Virus record (IMG/VR): IMGVR_UViG_3300010354_000157
Coordinates: 1-45,053 of that record
Strand: one strand, 5' to 3'
Length of the DNA stretch: 45,053 nt
Source: a virus
In this document: positions 1 through 45,053 of the stretch, piece after piece
How the letters are laid out: each line of letters starts with the position of its first letter
How positions within the stretch are numbered: position 1 is the stretch's first letter
Program-made: the position numbers and the translations under genes
Notes under the pieces: model-generated
Seen by the model: the letters and a program-made list of their open reading frames with translations, nothing else
What the model was told of the DNA's origin: nothing
Database searches by the model: none

Positions 1-23
1 CACAAGTTAAGAAAAGACAGGTC

Positions 24-76
24 GATTCCTGATAAGATTCTTGCGTTCAAATCTTATCACTTAGGAGTCCTATTTT
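24..76 (+). terminator. Terminator of the gene upstream of the window
   Basis: Two stacked stems are visible: outer 24-30 with 63-69 (one G-U pair) and inner 31-39 with 50-58, followed by CTATTTT. The form matches the terminators after the other small genes nearby, so it probably closes a cassette whose gene lies left of the window. A short open frame (3-32) reads into it and may be that gene's last codons. Confidence 0.55.
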
Positions 77-196
77 AGTGTCTATAATTATAAGAACTGT
101 TTTTTCGTGAATGGAATCGTGAAGGTGTAATGATACCTGCAGGAGAATAGAATTACAGATAAATGAGAAAGTATAAAGAACTCGTGTATTGTTTCG

Positions 197-223
197 TTTA
201 TACTATTATTTCAGCGCAGGGTG
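197..223 (+). repeat. 27-nt cassette element, copy 1
   Basis: Starts TTTATAC and ends GCGCAGGGTG. It is aligned without gaps to four further copies at 692, 1149, 1614 and 2429. It lies 129 nt upstream of the start codon of the first small gene. It could be a promoter or operator element, an RNA processing or antitermination site, or a recombination site; the sequence alone does not decide. Confidence 0.8.
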
Positions 224-352
224 GGTACAGTACAATTATAGCGGTTCTAGGTGGCAGTGGTTGATTTAGTGGACACTTTATCAAGTGGCACAAAGTGCTT
301 GCGTTCCGCCAGAATAGGTGCAACAATTAAAGAGTCAAGATCAGTTAATCCA
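224..352 (+). promoter_or_regulatory. Type B upstream region of cassette 1, with sigma70-like promoter
   Basis: Shares long identical blocks with 1176-1304, including CAATTATAGCGGTTCT, GGCAGTGGTTGA, TAGTGGACA and AGTGGCACAA. Three AGTGG boxes lie at 256, 268 and 284, the same 12- and 16-nt steps as in cassette 3. A promoter TTGCGT (299-304), 17-nt spacer, AACAAT (322-327) aligns with promoters of cassettes 2 and 4. The last part carries the shared leader word GTCAAGATCAG just before the ATG. Confidence 0.6.
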
Positions 353-592
353 ATGAACGCCATCCGCACTGTTTCTGGATCCAAGAATCAGTATGAGATT
401 AAGAACTTTAAGAGTCAAGATTCTCTCTATAAGTTTATGGCAACTGGTGACAATTCTCTCCGTTGGTCTACTACACAGTGGAACGTTGGTGAATTGAATC
501 TTCCGTCTGGTCACTATAAAACTCAGATTGATTCTCGCTCAATTCGTTATATCAACGTTAAGAACGATAAAGTTTATTCTTTCGCCCGTTAA
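353..592 (+). CDS. Small hypothetical protein, cassette 1
   Basis: A 79-aa soluble protein of unknown function with no membrane segment. It is rich in Ser, Asn and Lys with several aromatic residues (YEIKNF, LYKFMATGDNSLRW, INVKNDKVYSF), suggesting a small mixed alpha/beta fold. An in-frame ATG at 251 would add 34 residues, but the ATG at 353 is chosen because the bases before it (AAGAGTCAAGATCAG then TTAATCC) match the leaders just before the ATGs of the second and fourth small genes, and because the longer start would put coding sequence through the conserved non-coding region shared with cassette 3. There is no clear Shine-Dalgarno sequence. A terminator follows within 12 nt, so the gene is probably transcribed alone. 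Function not recognised. Confidence 0.75.
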   Translation: MNAIRTVSGSKNQYEIKNFKSQDSLYKFMATGDNSLRWSTTQWNVGELNLPSGHYKTQIDSRSIRYINVKNDKVYSFAR

Positions 593-603
593 TTCTTTCG
601 TGA

Positions 604-637
604 AAGGAGTTGTTTATACCAAGCAACTCCTTCTTTT
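604..637 (+). terminator. Rho-independent terminator of cassette 1
   Basis: Perfect 9-bp stem AAGGAGTTG (604-612) with CAACTCCTT (624-632), 11-nt loop, then CTTTT. It begins 12 nt after the stop codon. Confidence 0.85.
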
Positions 638-668
638 ATTCTTTACATTTAACTAAGTATAAAGAATA
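634..668 (+). repeat. Class I 3' module (35 nt), copy 1
   Basis: Identical over 35 nt to 1091-1125. It begins with the terminator T-tract, contains TTTACATTTAACTAAG and ends in TATAAAGAATA. It links the end of cassette 1 to the start of cassette 2. Confidence 0.85.
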
Positions 669-699
669 ATCGTGAAATCGTTATTTTATTCTTTATACT
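656..699 (+). repeat. 14-bp inverted repeat before cassette element 2
   Basis: AGTATAAAGAATAA (656-669) is perfectly complementary to 686-699, with a 16-nt loop. The right arm runs into the 27-nt element. Shorter versions sit before copies 1 (170-177/197-204, 8 bp) and 3 (1114-1124/1145-1155, 11 bp). It has no T-run and may be a protein-binding site or RNA hairpin. Confidence 0.75.
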
Positions 700-718
700 C
701 TTATTTCAGCGCAGGGTG
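692..718 (+). repeat. 27-nt cassette element, copy 2
   Basis: Differs from copy 1 at only one base in 27 (position 9). It ends in GCGCAGGGTG and lies 140 nt upstream of the ATG at 859. Confidence 0.8.
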
Positions 719-858
719 CCTCTAGAGGTATTCTACAGCATCCGGGTGTCCGGTCAACCGGTTTTTATACATTGACACATTAGCATTGCTGATCGTTCAA
801 CGCTTGACAGGATCCTGGATCTCCTGTATCTTAAAAGGGTCGAGATCAGGTTAATTCA
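719..858 (+). promoter_or_regulatory. Type A upstream region of cassette 2, with sigma70-like promoter
   Basis: Shares with 2456-2599 the blocks CCGGTCAACCGGTTTT and TTGACACATTAGCATTGC. Small palindromes are visible: CCTCTAGAGG, CCGG-GTGT-CCGG and CCGGTCAACCGG. A good promoter TTGACA (804-809), 17-nt spacer, TATCTT (827-832) lies just upstream of the conserved leader GGGTCGAGATCAG. Transcription from it would start about 20 nt before the ATG at 859. An additional TTGACA at 772-777 has no good -10 partner. Confidence 0.65.
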
Positions 859-1041
859 ATGCACGCCCGCACAATCGCTGACCTGCTGATGAACATTCTG
901 TCGCCCGATGATGCAACGGACTTGATTCTTTCCATGCACAATACTTCAGATGGTGCTGATGTACTTCGTCGCATTGTGCGCGATGACATTAGTGGCGCTG
1001 GTGATCTGATCGCTAACGCATTGTGGTTCCGCACTAAGTAA
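859..1041 (+). CDS. Small hypothetical protein, cassette 2
   Basis: A 60-aa acidic, probably all-helical protein (MHARTIADLLMNILSPDDA...) with no Cys and no membrane segment. The start is supported by the shared leader (GGGTCGAGATCAG) a few bases upstream and by the promoter at 804-832. Codon choice is GC-rich (CGC, CTG, GGC) compared with the structural genes to the right. A 13-bp terminator follows the stop codon within 14 nt, so the gene stands alone. Function not recognised. A longer minus-strand open frame over the same bases is judged a shadow because the promoter, leader and terminator all belong to the + strand. Confidence 0.7.
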   Translation: MHARTIADLLMNILSPDDATDLILSMHNTSDGADVLRRIVRDDISGAGDLIANALWFRTK

Positions 1042-1054
1042 CACAAACTCGTGA

Positions 1055-1096
1055 AAGGACTTCGTGAATACAAACATCACGAAGTCCTTGTTTTAT
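1055..1096 (+). terminator. Rho-independent terminator of cassette 2
   Basis: Perfect 13-bp stem (1055-1067 with 1077-1089), 9-nt loop, then G and TTTT. It is preceded by CTCGTGA, a word also found before the cassette 1 terminator in the form TTCGTGA. Confidence 0.88.
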
Positions 1097-1125
1097 TCTT
1101 TACATTTAACTAAGTATAAAGAATA
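1091..1125 (+). repeat. Class I 3' module (35 nt), copy 2
   Basis: Exact copy of 634-668, again running from the terminator T-tract to TATAAAGAATA. Its end forms an 11-bp inverted repeat with 1145-1155. Confidence 0.85.
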
Positions 1126-1148
1126 GAATAGTGATTCTTGTTTAATTC

Positions 1149-1175
1149 TTTATACCAGTATTTTCGCGCAGGGTG
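1149..1175 (+). repeat. 27-nt cassette element, copy 3
   Basis: Starts TTTATACCAG, as copies 4 and 5 do apart from the first base, and ends GCGCAGGGTG. It is 129 nt upstream of the ATG at 1305, exactly the distance seen in cassette 1. Confidence 0.8.
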
Positions 1176-1304
1176 CCTCTGGATCAATTATAGCGGTTCT
1201 GAAGGGCAGTGGTTGAAATAGTGGACAGTATGATTAGTGGCACAAGGTAACTGGAATGGGTCGGGATCTGGTGTAACTTTAAGAGGTCGAAAGGGATTCA
1301 ACCG
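1176..1304 (+). promoter_or_regulatory. Type B upstream region of cassette 3
   Basis: Same length as the cassette 1 region and the same three AGTGG boxes (1208, 1220, 1236). A possible weak promoter CTGGAA (1251-1256), 17-nt spacer, TAACTT (1274-1279) begins 75 nt after the 27-nt element, exactly as in cassette 1. A possible Shine-Dalgarno AAGGG lies shortly before the ATG. Confidence 0.55.
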
Positions 1305-1538
1305 ATGCCCACTGAATTTGCCACTCCTGAGCACTTCGCCCGTTGGGAATCTCATGCGCAAACGCTAGACTGTTACACTCTGAAATATATCATTCTAGAC
1401 TGCCAAAAGGCAGCAGAAGCGATGCGTGGGCACAATCCAATCCGTGAGGGTTACTATATTGATCAGGCATGTACTTACGGCATGGAACTGACACGTAGAA
1501 ACCGCGAATTGCCTGCTGGTTTGCGTCATCGAGTCTGA
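1305..1538 (+). CDS. Conserved small phage protein, cassette 3
   Basis: A 77-aa protein of unknown function. The middle (LKYIILDCQKAAEAMRGHNP) and the segment GYYIDQACTYGMELTRRN follow a pattern seen in small phage proteins that pair a Lys/Ala helix with a Y-x-D-x-x-x-T-Y-G-x-E-L-x-R-R motif; this recognition is from memory of family patterns. It is probably a two-helix soluble protein with two Cys (residues about 23 and 33) plus one at about 55. The ATG at 1305 has AAGGG 9-13 nt upstream and stands at the conserved distance from the 27-nt element. A terminator follows 32 nt after the stop codon. Confidence 0.75.
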   Translation: MPTEFATPEHFARWESHAQTLDCYTLKYIILDCQKAAEAMRGHNPIREGYYIDQACTYGMELTRRNRELPAGLRHRV

Positions 1539-1570
1539 CGTATTTGCCACCCAAAGTATAAAGAACTATA

Positions 1571-1604
1571 GGGTCCTTAAGTGTTACTTAGGGACCCATC
1601 TTTT
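1571..1604 (+). terminator. Rho-independent terminator of cassette 3
   Basis: 12-bp stem (1571-1582 with 1586-1597, one G-U pair) closing a 3-nt loop, followed by ATCTTTT. Its last part belongs to the 46-nt class II module. Confidence 0.85.
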
Positions 1605-1640
1605 CGTCAATTTGTTATACCAGTACTTTCGCGCAGGGTG
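1595..1640 (+). repeat. Class II 3' module plus cassette element (46 nt), copy 1
   Basis: Identical over 46 nt to 2410-2455. It runs from the end of the terminator stem (CCCATCTTTTCGTC) through the fourth 27-nt element (1614-1640). Confidence 0.9.
1614..1640 (+). repeat. 27-nt cassette element, copy 4
   Basis: Identical to copy 5 and different from copy 3 at two bases. The upstream region that follows is 161 nt, the longest of the five. Confidence 0.8.
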
Positions 1641-1801
1641 TGCTTGCTAGTAGTCTACAGCATCCGGAGATCCTGTCAAGGGTTTTTCGTGAATTGAAAC
1701 ATTTGCATCGCTTATCTGTAACATAAGTAACACTAATCAAAAAAGGGTTGACCTTTCCGTGATTCTGTGGGATCCTTAAAGGGTCGAGATCAGTCAATCC
1801 C
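1641..1801 (+). promoter_or_regulatory. Type A upstream region of cassette 4, with sigma70-like promoter
   Basis: A diverged type A region: TAGTCTACAGCATCCGG, then CCTGTCAAGG in place of CCGGTCAACCGG, then TTGAAACATTTGCATCGC in place of the TTGACACATTAGCATTGC block. A promoter TTGACC (1748-1753), 17-nt spacer, GATCCT (1771-1776) aligns with that of cassette 2. The leader GGGTCGAGATCAG precedes the ATG. Confidence 0.6.
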
Positions 1802-2122
1802 ATGCGCCAGATCGAAACCCTGATGAACGCTGCCATCCTGGGCAACGTTGACTGGAAGAAAGACAATACGGAGGTTGTGTATAACGAACACTCTGGCAAT
1901 TCTCACGTCTATCTTTATGGCGAAGAGATTGCAATTGTTGGTGAACACTTCGTCAAGATCTTCGACGGTGGGCGTAAGTCTCAAACCACAAAGAGTCGCC
2001 TGAACGCTATTCTTTCTGAGCACGGAGTTGATGGCGATTGTGTATTCCAACGCCAGGGTAAGTGGTTCCTAATTGATGACAAACAGGAGGAAGAATTCGA
2101 GAACGGTTACATCTTCGCCTGA
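1802..2122 (+). CDS. Conserved hypothetical phage protein, cassette 4
   Basis: A 106-aa soluble protein of unknown function. It begins with a helix (RQIETLMNAAILGNVDWKKDNTEV), followed by a probable beta-rich centre (SHVYLYGEEIAIVGEHFVKIFDGG), the segment TTKSRLNAILSEHG and an acidic C-terminus. Proteins with the pattern M-N-x-A-I ... NTxV ... TTKSRLNALL are familiar as uncharacterised genes of T4-like cyanophages (recognition from memory). The ATG at 1802 fits the conserved leader. No convincing terminator follows; the next gene starts 59 nt later without a cassette element, so these two are probably co-transcribed. Confidence 0.8.
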   Translation: MRQIETLMNAAILGNVDWKKDNTEVVYNEHSGNSHVYLYGEEIAIVGEHFVKIFDGGRKSQTTKSRLNAILSEHGVDGDCVFQRQGKWFLIDDKQEEEFENGYIFA

Positions 2123-2181
2123 TACATTGACCTGGGTTATGTCACTAAACTAACCTAACCAGTTCTTTATACTTTTCGACC

Positions 2182-2370
2182 ATGAATCTCTCTGGTGTTT
2201 CCTACATTCAGATCACTGGCGAACGTGTTACTTTCGACCGCACGATTGCAGGTTGGATTGCTACTGGTTGGGAAAAAGGTTTGCCTATTTGTCGCAAACC
2301 AATGACGGAGCAAGGTGTACTTAACACTCTGTTGCGTTATAAGAATCCCGATGCAATTATCATGTCCTGA
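2182..2370 (+). CDS. Small hypothetical protein, second gene of cassette 4
   Basis: A 62-aa protein (MNLSGVSYIQITGERVTFDR... ending NPDAIIMS) with one Cys and a Trp-rich centre (GWIATGWEKGLP). Function not recognised. It has no 27-nt element or type A/B region of its own. The 59 nt before it carry only TTCTTTATAC and no clear Shine-Dalgarno site. It ends in a strong terminator, so it is likely the distal gene of a two-gene unit with the 1802 gene. The start is the first ATG after an in-frame stop. Confidence 0.65.
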   Translation: MNLSGVSYIQITGERVTFDRTIAGWIATGWEKGLPICRKPMTEQGVLNTLLRYKNPDAIIMS

Positions 2371-2386
2371 GTAACACAAACCGTAA

Positions 2387-2419
2387 GGCACCTGAGTTAT
2401 ACTTAGGTGCCCATCTTTT
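2387..2419 (+). terminator. Rho-independent terminator after the 2182 gene
   Basis: 11-bp stem GGCACCTGAGT (2387-2397) with 2401-2411, one G-T mismatch pairable in RNA, 3-nt loop TAT, then CATCTTTT. It is preceded by GTAACACAAACCGTAAGG, resembling the segment before the cassette 2 terminator. Confidence 0.87.
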
Positions 2420-2455
2420 CGTCAATTTGTTATACCAGTACTTTCGCGCAGGGTG
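2410..2455 (+). repeat. Class II 3' module plus cassette element (46 nt), copy 2
   Basis: Exact copy of 1595-1640, including the fifth 27-nt element (2429-2455). Confidence 0.9.
2429..2455 (+). repeat. 27-nt cassette element, copy 5
   Basis: Identical to copy 4. It lies 144 nt upstream of the ATG at 2600. Confidence 0.8.
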
Positions 2456-2599
2456 CCCCTACGGGTAGTCTACACGATCCGGGTACCCGGTCAACCGGTT
2501 TTAACACATTGACACATTAGCATTGCTGATCGGTCGAATCCGTAGAATCCGCCGAATCGGGTGTAGGATGGCGGAGCAATCCGCACCAAGGGCGAAGCA
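2456..2599 (+). promoter_or_regulatory. Type A upstream region of cassette 5
   Basis: Carries CTACGGGTAG, the palindrome CCGGGTACCCGG, then CCGGTCAACCGGTTTT and TTGACACATTAGCATTGC (TTGACA at 2509-2514), as in cassette 2. The distal part departs from the other cassettes: short GAATCC repeats (2535-2560) and no GTCGAGATCAG leader. No -10 at a standard distance from the TTGACA is visible. A Shine-Dalgarno candidate AAGGGCG lies 7 nt before the ATG. Confidence 0.5.
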
Positions 2600-3349
2600 A
2601 TGTCTACTCTCACCGCCGCCGATTCTGCCCGTATTGATGCACTTCTCGATCGCGTGATCGGTGATCTGAGCGCGATCAATCCTCAGGCAGGTGCAAACCT
2701 TGAGTACGATCTTGCGCAGTCCGATGATCGTATTGTGCAGACCTTTAGTGTTAGCACCCGCCGCGACGGTTTGATCACCTTTCAGTCTGATTTGACTGAC
2801 GCTGAGGTTCTTCAATCCCTGCGTGGTTCGCGTTCACAATTCGCCCAAGATTTGGCGCGTAAGTTCCACAAATTGTCTGCGTCACAGTATGCTTGGGCGC
2901 ACAAGATCGCCGTTGATTCTATCAAGCAACAGCAGAATGTTGCCGTGGTTGATGACACTCAGACCAGTCAATTCGAGGCACTGTTTAATGCTTTCGAGGC
3001 AGCAAAGGCGAAAGGTGCTAAGCGTCTGACCCTGCGATTCGACGGTGTTAATGTGAAACCAAACCGTGATCTTACCGCTCTGTGGGTTACATCACAGACT
3101 GAGACTGAGATGGGTCAGTATGGTCAACAGGCAAAGTATCTGGGTAAGGTTACACGTATCGGGATGGATTCGCGTCTGTCCGATGATGTTAAAGAGGTGA
3201 TTCTGCAGGCGTCCAATGATCCTCTGACCGCTGCAATCCGCTACGGTAAGGTATCGGGTGAGTGTTCATGTTGCGGTCGTGAATTGACTGATCCTCAGTC
3301 GATTGAGCGTGGAATCGGTCCTATCTGCGCCACTAAGTTCGGGTGGTGA
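2600..3349 (+). CDS. DUF6011-like zinc-motif protein, cassette 5
   Basis: A 249-aa protein. Residues 1-60 are acidic and helical. A central segment (about 80-120: FAQDLARKFHKLSASQYAWAHKIA) resembles the small domain that accompanies such proteins in phages. The C-terminus (220-249) carries C222, C224, C225 in a C-x-C-C-G-R-E-L-T-D pattern and C243 in GIGPIC, the arrangement of DUF6011-type zinc-binding tails. The family is uncharacterised; a nucleic-acid role is only an inference. This is the largest and most GC-rich gene of the array, using CGC, CTG and GTC codons freely. The ATG at 2600 has AAGGGCG upstream. A long terminator follows directly. Confidence 0.8.
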   Translation: MSTLTAADSARIDALLDRVIGDLSAINPQAGANLEYDLAQSDDRIVQTFSVSTRRDGLITFQSDLTDAEVLQSLRGSRSQFAQDLARKFHKLSASQYAWAHKIAVDSIKQQQNVAVVDDTQTSQFEALFNAFEAAKAKGAKRLTLRFDGVNVKPNRDLTALWVTSQTETEMGQYGQQAKYLGKVTRIGMDSRLSDDVKEVILQASNDPLTAAIRYGKVSGECSCCGRELTDPQSIERGIGPICATKFGW

Positions 3350-3358
3350 TGTAACCTA

Positions 3359-3399
3359 CCGTGAGGGCACTGTTTTATATCAGTGCCTTTCACGGTTTG
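3359..3399 (+). terminator. Rho-independent terminator of cassette 5
   Basis: Inner stem GGCACTG with CAGTGCC (8-nt loop) extended by outer CCGTGA (3359-3364) with TCACGG (3390-3395), followed by TTTG. It closes the cassette array. Confidence 0.8.
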
Positions 3400-3698
3400 T
3401 ATTAGTATAGTGAATTACTTATGATTGATTCGTGATTGTTTATACGTGTATTCGTGATTCGTGAATGTCGTGAATAGGCAGTTATTTTATGTTGTTTGTT
3501 ATTGTTTATATTTTGCGTTGCGTATATAAAAATCAATAAGTCCCTAACCTACAGAGGTGACAAATCGACCTTTAAATATCACTCTCAAAAAATTTTTCCG
3601 GAAGTAAAAAACCAGTTCTCAAGGTGGCACATAAGTACGCCCACCCTTTAAATAAAGAAATATAATAAGATCATACAAAAAAATTTCGAGGCAAAAAA
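3400..3698 (+). other. Non-coding boundary between cassette array and phage late region
   Basis: No gene is supported. The left part has four CGTGA words (3430-3475) and TTTATAC; composition then drops to AT-rich. Two TTTAAATA words (3571-3578 and 3647-3654) resemble the phage late promoter. TTCTCAAGGTGGCAC (3616-3630) is nearly repeated at 4123-4138. TATAAT at 3661-3666 has no matching -35. The stretch AATTTTTCCGGAAG is a weak palindrome. Confidence 0.5.
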
Positions 3699-3779
3699 AT
3701 GTGCGTCAAATGGATTCATAAGGGTGGATATTCACGACCTGACAAGAGAACTTTGAAGAAGGGTGGAAAGAAAAAGTGA
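3699..3779 (+). CDS. Tiny Lys-rich protein (26 aa)
   Basis: A 26-residue, strongly basic peptide beginning MCVKWIHKGGYSRPDKR and ending in Lys-rich GGKKK. The support is positional: GAGG at 3688-3691 sits 7 nt before the ATG, and its TGA overlaps the GTG start of the next gene (GTGA), a typical translational-coupling junction. Function unknown; a nucleic-acid-binding role would be only an inference from charge. At this length coding potential cannot be proved from one sequence. Confidence 0.5.
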   Translation: MCVKWIHKGGYSRPDKRTLKKGGKKK

Positions 3780-3916
3780 GGAAGCGTCCGTATTGGAATT
3801 TTTGGAAAGTTATCTTTGCTGGGTGGTTAATACGTTATCCGGGAAAGATGATGAGAATTTTTGGAGTGTCAATTGGATTTCTAGTTATAATAATATATAA
3901 TGCAATTACAAAATAA
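3776..3916 (+). CDS. Small membrane protein (46 aa, GTG start)
   Basis: The product begins MRKRPYWNFWKVIFAGWLIR and continues to a hydrophobic stretch (about residues 28-43, IFGVSIGFLVIIIYNA), giving a probable single membrane segment with a basic, Trp-rich N-terminus on the cytoplasmic side. The GTG start overlaps the stop codon of the preceding tiny gene. The N-terminal R-P-Y-W-N-F pattern followed by AGWxIRxP is one I recall from uncharacterised cyanophage membrane peptides. Function unknown. Confidence 0.65.
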   Translation: MRKRPYWNFWKVIFAGWLIRYPGKMMRIFGVSIGFLVIIIYNAITK

Positions 3917-3921
3917 AATTT

Positions 3922-4122
3922 ATGAAAGAACAAGAAAAAATATATCACATATACGCAAAAGGTGAGTGCATTTATCACAATTTATCAGAAGAAAAATTTT
4001 CTGAAACTTGGGAGATGTTGCACAGAATGGTTGATCTATTGGGTGGTAATATTTCAAGAGAAGATTTGGAATACGAAGAAGTTTTTGCAAATAAACTTAT
4101 ACCACTAAATTCTTCATATTAA
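3922..4122 (+). CDS. Small conserved phage protein (66 aa), related to the 4969 gene
   Basis: A 66-aa acidic protein. The layout is a short beta segment (IYHIYAKGECIYHNLSEEKF), a helix (SETWEMLHRMVDLL) and an acidic end (ISREDLEYEEVF). The same layout recurs in the 4969 gene of this window: a Tyr-rich strand, K-G-x-x-I-Y-x-x-L-S-x-E-x, a helix, then I-x-x-x-x-L-x-x-E-E. The two are probably paralogues. It starts 5 nt after the membrane peptide with no clear Shine-Dalgarno site. Function unknown. Confidence 0.75.
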   Translation: MKEQEKIYHIYAKGECIYHNLSEEKFSETWEMLHRMVDLLGGNISREDLEYEEVFANKLIPLNSSY

Positions 4123-4149
4123 TTCTCAAAAAGTGGCAAATTTGTAGAA

Positions 4150-4178
4150 TTGACAAATACTAAATAGAACGATAAAAT
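4150..4178 (+). promoter_or_regulatory. Sigma70-type promoter overlapping a late-type TAAATA box
   Basis: TTGACA (4150-4155), exactly 17 nt, then TAAAAT (4173-4178). The spacer contains CTAAATA (4160-4166), a possible phage late -10 box. Either could drive the glycosyltransferase gene at 4202. Confidence 0.6.
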
Positions 4179-4201
4179 TGATCTGAAGGTTATTTTCAAT
4201 T

Positions 4202-4969
4202 ATGGCAAAAGGATTTACTGTTAAAGCCGCAGTTCCTCAAAAATCTGTAGAGGACTGGGATTATGATGCAATTAAAGAAAGAATGAAAGGCAAGTCAATT
4301 GTCTTTTGTCTACCAGGAAGAGGTTGTTCTTTTATTTTCCTCAAAGCATTTGTGCAACTTTGTTTCGATCTTGTACAAAATGGAATGAGCATTCAAATTA
4401 GTCAAGATTATTCATCGATGGTTAATTTTGCACGTTGCAAATGTCTTGGTGCAAATGTTCTTCGTGGACCAAAGCAAGAACCTTGGGATGGAAAACTTCA
4501 GTATGACTATCAATTATGGATTGATAGCGATATTGTTTTTGATACAAACAAATTTTGGCAGCTTTGTGATATGGCTCTTCCTGCTGAAGGGGAAGAGCGC
4601 GAAGTCGTCGCTGGTTGGTACGCAACAGAAGATGGTCACACAACATCTGTCGCACATTGGTTAGAAGAAGATGACTTCCGCAAAAATGGTGGTGTAATGA
4701 ATCATGAAACTGTAGAATCAATTAGTAAGCGTCGTAAACCATTCACTGTAGACTATACGGGTTTTGGTTGGGTTCTGATTAAAAAGGGTGTTTTTGAAAA
4801 TCTTGAGTATCCTTGGTTTGCTCCGAAGATGCAAGTTTTTGAATCTGGTGCGGTTCAAGATATGTGCGGTGAAGATGTTTCATTCTGTCTTGATGCAAAG
4901 GAACAAGGATTTGAAATTTGGTGCGATCCTCGTATTAGAGTTGGTCATGAGAAAACTCGTATTATCTGA
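4202..4969 (+). CDS. GT-A-fold glycosyltransferase (family 2-like)
   Basis: A 255-aa protein, short for a stand-alone glycosyltransferase but typical of phage-encoded ones. Visible motifs: an N-terminal beta strand SIVFCLPGRG (32-41), the segment DYSSMVNFARCKCL (69-82), the metal/nucleotide-sugar motif W-I-D-S-D (106-110, DxD type), acceptor-site motif GEDVSFC (223-229) and a late VGH (H249) that commonly completes metal binding in this fold. It would transfer a sugar from a nucleotide donor to an unknown acceptor (virion protein, DNA or host surface). There is no signal peptide or membrane segment, so it should be cytoplasmic. It is preceded by a sigma70-like promoter and overlaps the next start by one base (TGATG). 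Confidence 0.8.
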   Translation: MAKGFTVKAAVPQKSVEDWDYDAIKERMKGKSIVFCLPGRGCSFIFLKAFVQLCFDLVQNGMSIQISQDYSSMVNFARCKCLGANVLRGPKQEPWDGKLQYDYQLWIDSDIVFDTNKFWQLCDMALPAEGEEREVVAGWYATEDGHTTSVAHWLEEDDFRKNGGVMNHETVESISKRRKPFTVDYTGFGWVLIKKGVFENLEYPWFAPKMQVFESGAVQDMCGEDVSFCLDAKEQGFEIWCDPRIRVGHEKTRII

Positions 4970-5130
4970 TGAAAAAAACTTACAATCTTTTATATAAAGG
5001 GCGTAAAATTTATATACATCTCAGTGCAGAAGAATGTGCTGAGATTATTCAAGACTTCTCTGAGCGTTATTTCTCGGGTGAAGACATTGATCCAAATTTA
5101 ATTGAAATGGAGGAATTTACAAATGGCTAA
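4969..5130 (+). CDS. Small conserved phage protein (53 aa), related to the 3922 gene
   Basis: A 53-aa acidic protein starting MKKTYNLLYKGRKIYIHLSA. It has the same strand-helix-acidic-end layout as the 3922 product. Its ATG shares one base with the glycosyltransferase stop codon, and its end overlaps the following gene by 8 nt, so the three are translationally coupled. GGAGG within its last codons serves as the Shine-Dalgarno site of the next gene. Function unknown. Confidence 0.75.
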   Translation: MKKTYNLLYKGRKIYIHLSAEECAEIIQDFSERYFSGEDIDPNLIEMEEFTNG

Positions 5131-5263
5131 AGGTGGAAGCAATAAGACTCTTTTTGAACCTGGAGTACCAAAGAAGACCCGCCAAGGACGTTCTGCTCGT
5201 ACACTACTGAGTGCAACGTCTCGTAATGGACGTAAGAAAAAATATAGGGGTCAAGGTAAATAA
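5123..5263 (+). CDS. Conserved small basic protein (46 aa)
   Basis: A 46-aa, Lys/Arg/Gly-rich protein beginning MAKGGSNKTLFEPG and ending KKKYRGQGK. It has a strong Shine-Dalgarno site (GGAGG) ahead of the ATG at 5123, which overlaps the previous gene by 8 nt. The pattern MAKGGSNKTLFEPGxPKKTRQG is one I recall as a conserved uncharacterised small gene of T4-like cyanophages. Charge suggests nucleic-acid or core association, but this is inference. A hairpin with T-run follows 5 nt after the stop. Confidence 0.8.
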   Translation: MAKGGSNKTLFEPGVPKKTRQGRSARTLLSATSRNGRKKKYRGQGK

Positions 5264-5268
5264 TTTTT

Positions 5269-5302
5269 AGAGTGCTTAAATAGAAATAAGCACTCTTTTT
5301 TT
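5269..5302 (+). terminator. Terminator with a late promoter box in its loop
   Basis: Perfect 9-bp stem AGAGTGCTT (5269-5277) with AAGCACTCT (5288-5296), followed by six T. The sequence TTAAATA (5276-5282), resembling a phage late -10, lies at the stem/loop junction, and the next ATG comes directly after the T-run. It may stop transcripts from the left while a late promoter starts new ones. Confidence 0.75.
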
Positions 5303-5794
5303 ATGTTTACCAAAAAGGAAGAATACATTCTCAACTGGATCAAAGAAGTATCTAAAATTAGACCAGAGTTGAATGGATTTGCTATTTGTCCATTTGCTTC
5401 AAATTCAAAATATAAAATAGTTGAGTGCTCTGCAGAAGAAATTCAACCAATTGAAGGATATCAAGTCATCATTTATATCATAGAAGACTACTTTGATCTT
5501 GATGCAGTACAATTTTGGGTAAATTTTTACGACGAAAAACACAAAAATTGGAAGTTTTTTGAAGATTGTGGGTCCTATAATACATATATTCAAGGAATTA
5601 AGACAAATAATGGTAAATATAATTTAATCCTTGGTCAACCAACACAAAAATTACGCAAATTTAGAGAAAAATTAGCAAAAACAGAGTATTATGACCTTTG
5701 GGATGATGAGTATCTAAAAGAAATACTTGAAGATGACTATGATATAATAGAGACACGGGATAGCAACCCCGTAAAAAGTTCTGATTTTCAATAA
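5303..5794 (+). CDS. Hypothetical protein (163 aa)
   Basis: A 163-aa soluble protein of unknown function. Aromatic- and acid-rich, it contains FAICPFAS (28-35), a central GYQVIIYIIEDYFDLDAVQF and an acidic Asp/Glu C-terminal part (DDEYLKEILEDDYDIIE). The segment around FAICPFA resembles a pattern in small phage/bacterial proteins of unknown role. The ATG follows directly on the terminator T-tract with no Shine-Dalgarno site. If transcription starts from the TTAAATA box in the hairpin loop, the leader would be only about 15 nt. It is followed after 12 nt by another small gene. Confidence 0.75.
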   Translation: MFTKKEEYILNWIKEVSKIRPELNGFAICPFASNSKYKIVECSAEEIQPIEGYQVIIYIIEDYFDLDAVQFWVNFYDEKHKNWKFFEDCGSYNTYIQGIKTNNGKYNLILGQPTQKLRKFREKLAKTEYYDLWDDEYLKEILEDDYDIIETRDSNPVKSSDFQ

Positions 5795-5806
5795 TCAGGA
5801 GCAAAA

Positions 5807-5965
5807 ATGGATCAAAAAATGCTTAGAGAAATCGCAAACGACAATCTAACTCCCAAAAAACACGATTTTCAAGTTCAAAATGAGATTCATTCAAAAATTC
5901 GTAACGATGATGACTATGATGACTGGGAATATGGTACAGAACCACTTTATGAAGTAAAAAAATGA
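5807..5965 (+). CDS. Small acidic hypothetical protein (52 aa)
   Basis: A 52-aa acidic protein (MDQKMLREIANDNLTPKK... with an Asp-rich stretch NDDDYDDWEYG). A strong Shine-Dalgarno site AGGAG (5797-5801) lies 5 nt before the ATG, 12 nt after the preceding stop. Its end lies directly before the late promoter of the baseplate gene. The Asp-rich tail resembles that of the preceding 163-aa protein (DDYDIIE). Function not recognised. Confidence 0.65.
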   Translation: MDQKMLREIANDNLTPKKHDFQVQNEIHSKIRNDDDYDDWEYGTEPLYEVKK

Positions 5966-5967
5966 TG

Positions 5968-5975
5968 AATAAATA
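5968..5975 (+). promoter_or_regulatory. Late promoter ahead of gene 25
   Basis: AATAAATA, one base from the T4 late -10 TATAAATA, 19 nt before the ATG at 5995. Confidence 0.6.
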
Positions 5976-5994
5976 AGATAGATTTATATTTTTT

Positions 5995-6396
5995 ATGCCT
6001 ATACAACGGGTAAACAAAGAATTTAAGGATATTAGTTCATCTTTTCAGGTAAACCCCCTGAATTATGATTTAATTTCTATTAAAAATGAAACGGCAATTG
6101 CTCGTTCTATAAGAAATCTTGTACTTACCCTTTCTGGTGAAAGATTTTTTAATCAAAATCTTGGATCTAATGTATCAAAATCACTTTTTGAAAATATTGA
6201 TGATATTTCTGCATCTATTATTAAAGATGAAATCGAAAATACTATCAATAACTATGAACCAAGGGTTAATTTGATTGATATAATAGTTTCTCCAGATTAT
6301 GATAATAATGAATTTAATGTGACAGTTAATTATTATATTGTTGGAATTGATGCACTACCCCAACAATTAACATTCGCATTACAGACAACACGATAA
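5995..6396 (+). CDS. 25: Baseplate wedge subunit gp25
   Basis: A 133-aa protein, matching the usual length of T4 gp25 (132 aa). It has the gp25/GPW-like fold signature: DLISIKNETAIARSIRNLVLTLSGERFFNQNLGS (24-57), in which T-L-x-G-E-R and F-x-x-x-x-G-S are the conserved parts. In T4 this protein sits at the inner baseplate wedge, close to where the sheath begins, and works with gp6 and gp53. Its last base is shared with the gp6 start (TAATG), so the two are translationally coupled. A late promoter precedes it; there is no Shine-Dalgarno site in the T-rich leader. gp53, often nearby, is not seen. Confidence 0.93.
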   Translation: MPIQRVNKEFKDISSSFQVNPLNYDLISIKNETAIARSIRNLVLTLSGERFFNQNLGSNVSKSLFENIDDISASIIKDEIENTINNYEPRVNLIDIIVSPDYDNNEFNVTVNYYIVGIDALPQQLTFALQTTR

Positions 6397-8309
6397 TGCC
6401 ATTAGTTAATTTTACAAATTTAGACTTCGATCAAATAAAAACTTCGATTAAAGATTATCTTAGATCGAATTCAAATTTTACAGACTACGATTTTGAGGGA
6501 TCTAATCTCTCAGTATTGATCGATTCTTTAGCATATAATACATACATTTCCTCGTATAATGCTAATATGATTAGCAATGAGGTTTTTATTGATAGTGCTA
6601 CACTTAGAGAAAATGTTGTTTCTCTCGCAAGAAACATTGGATATGTTCCAAAATCTAGGACTGCGGCGAGAGCAAATATATCATTTTTTGTAGATACTAC
6701 GAGATTTCAAATAAATCCATTAACTTTAACGTTAAAGCAAGGAACAGTTTGTTCAACTGAATCATTTGGTGGGTCAAGTTATACTTTTATTGTTCCTGCA
6801 GATATCACTACTCATGTAGTCAATGGAATTGCTTTTTTTGAGAATATTGATGTATATGAAGGAACATACCTTGTAGATAATTTTACAGTAGGATCTAATA
6901 ACTCAACTCCATCACAACGTTATATTTTATCTAATCCAAATATCGATACTTCATTACTTAGAGTTGTTGTTAGAGACACACAATCTAGCACCAATTCTAG
7001 AAAATTTACACTATCTAATAATCTTTTTTCTATAAATTCATCTTCAAGAGTTTTCTTTATTCAAGAGATAGAAGACCAAAGATATGAATTAATATTTGGA
7101 GATGGTGTCTTTGGAGAAAACCTTGAACCATTAAATTATATTGAAGTTTCATATGCAGTTACTAATGGCGCTGTTGCAAATGGATTATCATCATTCAGTT
7201 TTAATGGAAGAATATTAGACAATAATGGAAACTCCATCACTACAGGAATCTCTTTAATTACTACAAATATTGCATCTGAAGGGGGAAAAGAAATTGAATC
7301 TATAGATTCAATTAAAAATTATGCCCCCAGGATTTATGCATCTCAAAACAGAGCAGTAACGGCATCTGATTATGAGGCACTGATTCCGACTATTTACCCA
7401 GAAACTCAATCGGTTTCTGTATTTGGTGGTGAAGATTTAACCCCTCCACAATACGGAAAAGTTTTTATTACTATTAAACCTTTTAATAGTCAGTTTATTC
7501 CCAACTCCATAAAAGATAATTTAAAAAATAAACTTAGAAAATATTCTGTTGCAGGTATTGTACCAGAAATTTTGGATCTAAAATACATATTTGTGGAAAC
7601 AAATACTACAGCATATTATAATAGCAATCTTGCCCCAACTCCCGATCATGTTAAAAGTATTATTTCAAATAATATTAACACTTATGCAAACTCAATAGAA
7701 TTAAACAAATATGGAGCAAGATTTAAATATAGTAAGTACCAAAAAGTAATTGATGATAGTCATGAATCAGTAACTTCAAATATAACTAAAATTCAAATGA
7801 GAAGAGACCTTCGTGCATCAATAAATGAATTGGCAGAATATGAAATTTGTTATGGTAATCAATTTCATATTGAAAAAATGGATGGATATAATATAAAATC
7901 ATCTGGATTTACTGTTAATGGTATAAGTGAAACTGTTTATTTTGGAGATTTTCCCAATTCAGATGGAAAAAATGGAACGATATTCCTATTTTCAATTACT
8001 TCACCAACTCAACCAGTTATTAAAAGAAATAATGTTGGAAAAATAGATTATATTAAAGGAGAAATTATTTTAAATCCTATCAATATTCTTTCAGCAGTAA
8101 AAAATACTGGAGGTCAACCAATTATTGAAATTTCTGCTATTCCAAAATCAAATGATGTGATTGGATTGCAAGATTTGTATTTACAACTAGATACTAGCAA
8201 AAGTATCTTAAATATGATATCTGATGAAATTTCTTCTGGTTCAGATATATCTGGATCAACATATACTGTTACATCAAGTTACACTAACGGAGATCTTGTA
8301 AGATTGTAA
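6396..8309 (+). CDS. 6: Baseplate wedge subunit gp6
   Basis: A 637-aa protein, close to T4 gp6 (660 aa). The N-terminal part is diagnostic: NFTNLDFDQIKTSIKDYLRS, then DSLAYNTYISSYNANMISNEVFIDSATLRENVVSLARNIGY (about 45-87), the baseplate-J/gp6 helical region. A second marker is ASQNRAVTASDYEALIPTIYP (about 313-333). gp6 dimers form the iris-like inner ring of the baseplate wedge with gp25 and gp53. The gene shares a base with gp25 and is followed 4 nt later by the giant tail gene, so it is part of one late transcription unit. The C-terminal third is Ser/Thr-rich and less conserved. Confidence 0.93.
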   Translation: MPLVNFTNLDFDQIKTSIKDYLRSNSNFTDYDFEGSNLSVLIDSLAYNTYISSYNANMISNEVFIDSATLRENVVSLARNIGYVPKSRTAARANISFFVDTTRFQINPLTLTLKQGTVCSTESFGGSSYTFIVPADITTHVVNGIAFFENIDVYEGTYLVDNFTVGSNNSTPSQRYILSNPNIDTSLLRVVVRDTQSSTNSRKFTLSNNLFSINSSSRVFFIQEIEDQRYELIFGDGVFGENLEPLNYIEVSYAVTNGAVANGLSSFSFNGRILDNNGNSITTGISLITTNIASEGGKEIESIDSIKNYAPRIYASQNRAVTASDYEALIPTIYPETQSVSVFGGEDLTPPQYGKVFITIKPFNSQFIPNSIKDNLKNKLRKYSVAGIVPEILDLKYIFVETNTTAYYNSNLAPTPDHVKSIISNNINTYANSIELNKYGARFKYSKYQKVIDDSHESVTSNITKIQMRRDLRASINELAEYEICYGNQFHIEKMDGYNIKSSGFTVNGISETVYFGDFPNSDGKNGTIFLFSITSPTQPVIKRNNVGKIDYIKGEIILNPINILSAVKNTGGQPIIEISAIPKSNDVIGLQDLYLQLDTSKSILNMISDEISSGSDISGSTYTVTSSYTNGDLVRL

Positions 8310-8313
8310 AAAA

Positions 8314-11300
8314 ATGGCAGATACTAGAATCAAGATTAGTTCAATTGTTGAGAATCAGCTTCCATCTTTTATTAGGGAAGAATATCCATTATTTGGAGAA
8401 TTTTTAAAACAATATTATGTCTCCTTAGAAAATCAAGGAGGTATTTATGATATATTGCAAAATATAGATCAATATATAAAAATTGACAATTTAACCAATC
8501 TTATAGATTCTACAGAAACCACTTTTTTTGTTGATTTTACTGATACTACAATAGTTGTTAAGTCTACAGTAGGATTTCCTGATTCTTATGGACTAATTCA
8601 AATTGATAATGAAATAATAACGTATACAAGTAAAACTGATACTTCTTTTTTAAATTGTGTAAGAGGTTTTAGTGGAATTGCATCCTATCAAAATCCAATA
8701 AGTCCAGATACTTTGGTTTTTTCTGAGTCGGAAATAAATCAACACAACTCCGGATCAACAGTTAATAATTTAAGTATTCTATTTTTAAAACAGTTTTTTA
8801 AAAAAGTTAAAACTCAAATTGTTCCAGGATTTGAAGATAGGCAGTTACATCCAAAATTAAACAAAAATCTTTTTATTAAACAGTCAAAAGATTTTTATTC
8901 ATCTAAAGGCACAGATGAATCTTTTGAAATTCTGTTCAGAGCTCTCTATGGCGTAGATGTAGAACTAATTAAACCGAGAGATTATCTTTTTATTCCATCA
9001 AATGCTCAATATAGAATTACCAGAGATTTGGTAGTTGAACCACTTGAAGGTAATCCTTTTGATTTATTAAATAAAACATTATATCAAGATGAAACTAATA
9101 ACTTTCAAAAGTCTTATGGGTCTGTAAATAATGTTAAAAAAATTCAAAGAGATGGAAAAGATTATTATGTAATTAGTTTAGATTATGATTATGATAAAGA
9201 TATCAGTGTAAATGGATCTATTTTTGGATCTTTTTCAATTCACCCAAAAACAAAATTAATAACATCAGTTTCTGGAGGATCTTCGGTTTTAGATGTAGAT
9301 TCAACAGTTGGATTCCCAACTAAAGGATCTATTATTGCAGATTTAAATAATGGAACTTCTGTTAATATAAGTTATAAATCAAAATCATTAACACAATTTT
9401 TTGAATGCTCTGGAATAAATCAATCTCTTTTAGAAGGTCAAGAATTACGTATAGATGACTATGTTTATGGATATTCCGGAATAACCACTAATAATATTGT
9501 TAAAGTTAGAATTGGTGGAGTATTATCCGATTTAAACATAAACTCAGACACAAGATATTTTAGTGAAAATGATTTAATTCAAATTAGAACTTTGGGACTG
9601 GATTCTAATAGCGTATTAACTAATAGTTGGATTTTTAATGTAGCAACTTCATATGATGTTAAGTCCATTTCTTTAATAGATTCTTCAAATTTTAGTTATA
9701 ATATAACAACTTTTGATAAAAATGGAATAGTGATTGGTGACACTGTGAGATTATTGTCTACTGACGAAACTTTTATTACATGTGTTGTTTTTGGGGTTTC
9801 CAATTTCAATTCATTCTTAGTGAAAGGTGTTGGAGAAATAGAAACTACTAAAAAGTATAAAGTACAAAAAATACTTTCAAAATTTAATTCTAAGAATTAT
9901 CCAGAGAGTAATATTTATACTACAAACGTACAAAATGTTTATACTGACTATCTAGATGTATGTTATGTTTCCTCTCCATCTTTACCAACCTATTTCAATC
10001 AGGCACTAACAATTAATGATAAATCTATAACTTTTTCTGGAAAATTTGATGGCGAAGAAATCAATATAGGAAATCATGGGTTTTATACAGGTGATGTGGT
10101 TGTATATAAAAATGGTATATCTGGATCATTAAATCTGTTCGAAACACTCTATTACGTAAAAAGAATATCAAGTACGGTCATTAAGTTATCTAGAAGCAAA
10201 TCAAATCTTTATAACTCAAATTATTTAAAAGTTGTTGGTGATGTAGTTGGCGCAAAAATTGAACTTAAAGATTTTTCTAATCAAAAATTAGAATCTCAAA
10301 AACTTATAAGAAATATTTCAAATTCATCAAATTCTAAATTAGAAAAATCAACTAATCCAGGACCAATAGGAATTTTGGTAAATGGTGTTGAAATTTTAAA
10401 TTATAAATCAAAAGATTCTATTTTTTATGGTCCTATAGAAAATATTGATGTCATTTCTCCTGGAGAAAACTATGATGTTATTAATCCACCAATTTTAAAT
10501 ATATCTGATGATGTTGGTGTGGGCGCTACGGGTTATTGTGAAGTAGAGGGTAATTTAAGTAGAATTGATATTATTGATGGAGGATTTAATTATATAACTG
10601 AACCAATTATCACCATAACTGGAGGAAATGGAAAAGATGCTAAAGCAAAAGCATATTTAGGGTCTTTTGAGCATTCATCTTCATTTAATTCTATAGAATC
10701 ATCCGGGTTGGTTAATTTATCAAATAATACTATTGGGTTTTCTTCCTATCACAAATTTGATGATGGAGAAAAGGTAATTTATAAATCTGATGGACAACAG
10801 CAAGTTGGTGGTCTTATTTCAGAATCTATTTACTATTTGTCAGTCCAAGATTCTTATAATGTGAAAATTCATAATAATTATGATGAGTCTATTTCTGGAA
10901 TTAATACGGTTAATCTAACTTCATATGGAGTTGGAACTCAAAGATTTGTGTCTGTAAATGAAAAGAAAAAAATTACTTTTATTAATATTATTGACTCGGG
11001 ATTTGGGTATAAAAATAGAAAAATTGTAGTGCCATCTTCAGGAATTAATACATCTTTTAACACAATAAGCGCAATTGATCACAAATATAGTAATGGTGAT
11101 GTAATTTTATATAAAACAACGGGTGTTCCTATTGGAAATTTAAATGACAATACTCTTTATTATGTAACTAAAATTGATAATAATAACTTCAAATTATCTC
11201 AACTTGGAACATCGGAGAGTGGAAAAGATTTTTATTTTAAAACAAAACAATATGTTAACTTTGTTAATTCTGGATCAGGTAATCATATATTTAATCATCA

Positions 11301-14300
11301 ACCAATTTCTATTTCTGTCTCTGGGGTTGTTGGAATTTCCACTAGAATCCAACAAAATTTTAACGCTATACTACAACCCGTTTTTAGAGGAGAAATAAAA
11401 TCAGTATTTTTGGAGAATGGTGGTTTTAATTATGGATCTGAAGAAATTATAAATTTTAATAAACAACCATCTTTTGAATTGAAGAGTGGACGCGGTGCTC
11501 AGGTAAAACCGATTATTTCTAATGGAAAAATAAGCGAAATTATTGTCTTAGATTCCGGATCTGGTTATAATTCTATTCCAGATCTTCAAATATCAGGTCC
11601 AGGTTTAGGCGAAATCTTAACCCCTATTGTTAATCAAGGATCTTTATCTGAAGTAAGAGTGATACAAGGTGGAGTTGGTTTTTCCACGAATAAGACTTTT
11701 TTAAATATAATTTCTGCAGGATCAAATTGCAAATTACAATCTACTCCTAAAAAATGGACTATTAATTTAGTACAAAGAAATGTTCAAAGTAATCAAATTA
11801 CCGATGATGATGGTATAATTTATGAAGGTATAAATTCAAACTATGGTTTAGAATATACTCATTTATATTCTCCTAGGAAATTAAGACAAATTTTACTCTC
11901 CAAGAGATTAATTAATGGGCAAGAAACTTATGTTCCTGATTTAATCATTTCTAATAACAAAGAATCTCCTTCTAGTTCACATTCTCCTATAATTGGGTGG
12001 GCTTATGATGGAAATCCAATTTATGGACCTTATGGATATTCATCAGAAACTGGTGGGACTGTTAAAGCTCTGAAGTCCGGGTATAAAATTTCAATAAAAT
12101 CTAATAGACCAAATACTTCAATATACCCAGAGGGATTTTTTGTAGAAGATTATGTTTTTAATTCTGATGGGGACTTAGATAAACACAACGGTAGGTTTTG
12201 TATTACTCCAGAATTTCCAAATGGGACTTATGCATATTTTTCTACTATTAATGGATCTTCTGTAGAATCTTCTCCTCCATTTAAAAATTTTATTTCTCCA
12301 AGTTTTCCATATTTTATTGGTAATAGTTTTAAGTCAGATCCAATTTTATTTAATTTTGATCCAAAATCAAATCAAGATGATATTGATCTTAATGAGACTC
12401 AACTCTTTAGAAATACAAAACCATATAATCTTTTGAGTGAAAATAGTGGATATGATTTTCTGCTTAATCCAAATAAAATTAAAAATCAAAATTCTATTAT
12501 AAATTACATTTCTAAAGGTGAAGTAAATTCTGTTGGAATTTTGACGGGGGGTAAAAATTATAAAGTTGGAGATTCTTTAATTTTTAATAATGATCGTACG
12601 AAGGGATCTGATGCCTCTGCCAAAGTTTTATCAGTTAAGGGTAAAAAAGTATCTGAAATTAATGTAACAACATCTTCTTTAAGTGATGTAGAAATAATAC
12701 CGGATGCAAATCAAAATTTATACTATGGATTTTCTTCAAGTTCACATAATTTACTAAACGGTGACACTGTATCAATAACTGGATTGAGCACTACTGCATC
12801 TAGTTTACAAGGTTCATATTCAGTTGGAGTTAGATCAGATCAATTTATACTCAATGTTGGTGTTGGAACTACGGGCACAACCGGAATTGTAACTTATTTC
12901 AATGTTTTTGGAAATTTACAATATCCATTTATTAGGGAAAATGATATTTTTCAATTAGGTAATGAAAAGGTTAAAGTTTTAAATATAGATTCAAGTCTTA
13001 ATAGAATTAGAGTTTTGAGAGCACAAGATTCTACAGTAGGTTCATCGCATACTGCATCAACTCTTTTAGTAGAAAAATCCAGAAAATTTTCTTTTGTTTC
13101 TCCAATAACTTCAACAACATTCCCACACAAATCCAACAAAGAATTATACTTTGATCCAACAGAGTCTATTGGAATAGGAACGGTTGGTATTGGGTATACT
13201 TTATTCTTTTCAAATCCAGGAGTTGGCGCAACTCAACTTTTTGTTCCAATCAAATCAATATATCTAAAAAATCACAATTTGGAAACTGGAACAAAAGTAA
13301 TATATTCTTCCAATAGCGGGTCTCCAATAACAGTTTTCGCAGATGGATCTTCTTTTCAATTAACAGATAATCAAATATTATACGTTGCAAAAATATCTAA
13401 TGATTTGATAGGGGTTTCTACAAATTTTGTAGGTTTAGGTTCAACAGGAGGTTTTGTTGGAATTAATAGTTCTATACAAACTTCAACACTATACTTTACT
13501 AATGTCGGTGTAGGTGTTATTCACAGTTTTAAGACTGTTTATAATGGAGTAATTACTGCAAAAGTAGATAAAAATTTAGTTACAGTTTCTACCGCATCAA
13601 CACATGGATTAAGTCTTAAAGATTCGGTATCTATATTTTGTTCTCCTGGTATCTCAACAACTTATAAAGTTAGGTATAATGATTACAATAGAAGACTTAT
13701 AGTAAATCCAAAAGATTTTGCTTCAGGAGATGTCAATATTGCAGAAGATACAATTACTATTGTTAATCATGGTTATTATAATGGACAAAAAGTAGTTTAT
13801 ACATCTTCTTCTCCATCCGGGGGATTATTCAGTAATTCGATATATTATATTGTTAAGATAAATGATAATACCATTAAGTTATCAAATTCTTATTATAACG
13901 CAACTTTAGATTATCCAATAACAGTCGATATTACAACTACTTCTTCAGGAACTATATCTTTAGTAAATCCACAATTATCTATTACGAAAAATCAAAAAGT
14001 AATTTTTGATTTGTCGCATAATTCTTTATCATATATTAAAAATTCTGTAAGAGTTCCTGCATTTGATTTTAATCTCTATTCAGATTCAAATTTTGAAAAT
14101 ATATTTGATTCAACATCATCCTCAAATAATTTTGAAATCTCCAAAACTGGCAATATTGGAGTGGACACCTCAGCCAAACTTACTTTATCGTTAAATGATT
14201 TTATACCAAAAAGTTTATATTATTCACTATCTCCTCTAGAATTCGATGAAATTGATTTAGTTAAAAGTCAAGTAATAGTTGATGATGAAAATATCAGCAA

Positions 14301-17300
14301 TAATAATTTGATTTCTATTGTAGATAGTAGTTATTCTGGTAATCATAAAATTACTGGGTTAACATCAACAACTTTTAGTTACAACATTTTAATAAAACCA
14401 GAAAAATCTTCATATATTTCTTCGGAAGCAGATATATCGTATACAACTACTTCACTTTCAACTACAGGTGAAATTGACTCAGTTAAAATAACATCTGGTG
14501 GCAAATATTATGATTCTTTACCTGGAATTAATTCTGTTTTTTCTTCCTCTGGATCAAATGCTATTTTATTTGCAGAGTCTAATAATATTGGAAAAGTGTC
14601 TGATATAATTATCCAAGATATTGGATTTGATTATTCATCTGATCTCACATTAAGACCGACTGCAAAGTTTCCGCAAATTATAAAAGTAAATACTTTATCT
14701 AAATTCAAAAGAATAGGAATATCGTCTATTGGAGTAAATTATAGATTTGCGCCAAATCTTGTTGTTTTGGATGGATTGACAAATAAAAAGTTAGAAAATG
14801 TAGAACTAAGGTACAATTTAGGTGATTCTGAAGTAACAATATTAAAAAATACAACTAACTTAAATGACATAAATCCAACCATAATTCCTATAAACAATTC
14901 CAACTCAATAGGAATTAATTCTATAACATTTAATAATATAACAAAAGATGTGACTGTAGGATTAGCCGTAAGTTATAGCAATTCTTCAGATTTTCCATTT
15001 TCTGTTGGAGATAAAGTTTTAATTGAAAATACCAGTGTTGGAATTGGAAATTCTCTGAGAGGATTTAATTCATCTTCATATAATTATGAATTATTTACAA
15101 TCAAATCAATTGATCCAAATATTGGTGGTGAAAATGGATCTGTTGTGTATAGTCTTTCTAATTATTTAAATTCTGGAGAAGTTCCAGGAACTTTTAGTCC
15201 AGTTTATTCTTCGGGAACTATTATTCCCCAAAAATATTTTCCAATATTTGATATTGAACTGGAAAAAAATCAATTTTTATATAAAGAAGTCGTATCATCA
15301 GAATCGTCATCTGGTTTAGTAGAAGGATGGGATCCAAATAATCAACTTTTAAAAGTTTCTTCAATAGATGATTTTAGTATAAATGAACTAATTATTGGAG
15401 AAACATCAAATTCACAGGCCAACATAGAATCGGTTGACATTTATAGTACATCTTATAATATTAAATCATCTTCAATAGTAAAAAATAAATGGAATTCAGA
15501 AAGCGGATTTTTAAACAATACTTTCCAAAGATTGCATGACAACGATTACTATCAATATTTTTCATACTCCATTAAATCCAAAATTAATTATGAAACTTGG
15601 AATAATTTAGTTAGTAATTTAAACCACACTGCCGGATTTAAGAAATTTAGCGATTTAATTGTTGAATCAAAGGATGAAACATTTGTTGGAATTGCAACAA
15701 ATCAAAATAATGGAGATTTTGTAGGGGTATCAGATCTTATAAGAATTATTGATGTAAACTGTATTAATGATTATGATCTTGCATTTGAAAAATCCTTAAA
15801 GATAGATTCTAATTTAATATCTGATGAAATTGTATTAAGAACAAAAATACTTCAAGACTATTTTGAATCTGTTGGAAATAGAGTTTTAAGTATTGATGAT
15901 TTTAGTAATCAATTTAATAGCAATCCAAGAAGTACGCCATTTAGTATTGTCAGTACTTTTAATTTGTCTGATGGAAGAAGTAAAAAATTCTTTACTTTTG
16001 TAAGGGATCGAAGATTTATATCAGAAAAACAATTCTGCATAGTATCACTTCTACACGATGATTCAACCGGATATATTAATCAGTATGGTAGAATCGAAAC
16101 AGTATCTAATATGGGATCTTTTGATTTTATTACTTCTGGAGCAGAAGGATCTTTGGTTTTTTATCCAGTAAACTATGAAGTCAATGATTTTGATGTAACA
16201 AGTATTTGCTATAATATAAAGGATGCTATTTCTGGAATTGGCACCCTATCTTTAGGAAATGTTGTTGATATTAAAACCTCAAATACATTAATACCATCAG
16301 GATCAACATCACCAATCTCTGTAGTTGGAATTGCATCAACATATAGAACTTCTAAGATTTTAGTAGAAATTGGTGCGATTGATGATTCTTATCATGAATT
16401 TGACGAATTAACAGTTTTGCATGATGGAACCAATATTCAACTTTTAGACTATGGGCAATTAACTGATAATATTATAAGTTCATATGGATCATCAGGAATC
16501 GGAACCTATTCAGCCAGTTTTTCTGGGCAGAATTTGGTCATCAATTTGACTCCTGATGTTGGATTAGGTGTTTCTTTTGTAGTAAATTCTATGAGAATTT
16601 CTATTGCAAATACTACATCAACAGGAATCGCATCCGAAACTTTAAATAATTCGCAATTAAAATCGAACTATGTTTCAATCGCATCTTCCACTTCTCCAAC
16701 TCAACATTTGATATCTTCATATACAAACACAAATTCCAGTTCTAGTTCTAGTTATTCTTCTGCTTATTTCTTAGTTTGCGTAGAAGATATTACAAACAAT
16801 AGATCCCAAGTTTCCGAAATCGTTGTAGTTGATGATGGAATAGAAGTATCTATTGCAGAATTTGGTATTTTGTATACAGATAGTGCTCTTGGAAATATAG
16901 ATGCTACAGTATCATCAACAAATACTAATTTGTATTTTACACCAAATTCTGGGATAGATGTACAAGTTAGAGTATTTCAAAATTCCCTTGGATTAATTGA
17001 TAATACCAATTCTTTAGATATAATTGATTTGAACAATGGTTCAATAAAAACTGATTATGGAATATATCGAGGTACATTTACCGATATAAAAAGACAATTT
17101 GATTTAACTCACAAACAGATTCCAATATTCTCTAGAAATTTTGATGGAAGTAGTCCAAATATCGTAAATATTAATAATAATACTATTGAAATCCAAAATC
17201 ATTTCTTTGTAAGTGGAGAAGAAATATCTTATTCATATCTTGAAGATGGAATAACACAACCAATTGGTATTGCAAGTACATCATTTGCAGGAATAGGAAT

Positions 17301-20300
17301 AACTAATAAATTGCCATCAACTGTATATGCAATTAAAATTGACAATTCTTTTATAAAACTTGCTTCTTCTGCAGAAAATGCTTTAAAGACTATCCCATTA
17401 GAATTAGATCTAATGTCCGTTGGTATCGGTACTTTACATACATTTACCGCAAAAAATCAAAATTCAAGAGTTCTTGTTAGTATTGATAATGTAGTACAAT
17501 CTCCTATCGTTTCTACGGCAATAACAACGCTATGCACTTCTTCAATATTGGTAACTGATGATACAATAAAATTATCGGGCATTACTTCCATTTTTGGGGG
17601 GGATTTACTAAAAATTAATAGTGAAATTGTTAGAGTTAATTCTGTAGGATTTGGGAGCACCAACTCCATATTAGTTGAACGTGGATGGCTTGGTACAATA
17701 ATTTCTATTCATTCTCCAAATACTTTAGTTACAAAAGTTACTGGAAATTATAATATTGTTGGAAACAATATAAACTTTGTTACTGCTCCTTATGGACTTA
17801 CTCCATTAAGTACAACTACCAATACTCCAAATAATGTAGATTGGGTTGGAATTTCTACACGATCTACTTTTAACGGAAGATCATTTATTAGATCTGGAGT
17901 TAAAAATACTACATCTGAACCATATTCAAAAAATTATATTTTTGACGATATTTCAATGTCTTTTAGTGGCATTAAAACAGGATTTACATTAAAATCAAAT
18001 AACAATGATATTGTTGGCGTAAGTACAAGCAACGCAATAGTTTTAATTAATGATGTTTTCCAGAGTCCACAAAGACTATCTGGTGCATTAAGTATCAGCG
18101 GAGACTATACTTTAAATGAGAGTGCAGGAATTTCTAGCATTCAATTTACAGGAACTGCGACATCATTAACTTCCGATATTAATGCTTCAAATTTACCAAC
18201 TGGAGGTGTTATAGTCTCTGTAGGATCAACAAATGGATTTGGATACCAACCACTTATATCTGCCGGAGGAACTGCCGTTGTTTCCACGTCAGGCACAATT
18301 CAATCAATTAGTATTGGAAATAGTGGTTCTGGATACAGAGTCGGAATTCAAACAATAGTTAATGTTGGAGTTTTAACTTCTAGTGTCGGAATTCCAAATA
18401 TTGAGTTTATTGGAACTGCATCAATATCTGGTGGGCATATTGTAAGTGTTGCAATCACAAATCCAGGAACTGGATATACCTCATCAAATCCACCTATAGT
18501 AATATTTGATGATCCTCTTTCATATTCAAATATTCCTTTGACTTACAGTTCATCTTCTGTTTCTGGAGTTGGAACTGAAGCAACTATTGACATAATTGTT
18601 GGGCAAGATTCAAGTATAATTTCTTTTGATATCAAAAATCTTGGATATGGATACGGACAGGGGGAAATTTTAACAATTCCAGTTGCAGGATCAACCGGAA
18701 TACCAACAAATACTTCTTTAAGTTTTAAAGAATTTCAAATTTATGTTGAAAGAACTCAATCTGATACATTTTCTGGTTGGATTGTTGGAGATTTGCAGGT
18801 TTTAGATCCTTTAGATGATTTATTTGACGGAACTACAGTGTCTTTCCAATTAACTGTTAATACTCTACCAAGATCAATTAGATCTAAAGCAGGATCGAAT
18901 ATTGATGTACAATCCACACTTTTAGTCTTTATTAATGATATTTTGCAAGTTCCTGGTCAAGGTTATCGGTTCCCAGGTGGCAGTTTTATCACATTTTCAG
19001 AACCACCAAAATCAGGCGATACTTCAAAAATTATTTTTTACAGAGGAACCGGTGATGTTGATGTTGTTGATGTTGATATTTTGGAAACTATTAAACCAGG
19101 AGATACTATAAGATTGGATAATGAATTAACAAATTTAAAAGAAAATGAAAGATTAGTTTCAACAATTAATTCTATAGACACACTAAACACTATACCATAT
19201 GCAGGTCCTGGTGTTACTAGTGTAGAAACTCTAGATAGACCAATAATTTGGTGTAAACAGACAGAGGATTTATTCATAAACGGAAAAGAGATAACAAAAA
19301 ATAGAGAAATTTATGAACCCTATATTCATCCAACAACTAGAATTATTCAAAATGTTGGCATTGGATCACTTGAAATTTTTGTAGAGAGTGTTAAAACTTT
19401 CTTTGATAGTAATAAAGAAAATACTACAAATGCAATTAGATCAAAAATTCAAATTATTTCTCAAGATGAATATGTTGGTGCAGCTGCATCGGCAGTAGTA
19501 TCTGTTGCAGGTACTATAAGTTACATATCATTACAGAGTGGTGGTAAAGGATATACAACTGCACCGACTGTTTCAATATCACACCCTCCAGTTATATCCG
19601 GAATTACTAGCACAGCAGTAGCAACTGTTCAAAGTATTCCTTATAGCGAATATGGTTCTTTTGGAATGACAAATTATTTTGCAGGAGATGTTGATAATGT
19701 ATTTTTTACAATTTCTCTTCCTTTTGAGATTGACTTTTTAGGAAACAGATATTCCACTGTTTATTTGGGATCAAATGGATATTTTACTTTTGGTGGAGGA
19801 AGTAATCAATTTAACGCCATTCGTCCAAACTTACCATCACTTCCAGGAGTTCATGTAATTCCTGGAAATAGAAGACTAACTCAAATTTATACATTATCTT
19901 CTGGAGGGACTTTCAGAATTAGAGTTGAAGGATATAATTATGGAACTTCGTCTGCATTAACTCCCCATGTTTATGAAATTTTATTTACTAATGGGAGTAG
20001 TTTTATTGATGTCAATTTAGTTACTATAACTAATTCAGTTCTTGGTGGAATAACTGACGGAATATCTGCAAATTACCTAGAATCTTTCACAGCAAATTCT
20101 ACAAATTCTTATAGAATTTACACCTCACCATTTTCAACAAATTATTTAAATTATGCAATTGCAAATGCAAGTATTACTTCAGGAATTGTAACATCAATTC
20201 AAGTAACGAATTCGGGATTTGGATATACAAATACAAATCCACCTTCAATCTTAATTGAATCTCCACCAGTTTCCGGATATATTGAAGAAATTGAAGATGT

Positions 20301-20838
20301 ATCTTATTCTGGAGATTTTGGAATTATATCTGGCATTTCCACAGTTTCTGTTGGAGTTGCTTTGACAGGAATTGTATTTGATCTTTTAATTCCTCATAAT
20401 TCATTTTTGAGAGATCCATCTATAGTTGGATCAGCAATTACAGTTAGTGGAATACAAACAGGATACTATTTTGTTGTTTTAAATTCAAATGTCGGTAATG
20501 GAGTAACTTCACTTTATCAAAATGGATCTGTTCTTTCAATTGGATCTTCATATGTTGATAATGTTTATGAAGTTGCCTCTGTATCAATTGCACAAACAAG
20601 TACAGTTGGATCTGGTGTTACTTATGTCGCAAAGGTTACTGTAAGTCTATCCGATTATAATGGACTATCTGGAATTGGATATAGTAATTTCTTTGGAGAA
20701 TATAGTTGGGGTAGAATTTCTATGCCATCAAGAAATAATGCAAAATCGTTTACTTCCTATAATAATGGACTTATTGGTGTTTCAACTTCGCCAATCATTC
20801 AAAGAGTCAATTCTCTAAGATATCTGAATTATAACTAA
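8314..20838 (+). CDS. Giant baseplate/tail structural protein (4174 aa) in gp7 position, with YHYH-type domain
   Basis: It lies between gp6 and gp8, where T4 has gp7 (about 1030 aa), and is about four times longer. The N-terminus (RIKISSIVENQLPSFIREEY) is the usual start of this cyanophage tail protein family. Residues about 80-125 carry a small domain with IDNEIITYTS. Around 1222-1300 is a YHYH-type domain (GWAYDGNPIYGPYGY). Between lie at least six copies of an H-x-F-x-x-G-x-x-V-x-Y ... YYV ... IKLS module and about six G-x-G-Y beta-repeat blocks. Residues about 3780-3925 form a distinct beta domain (FLGNRYSTVYLGSNGYFTFG, FRIRVEGYNYG) of the type seen in adhesin-like regions. The end (NFFGEYSWGRI) is also typical. 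Function by inference: baseplate wedge extension and surface binding. No Shine-Dalgarno site is seen. Confidence 0.85.
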   Translation: MADTRIKISSIVENQLPSFIREEYPLFGEFLKQYYVSLENQGGIYDILQNIDQYIKIDNLTNLIDSTETTFFVDFTDTTIVVKSTVGFPDSYGLIQIDNEIITYTSKTDTSFLNCVRGFSGIASYQNPISPDTLVFSESEINQHNSGSTVNNLSILFLKQFFKKVKTQIVPGFEDRQLHPKLNKNLFIKQSKDFYSSKGTDESFEILFRALYGVDVELIKPRDYLFIPSNAQYRITRDLVVEPLEGNPFDLLNKTLYQDETNNFQKSYGSVNNVKKIQRDGKDYYVISLDYDYDKDISVNGSIFGSFSIHPKTKLITSVSGGSSVLDVDSTVGFPTKGSIIADLNNGTSVNISYKSKSLTQFFECSGINQSLLEGQELRIDDYVYGYSGITTNNIVKVRIGGVLSDLNINSDTRYFSENDLIQIRTLGLDSNSVLTNSWIFNVATSYDVKSISLIDSSNFSYNITTFDKNGIVIGDTVRLLSTDETFITCVVFGVSNFNSFLVKGVGEIETTKKYKVQKILSKFNSKNYPESNIYTTNVQNVYTDYLDVCYVSSPSLPTYFNQALTINDKSITFSGKFDGEEINIGNHGFYTGDVVVYKNGISGSLNLFETLYYVKRISSTVIKLSRSKSNLYNSNYLKVVGDVVGAKIELKDFSNQKLESQKLIRNISNSSNSKLEKSTNPGPIGILVNGVEILNYKSKDSIFYGPIENIDVISPGENYDVINPPILNISDDVGVGATGYCEVEGNLSRIDIIDGGFNYITEPIITITGGNGKDAKAKAYLGSFEHSSSFNSIESSGLVNLSNNTIGFSSYHKFDDGEKVIYKSDGQQQVGGLISESIYYLSVQDSYNVKIHNNYDESISGINTVNLTSYGVGTQRFVSVNEKKKITFINIIDSGFGYKNRKIVVPSSGINTSFNTISAIDHKYSNGDVILYKTTGVPIGNLNDNTLYYVTKIDNNNFKLSQLGTSESGKDFYFKTKQYVNFVNSGSGNHIFNHQPISISVSGVVGISTRIQQNFNAILQPVFRGEIKSVFLENGGFNYGSEEIINFNKQPSFELKSGRGAQVKPIISNGKISEIIVLDSGSGYNSIPDLQISGPGLGEILTPIVNQGSLSEVRVIQGGVGFSTNKTFLNIISAGSNCKLQSTPKKWTINLVQRNVQSNQITDDDGIIYEGINSNYGLEYTHLYSPRKLRQILLSKRLINGQETYVPDLIISNNKESPSSSHSPIIGWAYDGNPIYGPYGYSSETGGTVKALKSGYKISIKSNRPNTSIYPEGFFVEDYVFNSDGDLDKHNGRFCITPEFPNGTYAYFSTINGSSVESSPPFKNFISPSFPYFIGNSFKSDPILFNFDPKSNQDDIDLNETQLFRNTKPYNLLSENSGYDFLLNPNKIKNQNSIINYISKGEVNSVGILTGGKNYKVGDSLIFNNDRTKGSDASAKVLSVKGKKVSEINVTTSSLSDVEIIPDANQNLYYGFSSSSHNLLNGDTVSITGLSTTASSLQGSYSVGVRSDQFILNVGVGTTGTTGIVTYFNVFGNLQYPFIRENDIFQLGNEKVKVLNIDSSLNRIRVLRAQDSTVGSSHTASTLLVEKSRKFSFVSPITSTTFPHKSNKELYFDPTESIGIGTVGIGYTLFFSNPGVGATQLFVPIKSIYLKNHNLETGTKVIYSSNSGSPITVFADGSSFQLTDNQILYVAKISNDLIGVSTNFVGLGSTGGFVGINSSIQTSTLYFTNVGVGVIHSFKTVYNGVITAKVDKNLVTVSTASTHGLSLKDSVSIFCSPGISTTYKVRYNDYNRRLIVNPKDFASGDVNIAEDTITIVNHGYYNGQKVVYTSSSPSGGLFSNSIYYIVKINDNTIKLSNSYYNATLDYPITVDITTTSSGTISLVNPQLSITKNQKVIFDLSHNSLSYIKNSVRVPAFDFNLYSDSNFENIFDSTSSSNNFEISKTGNIGVDTSAKLTLSLNDFIPKSLYYSLSPLEFDEIDLVKSQVIVDDENISNNNLISIVDSSYSGNHKITGLTSTTFSYNILIKPEKSSYISSEADISYTTTSLSTTGEIDSVKITSGGKYYDSLPGINSVFSSSGSNAILFAESNNIGKVSDIIIQDIGFDYSSDLTLRPTAKFPQIIKVNTLSKFKRIGISSIGVNYRFAPNLVVLDGLTNKKLENVELRYNLGDSEVTILKNTTNLNDINPTIIPINNSNSIGINSITFNNITKDVTVGLAVSYSNSSDFPFSVGDKVLIENTSVGIGNSLRGFNSSSYNYELFTIKSIDPNIGGENGSVVYSLSNYLNSGEVPGTFSPVYSSGTIIPQKYFPIFDIELEKNQFLYKEVVSSESSSGLVEGWDPNNQLLKVSSIDDFSINELIIGETSNSQANIESVDIYSTSYNIKSSSIVKNKWNSESGFLNNTFQRLHDNDYYQYFSYSIKSKINYETWNNLVSNLNHTAGFKKFSDLIVESKDETFVGIATNQNNGDFVGVSDLIRIIDVNCINDYDLAFEKSLKIDSNLISDEIVLRTKILQDYFESVGNRVLSIDDFSNQFNSNPRSTPFSIVSTFNLSDGRSKKFFTFVRDRRFISEKQFCIVSLLHDDSTGYINQYGRIETVSNMGSFDFITSGAEGSLVFYPVNYEVNDFDVTSICYNIKDAISGIGTLSLGNVVDIKTSNTLIPSGSTSPISVVGIASTYRTSKILVEIGAIDDSYHEFDELTVLHDGTNIQLLDYGQLTDNIISSYGSSGIGTYSASFSGQNLVINLTPDVGLGVSFVVNSMRISIANTTSTGIASETLNNSQLKSNYVSIASSTSPTQHLISSYTNTNSSSSSSYSSAYFLVCVEDITNNRSQVSEIVVVDDGIEVSIAEFGILYTDSALGNIDATVSSTNTNLYFTPNSGIDVQVRVFQNSLGLIDNTNSLDIIDLNNGSIKTDYGIYRGTFTDIKRQFDLTHKQIPIFSRNFDGSSPNIVNINNNTIEIQNHFFVSGEEISYSYLEDGITQPIGIASTSFAGIGITNKLPSTVYAIKIDNSFIKLASSAENALKTIPLELDLMSVGIGTLHTFTAKNQNSRVLVSIDNVVQSPIVSTAITTLCTSSILVTDDTIKLSGITSIFGGDLLKINSEIVRVNSVGFGSTNSILVERGWLGTIISIHSPNTLVTKVTGNYNIVGNNINFVTAPYGLTPLSTTTNTPNNVDWVGISTRSTFNGRSFIRSGVKNTTSEPYSKNYIFDDISMSFSGIKTGFTLKSNNNDIVGVSTSNAIVLINDVFQSPQRLSGALSISGDYTLNESAGISSIQFTGTATSLTSDINASNLPTGGVIVSVGSTNGFGYQPLISAGGTAVVSTSGTIQSISIGNSGSGYRVGIQTIVNVGVLTSSVGIPNIEFIGTASISGGHIVSVAITNPGTGYTSSNPPIVIFDDPLSYSNIPLTYSSSSVSGVGTEATIDIIVGQDSSIISFDIKNLGYGYGQGEILTIPVAGSTGIPTNTSLSFKEFQIYVERTQSDTFSGWIVGDLQVLDPLDDLFDGTTVSFQLTVNTLPRSIRSKAGSNIDVQSTLLVFINDILQVPGQGYRFPGGSFITFSEPPKSGDTSKIIFYRGTGDVDVVDVDILETIKPGDTIRLDNELTNLKENERLVSTINSIDTLNTIPYAGPGVTSVETLDRPIIWCKQTEDLFINGKEITKNREIYEPYIHPTTRIIQNVGIGSLEIFVESVKTFFDSNKENTTNAIRSKIQIISQDEYVGAAASAVVSVAGTISYISLQSGGKGYTTAPTVSISHPPVISGITSTAVATVQSIPYSEYGSFGMTNYFAGDVDNVFFTISLPFEIDFLGNRYSTVYLGSNGYFTFGGGSNQFNAIRPNLPSLPGVHVIPGNRRLTQIYTLSSGGTFRIRVEGYNYGTSSALTPHVYEILFTNGSSFIDVNLVTITNSVLGGITDGISANYLESFTANSTNSYRIYTSPFSTNYLNYAIANASITSGIVTSIQVTNSGFGYTNTNPPSILIESPPVSGYIEEIEDVSYSGDFGIISGISTVSVGVALTGIVFDLLIPHNSFLRDPSIVGSAITVSGIQTGYYFVVLNSNVGNGVTSLYQNGSVLSIGSSYVDNVYEVASVSIAQTSTVGSGVTYVAKVTVSLSDYNGLSGIGYSNFFGEYSWGRISMPSRNNAKSFTSYNNGLIGVSTSPIIQRVNSLRYLNYN

Positions 20839-20844
20839 TAAATA
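20837..20844 (+). promoter_or_regulatory. Late promoter ahead of gene 8
   Basis: AATAAATA overlapping the stop codon of the giant gene, 16 nt before the ATG at 20861. A transcript from it would have a very short leader. Confidence 0.6.
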
Positions 20845-20860
20845 GATAAAAAACTGCAAA

Positions 20861-22414
20861 ATGTCCGCTATCATAACTGATCAATTTAGAATATTAAATG
20901 CAAAGAATTTTGTAGCTTCTGCTACTTCCAGTACAAACTCATATTATGCTTTTGTAGGACTTCCAAACGCTACGGATTATTCTTCAACGTGGAATACTAT
21001 ACCACCTGCTCCCAAAGATAATTTTGATCAAGAGAATGATTATTGGGACACAATGATCGCTCTTAAAAAAATTTCAAATGGTGATGTTAAACAAGTAATT
21101 AGAAAAATCACTTGGACTTCTGGAACTGTTTATGACATGTACAGACATGACATTAGCAGAACAAACACTTCTAAACCATCAGGAGCAACTAGTTTATATT
21201 CTGCAAATTATTATGTTGTAAATCAAGATTATAAAGTTTACATTTGCTTATATAATGGAGTGGACCCAGAAAATCCAACCGGAAAACCTTCATTAGATGA
21301 ACCATCATTTACAGATTTAGAACCTAGAACTGCTGGAGATAGTGGTGATGGTTATATTTGGAAATATCTTTATACAATAAAACCAAGTGATATTGTAAAG
21401 TTTGATTCCACAAATTTTATGCCAGTTCCCAGAGATTGGGAAACTAGTTCTGAATACTCCTCAATTAGAAATAATGCCACAACAAGTGGACAACTAAAAA
21501 TTGTTACGATCACAAATCGTGGTGTTGGGTTGGGTACTGCAAACAGAACTTACACTAGAGTTCCCATTTTAGGAGATGGTATAGGTGCTGAAGCAACTAT
21601 CGTAATCAATAATGAATCAAAAGTGGAATCTATAACTGTTTCTAGAGGTGGATCTGGATATACTTTTGGTAGTGTTGATTTAATTGCGGGAAATGTTCCC
21701 ATAGGAACTATAAAACCAGTTTTTAATGTTATTATTCCTCCTCAAGGTGGTCATGGATCAGATATTTATAGAGAACTTGGAGCTTATAATGTTTTAGTTT
21801 ATTCTAGAATTGAAAATGATGTAGAGAATCCAGATTTTATTACAGGTAATCAAATTGCTCGTATTGGATTGGTGGAAAACCCAGAATTTTTTAATTCTTC
21901 ATCAATATTAACTTTAGATAAAGCAAGCGCGTTAAACGCATTAAAATTAACAGGGACTGGTTATGATTCGGCTTCTTTTATTGCAGATTCTTTTATAACC
22001 CAAACAGTTGGATTGGGATATACTGCTGTTGGAAGAGTAGTTTCTTATGATCAAGCAACTGGCGTTTTAAAATACTGGCAAGATCGAAATACTGCCGGAT
22101 TTAATACTGATGGGTCTCAAACTGCAAATCCACAATATGGATTTGATCAATATCAATTTACAGCATATCCAGAATCTGGAGGATCTTTAAATATTGTTGG
22201 TGGTAGTGTTGTTTTGGGTATTGATACAAATTTCAGTGGTGTATCTACCTCGATAAATAATAGAACATACTATCTTGGTCAATCTTTTACTGATGGCGTT
22301 TCTTATCCTGAGGTTAAAAAATATTCAGGAAATATAATTTATGTCGATAATAGACCTTCAATAACAAGGTCTACCAACCAAAAAGAAGATATCAAAGTTA
22401 TTTTGCAATTCTAA
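20861..22414 (+). CDS. 8: Baseplate wedge subunit gp8
   Basis: A 517-aa protein recognised by its N-terminus (TDQFRILNAKNFV, then YYAFVGLP and the WDTMIALKKIS region) and by YWDTMIALKK...IRKITWTSGTVYDMYRHD, diagnostic of T4 gp8 relatives. T4 gp8 has 334 aa; the extra length here includes a G-x-G-Y type beta-repeat block (about 210-290: VTITNRGVGLGT..., VSRGGSGYTFG) of the same kind as in the giant protein, gp14 and the 27981 protein. gp8 forms wedge dimers linking gp7 and gp10 in T4. It is followed 6 nt later by the DUF4815-type gene. Confidence 0.92.
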   Translation: MSAIITDQFRILNAKNFVASATSSTNSYYAFVGLPNATDYSSTWNTIPPAPKDNFDQENDYWDTMIALKKISNGDVKQVIRKITWTSGTVYDMYRHDISRTNTSKPSGATSLYSANYYVVNQDYKVYICLYNGVDPENPTGKPSLDEPSFTDLEPRTAGDSGDGYIWKYLYTIKPSDIVKFDSTNFMPVPRDWETSSEYSSIRNNATTSGQLKIVTITNRGVGLGTANRTYTRVPILGDGIGAEATIVINNESKVESITVSRGGSGYTFGSVDLIAGNVPIGTIKPVFNVIIPPQGGHGSDIYRELGAYNVLVYSRIENDVENPDFITGNQIARIGLVENPEFFNSSSILTLDKASALNALKLTGTGYDSASFIADSFITQTVGLGYTAVGRVVSYDQATGVLKYWQDRNTAGFNTDGSQTANPQYGFDQYQFTAYPESGGSLNIVGGSVVLGIDTNFSGVSTSINNRTYYLGQSFTDGVSYPEVKKYSGNIIYVDNRPSITRSTNQKEDIKVILQF

Positions 22415-22420
22415 AGACCC

Positions 22421-25400
22421 ATGCCACAAGAAACTAATCTTAATATCTTACCATATTTTGATGATTTTGATCCAGAAAAAGATTATTATAAAGTTCTCTT
22501 TAAACCTGGGTATCCCGTTCAAGCAAGAGAATTAACTACTCTGCAATCAATTCTTCAAAACCAAATTGAAACTTTTGGAAATCACATTTTTAAAGAAGGA
22601 ACTGTAGTAATACCTGGAAATGTAGTTTTTCGAAATGATGTAAATGCAGTAATACTTGATGATCAATTTTTGGGTTTGAATGTTGATTTATATTTAAATG
22701 GGATTAAATCAATAAAAATTAAAGGTAGAACAAGTGGAATTACTGCAATTGTTAACAGTTCTATTACAAGTTCGGTAAGTAGAATCAATAAACCAACTCT
22801 TTATGTTTCATATCTTTCTTCAGATTCTTTAACTTATGAAAATGAAAAGTTTCTGCCAGGAGAAGTATTAGAAGTATCGGAAGAAAATGGTGCAACTGCA
22901 TATATTTACGATATTGAAACTTCCACATTTTCATTAAAAACTTTTCAACAAGGGGAACCTTTTGCATCAACAGTATTTGAAAATCCAAATGCAACAGCTT
23001 CTACTGTGGTTGTTCAATCTGGAGTTTGGTATTTAAGAGGAACTTTTGTTAGAGTTCCTGAGCAATTGATATATTTGGATCAATATGCAAATGATGGAAG
23101 TTATAATATTGGATTTAGAATAAAAGAAAGTATTGTAAATTCTTATGAAGATTCTTCTCTCAATGATAATGCACAGGGATTTTCAAATTATGCATCTCCA
23201 GGATCTGATAGATTTAAAATAGAAGCAAAATTAGAAGTTCTGTCACCCGATTCCATAGATGATGATAATTTTGTATTAATCAAACAAATAAGAAATGGAG
23301 TTGATGTATCTTTTAGATCTTCAACAGAATATAGCAATCTCTCTCAAGAGTTTGCAAAGAGAACTTACGATGAATCTGGAGATTATTTTGTAAGATCTCC
23401 AAACATTTCCGCAAAAGAAAGTCTCAATGACTTTAAGGGAAATAATGGAATTTTTAATGAAAACGAATTAACCTATAATAATAATGTACCAAATGACGAT
23501 TTAGGAACTTATATAATAACCCCATCATCAGCCTATGTTAGTGGATATAGTGTTGGTAATCTTGGAAATGTTTTTGTAGATTTTAAAAAACCAAGAACAA
23601 TAAAAACCCTAAAGAATCAATTTATTAATTATCAAACAGGATCTACTTTTACATTAAATAAAGTTTATGGAAGTCCAATAATAGGATTAACAACTTCATA
23701 TGTATTAAGTCTCAGAGACAGTAGAGTAGGAATTTCTTCAACTGTTGCATCTGGAAAAGAAATTGGCGTTGCTAGAGTCTATGATTTTGCATTAGAGTCT
23801 GGATCTTATACTGTATCAAATACAAATATAAATGAATGGGATATCACTCTTTATGATATTCAAAGTCATACAGAAATAACCGTAAATAACCCAATACCAT
23901 CTCTTTTAACCCCGACACATATCAAAGGAAAATCGAGTGGAGCAATTGGTTACTTAAGGTATGATGTAACAAATTCAGGAATTTTAACTGCTTATAATGT
24001 TAAGGGACAATTTTCTATAGGAGAAAAATTAATTTTTGATGGGATAGAAAATAATAGAATTTCTGTAGCAGTTACATCATTTTCAATCGGAGATGTAAAA
24101 TCAGTTTATGGAATTGTTGGTTCTGCATATACATTTACAGCAGATACAAAACAATCCCCATTATTAAACATTGGTTCAGTCAATATTACACAATCTTCTG
24201 GTGGTATTAGCACAGTAACATCTCCAAACATCAATTTTATTGGAATTGTAACCGTTGGTAATTTGGTATCATACACAAATCCAGGATTTTCTACGGTTTC
24301 TTTTGCAAAGGTGCAGAATGTATCGCAAAAATCAATATCTATAATTGGGGTCACTACAGTCAACGGTATTTGTGATGGAGGATTACCATCCTCCAATATA
24401 AACCCAAATGATTTCAACATTTTGGTTACAAAACAACACGTATCTTCAGATAACACTCTTTATACATATTTACCAAAACGAACTATTGCCTCTGTAGATT
24501 TAACAGACGCAGATTTAATAATCAGAAAACAATTCGATGTTACTATCGCATCGAATTCCACCGGACCAATTGTTTCTGGAGCAAATCAATTTTTTCTTCC
24601 TTTTGATGAGGAAAGATATGTTTTAGTAAGAGAAAATGGAGTTACCGAAGAATTAACTCCAGATAAATTTTCATTCACTTCAGGTTCTACTATTCTTACA
24701 ATAAATGGATTGACTAATGGAACCAGTAACGCTAAGTTAATTGCAACTTTGAGAAAAATTAACATTAAAGAGAAAACAAAAATTATTAATAGAGTTAAAT
24801 CTATTATTGTCAATAAATCAAAATACGAAGGATCCGGAATTGGCGCAACAACACTAAACGATGGACTTACATATGGAAATTATCCTTACGGAACTAGAGT
24901 TCAGGATGAAGAAATTTGTTTGCTTGAACCAGATGTAACAAAATTATATGGTATATTTTTATCTGATGACACTTTAGATCCGGATATTCCATCAATTGTT
25001 TTTTCATCTTTAATTAGTCCCACAAACAAAACTGGAGATCTTCTTATAGGCGAAGAGTTTATAGGAAAATCGAGTGGAGCAGTTGGAGTTTATTTAGAAA
25101 AAATAAATGATTTGAAAATTGGATTTGTATCCCAAAATCAAAATAATTTTATTATCGGAGAAGTAGTCACTTTCAAAGAAAGTGGTATAACCGCAATAGT
25201 TTCTGCAGTTGATTTTGGGGATTTAAATGTCACCAGTTTATTTTCTCTAGATAAATCTCAAAACGATACAATATATGATTATTCTAAAATAGTTAGAAAT
25301 TCAAACGTTACAGAACCAAATAGAAAATTAAAAATATTATATGAATATGTAAATTATTCTACTTCAGATACAGGAGATATTACTACGGTAAATTCATATA

Positions 25401-27958
25401 ATCAATTTGATTATTGCGATATTAATGAAACTAATAATGGCATAAGAAATACAGATCTTATTGATATAAGACAAAGAGTATCTACATATTCAGTATCAGA
25501 AGGTGCCCGATCTCCTTTTGAATTTCTAGCGAGATCATTTACTATAAATTCTGCTAGTAATGTTTTAGCTTCAGATGAAGATTTTAAAATTGATTATTCA
25601 TTCTATTTACCTAGAATTGACAAACTTTTCTTGACTAAGGATGGAGTATTTCAATTAAATTATGGACAACCAGAAGAAAATCCTTCACCCCCCTCAGATA
25701 TTAGTGATGCTTTAGAATTAGCAACAATTATACTTCCAGCTTATTTGTGTGATATGAATGATATCACTATCAATTTGAAGGAACATAAAAGATATCGAAT
25801 GGTAGACATTCGTAAATTAGAGCAAAGAATTCAGAATCTAGAATATTATACATCTCTTTCATTACTAGAAATTGATACCGCAAATCTTCAAATTACAGAT
25901 TATAATGGTCTTAATAGATTTAAATCCGGTTTCTTTGTAGATGATTTTTCATCTACAACATCTCAAAAGAAAGTAACTCAAGTTAAGAATAGTATTGATA
26001 TTAAAAATTCTATTTTAAGACCAACTCATTATACAACTCAAGTAGATCTTACTCTTGGATCAAATGCAGTGATTGGAATAGGAACTGTTACAGATCCAAC
26101 GATTGATAATAAATTTGTTACGGATTTAAATGGAACTAATATTAGGAAAACTGGACAACTTATAACTTTAGATTATGAAGAGGTTTCAATTATTAATCAA
26201 CCATTTTCAACTAGGGTTGTGAATGTAAGTCCATATTCTATTGCATTTTATGCAGGAACTATGGAATTATTCCCATCTTCCGATGTTTGGGTTGATCAGG
26301 TTAGAACAGAAGCAAAAATTATTAATGTCGAAGGAAATTATACCCAAACTAGAAATCAATTATCTGCATCTGGTTTTGATGCTCAAACCGGTTTTGGTCC
26401 AGTTACTTGGGGTTCTTGGGAAACAGTTTGGACAGGAGAATCTTCTTCACTGTCATCAATTCAAACCAATGACGGATATTCTATATACGATAATGTAATT
26501 AAAACTTCATCAAAAACAGGAACTAGTACAAGACAGGGAAATAGACAAATTATTAAAGAACAATTTGATAAGTCTACTTTTGGTGATCAGGTACTAAACT
26601 CAACGATAATTCCATATTTGAGATCTAGAAATATTGAATTTACTGCAAAAAGAATGAAACCATATACTCGTGTTTATGGTTTTCTTGATGGAGTTTCTTT
26701 AAATCAGTACATAACTCCAAAACTCATAGAAATTACTATGGTCAATGGAGTTTTTCAAGTTGGAGAAACGGTGGTAGGATATAATGCAACTACTGAAGAA
26801 CCGAAATTTTATGCGAGAGTTGCAAATCAAAATCACAAATACGGTCCTTATAATAATCCAACAGAAACATATGATGTTAGTGTTTATGACACTAACATCA
26901 TTTTAGGTAATCTATATTCTTCAACTTCATCAATTTTAAATATCGATACTTACAGTATGGCAAATATTGTACAAGGATCTTATCGTGGATATATTGAGTT
27001 GGGAATGAAATTGAAAGGACAGACTAGTGGTGCCGAAGCAGTAGTATCTAATATTAGACTAGTTACTGATAATGTAGGGACTATTATTGGATCGGTTTTT
27101 ATTCCAGATCCAAATAAATCCGGAATAAAATTTGAATCTGGAGCAAAAACTTTTAGATTAACAAGTAATAAAACAAATTCGCAAATTCAAGGTTCTTTTA
27201 CAACCAGTGTCGATGAAAGTTATTTTTCAGATGGAAAAATTAATACAGTTCAGGAAAATATTATTTCAGTTAGAAACTTTAGAATAGAAACGCAGAACAC
27301 CTCCGAGAGTCAAACAGCGTCACAAACAGATTATACTGTTGTGAGTAGTAATATTATTGGTTATATTCCACAAGCATCTTATGGTGGTGGAGGGGGATAT
27401 GAACCACCAACACCGCAACCAACACCGCAACCAACACCGCAACCAACACCGCAACCAACACCTACGGCACCTACGTCAGTAAATTATGGAACAATATTTG
27501 CAAATTTCGGAGGAAAGTCTATTGGTGAATATGCGGATAGAACATTGTCAACTTTGGCAGCAGCTGGTGGTTTGCCACAATCATTTGTAAACTCAATTAA
27601 AGAAGATCAGTCTTATGGAAAATCACAAAGAGACGCTCAAATAATAGAAGCGGCTTTAGCTGCAAAGGGTATATCAGTAAATATCGAAGTTAGTCCTATA
27701 CGTACAGATAGAACTGGAGATTATAAAGGTCCATTACAAACTAGTACAGAAAAAACAACACAAATAGCAGCTTCTCAGGGAGTTGGTGTTTCCCAAAAAC
27801 CACAAAGTTCTTCATCCTCTTCTAGTAGATCTTCTAGTAGTTCCAGTAGTTCTAGTAGGGGTTCTAGTAGTTCCAGTAGTTCTAGTAGGGGTTCTAGTAG
27901 TTCCAGTAGTTCTAGTAGGGGTTCTAGTAGTTCTAGTAGAGGTTCTAGTCGAAGATAA
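22421..27958 (+). CDS. DUF4815-type virion structural protein with Pro- and Ser-rich tail (1845 aa)
   Basis: The N-terminus (NLNILPYFDDFDPEKDYYKVLFKPGYPVQARELTTLQ region) is the hallmark of DUF4815 baseplate proteins, which occupy the place of T4 gp9/gp10 in marine T4-like phages. The middle is beta-rich. A coiled segment near residues 1125-1155 (YRMVDIRKLEQRIQNLEYYT) is also usual. Residues about 1662-1680 are PTPQ repeats, coded by four perfect 12-nt repeats. Then comes a small folded segment (VNYGTIFANFGGKSIGEYAD) and a final 50 residues almost only Ser, Gly and Arg, coded by three perfect 30-nt repeats. In relatives the chain usually continues with a V-D-P-L-A-Q-S-F region, which here is a separate gene 22 nt downstream. 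Role: baseplate/tail-fibre attachment, by inference. Confidence 0.85.
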   Translation: MPQETNLNILPYFDDFDPEKDYYKVLFKPGYPVQARELTTLQSILQNQIETFGNHIFKEGTVVIPGNVVFRNDVNAVILDDQFLGLNVDLYLNGIKSIKIKGRTSGITAIVNSSITSSVSRINKPTLYVSYLSSDSLTYENEKFLPGEVLEVSEENGATAYIYDIETSTFSLKTFQQGEPFASTVFENPNATASTVVVQSGVWYLRGTFVRVPEQLIYLDQYANDGSYNIGFRIKESIVNSYEDSSLNDNAQGFSNYASPGSDRFKIEAKLEVLSPDSIDDDNFVLIKQIRNGVDVSFRSSTEYSNLSQEFAKRTYDESGDYFVRSPNISAKESLNDFKGNNGIFNENELTYNNNVPNDDLGTYIITPSSAYVSGYSVGNLGNVFVDFKKPRTIKTLKNQFINYQTGSTFTLNKVYGSPIIGLTTSYVLSLRDSRVGISSTVASGKEIGVARVYDFALESGSYTVSNTNINEWDITLYDIQSHTEITVNNPIPSLLTPTHIKGKSSGAIGYLRYDVTNSGILTAYNVKGQFSIGEKLIFDGIENNRISVAVTSFSIGDVKSVYGIVGSAYTFTADTKQSPLLNIGSVNITQSSGGISTVTSPNINFIGIVTVGNLVSYTNPGFSTVSFAKVQNVSQKSISIIGVTTVNGICDGGLPSSNINPNDFNILVTKQHVSSDNTLYTYLPKRTIASVDLTDADLIIRKQFDVTIASNSTGPIVSGANQFFLPFDEERYVLVRENGVTEELTPDKFSFTSGSTILTINGLTNGTSNAKLIATLRKINIKEKTKIINRVKSIIVNKSKYEGSGIGATTLNDGLTYGNYPYGTRVQDEEICLLEPDVTKLYGIFLSDDTLDPDIPSIVFSSLISPTNKTGDLLIGEEFIGKSSGAVGVYLEKINDLKIGFVSQNQNNFIIGEVVTFKESGITAIVSAVDFGDLNVTSLFSLDKSQNDTIYDYSKIVRNSNVTEPNRKLKILYEYVNYSTSDTGDITTVNSYNQFDYCDINETNNGIRNTDLIDIRQRVSTYSVSEGARSPFEFLARSFTINSASNVLASDEDFKIDYSFYLPRIDKLFLTKDGVFQLNYGQPEENPSPPSDISDALELATIILPAYLCDMNDITINLKEHKRYRMVDIRKLEQRIQNLEYYTSLSLLEIDTANLQITDYNGLNRFKSGFFVDDFSSTTSQKKVTQVKNSIDIKNSILRPTHYTTQVDLTLGSNAVIGIGTVTDPTIDNKFVTDLNGTNIRKTGQLITLDYEEVSIINQPFSTRVVNVSPYSIAFYAGTMELFPSSDVWVDQVRTEAKIINVEGNYTQTRNQLSASGFDAQTGFGPVTWGSWETVWTGESSSLSSIQTNDGYSIYDNVIKTSSKTGTSTRQGNRQIIKEQFDKSTFGDQVLNSTIIPYLRSRNIEFTAKRMKPYTRVYGFLDGVSLNQYITPKLIEITMVNGVFQVGETVVGYNATTEEPKFYARVANQNHKYGPYNNPTETYDVSVYDTNIILGNLYSSTSSILNIDTYSMANIVQGSYRGYIELGMKLKGQTSGAEAVVSNIRLVTDNVGTIIGSVFIPDPNKSGIKFESGAKTFRLTSNKTNSQIQGSFTTSVDESYFSDGKINTVQENIISVRNFRIETQNTSESQTASQTDYTVVSSNIIGYIPQASYGGGGGYEPPTPQPTPQPTPQPTPQPTPTAPTSVNYGTIFANFGGKSIGEYADRTLSTLAAAGGLPQSFVNSIKEDQSYGKSQRDAQIIEAALAAKGISVNIEVSPIRTDRTGDYKGPLQTSTEKTTQIAASQGVGVSQKPQSSSSSSSRSSSSSSSSSRGSSSSSSSSRGSSSSSSSSRGSSSSSRGSSRR
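27407..27454 (+). repeat. 12-nt tandem repeat coding PTPQ, 4 perfect copies
   Basis: Unit CCAACACCGCAA repeated four times without mismatch, followed by a partial unit. It encodes a Pro-rich linker in the DUF4815-type protein. Confidence 0.95.
27841..27930 (+). repeat. 30-nt tandem repeat in a Ser-rich tail, 3 perfect copies
   Basis: The blocks 27841-27870, 27871-27900 and 27901-27930 are identical. Flanking sequence consists of shorter TTCTAGTAG-like units. The repeat encodes ten residues of Ser, Arg and Gly per unit. Confidence 0.97.
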
Positions 27959-27961
27959 ATA
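27954..27961 (+). promoter_or_regulatory. Late promoter ahead of the 27981 gene
   Basis: GATAAATA overlapping the stop codon of the DUF4815-type gene, 19 nt before the next ATG. Confidence 0.5.
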
Positions 27962-27980
27962 ATCAATAAACCTATAAAAA

Positions 27981-30485
27981 ATGAAACTTGTAGATCCTTT
28001 AGCGCAGTCATTTTATGTAGAACCTACTAGTGGTATATTTGTAACCTCAGTTGACTTATATTTTTATAATAGTGATCCAGAATTGCCAGTTACTGTGCAG
28101 TTAAGACCAATGAGATTGGGTCTTCCCACCGAAGAAGTTTATCCTTTTAGTGAAGTTGTACTTGATCCAAAAAATATTTTAACATCTACAGATGGATCTA
28201 TTGCAACTAGAGTAACTTTTAATTCTCCAGTTTATCTTGCTGGCGGAGTTTTTCATTGTTTAGTTATTTTAACTAATTCTGACAATTATTTTGTTTGGAC
28301 TTCAAAATTGGGCGAATTTGATTCTGCATTTGAAAATAGTCCAGAGTCAAAAAAAGTAGTCGTAAGTAAACAACCATTAACAGGAGGACTTTTTAAATCA
28401 CAAAACAATTCTACTTGGAATGAAAGTCCATATGAGGATTTGAAATTCACTCTTTATAGGGCAAATTTTATTAGTCCTACGGGAAATATTAATTTTTATA
28501 ATTCGGAATTAAGTTTAGGGAATAACCAAGTAGCAACTCTTATTCCAAATGCTTTAGAAATGTCATCTAAAGTTATTAGAATTGGTCTTGGAAAAACGAT
28601 ACAAGATACTAATTTGGTGCTTGGCAATACTATTGTTCAACAAAATTCTAATGCTTCTGCAAATTATGTTGGAGCAGCTGGATCTGCAACTGGCACTTTA
28701 TCAATAATCAATCCTGGTATCGGATATACTCCATCAACAGGAAGTATTACGTATAATTCAGTTTCTTTAATTAGTCAAACTGGAAATGGGTTAAACGCAA
28801 CAGCGAATATTACTATTTCAAATGGAGTAGCAATAGCCGCAACGATTAATTCCGGCGGAACTGGATACAAAATTGGAGATGTTTTAACAGCATCTCAAAT
28901 TGGAGCAAATTCTCTAGGAAGAAATTTAAGATTATCTCTTTCTAACATATATGGAGTTAATCAATTAATTTTAGATAATGTTCAAGGAGAATTTTTAACA
29001 GGAGTTGGTAAAACAATTAGATATATTAATAGTTTGGGAATTACTACAGATTTAAATGGTTCTTTTGGGGGAGATATAATTATTCCAGCAGATGGAATAC
29101 AAGTTGTATCTGACGGATTGCATATAAAAGTAAACCACAAAAATCATGGAATGCACGCCAAAGAAAATACATTAAAAATCTCAAATGTTACTTCTGATAT
29201 TAAGCAAACAAGATTAACTAGTAATTATGCATCATCATCTAGTGGAACTATTTTTGTCGACGATACTACTAACTTTGGAACTTTTGAAAATGTTGGAGTT
29301 GGTACTACAAATCCAGGTTATTTAAAAATTGGTGATGAAATTATTGCATATGAAGGAGTAACTTCAACATCTTTTATTGGGATAACAAGACAAATTGATC
29401 AAACAAAATCATTTACTTATTCTGTAGGAACTCCTGTACAAAAATATGAATTAAATGGAATTTCTTTGAGAAGAATTAATACCGAACACACACTTCAAGA
29501 TGCTACAGTTTCTGATGCAATAGATTTGGATTTTTATAATATAAAAGTTGATATGACTCAGGCAGGAAAAACTGAAGCACTTCCATTCGGACAAGTGAAT
29601 CGTAGTTCTGGGTCGTCTTTTCCACAATTATATATTAATGAAAAAAAGTTTGCCGGAGGAAATAATATTAATGCAACACAAAACATCCAATTTGAAATTT
29701 TAAGACCTAATATACAAAAATTAATTTTAAATGCTACAAATATTTCTTCAAAAGTAAGAACGATTGATGGAACAAGTGTTGATGGAACTGAAATTTCATT
29801 TGTTGATAATGGATTTGAAAATATTTCATTAGACTCAAATAATTATTTCGATTCTCCTAGATTAATATGTTCAAAAGTAAATGAAGATTCTAGATTAACA
29901 AACTTGCCAGGTAAAAAATCATTTACTTTATCTTTAGATTTTAGTTCATCCAATTCTTTTGTTTCTCCGGTGGTTGATCTTGATAGAGTTAGTATGGTAT
30001 TAATCTCAAATAGGGTTAACAACCCAATTACAAATTTTACAACCGATAATAGAGTATCAAATCTTGAACAAAATCCATCCTCATTTGTATATGCAACAAA
30101 TTCGATTGAATTAGAAGCACCTTCTACTTCTATCAAAATTATAGTTTCAGCGTATATAAATCAATTTAACGATTTAAGAGCACTTTACTCAATTCAAAAT
30201 GATTCAAATGAAAGTCCGATTTATTATCCATTCCCAGGTTTTTCGAATTTAAATAATTTGGGACAAACAATTAATTCATCAAATAATGATGGAACACCTG
30301 ACACATTTATTTCAAAGACTGATATTTTATCCTCTTTAGAGGAACCAAATCTATTTAAAGATTATCAATTTAGTGTTGATAACTTACCACCATTTAGGTA
30401 TTTTAGCATTAAACTAGTAGGATCTTCCACAAATCAAGCATATCCTCCAAAACTAAAAGATCTTAGAGTAATTGCTCTTGCATAA
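27981..30485 (+). CDS. Virion structural protein, probable detached C-terminal half of the DUF4815 family (834 aa)
   Basis: Residues 3-27 (VDPLAQSFYVEPTSGIFVTS...) followed by PVTVQLRPMRLGLPTEEVYPFSEV are, as I recall the family, normally internal to the DUF4815-type baseplate protein: V-D-P-L-A-Q-S-F ... G-x-F-x-T-S-V-D-x-Y-F. Here they start a separate gene. A G-x-G-Y beta-repeat block lies at about 233-310 (INPGIGYTPSTG, INSGGTGYKIGD) and an E-I-I-A-Y-E type small domain near 440-480, also present in the giant protein and gp15. The C-terminal half is a beta-rich virion domain with ISLRRINTEH and a final YFSIKLVGSST. It probably assembles with the upstream product. The leader has a late promoter and no Shine-Dalgarno site. 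Confidence 0.8.
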   Translation: MKLVDPLAQSFYVEPTSGIFVTSVDLYFYNSDPELPVTVQLRPMRLGLPTEEVYPFSEVVLDPKNILTSTDGSIATRVTFNSPVYLAGGVFHCLVILTNSDNYFVWTSKLGEFDSAFENSPESKKVVVSKQPLTGGLFKSQNNSTWNESPYEDLKFTLYRANFISPTGNINFYNSELSLGNNQVATLIPNALEMSSKVIRIGLGKTIQDTNLVLGNTIVQQNSNASANYVGAAGSATGTLSIINPGIGYTPSTGSITYNSVSLISQTGNGLNATANITISNGVAIAATINSGGTGYKIGDVLTASQIGANSLGRNLRLSLSNIYGVNQLILDNVQGEFLTGVGKTIRYINSLGITTDLNGSFGGDIIIPADGIQVVSDGLHIKVNHKNHGMHAKENTLKISNVTSDIKQTRLTSNYASSSSGTIFVDDTTNFGTFENVGVGTTNPGYLKIGDEIIAYEGVTSTSFIGITRQIDQTKSFTYSVGTPVQKYELNGISLRRINTEHTLQDATVSDAIDLDFYNIKVDMTQAGKTEALPFGQVNRSSGSSFPQLYINEKKFAGGNNINATQNIQFEILRPNIQKLILNATNISSKVRTIDGTSVDGTEISFVDNGFENISLDSNNYFDSPRLICSKVNEDSRLTNLPGKKSFTLSLDFSSSNSFVSPVVDLDRVSMVLISNRVNNPITNFTTDNRVSNLEQNPSSFVYATNSIELEAPSTSIKIIVSAYINQFNDLRALYSIQNDSNESPIYYPFPGFSNLNNLGQTINSSNNDGTPDTFISKTDILSSLEEPNLFKDYQFSVDNLPPFRYFSIKLVGSSTNQAYPPKLKDLRVIALA

Positions 30486-30487
30486 TT

Positions 30488-30715
30488 ATGGATTATTCAA
30501 AAGTAGAAGGGCACTCAAATTTAATAAGAGATGAATCTACAAAAGCGGTTATAAACACAAATTTATCAGAATATCAAAATTATATCAATTTAAAGAAGTC
30601 TAAAGAGGATAATATTTCTAAAATAAAAAGTTTAGAATTTGATGTTGAAAGTATGAAAAATGACTTAAATGAAATTAAAGACCTTATTAGGAGTTTAATA
30701 AATGAATCCCGATAA
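30488..30715 (+). CDS. Small coiled-coil phage protein (75 aa)
   Basis: A 75-aa protein beginning MDYSKVEGHSNLIRDESTKA. The second half (LKKSKEDNISKIKSLEFDVESMKNDLNEIKDLIRSLI) is a clear heptad-patterned helix, so a coiled coil is likely. The N-terminal VEGHSNLxRD pattern is one I recall from conserved small genes next to the neck genes of T4-like cyanophages. It begins 2 nt after the upstream stop and overlaps the next gene by 14 nt. Function unknown; a structural or assembly role is suggested by the context. Confidence 0.8.
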   Translation: MDYSKVEGHSNLIRDESTKAVINTNLSEYQNYINLKKSKEDNISKIKSLEFDVESMKNDLNEIKDLIRSLINESR

Positions 30716-30881
30716 TATAGAACTTGAAAATTTAAGTAAATGTTTTGAATATTTTAAAGTATCGTCTGAGATTGACAATATTTTAGATATAGATCAGATT
30801 AAAAATATTGCAAAATGTTATTTTAAATTATATCTAAAACAACAAGAGGTTGTTTCTCAACTAATAAAATCATCTTCATAA
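30702..30881 (+). CDS. Small helical protein (59 aa)
   Basis: A 59-aa protein overlapping the end of the coiled-coil gene by 14 nt in another frame. The start ATG is preceded by TTAGGAG (30687-30693), a strong Shine-Dalgarno site that lies inside the upstream gene. The product is helical with two Cys (14 and 39) and ends just before the late promoter of gp13; the TAA overlaps that CATAAATA. Function unknown. Confidence 0.65.
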   Translation: MNPDNIELENLSKCFEYFKVSSEIDNILDIDQIKNIAKCYFKLYLKQQEVVSQLIKSSS

Positions 30882-30884
30882 ATA
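30877..30884 (+). promoter_or_regulatory. Late promoter ahead of gene 13
   Basis: CATAAATA, matching seven of eight bases of TATAAATA, 21 nt before the ATG at 30906. Confidence 0.6.
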
Positions 30885-30905
30885 TTTCTAATAGAAAATA
30901 GATAA

Positions 30906-31754
30906 ATGGCGCAACCATCTACTAGACAAGAACTAATAGATTACTGTAAAAGAAAACTGGGAGCGCCAGTTTTGGAAATTAATGTTGCCGATGAACAAAT
31001 TGAAGATTTGGTTGACGATGCAGTTCAATTTTTTCAGGAAAGGCATTTTGATGGTGTATACCCAACATTCTATAAATACAAAGTAACTAAGGAAGATATT
31101 GCTAGAGGAAGAGCAAAAGGATTAGATCAAAACAATACTGGAATCACAACGACATCGGTTACTACAAATATAGTAGGAACTGCAACTACTTTTAATTATT
31201 ATGAAAATAGTAATTATCTTCAAGTTCCGCCAAATATTATTGGCGTAAATAAAATTTTCACCTTTGATGGTGCCAATACAATTACTCATAATATGTTCAG
31301 TGTAAAATATCAGTTATTTTTAAATGATATTTACTATTGGGGAACAACCGAACTCTTAAGTTATGCAATGGTTAAAACATATCTAGAAGATTTAGATTTT
31401 CTTTTAAATACACAAAAACAAATTAGATTCAATAAAAGACAAGATAGATTGTATTTAGATATTGATTGGGGATCTGTTACAGATAGTCAATATTTTGTTA
31501 TAGATTGTTATTCTACATTAGACCCAAATGATTATTCAAGAGTTTGGAATGATTCTTTCATAAAACCTTATTTAACTTCTTTGATTAAAAGACAATGGGG
31601 TCAAAACATGATGAAATTTACTGGAGTTAAACTTCCGGGTGGTGTTGAATTAAATGGAAGACAAATGTATGATGATGCGCAAAGAGAAATTGATATTTTA
31701 ATGGAAAAAATGTCTAGTACTTATGAACTTCCCCCTCTTGACATGATTGGATAA
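30906..31754 (+). CDS. 13: Neck protein gp13
   Basis: A 282-aa protein, near T4 gp13 (309 aa). Recognised by the N-terminus (STRQELIDYCKRKLGAPVLEINV) followed by DEQIEDLVDDAVQFFQERHFDG (25-50) and by the C-terminal region with PYLTSLIKRQWGQNMMKFTGV and LPGGVELNGRQMYDDAQREI. In T4 gp13 and gp14 form the head-tail connector collar that closes the filled head. It is followed 3 nt later by gp14, the T4 order. It has a late promoter but no Shine-Dalgarno site. Confidence 0.93.
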   Translation: MAQPSTRQELIDYCKRKLGAPVLEINVADEQIEDLVDDAVQFFQERHFDGVYPTFYKYKVTKEDIARGRAKGLDQNNTGITTTSVTTNIVGTATTFNYYENSNYLQVPPNIIGVNKIFTFDGANTITHNMFSVKYQLFLNDIYYWGTTELLSYAMVKTYLEDLDFLLNTQKQIRFNKRQDRLYLDIDWGSVTDSQYFVIDCYSTLDPNDYSRVWNDSFIKPYLTSLIKRQWGQNMMKFTGVKLPGGVELNGRQMYDDAQREIDILMEKMSSTYELPPLDMIG

Positions 31755-31757
31755 TAT

Positions 31758-33164
31758 ATGCTAAATCCATTTTTTCTTCAAGGGTCAAAAACAGAACAAT
31801 CACTCATTCAAGACTTAATCAATGAGCAATTAAGAATGTATGGTGTTGAAATACATTATCTGCCGAGAAAATATATTACAGAAAAAACTGTAATAAAAGA
31901 ACTAATAGAATCAGAATTTACAAATGCATATCCAATAGAAGCATATGTGGATAATTTTGACGGATATGGTGACAACCCCACAATATTATCAAAATTTGGA
32001 ATTCAAGCATTAAATGAAATTACACTCATAATTTCGCGTGAAAGATATAAAAATTATATATCCCCATTAATTAAAAGCCAATCAAATATTAAATTATCAT
32101 CAAGACCAAAAGAGGGTGATTTAATTTATTTTCCCCTCGGAGAGCGTCTCTTTGAAATAAAATATGTAGAACATGAGAAACCATTTTATCAACTTCAAGG
32201 TCTTTATACTTATCAATTAAGATGCGAATTGTTTAGATATGAAGATGAGGTGATTGATACTGGATTAATGGATATCGATGAACTTATTAGTGGTAGTGAG
32301 GGTGACGATACAACATCGGTTGGAATTGTTCAAAAACTTTTAATGGTTGGAACTGGAGTAACTGCAACAGCAACAACTCAAATAGTAAATGGAGGTGTTA
32401 GATCGATAACAGTAACAAATCGCGGGGGTGGATACACTAGTATTCCAATAGTAGGAATATCTTCTGCACCACCAGGTGGTAAAACTGCATCAGCAATTGC
32501 AAAAATGATCGGTGGAATTGTCGTGTGTAATGATAATACAAATCCATCAGCACAATCTGTTCAAAGTGTAGAAATAATTAATGCTGGATACGGTTACACT
32601 ACAACTCCAGGAGTTAGATTTATTGGTGGAGAAGGTGGAGGTGCAACTGGAATTGCTTCTATAGGTAATGGTATTATTGGAGTAATTCAAATTTCAAATT
32701 CGGGGTCTGGGTACGTAAACCCACCAAATATTACTTTTACCGGCAGTTCTTCAATATCAGCAGCTGCAACTGCTGTAGTTTCTTCTGCGGGAACCATAAC
32801 ATCTATCAGGATTACAAACGCTGGTCTTGGTTATACGGTGGCACCGACAGTAACAATATCATCACCAAGTATAATTGGAGTTGGAACCTTTATTTTCAAC
32901 GAAGTAGTAACTGGTTCTCAAAGTGGAATTAGTGGAAGGGTTAGATCTTGGAATTCAGTTACAAATATTCTTGAAATTTCTCATGTAGACGGAGAATTTA
33001 AATTAGGAGAACCTATTGTGGGTGCAGCTTCAAGTGCTATTCACTATCTCAAAAAAATAGACACTTTAATTAGTAAGGATGGGTATTCAAATAATGACCA
33101 AATAGAAGATGAAGCAAATAATATTATTGATTTTAGTGAAAGAAATCCTTTTGGTATGCCATAA
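31758..33164 (+). CDS. 14: Neck protein gp14, with beta-repeat insertion
   Basis: A 468-aa protein against 256 aa for T4 gp14. The N-terminal 190 residues hold the recognisable gp14 part (NPFFLQGSKTEQSLIQDLIN, GVEIHYLPRKYI and LIYFPLGERLFEIKYVEHEKPFYQLQG in pieces). Residues about 195-385 are an insertion of four G-x-G-Y beta repeats (NRGGGYTSIP, INAGYGYTTTPG, SNSGSGYVNPP, TNAGLGYTVAP), followed by a short linking domain and the final DFSERNPFGMP, which is the usual gp14 C-terminus. The insertion probably decorates the neck surface. It could carry collar/whisker-like functions, which is inference. Confidence 0.9.
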   Translation: MLNPFFLQGSKTEQSLIQDLINEQLRMYGVEIHYLPRKYITEKTVIKELIESEFTNAYPIEAYVDNFDGYGDNPTILSKFGIQALNEITLIISRERYKNYISPLIKSQSNIKLSSRPKEGDLIYFPLGERLFEIKYVEHEKPFYQLQGLYTYQLRCELFRYEDEVIDTGLMDIDELISGSEGDDTTSVGIVQKLLMVGTGVTATATTQIVNGGVRSITVTNRGGGYTSIPIVGISSAPPGGKTASAIAKMIGGIVVCNDNTNPSAQSVQSVEIINAGYGYTTTPGVRFIGGEGGGATGIASIGNGIIGVIQISNSGSGYVNPPNITFTGSSSISAAATAVVSSAGTITSIRITNAGLGYTVAPTVTISSPSIIGVGTFIFNEVVTGSQSGISGRVRSWNSVTNILEISHVDGEFKLGEPIVGAASSAIHYLKKIDTLISKDGYSNNDQIEDEANNIIDFSERNPFGMP

Positions 33165-33167
33165 ATA
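33160..33167 (+). promoter_or_regulatory. Late promoter ahead of gene 15
   Basis: CATAAATA overlapping the gp14 stop codon, 40 nt before the ATG at 33208. Confidence 0.5.
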
Positions 33168-33207
33168 AAGGTTAGTATATTAATTCGATAAAAAGGAAAA
33201 TATAAGT

Positions 33208-34209
33208 ATGTTTGAATATTTTTATCACGAAATTTTAAGAAAAACCGTAATTGCATTTGGTTCTTTATTCAATGAAATAACTATCAAACATACAAATAAT
33301 AGTGGAAACATTAGTAGTGTGATGAAAGTCCCTCTTGCATATGGACCAACTCAAAAATTTTTAGCAAGATTGGAACAATCTCCAGACTTAAATAAACCAG
33401 TTCAAATGACATTACCAAGGATGTCATTTGAATTTACCGGATTAACTTATGATTCTTCAAGAAAATCAACTACCACTCAAACTTTTACTACAAAACTTGC
33501 AAGTGGTGGTATAGAAGTTAAAAAAGAATATTTACCAGTTCCATATAATATGCAATTTGAACTTAGTATAATGTCCAAATTAAATGACGATGCTCTTCAA
33601 ATTATAGAACAGATTTTGCCATATTTTCAACCGGCATATTCTATGACTGTTGAATTAATTGATAATATAAATGAAAAGCGCGATGTTCCTGTTATATTGG
33701 AAAATATTACAATGCAGGATGATTATGAAGGAAACTTTACTACAAGGCGTGTTTTAATTTACACTTTAAGATTTACAGTTAAAACTTATCTTTTTGGACC
33801 AATTTCTTCAGCGTCAAAAGACATCATCAAAAAAACAACCATCAGTTACATCACTGGCGATTCTACAAATTCTCCAACAAGAGAAATGATTTATTCTACA
33901 GAACCAAGAGCAATCAAAAACTATACAGGTACTGTTTTGACAAATATTTCAACTGATATCAATGCTGATAATACTTTAATATTGGTAAATGATGCTTCCT
34001 CTATTAGTGTTGGATCTTATCTTGATCTTGAAGGGGAAGAAATTTATGTAATTACAAAATCTGCAAATACTTTAACAGTTGAAAGAGGTAAAGATGGAAC
34101 AGCAATTACATCACATTTGGCAGGATCTCCAGTAAAATCAATTACAAATGCTGATAATCTTTTAATTGAATCTGGGGATGATTTTGGGTTTAACGGTTCA
34201 ATAAGTTAA
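33208..34209 (+). CDS. 15: Tail completion and sheath stabiliser protein gp15
   Basis: A 333-aa protein; T4 gp15 has 272. The N-terminus (MFEYFYHEILRKTVIAFGSLF...) matches the T4 pattern M-F-x-Y-F-Y-x-x-x-x-R ... G-x-L-F, followed by PLAYGPTQKFLARL and TLPRMSFEFTGLTYDSSRK, the central gp15 signature. gp15 hexamers cap the tail tube and sheath and join the tail to the neck. The extra C-terminal part (about 245-333) contains a small domain (VGSYLDLEGEEIYVITK then TLTVERGKDGT) common in phage tail proteins, also seen in the giant protein and the 27981 protein. A GGAA lies upstream of the ATG. Confidence 0.92.
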   Translation: MFEYFYHEILRKTVIAFGSLFNEITIKHTNNSGNISSVMKVPLAYGPTQKFLARLEQSPDLNKPVQMTLPRMSFEFTGLTYDSSRKSTTTQTFTTKLASGGIEVKKEYLPVPYNMQFELSIMSKLNDDALQIIEQILPYFQPAYSMTVELIDNINEKRDVPVILENITMQDDYEGNFTTRRVLIYTLRFTVKTYLFGPISSASKDIIKKTTISYITGDSTNSPTREMIYSTEPRAIKNYTGTVLTNISTDINADNTLILVNDASSISVGSYLDLEGEEIYVITKSANTLTVERGKDGTAITSHLAGSPVKSITNADNLLIESGDDFGFNGSIS

Positions 34210-34214
34210 AAAAT

Positions 34215-34646
34215 ATGAAAATGACAAAAAAATTTGATAATCTCAATAAAACTTTTGGTATGGAAGGAGAAATAATTCCAGTCAAAGCAAAAGAAGTTTC
34301 TAATGAGATAGAAAAAATAGCACAAATCGCAAATGATATAAAAAAAGATTATGAATATACAAGAGGAAATTTATATTCTCTTATAGAAAAAGGTCAAGAA
34401 GCAATAAATGGCATTCTTGAATTAGCACAAGAGAGTGAAATGCCAAGAGCTTATGAAGTTGCTGGACAACTCATTAAGAATGTCGCTGATGCTACAGACA
34501 AATTAATGGATCTTCAAAAAAAATTAAAAGACATAGAAGAAGAAAGTCAAAAAGGACCAACAACAGTCAATAATGCACTATTTGTTGGATCTACCGCAGA
34601 GTTGGCAAAACTTTTAAAACAACAAACTCAAAATGAAAACATTTAA
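34215..34646 (+). CDS. 16: Small terminase subunit gp16
   Basis: A 143-aa, mainly helical protein, close in size to T4 gp16 (164 aa). The central part (ANDIKKDYEYTRGNLYSLIEKGQEAINGIL, then MPRAYEVAGQLIKNVADATDKLMDLQKK) is the recognisable small-terminase oligomerisation core of T4-like phages. It would form a ring that regulates the large terminase in DNA packaging. It starts 5 nt after gp15 with no strong Shine-Dalgarno site and overlaps the next small gene by 14 nt. In T4 gene 17 follows directly; here two genes intervene. Confidence 0.88.
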   Translation: MKMTKKFDNLNKTFGMEGEIIPVKAKEVSNEIEKIAQIANDIKKDYEYTRGNLYSLIEKGQEAINGILELAQESEMPRAYEVAGQLIKNVADATDKLMDLQKKLKDIEEESQKGPTTVNNALFVGSTAELAKLLKQQTQNENI

Positions 34647-34788
34647 ACAGTTTCAAGAAGACTGGAGTAATAAATATAAAAAGAGTATTGATTGCTCCAA
34701 TCCAAAAGGATTTTCTCAACGTGCTCATTGTGCAGCGAGAAGAAAAAGAGCAAAAGGTGAGCAGACTAAACCAAACCCAGTTGAGTAA
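34633..34788 (+). CDS. Small basic protein with internal-protein-like N-terminus (51 aa)
   Basis: A 51-aa basic protein overlapping the end of gp16 by 14 nt and sharing one base with the next start (TAATG). It begins MKTFKQFQEDW, resembling the capsid targeting sequence of T4 internal head proteins (M-K-T-Y-Q-E-F). The rest contains CSNPKGFSQRAHCAARRKR, a short Cys-pair basic motif that recurs in phage virion proteins. A role as a packaged or head-associated protein is inference from these two motifs. Confidence 0.72.
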   Translation: MKTFKQFQEDWSNKYKKSIDCSNPKGFSQRAHCAARRKRAKGEQTKPNPVE

Positions 34789-36680
34789 TGCCCAAATTTA
34801 AGTCACATAAAACAGTTGAACAAATAGCAAAAAAACACCGTTTAGAAGTTTCTTTCATACAAAAGCAACTTGATATGGGAGAACCTATTGAACATGAGCA
34901 TACAAAAGATCATGATCTTGCAAGAGATATTGCACTTCAACATCTTGATGAGATTCCAGATTATTATACTCGTCTAAAGAAAATGGAAGGAGATGCTAAA
35001 AAGCATCATAAAAAGTTTGAGGATGTTAAAGAGGGAAATCTGCATAAATGGTATCAAAGCAAATCGAAAGAAGGAAAACCGGGTTGGGTTAATGTAGTAA
35101 CTGGTGGCACATGTGCAAGTGATGAACCGGGTGAAGGAGTTCCTAAATGTGTTTCTTCTAAAAAGAGAGCAAGCATGACTCCTGCAGAAAGACGTTCATC
35201 CGCGAGAAGAAAAAAAGTAGCAGATCCAGGACAACAGCAAAAAACAGGATCTGCAAAACCAACTTATGTTTCTACAGATTCACCAAAAAAGAAAATGAAA
35301 GAGGAAATGGAAGTACAAGAAGAAAAAGACAAACCAGGTAAAGGTAGTGGTAAAAAAGACGCTTGTTATTATAAGGTAAAATCACGTTATAGCGTTTGGC
35401 CAAGTGCATATGCATCTGGAGCACTTGTAAAGTGTCGCAAGGTTGGTGCAGATAATTGGGGAACTAAGTCAGAATCAGTTGAAGAACAAAGATACTGTCC
35501 TTTATGTGATAAAAGAGAAACAAGATCTGAATGTTCTTATGGTGGAAAAGCATGGGATAAAGTTTCGGTAAAAGATCACGAATATTCAATGGCAAGATCA
35601 GAAATTTCAACAATTGAGGATGCAGTAAAAAAACTTAAAGCAAAAGTTGGTAAAGGTGAGGGATCTCTTGAGGCATGGGTTCAATCAAAAATTACAAAGG
35701 CAGCAGATTATATTGACACTGCAGCAGATTATATTGCTAGTGGAGAAATGGAAGAATCTGTAAGAGTCAGAAGAGGTATTTTATCGGGCAAAGAAACTCA
35801 AATTGCAAGATCTACTGGTGCTGGTGCTTTATCTCCAGAAGCTGCAAAAGAGTTGGGATCTAAAGCAGTAGAATTAAGAAATAAAAAATTAGCGAAAACA
35901 GAACTCCCCAAAATCAACAAAGAAGAAACCTTAGTTGATAAAATTGCTAAAGAAGTATTGGATGAAAAATGTTGGCCGGGATACAAAAAGAAAGGGATGA
36001 AAACAATGTTTGGAAAGCGATATCCAAATTGCGTAAAGGCAGAAGATGTAACTATCGAAGATGCTGATGGAAATACTTTTGCCGAGGTAGTTGATTTAAT
36101 TAAACCAGAACCAATCAAAGGATTTAAATCTCAAGTAGATGAAGCAACAAGACTTCAAGCACAAACAGGTAACGTTATTGCAGTTACTCTTTCTTGGAGA
36201 GGAAAATATTACTCATTAAAAATATTTTTTCCTCAGATTAAAACACCATCTAAGAAAGAAATTAGTGACGAATTGCAGAAAGTTTATCCTGGATCTATAG
36301 TTCTTTATCATACCGTATCGGAAATTCAACCAGGGCAACCATTAGTACAGGCATTTGGTCCTCAAGGTGGATCTTTTGGACATTCCGGACCATCAAAAAA
36401 ATATGTAAAACCTTATAGCGAACAAGTTGAATTAGAAGAAGAAGGTCCATCTCTGTCCGTAGGTAGAGGAGAAAAACTTCCCGTAAGTAGAGGTGGAGGT
36501 CTTACCGAAAAGGGAAGAAAAAAATACAATCTTGCTACGGGATCCAATTTACAAGCACCGGTGACTGGAGATGTGAAACCAGGAAGTAAGGCAGCAAAAC
36601 GACGTAAAGCATTTTGCTCTCGCAGTAGAAGTTGGAAAGGAGAAAGGGGATTAGCTGCAAGAAGACGTTGGAAGTGTTAA
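34788..36680 (+). CDS. Multi-domain phage protein of small Cys-pair modules (630 aa)
   Basis: Lies between the two terminase genes. Modules in order: a DUF5661-like region (about 8-80: TKDHDLARDIALQHLDEIPD); a GWVNVVTGGTCASDEPGEG... module (about 90-165); a DUF5872-like module (about 180-225: ACYYKVKSRY...ALVKCRK); a C-P-L-C zinc motif followed by a helical part with ARSEISTIEDAVKKL and ITKAADYIDTAADYI (about 230-325); CWPGYKKKGMKTMFGKRYPN with its Cys pair (about 393-413); a beta module (about 458-512) also present in the 43334 protein; and a basic C-terminus (GGLTEKGRKKYN, KRRKAFCSRSRSW ... C). Each module is known as a stand-alone unit in phage or algal-virus proteins; combined function unknown. 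The basic, Cys-rich nature suggests nucleic-acid or head association. Confidence 0.75.
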   Translation: MPKFKSHKTVEQIAKKHRLEVSFIQKQLDMGEPIEHEHTKDHDLARDIALQHLDEIPDYYTRLKKMEGDAKKHHKKFEDVKEGNLHKWYQSKSKEGKPGWVNVVTGGTCASDEPGEGVPKCVSSKKRASMTPAERRSSARRKKVADPGQQQKTGSAKPTYVSTDSPKKKMKEEMEVQEEKDKPGKGSGKKDACYYKVKSRYSVWPSAYASGALVKCRKVGADNWGTKSESVEEQRYCPLCDKRETRSECSYGGKAWDKVSVKDHEYSMARSEISTIEDAVKKLKAKVGKGEGSLEAWVQSKITKAADYIDTAADYIASGEMEESVRVRRGILSGKETQIARSTGAGALSPEAAKELGSKAVELRNKKLAKTELPKINKEETLVDKIAKEVLDEKCWPGYKKKGMKTMFGKRYPNCVKAEDVTIEDADGNTFAEVVDLIKPEPIKGFKSQVDEATRLQAQTGNVIAVTLSWRGKYYSLKIFFPQIKTPSKKEISDELQKVYPGSIVLYHTVSEIQPGQPLVQAFGPQGGSFGHSGPSKKYVKPYSEQVELEEEGPSLSVGRGEKLPVSRGGGLTEKGRKKYNLATGSNLQAPVTGDVKPGSKAAKRRKAFCSRSRSWKGERGLAARRRWKC

Positions 36681-36686
36681 TTTATT

Positions 36687-38333
36687 ATGTCTAATGATGT
36701 TTATCTTGGTAATCCGCTTTTAAAAAAGGCAAATACTCCAATTGAATTTACACAAGAACAAATTCTTGAGTTTGTCAAGTGTAAAGATAACCCCGTCTAT
36801 TTTGCAAATAACTATGTAAAAATTGTGACATTGGATCATGGTCTTCAAACATTTAGACCATATCATTTTCAAGAAAAGTTAATTAATAATTTCCACAATC
36901 ATAGATTTAATATTTGTAAGATGCCACGGCAGACTGGCAAATCTACTACTGTTGTGGCATTTCTTTTACATTATGCAGTTTTTAATGATAATGTAAATAT
37001 TGGTATTCTTGCAAATAAAGCTGCAACAGCAAGAGAACTTTTAGATAGGTTGCAAACCGCATATGAAAATCTACCAAAGTGGATGCAACAAGGAATTATA
37101 TCTTGGAATAAGGGATCCTTGGAATTGGAAAATGGAAGTAAAATCTTGGCTGCTTCTACTTCTGCTTCTGCAGTTCGTGGTATGTCATTCAATATTTTAT
37201 TTTTGGACGAATTTGCGTTTGTTCCCAATCATATCGCAGATTCATTCTTTGCATCGGTATATCCAACAATTACTTCAGGTAAACAAACAAAAGTTATAAT
37301 TGTTTCTACCCCACATGGTATGAATCATTTCTACCGAATGTGGCATGATGCCGAAAAAGGTAAAAATGAATATGTGTTTACTGATGTTCATTGGAGTGAG
37401 GTTCCCGGAAGAGATATAGAGTGGAAAAAACAGACTATTGCCAATACTTCAGAACAGCAGTTTAAAGTTGAATTTGAGTGTGAATTTTTAGGATCAGTTG
37501 ATACTTTAATTGCACCATCCAAACTCAGAACACTCGTCTACGACGCCCCCAAGACCCGTAGCGCAGGTTTAGATGTTTATGTGGATCCAGAGGATAATCA
37601 CGACTATCTTATCACTGTAGACGTTGCTAGAGGTGTAGGAAACGATTATTCGGCATTTGTAGTTATAGACATAACTCAGTTTCCACATAAAGTTGTTGCT
37701 AAGTATAGAAATAACGAAATAAAACCAATGCTTTTTCCAAGTATTATTCAGGAAACAGCAAACGCATATAATAGTGCATATATTTTATGTGAGGTAAATG
37801 ATGTTGGGGACCAAGTGGCAAGTATTATTCAATATGATTTAGAGTATAATAATCTTTTAATGTGTTCGATGAGAGGTAGAGCAGGACAAATCGTTGGTCA
37901 AGGATTTTCGGGGAAGAAAACACAACTTGGCGTTAAGATGTCCAAAACAGTTAAAAAAGTGGGATGCCTTAATCTAAAAACAATGATTGAGGAAAGTAAA
38001 TTACTTTTGACTGATTATGAAATCATTAGTGAACTTACAACATTTATTCAAAAACACAACTCATTTGAAGCTGAAGAAGGATGTAATGACGATCTTGCAA
38101 TGTGCCTTGTAATTTATGCTTGGTTGGTTGCTCAAGATTATTTTAAAGAACTAACCGATCAGGACGTTAGAAAAAGACTGTATGAAGAACAGAAAAATCA
38201 AATTGAACAAGATATGTCTCCTTTTGGATTTATATCAGATGGTTTAGATAATAATAGTTTTGTCGATCAAGATGGAGATAGATGGTTTGTAGATGAGTAT
38301 GGTGATAGGTCTTATATGTGGGAGTACATGTAG
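36687..38333 (+). CDS. 17: Large terminase subunit gp17
   Basis: A 548-aa protein (T4 gp17: 610). ATPase domain: Walker A region MPRQTGKST (79-87), Walker B LFLDE (171-175) and coupling motif STPHG (207-211). Nuclease domain of the RNase H fold: D312 in VDVARG, E369 in CEVND and D468/D469 in CNDDLAM form the expected acidic set. It pumps DNA into the prohead and cuts concatemers. The N-terminus is shorter than in T4, which fits the family in marine phages. It begins 6 nt after the 630-aa gene and its stop codon overlaps the likely start of the zinc-ribbon gene. Confidence 0.95.
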   Translation: MSNDVYLGNPLLKKANTPIEFTQEQILEFVKCKDNPVYFANNYVKIVTLDHGLQTFRPYHFQEKLINNFHNHRFNICKMPRQTGKSTTVVAFLLHYAVFNDNVNIGILANKAATARELLDRLQTAYENLPKWMQQGIISWNKGSLELENGSKILAASTSASAVRGMSFNILFLDEFAFVPNHIADSFFASVYPTITSGKQTKVIIVSTPHGMNHFYRMWHDAEKGKNEYVFTDVHWSEVPGRDIEWKKQTIANTSEQQFKVEFECEFLGSVDTLIAPSKLRTLVYDAPKTRSAGLDVYVDPEDNHDYLITVDVARGVGNDYSAFVVIDITQFPHKVVAKYRNNEIKPMLFPSIIQETANAYNSAYILCEVNDVGDQVASIIQYDLEYNNLLMCSMRGRAGQIVGQGFSGKKTQLGVKMSKTVKKVGCLNLKTMIEESKLLLTDYEIISELTTFIQKHNSFEAEEGCNDDLAMCLVIYAWLVAQDYFKELTDQDVRKRLYEEQKNQIEQDMSPFGFISDGLDNNSFVDQDGDRWFVDEYGDRSYMWEYM

Positions 38334-38560
38334 TGGATTTGGATAAACAAATAAATTTGGGACATTTACTCTTTGCTGATAGAAAATGTAGAGTTTGTGG
38401 AGAAATAAAAAATTTAGTAGATAGTTTTTATAGAACTCGTAAAGATAGAGGTCCTGTAATATCTTCATATTCTTATGAATGTAAAGAGTGTGCTATTAAA
38501 AGAATTAGTTTTAATAAAAATCAAAAAATAAAAGATAAATGGCACTATCCAGATTGGTAA
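38333..38560 (+). CDS. Small zinc-ribbon protein (75 aa, GTG start)
   Basis: Two CxxC pairs, CRVC and CKEC, separated by about 30 residues form a zinc ribbon like the N-terminal part of recombination endonuclease VII or HNH-type proteins, but no HNH core is present. The GTG at 38333 is preferred: GGGAG (38320-38324) lies 8 nt upstream and the codon overlaps the gp17 stop. An upstream in-frame GTG at 38318 would add five residues. It ends KWHYPDW. Possibly a nucleic-acid-binding accessory protein; function unknown. Confidence 0.7.
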   Translation: MDLDKQINLGHLLFADRKCRVCGEIKNLVDSFYRTRKDRGPVISSYSYECKECAIKRISFNKNQKIKDKWHYPDW

Positions 38561-38585
38561 TTATGCTCACGTCCAATTTCCCCCA

Positions 38586-38635
38586 CGTAAAGTAAGTTTT
38601 TAATAAATAATTTTTAGATAAACTGAGACTTTACG
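38586..38635 (+). promoter_or_regulatory. Inverted repeat enclosing the late promoter of gene 18
   Basis: CGTAAAGT (38586-38593) pairs with ACTTTACG (38628-38635); AGTTT (38595-38599) pairs with AAACT (38620-38624). The late promoter AATAAATA (38602-38609) lies in the loop and the Shine-Dalgarno GGAG starts on the last base of the right arm. Read-through RNA would fold the arm next to the ribosome site; RNA from the late promoter would lack the left arm. Confidence 0.6.
38602..38609 (+). promoter_or_regulatory. Late promoter ahead of gene 18
   Basis: AATAAATA, 35 nt before the ATG at 38645. Confidence 0.6.
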
Positions 38636-38644
38636 GAGAAAAAC

Positions 38645-40804
38645 ATGGCGACTCCTCAATTATCTCCAGGCGTACTCGTCAGAGAAGTTGACTTAACTGT
38701 AGGAAGAGCTGATAATGTTTTAGATAACATTGGTGCAATTGCCGGACCTTTTGCAATTGGACCTGTTGATGAACCAATTGATATCACTACGGAACAAGAG
38801 TTAATAAACACTTTTGGCAAACCACTTTCAACAGATGCACAATATGAGTATTGGATGAGTGCATCTTCTTTTCTTTCATATGGAGGTATTTTAAAAGTAG
38901 TTAGAACTAACTCTTCTACACTAAACAATGCAAACTCAACCAGAAGCGGAGTTTCTACAACTAATTTGAAGATTAAAAACTTTGATGATTATAATACATC
39001 ATATTCTAGTGATAGCGTAACTTGGGGTTTTGCGGCCAAAAATCCAGGTTCCTGGGCAAATAACCTCAAAGTTTGTTTAATTGATGATAAAGCGGATCAA
39101 GTTTTATCTGTAGGGTCAACTTCAACAATTTCTGTTGGAATGGGCGTAACAACATCTCTCAATAATCAGGTAATTGCTGGTTCTGGGACAACATCTACAT
39201 TTACTGGATATCTTAAGGGAATTGTAACTGGGATTGGTGCTTCAACAATTGATATTAAAATTATCTCAAGAGTTACATCTCTGGGAACAGAGACGTTGGC
39301 ATCATATTCGCAAAGAGATCAATCAAATTCATTTAGACCAGGAAATACAATCTCTGTTATTAATTCTTCTGGAGTTGCAGTTACAACAACAACATTAGGA
39401 TCTGCAGAATCTGATGTTTTAGATTGGTATGACCAACAAACATTAGGATTAACAAATTCGACCATTTATTGGAAGTCAATTGCACCCAAACCAATTTCTA
39501 GTAATTACTCACTTTCAAGACAAGGTAAAAATGATTCGGTTCATGTTGTAGTTATTGATGATATTGGATCTGTTACTGGAATTCAAGGCAATCTTTTGGA
39601 AAAACACCTATTTCTTTCAAAAGCTTCGGATTCAATCTCTGCAGATAATTCTCCACAGAAAGTATTCTGGAAAGATTACTTGGCATTAAACTCTGCTTAT
39701 GTTTATGTCGGAGATAATCCTTCAGACGGTGGTGATGGGGGTTCAGTTTCTCCCTCAGGATTTTCAAGTGGTTTTGCTGGTATTACAACTTCTTCTGGAT
39801 TATGGAATCAACCCGCACAGGGTGTTTCATTTAATGTAATAGGAAATGCAACATATACTTTAGCAAGCGGTCAAGACTATTCTGCCACAAATGGAATGTC
39901 AGCATCTCTTGGGGATTTATTTACTTCATATAATTTATTTGCCAATAGAGATGCAATACAAGTTGATTATTTAATCATGGGTCCAGGCCTTTTGGACAAA
40001 TCACAATCTCAAGCAAAAGCAAATCAGTTGATTTCTATTGCAGAATCAAGAAAAGATTGTATGGCAGTCATCTCTCCACATAGAGCAGACGTTGTAAATG
40101 TTACTAATACAGAAACCCAGACAAATAATCTAATCCAATTTTTCTCACCATTATCATCATCTTCTTATGCTGTTTTTGACACTGGTTATAAGTATACCTA
40201 TGATAGATTTAATAATAAATTTAGATATATTCCATGCAATGCTGATGTTGCAGGATTGATGGTTAGAACAAATATAGTTTCATATCCTTGGTTCTCTCCC
40301 GCTGGACAACAAAGAGGAGTTTTAAATAATGCTATTAAACTTGCATATAATCCAAATAAATCTCAAAGAGATCAACTCTATCCTTTAAGAGTTAATACAA
40401 TTGTAAATCAACCAGGACTTGGTATTGTCTTATTTGGCGATAAAACTGCGCTTTCTTATTCATCTGCATTTAGTAGAATTAATGTTCGTAGATTATTCTT
40501 AACAGTTGAACAAGCATTAGAAAGAGTAGCACAAGCTCAACTTTTTGAACTGAATGATGAACTCACTAGAGCAAACTTTAGAAATATTGTTGAACCATAC
40601 TTGCGTGATGTTCAAGCAAAAAGAGGTCTATATGGATTCTTGGTAGTTTGTGATTCCTCAAATAATACCCCAGATGTTATTGACAATAACGAATTTAGAG
40701 CAGACATTTATTTAAAACCAACCAAGTCTATTAATTATGTAACTCTTACTTTTGTTGCCACCAGAACAGGAGTAAGTTTTGAAGAAGTCGCTGGTACAGT
40801 TTGA
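38645..40804 (+). CDS. 18: Tail sheath protein gp18
   Basis: A 719-aa protein (T4 gp18: 659). N-terminus LSPGVLVREVDLTVGRADNV and C-terminal region VNTIVNQPGLGIVLFGDKTAL ... INVRRLFLTVEQALERVAQAQLFE are the contractile sheath signature; FIVEPYLRDVQAKRG-like text (NIVEPYLRDVQAKRGLYGF) completes the fold. Sheath subunits stack as rings around the tube and contract to drive it through the envelope. It has a clear Shine-Dalgarno GGAG 6 nt before the ATG, unlike most baseplate genes here, fitting its high copy number. Its leader contains an inverted repeat around the late promoter. Confidence 0.95.
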   Translation: MATPQLSPGVLVREVDLTVGRADNVLDNIGAIAGPFAIGPVDEPIDITTEQELINTFGKPLSTDAQYEYWMSASSFLSYGGILKVVRTNSSTLNNANSTRSGVSTTNLKIKNFDDYNTSYSSDSVTWGFAAKNPGSWANNLKVCLIDDKADQVLSVGSTSTISVGMGVTTSLNNQVIAGSGTTSTFTGYLKGIVTGIGASTIDIKIISRVTSLGTETLASYSQRDQSNSFRPGNTISVINSSGVAVTTTTLGSAESDVLDWYDQQTLGLTNSTIYWKSIAPKPISSNYSLSRQGKNDSVHVVVIDDIGSVTGIQGNLLEKHLFLSKASDSISADNSPQKVFWKDYLALNSAYVYVGDNPSDGGDGGSVSPSGFSSGFAGITTSSGLWNQPAQGVSFNVIGNATYTLASGQDYSATNGMSASLGDLFTSYNLFANRDAIQVDYLIMGPGLLDKSQSQAKANQLISIAESRKDCMAVISPHRADVVNVTNTETQTNNLIQFFSPLSSSSYAVFDTGYKYTYDRFNNKFRYIPCNADVAGLMVRTNIVSYPWFSPAGQQRGVLNNAIKLAYNPNKSQRDQLYPLRVNTIVNQPGLGIVLFGDKTALSYSSAFSRINVRRLFLTVEQALERVAQAQLFELNDELTRANFRNIVEPYLRDVQAKRGLYGFLVVCDSSNNTPDVIDNNEFRADIYLKPTKSINYVTLTFVATRTGVSFEEVAGTV

Positions 40805-40837
40805 TTTAATTAAAACAAAAAACGGAGGAATTAAGAA

Positions 40838-41416
40838 ATGGCACACTCTATTCAAGATTTCAAATCAGCACTTATTGGTGGCGGTGCGCGCCCCAATTTA
40901 TTTGAAGTATATTTGAAATTACCAGATGGTATTACTAAAGATTCTGAATATGACGACGAAACTTTTAGAGTTTTGTGTAAAGCATCTGCTCTACCTGCAT
41001 CAAATATTGCTTCTATTGATGTACCATTCAGAGGAAGAATTTTTAAAGTTGCAGGAGATAGAACTTTTGATACTTGGACAGTTACTGTAATTAATGACCA
41101 AAATTTTGCAATTAGAAATACTATGGAAACCTGGATGCAATCTATTGGACAATATGGTGATGCCAGTGGATATACAAACCCCGAAGATTATATGACTTAT
41201 GCAATTGTTAAACAATTGAAGAGGGGAAAAAGCAATACAGGTAAAGATTCTCCTTTTGGATCAAGTCTTGAGGTTGCATCTAAGTACAAATTTTATGATA
41301 TTTTTCCAACTAGTGTTTCCGCTATCGATCTTTCATATGATACCTCAGATACAATTGAAGAGTTCACTGTTGAATTCCAAGTTCAATACTGGACACCTAC
41401 CACAGAAGAAATTTAA
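40838..41416 (+). CDS. 19: Tail tube protein gp19
   Basis: A 192-aa protein (T4 gp19: 163). N-terminus SIQDFKSALIGGGARPNLFEV, then LPASNIASIDVPFRGR and FKVAGDRTFDTWTVTVINDQNF are diagnostic of the tube protein; DTIEEFTVEFQVQYW closes it. It polymerises as hexameric rings inside the sheath. It has the strongest Shine-Dalgarno site of the late genes, CGGAGGA, 11 nt before the ATG, and no late promoter of its own in the 33-nt gap, so it is probably co-transcribed with gp18. A slightly longer central loop than T4 is likely. Confidence 0.95.
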   Translation: MAHSIQDFKSALIGGGARPNLFEVYLKLPDGITKDSEYDDETFRVLCKASALPASNIASIDVPFRGRIFKVAGDRTFDTWTVTVINDQNFAIRNTMETWMQSIGQYGDASGYTNPEDYMTYAIVKQLKRGKSNTGKDSPFGSSLEVASKYKFYDIFPTSVSAIDLSYDTSDTIEEFTVEFQVQYWTPTTEEI

Positions 41417-41422
41417 TAAATA
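41415..41422 (+). promoter_or_regulatory. Late promoter ahead of gene 20
   Basis: AATAAATA overlapping the gp19 stop codon, 29 nt before the ATG at 41452. Confidence 0.6.
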
Positions 41423-41451
41423 CCAATAAGATTAAACTTAAAAAATAAATT

Positions 41452-43140
41452 ATGGCAAGATTGTTTGGATTCTCTATTGAGGATAATGAACCAGTATCTC
41501 CTAGTGTAGTCAGTCCCGTTCCTCAAAATAATGAAGACGGGACTGATCACTACTTGAGTAGTGGTTTTTTTGGTTCTTATGTTGATATTGAAGGCGTTTA
41601 TAGAACTGAATTTGATCTCATTAAGAGATATCGTGAAATGGCGCTTCATCCAGAGTGTGACAGTGCAATTGAAGATATTGTGAATGAGGCAATTGTATCT
41701 GATACAAATGATACTCCAATAGAGATTGAACTTTCCAATTTAAATGCCAGTGACGGTATTAAGAAAAAAATTAGACAAGAATTTAAATACATTCTATCTC
41801 TTTTAGACTTTGACAAAAAATCACACGAGATCTATAGAAATTGGTACATTGATGGTAGATTATATTATCATAAAGTAATTGATTTAAAGAATCCACACGA
41901 AGGAATTCAAGAGTTGCGTTACATAGATCCTATGAAAATGAGGTATGTAAGGCAACAAAAGAAAAGTGATAAAGATAAGTACAGAATAGCAAATATTAAT
42001 GCAGATAATCCAATGGATTTTGAATTTCCTCAAATTGAGGAATACTTCATTTATAACCCAAAAATGACATATCCAACAAGCAATCCATCATCTCTTGGGG
42101 GAACTGCTGGAATTAAAATGTCAAAAGACTCGATCACATATTGTTCATCGGGTCTTGTAGATAGAAATAAGGGTTCAACTCTTTCATATCTTCACAAAGC
42201 AATCAAGTCTCTCAATCAGTTAAGAATGATTGAAGATTCTTTAGTAATTTATAGATTATCTCGTGCTCCAGAAAGAAGAATTTTTTATATTGATGTAGGA
42301 AATCTTCCCAAAGTAAAGGCAGAGCAATATCTCCGCGATGTTATGATGCGTTATCGTAATAAACTAGTATATGATGCCAATACTGGAGAAATTCGTGATG
42401 ACAAAAAATTCATGGCAATGCTTGAGGATTTTTGGCTTCCAAGAAGAGAAGGTGGTAGAGGAACAGAAATTTCCACTCTTCCAGGTGGTCAAAATCTTGG
42501 AGAAATTACAGATATTGAATATTTCAAAAAGAAACTCTATCGTTCTTTAAATGTGCCACCATCAAGAATGGATGGAGAAGGTGGATTTAACTTAGGACGT
42601 TCATCAGAAATATTGAGAGATGAAGTTAAGTTCAGCAAGTTTGTTTCTCGCTTAAGAAAGAGATTTTCATACATGTTTCATGATATGTTGAGAACTCAAC
42701 TGATTCTTAAAAATATTATTACACCTCAGGATTGGAATACTATGGAGGAGCATATTCAATATGACTTCTTGTATGATAATCATTTTGCTGAACTTAAAGA
42801 TGCAGAACTACTTAATGAAAGACTGAACATGGTTCAAATTGCAGAACCTTACGTTGGTAAATATTTTTCTCAAGACTACTTGAGGAGAAAAATTCTTCGT
42901 CAAACCGATGAAGAAATTCTTGAGCAGGATAAAATTATGAAAAAAGAAATCGAGGATGGGATTATTCCCGATCCAAATGCATCCGTCGATCCAATGACAG
43001 GGATGCCACTAGAACCTGGACAACAACCATCAGGAATGGATCTTGGGAAACCGGTGACAGAACCAAATCTTGATGCTCAAGGTGTGGCAACTGAAGTAAA
43101 TGGAAAAATTGCAGAAATGCCCAAGGGTGGTGAGATATAA
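41452..43140 (+). CDS. 20: Portal protein gp20
   Basis: A 562-aa protein (T4 gp20: 524). Markers: EFDLIKRYREMALHPECDSAIEDI (about 55-80), YLHKAIKSLNQLRMIEDSLVIYRL (about 244-268), RAPERRIFYIDVGNLPKVKAEQYL, the MMRYRNKLVYDANTGEI segment and LNVPPSRMDGEG. The dodecameric portal is the unique head vertex through which DNA is packaged; it nucleates head assembly. The C-terminal 60 residues are Pro/Gly-rich (GMPLEPGQQPSGMD) and probably flexible. The leader is AT-rich with no Shine-Dalgarno site. Its stop codon lies inside the next late promoter. Confidence 0.95.
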   Translation: MARLFGFSIEDNEPVSPSVVSPVPQNNEDGTDHYLSSGFFGSYVDIEGVYRTEFDLIKRYREMALHPECDSAIEDIVNEAIVSDTNDTPIEIELSNLNASDGIKKKIRQEFKYILSLLDFDKKSHEIYRNWYIDGRLYYHKVIDLKNPHEGIQELRYIDPMKMRYVRQQKKSDKDKYRIANINADNPMDFEFPQIEEYFIYNPKMTYPTSNPSSLGGTAGIKMSKDSITYCSSGLVDRNKGSTLSYLHKAIKSLNQLRMIEDSLVIYRLSRAPERRIFYIDVGNLPKVKAEQYLRDVMMRYRNKLVYDANTGEIRDDKKFMAMLEDFWLPRREGGRGTEISTLPGGQNLGEITDIEYFKKKLYRSLNVPPSRMDGEGGFNLGRSSEILRDEVKFSKFVSRLRKRFSYMFHDMLRTQLILKNIITPQDWNTMEEHIQYDFLYDNHFAELKDAELLNERLNMVQIAEPYVGKYFSQDYLRRKILRQTDEEILEQDKIMKKEIEDGIIPDPNASVDPMTGMPLEPGQQPSGMDLGKPVTEPNLDAQGVATEVNGKIAEMPKGGEI

Positions 43141-43143
43141 ATA
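43136..43143 (+). promoter_or_regulatory. Late promoter ahead of the gp67-like gene
   Basis: Perfect T4 late consensus TATAAATA overlapping the gp20 stop codon, 26 nt before the ATG at 43170. Confidence 0.7.
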
Positions 43144-43169
43144 AAAACGATTATTGAAAAGTATTAAAA

Positions 43170-43337
43170 ATGGATGATCTTTTGGATATGATCGCTGCTG
43201 ATGAATCACCTTCACAGATCAGCGATAAAATTAAGGAATTATTATTCACAAAATCGGCAGAAAAAATAGACGATTTTCGACCTGCAGTGGCAAATTCGAT
43301 GTTTAACGGAAGCACTGAAAATACAGAGGAAGAATGA
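43170..43337 (+). CDS. 67: Prohead core protein, gp67-like (55 aa)
   Basis: A 55-aa acidic helical protein (MDDLLDMIAADESPSQISDK...) ending in Asn/Thr/Glu-rich TENTEEE. It lies directly after the portal gene, where T4 has gene 67. T4 gp67 is also small (80 aa), helical first and acidic at the end; the sequence pattern I-x-x-K-I-K-E-L-L ... A-x-x-I-D-x-x-R-P is compatible but not decisive. gp67 is a scaffold-core component degraded by the prohead protease. Its stop overlaps the next start (ATGA). The assignment rests mainly on position. Confidence 0.6.
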   Translation: MDDLLDMIAADESPSQISDKIKELLFTKSAEKIDDFRPAVANSMFNGSTENTEEE

Positions 43338-43651
43338 AATCCTATAAACAATTCATCTCAGAGTCGGTAAATATTTCTGGAGATTTTAACGGAAATCTTT
43401 ATATTAATTCTTCACAACCAGAACCTCAATCAGTTGGTGAAGAATATGTTGCAGATGTTTTGTGGAATGGGAGTCTTTATAGGATGGAATTGACATCTAA
43501 GAATGGAATTCCATCTAAACAGGATTTGGGTGAACAGTTGCAAGGAGAATATCCGGGAGCAATTGTTCACCAGATTTATCCAACATTAGAAAAAAATATT
43601 AATATAAAAGATACAAAAAGATATCATCCATCAAAATTAGAATGGATTTAA
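43334..43651 (+). CDS. Probable prohead core or internal head protein, gp68 position (105 aa)
   Basis: A 105-aa protein overlapping the gp67-like gene by 4 nt. It occupies the place of T4 gene 68. The N-terminus MKSYKQFISES closely resembles the capsid targeting sequence of T4 internal proteins (M-K-T-Y-Q-E-F-I-x-E-A), and F-I-S-E fits the prohead protease rule of cutting after (I/L)-x-E. Residues 36-86 form a small beta module (YVADVLWNGSLYRMEL ... PSKQDLGEQLQGEYPGAIV) that matches a module in the 630-aa protein at 34788. Packaging inside the head is inference. AGGAAG before the ATG may serve as ribosome site. Confidence 0.7.
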   Translation: MKSYKQFISESVNISGDFNGNLYINSSQPEPQSVGEEYVADVLWNGSLYRMELTSKNGIPSKQDLGEQLQGEYPGAIVHQIYPTLEKNINIKDTKRYHPSKLEWI

Positions 43652-43654
43652 TTT

Positions 43655-44983
43655 ATGGCAATTTGGAATAAGAACAATCAAGATTATTTAAATCAAGAAA
43701 GAAGTCTTTTTGAAGTTTTTTTGCAGGCAGATAGGTTTGGAAACGTCTTTGATCCTTTAGGTCAAGGATTTTCTGGAGATCTTTTTGGTCGGTTAAAGGT
43801 TTCTCAACCATATACTCTTTTTGATTCTACTCACAGATATGCTCAGGATGGAGACTTTGATGATGTAGTTCTTGGAACAGGTTCTACTGTAGGAATTATT
43901 ACACATCAAAGCACTGCAACACTAAGTATTGGGACAACTGCCGGATGTTCTATTGTAAGAGAAAGTAAAAGAGTATTTTCATATCAACCAGGTAAAGCAT
44001 TACAAGTTCTTCAGACTTTTGTAATGTCTCCAACAAAATCAAATCTTACACAACGAGTTGGTTATGCATCATCAACCAATGGCGTCTTTTTAGAACAAGA
44101 AACTGGTGCTTCTGGAATTACTACAGTTTACTGGGTAATGAAAACTGAAAGGTCTGGTATTAGTACACAAATACGAGTCCCACAATCCGAATGGAATATT
44201 GATAGATACGATGGTGTTGGGGTAGGAACAACATCAAGTAATCCAAGTGGACATTTGTTAGATTTAACAAAAGCACAAATTATGTTTACTGAATACGAAT
44301 GGTTAGGGGTCGGTGCCGTTCGTTGCGGATTTGTAAATAAGGATGGTAATTTTCATATTACTCATATTTTTAATCATGCAAATGTGATTGATAGTACGTA
44401 TATGACTACTGCATCTCTTCCAGTTAGATATGAAATTTTAAATACCGACATTACAACATCTACATCATTAATGAAACAGATTTGTGTATCCATTCAGTCT
44501 AATGGTGGTTATGAAAAGAGAGTTGCTTCAGATACCATGAGAATGGTATCATTTAAAGCAACAAACTCAACAGCATTTATTCCTCTTGTAAGTATTCGTT
44601 TAGCACCAGGAAGAGAAGATTCAATTGTAATTCCTCACGATGTTCATGCACTTCCAGATAGTGCAACATCAGTTTTCTTTGAAATTGCTTTGATTAAAAA
44701 TGCAAGTCTTACTGGAGCAGCATGGACTTCGACATCTTCTCCTAATGTCCAGGGCGATATTACTGCAACTGGATTGACTGGAGGTACAATCGTTCAAACA
44801 GATTATATTTCTTCTGCAAATAAAGCATCTTCACCATTAAATGTAGAAGCAGAGTATAACTGGGATTTGCAGTTAGGTAGAACTCAAGCAAAAGTCAGTG
44901 ATACTTATACTCTTGCCGCAAGGTCAATCGATGGAAGTTCCGGAAATATTATTGGTGCCATTGGATTTTACGACTTAACTTAA
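43655..44983 (+). CDS. Putative virion structural protein (442 aa)
   Basis: A 442-aa protein of unknown detailed function, beginning AIWNKNNQDYLNQERSLFEV with a central region DLFGRLKVSQPYTLFDSTHRY followed by a beta-rich body (VGYASSTNGVFLEQETG, TEYEWLGVGAVRCGF, FHITHIFNHAN). The pattern G-R-L-x-V-S-x-P-x-T-L-F-D is one I recall from virion proteins of marine phages and of some algal viruses. No signal peptide or membrane segment is seen. It begins 3 nt after the preceding stop with no Shine-Dalgarno site and ends before a late promoter. Head decoration or fibre function are both possible. Confidence 0.75.
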   Translation: MAIWNKNNQDYLNQERSLFEVFLQADRFGNVFDPLGQGFSGDLFGRLKVSQPYTLFDSTHRYAQDGDFDDVVLGTGSTVGIITHQSTATLSIGTTAGCSIVRESKRVFSYQPGKALQVLQTFVMSPTKSNLTQRVGYASSTNGVFLEQETGASGITTVYWVMKTERSGISTQIRVPQSEWNIDRYDGVGVGTTSSNPSGHLLDLTKAQIMFTEYEWLGVGAVRCGFVNKDGNFHITHIFNHANVIDSTYMTTASLPVRYEILNTDITTSTSLMKQICVSIQSNGGYEKRVASDTMRMVSFKATNSTAFIPLVSIRLAPGREDSIVIPHDVHALPDSATSVFFEIALIKNASLTGAAWTSTSSPNVQGDITATGLTGGTIVQTDYISSANKASSPLNVEAEYNWDLQLGRTQAKVSDTYTLAARSIDGSSGNIIGAIGFYDLT

Positions 44984-44989
44984 TTAAAT

Positions 44990-44997
44990 AATAAATA
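44990..44997 (+). promoter_or_regulatory. Late promoter ahead of the last, partial gene
   Basis: AATAAATA, 24 nt before the ATG at 45022. Confidence 0.55.
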
Positions 44998-45021
44998 ACT
45001 AAAAGTGTATTTGTAAAAATA

Positions 45022-45053
45022 ATGGCTCATAGACCAGTTGGGTTGGGTTCCTC
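45022..45053 (+). CDS. Start of a further gene (partial, runs off the window)
   Basis: Ten complete codons are visible (MAHRPVGLGS) before the window ends. The start fits the late promoter spacing used elsewhere. The opening resembles cyanophage virion proteins that continue with a G-T-G-D-x-L-R-T-A-x-x-K-I-N-x-N-F pattern, but that part lies outside the window, so the identity is open. Confidence 0.5.
   Translation, partial: MAHRPVGLGS

Follow-up and report, generated by a model that had tools for sequence, protein, structure and literature searches.

The array of small genes at the start of the window (the whole 45,053-nt stretch of viral DNA that was analysed, IMG/VR record IMGVR_UViG_3300010354_000157) is most probably, with a rough probability of 0.7, a region of gene exchange in a T4-like cyanophage (Kyanoviridae), built of cassettes with divergent promoters, a terminator and a short leftward RNA. 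The sequence itself shows the repeats, promoters of both types, a terminator close to most elements, leftward-strand covariation, and cassettes that are gained, lost or swapped. Each small gene would represent one cassette, and an intergenic region would contain, from left to right, the hairpin terminator of the left gene, the repeated element, a leftward sigma70-type promoter, a control region, a rightward sigma70-type promoter and the right gene. The rightward promoter would give the right-hand gene a leader of about 19 nt, while the element read leftward (ACCCTGC..RAAATA) would be the conserved front of a short RNA from the leftward promoter, which in the long class would also hold a 4-bp hairpin and which would stop at the terminator region of the left-hand gene. 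Homologous recombination in the non-coding blocks, possible in this way because these blocks are alike between cassettes and phages, would add, remove and swap genes with their expression signals kept. That the array is transcribed, and early in infection, that the RNA has a role, and that the exchange proceeds by homologous recombination is what we infer.

Five near-identical 27-nt elements (E1 to E5) lie upstream of five of the six small genes (Table 1). GCGCAGGGTG has five exact occurrences in the window, and six when up to one mismatch is allowed (0.18 expected), and the full 27-mer has five matches compared with none in 100 shuffles; the repeat is not due to chance. The conserved core is TATTTYATGGCAGGGT, the TTTATAC part being more variable, and the element-to-ATG spacing is 130, 141, 130, 162 and 145 nt for E1 to E5. 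An earlier note on this DNA had described five 27-nt elements introducing six small genes, with upstream regions of 129–161 nt and terminators after five of the six genes. All five elements are present where it placed them, the measured distances agree, hairpins were found after genes 1, 2, 3, 5 and 6, and six genes were located, although gene 6 is not very small. There is no terminator between gene 4 and gene 5. The hairpin after gene 2 was missed by our first terminator scan because its loop exceeds the limit of the scan, and that after gene 3 may act in both directions because its left side is A-rich. Across the array contigs, 56 of 100 elements have a terminator-like hairpin no more than 90 nt upstream, compared with 8.5 in shuffled sequence. 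The GC content of the array region is 39–49%, against approximately 30% across most of the window.

Table 1. Coordinates of the genes, elements and predicted signals of the array, numbered from the first letter of the window
Feature	Position	Strand	Details
Element E1	197..223	+	class C, class C leader downstream
Predicted leftward promoter of E1	235..264	-	TCAACC-18-TATAAT; class C (13/13)
Predicted promoter of gene 1	299..327	+	TTGCGT-17-AACAAT, weak -35; read from sequence; usual spacing to ATG
Gene 1	353..592	+	79 aa; no family found; its cassette missing in L009
Terminator-like hairpin 3' of gene 1	604..632	+	hairpin scan
Element E2	692..718	+	class B
Predicted leftward promoter of E2	730..757	-	TTGACC-16-TAGAAT
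Predicted promoter of gene 2	804..832	+	TTGACA-17-TATCTT; -10 ends 26 nt before ATG
Gene 2	859..1041	+	60 aa; no family found
Terminator-like hairpin 3' of gene 2	1055..1089	+	13-bp stem, 9-nt loop
Element E3	1149..1175	+	class C
Predicted leftward promoter of E3	1187..1216	-	TCAACC-18-TATAAT
Predicted promoter of gene 3	1251..1279	+	CTGGAA-17-TAACTT, weak -35; L009 sequence identical
Gene 3	1305..1538	+	77 aa; without confident family
Predicted short RNA of E4	1560..1645	-	from ~7 nt past -10 box to terminator 3' of gene 3; ends approximate; inferred
Terminator-like hairpin 3' of gene 3	1571..1597	either	hairpin scan
Element E4	1614..1640	+	class B
Predicted leftward promoter of E4	1652..1679	-	TTGACA-16-TAGACT
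Predicted promoter of gene 4	1748..1776	+	TTGACC-17-GATCCT; -10 ends 25 nt before ATG
Gene 4	1802..2122	+	106 aa; Kyanoviridae Gp96 protein (PF23790)
Gene 5	2182..2370	+	62 aa; without own element; in unit of gene 4
Predicted short RNA of E5	2380..2460	-	to terminator 3' of gene 5; ends approximate; inferred
Terminator-like hairpin 3' of gene 5	2387..2411	either	may act in both directions
Element E5	2429..2455	+	class B
Predicted leftward promoter of E5	2467..2494	-	TTGACC-16-TAGACT
Predicted promoter of gene 6	2541..2569	+	CGTAGA-17-TAGGAT, weak; L009 sequence identical
Gene 6	2600..3349	+	249 aa; C-terminal DUF6011; final gene in most arrays
Hairpin 3' of gene 6	3366..3387	+	weak U tract; weaker; read from sequence

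The element is not private to the window. It was found in about 30 contigs of uncultured T4-like cyanophages, with up to 12 copies each, after roughly 20 of the 50 loci returned by a pattern search had been judged by eye to be chance, as they had no flanking motif, and removed; a covariance model gave 114 matches in the array contigs. The earlier note had let its proposal depend on relatives carrying the element, and with the element widespread among them the proposal stands on this point. The copies form a single cluster per contig adjoining baseplate genes, all within the first 4.5 kb of a 132.8-kb contig, for example, and the array is located just upstream of glycosyltransferase and baseplate genes; in the relative L009 it extends past the point matching the start of the window, which itself encodes a T4-like portal, terminase and sheath stabilizer. 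At the DNA level, a search of 50,697 phage isolates found no element, and the single match in bacterial and archaeal genomes, in Streptomyces, was judged to be chance. One isolate, S-SRM01, has diverged copies in two units; its covariance model matches are weak (E 0.05 and 0.02), and we accepted them on the by-eye alignment of all the parts, from terminator, element and hairpin to control box and promoter. In a glycosyltransferase tree the array carriers are scattered, with at least five changes forced by well-supported branches, therefore gain, loss or transfer is indicated, with the caveats that exchange may also affect the anchor gene and that contigs scored as having none may hide divergent copies.

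We propose that the element reads best on the leftward strand, as the start of a short RNA whose transcription is predicted from sequence. A leftward sigma70-like promoter adjoins the element in 33 of 33 class B and C copies, scoring at least 8/12 on the minus strand in 20/20 of class B (shuffled mean 2.8) and 13/13 of class C (2.6). For classes A and A2, a leftward -10 box is present in 48/54 copies (8.7 shuffled) and an extended TGN -10 in 35/54 (0.7 shuffled); class A often has no good -35, which counts against our explanation. For the hairpin of the long class, minus-strand pairing holds in 91.9% of cells compared with 68.2% when shuffled (none of 500 shuffles was as high), all four pairs vary on both sides, a closing U-G wobble occurs in 10 sequences, and pairing is poorer on the plus strand. 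It is because this covarying hairpin lies on the same strand as the promoter beside the element that we propose a short leftward RNA for each intergenic region. An A-rich left side, able to stop leftward transcription well, is present in only 31 of 90 terminators, another point against our explanation. The window's copies belong to classes B and C, without the long hairpin, therefore its predicted RNAs would be minimal. No match above the gathering score was found in Rfam 15 for positions 1–4000 of the window, six array loci and the L097 array, and the complementarity of the RNA core to conserved 5' leaders of the genes was barely better than shuffled (-9.9 vs -8.7 kcal/mol) and so does not point to a target. 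More tentatively, at somewhat less than even odds, these RNAs may form a multi-copy phage small RNA family. Each cassette would then carry one such RNA gene facing away from its protein gene, giving arrays of up to 12; the RNAs would be conserved even where the cassettes are unrelated, would act in trans on a target that they share, in the host or the phage, and would serve also as a homology block for gene exchange.

An unlikely alternative is that these are simply cassettes of the PeSL type (promoter-early stem-loops; according to PMC4503421, which cites Arbiol 2010 and Comeau 2014, 'mobile regulatory cassettes' found in T4-type phages), and that the leftward promoter of the array fires but its RNA has no function of its own, being antisense noise or interfering with the 3' end of the upstream gene. 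Modular swapping and a promoter-terminator composition would suffice for the array; however, mere noise from a promoter would leave neither ACCCTGC and AAATA conserved beyond the start nor the pairing kept up by compensatory changes, and the non-coding block stays alike between L067 and L097 even though the flanking genes are unrelated.

The gene has a promoter of its own, approximately 100 nt nearer the ATG than the element, and in most units this sigma70-like promoter has a -10 box ending 24–26 nt upstream of the ATG. Scores of at least 9/12 were reached in 12 of 66 units compared with 1.3 in shuffles; most rightward promoters thus score modestly (<9/12), which also counts against our explanation. 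The gene leader is GTCGAAAGGGATTCAACCC-like, with GTC[GA] 18–20 nt upstream of the ATG in 43 of 82. We consider it decidedly unlikely that the element is instead a rightward control site, whether as an additional promoter or as the site at which one phage regulator binds to switch all cassette genes together. It does stand upstream of every cassette, TATTTY and GCAGGGT are strongly conserved, and TATAC and TATTT resemble -10 boxes, but a rightward promoter at TATAC or TATTTY was rejected since the -35 is not conserved and plus-strand promoter scores of the leader beside the element are low (4/20, 3/13 and 2/43). Furthermore, the distance to the gene promoter is not fixed, the hairpin pairs better on the minus strand, and several relatives have one copy inverted relative to the gene after it. 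The late promoter of the phage was ruled out, as the element has no TATAAATA -10 of the T4-like type and the window's structural (late) genes have an ATAAATA-like motif instead. Rightward control of the gene by the element is therefore not supported, as promoter and RNA-structure evidence places the element on the leftward strand.

Three further candidates were rejected: a leader peptide (ATGGCAGGG...), whose frame is broken by stop codons (GGGTAA, GGGTGA) and a 1-nt deletion; a small leftward peptide (ATGACG...), whose start codon is not preserved; and the inner palindrome GTTAGCGTGGCTTAC as a hairpin, which is broken by substitutions.

Cassette exchange can be seen directly among relatives, in which near-identical upstream DNA continues, from the start codon on, into genes that are unrelated. 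The upstream DNA of L074 and L093 is 99% identical with unrelated genes, and of the 34 unit pairs whose upstream DNA is at least 80% identical, about half encode unrelated proteins. Swap junctions lie at the regulatory region or start codon in L074/L093, L098/L109 and window/L009, and the window's first cassette is missing from L009. One swapped gene family is ArdA-like (anti-restriction), therefore counter-defence genes may be what is exchanged at this site. The view of the array as independently regulated, exchangeable modules is well supported by the individual promoters of the genes, by the terminators that accompany most elements and by these swaps. As to the recombination platform that the earlier note had also offered, homologous recombination in shared regulatory DNA suffices. 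An integron-like, recombinase-driven platform with the element as its attachment site is highly improbable: the site is repeated between exchangeable genes and has an inverted copy in several relatives, but the element is not where the junctions fall, these being at the start codon or within the leader of the gene, and integrase or another dedicated recombinase was absent among the array genes and the scanned window proteins, the genomes being incomplete.

The exchange region that we propose bears on the question of how lytic phages swap small host-takeover genes without losing their expression; here the swap unit is directly visible, as the non-coding module is kept and the gene is changed at the start codon. 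Since S-SRM01, a phage in culture with Synechococcus sp. KCZYC6 as its host, carries related units, the predicted leftward RNA can already be tested.

Several known systems resemble the array in part. In halovirus HF2, intergenic repeats carry reporter-tested promoters, but these are archaeal, the repeat positions are conserved in relatives rather than shuffled, and the account in PMC8707807 of these repeats reports no structured RNA. The SAS/ESAS of Cluster K mycobacteriophages also place a short conserved sequence 5' of small genes that are unrelated to one another, and in half of the cases an extended inverted repeat lies upstream; however, the host and the sequence are different (the 13-bp GGGATAGGAGCCC, directly before start codons), the authors found little support for a hairpin, and the part of PMC3203893 on SAS does not describe a terminator or divergent promoter. 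Array leaders do not have GGGATAGGAGCCC just before the start codon. Other Kyanoviridae (L047, L038, S-SM2 and S-CRM01) have compact repeated intergenic elements, promoter-like repeats that precede many small genes likewise close to the baseplate region; these differ in sequence, showed no match to the window's element, and at mostly 40–100 nt are often too short for terminators. The closest known system is the PeSL mobile regulatory cassette, in PMC4503421 a promoter-terminator module between small variable genes of T4-type phages and a junction for gene shuffling; cyanophage S-PM2 is described there as having only a low density of PeSL-like signals. The array shares the T4-type location, the sigma70 promoter, the stem-loop terminator within the module and the junctions at swaps, so the 'undescribed system' of the earlier note holds only in part. 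Compared with PeSLs as described there, the array module is 150–250 nt long with divergent promoters, and what we propose as new is a conserved predicted leftward RNA that matches no known RNA family and, in its long class, contains a covarying hairpin.

The cassette array near the left end of the window is a system like the PeSLs (promoter-early stem-loops, the mobile regulatory cassettes of T4-type phages), with a new candidate RNA embedded in it. The window itself covers 45 kb of the genome of a T4-like cyanophage: its proteins include T4-like matches for baseplate, portal, terminase, tail tube and sheath-stabilizer, gene 4 encodes the Kyanoviridae Gp96 protein, and the glycosyltransferase 3' of the array shows at most 89% identity to Synechococcus phage homologues, e.g., those of Bellamy and S-SM2. 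The structural genes of the window carry ATAAATA-like late signals, unlike the cassette genes. GC content is 39-49% in the array region (window 1-4000) compared with ~30% in the bulk of the structural region, and the early genes may thus differ in origin or codon use.

The earlier note was correct on the positions of the five elements and the hairpins and on the element-to-gene spacing, all far above chance expectation. The conserved core of each element, TATTTYATGGCAGGGT, precedes a leader of one of three types, i.e., class A, which is long with a hairpin, or the short classes B and C. Scanning viral contigs for the pattern gave 50 stretches, ~30 of them genuine, and the copies are grouped at a single site per contig, e.g., 12 within ~9 kb of a 24-kb contig, or six in a 132.8-kb contig, all in its first 4.5 kb and none in the remainder. 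The class A core gained a few further contigs; among 84,980 genomes of bacteria and archaea it gave no credible match. Two recognisable but diverged units are present in S-SRM01, a freshwater isolate from Singapore; the paper on this phage does not mention promoters or terminators.

Array features and their neighbours in the window and related phage contigs (L-numbers)
Feature	Location	Remarks
Diverged units of S-SRM01 (cultured freshwater phage)	L120:8600-8800 and 7040-7200	with TGGCACAAG control boxes
Repeated boxes AGTGGACA and (A/C)TGGCACAAG	e.g. window 256-292	in class A and C control regions, just 5' of the gene's -35
GTATAAAGAA/TTCTTTATAC repeats	window 656-699, 1113-1155, 2163-2175	beside terminators and upstream of gene 5
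ArdA-like cassette gene, family F30	L105:7496-7981 (oriented)	five contigs; PHROG 36653 (E 1.5e-8), Pfam hit under the cut-off
Inverted copy of the RNA	L110:9201-9412 (oriented)	same site in L076, L091, L072, L088, L094, L105
Putative homing endonuclease gene	L009:893-1700, minus strand	left of array; by eye from sequence

That the units are exchangeable, as had been proposed, is borne out by gene swaps beside common upstream DNA. The close relative L009, found by a Gp96 search and 97% identical to the window in its 3' part, lacks the window's first gene, so that element and leader run directly into gene 2 with the junction just 5' of the start codon, and it has two extra cassettes further left. 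When ORFs were ordered by family, the arrays proved to have a constant right border, made up of the DUF6011 gene, a small gene and the glycosyltransferase followed by baseplate genes, whereas the cassette set to its left was shuffled among contigs. Contigs L074 and L093 are 99% identical over 718 bp and their genes diverge from the ATG onward, L067 and L097 have common blocks of 80-150 bp, mostly centred on the element, next to unrelated genes, and about half of 34 unit pairs with upstream DNA at least 80% identical encode unrelated proteins. Homologous recombination in the common blocks could account for these swaps, with no need for a dedicated recombinase. The cassette products are mostly without known identity, one family being ArdA-like (anti-restriction) and another GP88.

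The strand and probable nature first assigned to the element, as introducing the gene downstream, were wrong, with both promoter and hairpin evidence lying on the leftward strand. On the opposite strand, the box that recurs past the element (AGTCTA or ATTATA) is a -10 box; that strand also holds the TTGACA-like boxes of class B, 16-17 nt away. Every class B (20/20) and class C (13/13) copy qualified as a leftward promoter (2.8 and 2.6 in shuffles), and few did so on the plus strand; in class A the leftward -10 occurs in 48 of 54 (shuffled 8.7) and its extended TGN form in 35 (shuffled 0.7). On the rightward strand, most units have a sigma70-like -10 box with its end 24-26 nt 5' of the ATG, and GTC[GA] lies 18-20 nt 5' of it in 43/82, positions that predict a transcript start ~17-20 nt before the gene. 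Control regions of classes A and B also contain TAACA/TTACA boxes in pairs with 10-nt periodicity, which may resemble cyanobacterial response-regulator sites.

Base pairs of the class A hairpin are kept through changes on both sides. Read leftward, 91.9% of cells pair and the closing pair includes U-G wobbles; read rightward, 15 of 34 sequences cannot form the closing pair. Trained on 31 sequences, a covariance model matched 114 places in array contigs. In 507 kb comprising the window, relatives and isolates, its sole match was a weak one in S-SRM01 (E 0.05), the window being without a match because its copies belong to classes B and C. No Rfam family was matched by the element or RNA candidate, and complementarity of the RNA to gene leaders is barely above shuffled. 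The inverted copy reads toward the DUF6011 gene and could belong to the 5' region of that gene.

On the simplest interpretation, two divergent promoters lie between a terminator and the next gene, of which the rightward promoter would serve the gene and the leftward one a short RNA. Judged from sequence, this RNA would start inside the element region and end at the preceding terminator, transcription and timing both being predicted; the A-rich left side expected of a two-way terminator is found in about a third of the preceding terminators.

Homologous recombination in common blocks, as suggested here for the swaps, has also been proposed for PeSLs. Repeated intergenic elements of other kinds, mostly shorter and lacking terminators, occur near this region in other cyanophages, which indicates that repeated per-gene control elements are a common feature of the phage family. 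Most other Kyanoviridae contigs have their own (L047, L044, L021, L038, L041, L057, S-SM2 (L119) and S-CRM01 (L122)), e.g., AAAGTTACTCACCTCCAAAGTGTCCTAGTAGTATGA in 9-12 copies and, in S-CRM01, GGTCCTCTTATGG in 7 copies. The present element is a distinct, larger form of such per-gene control elements.
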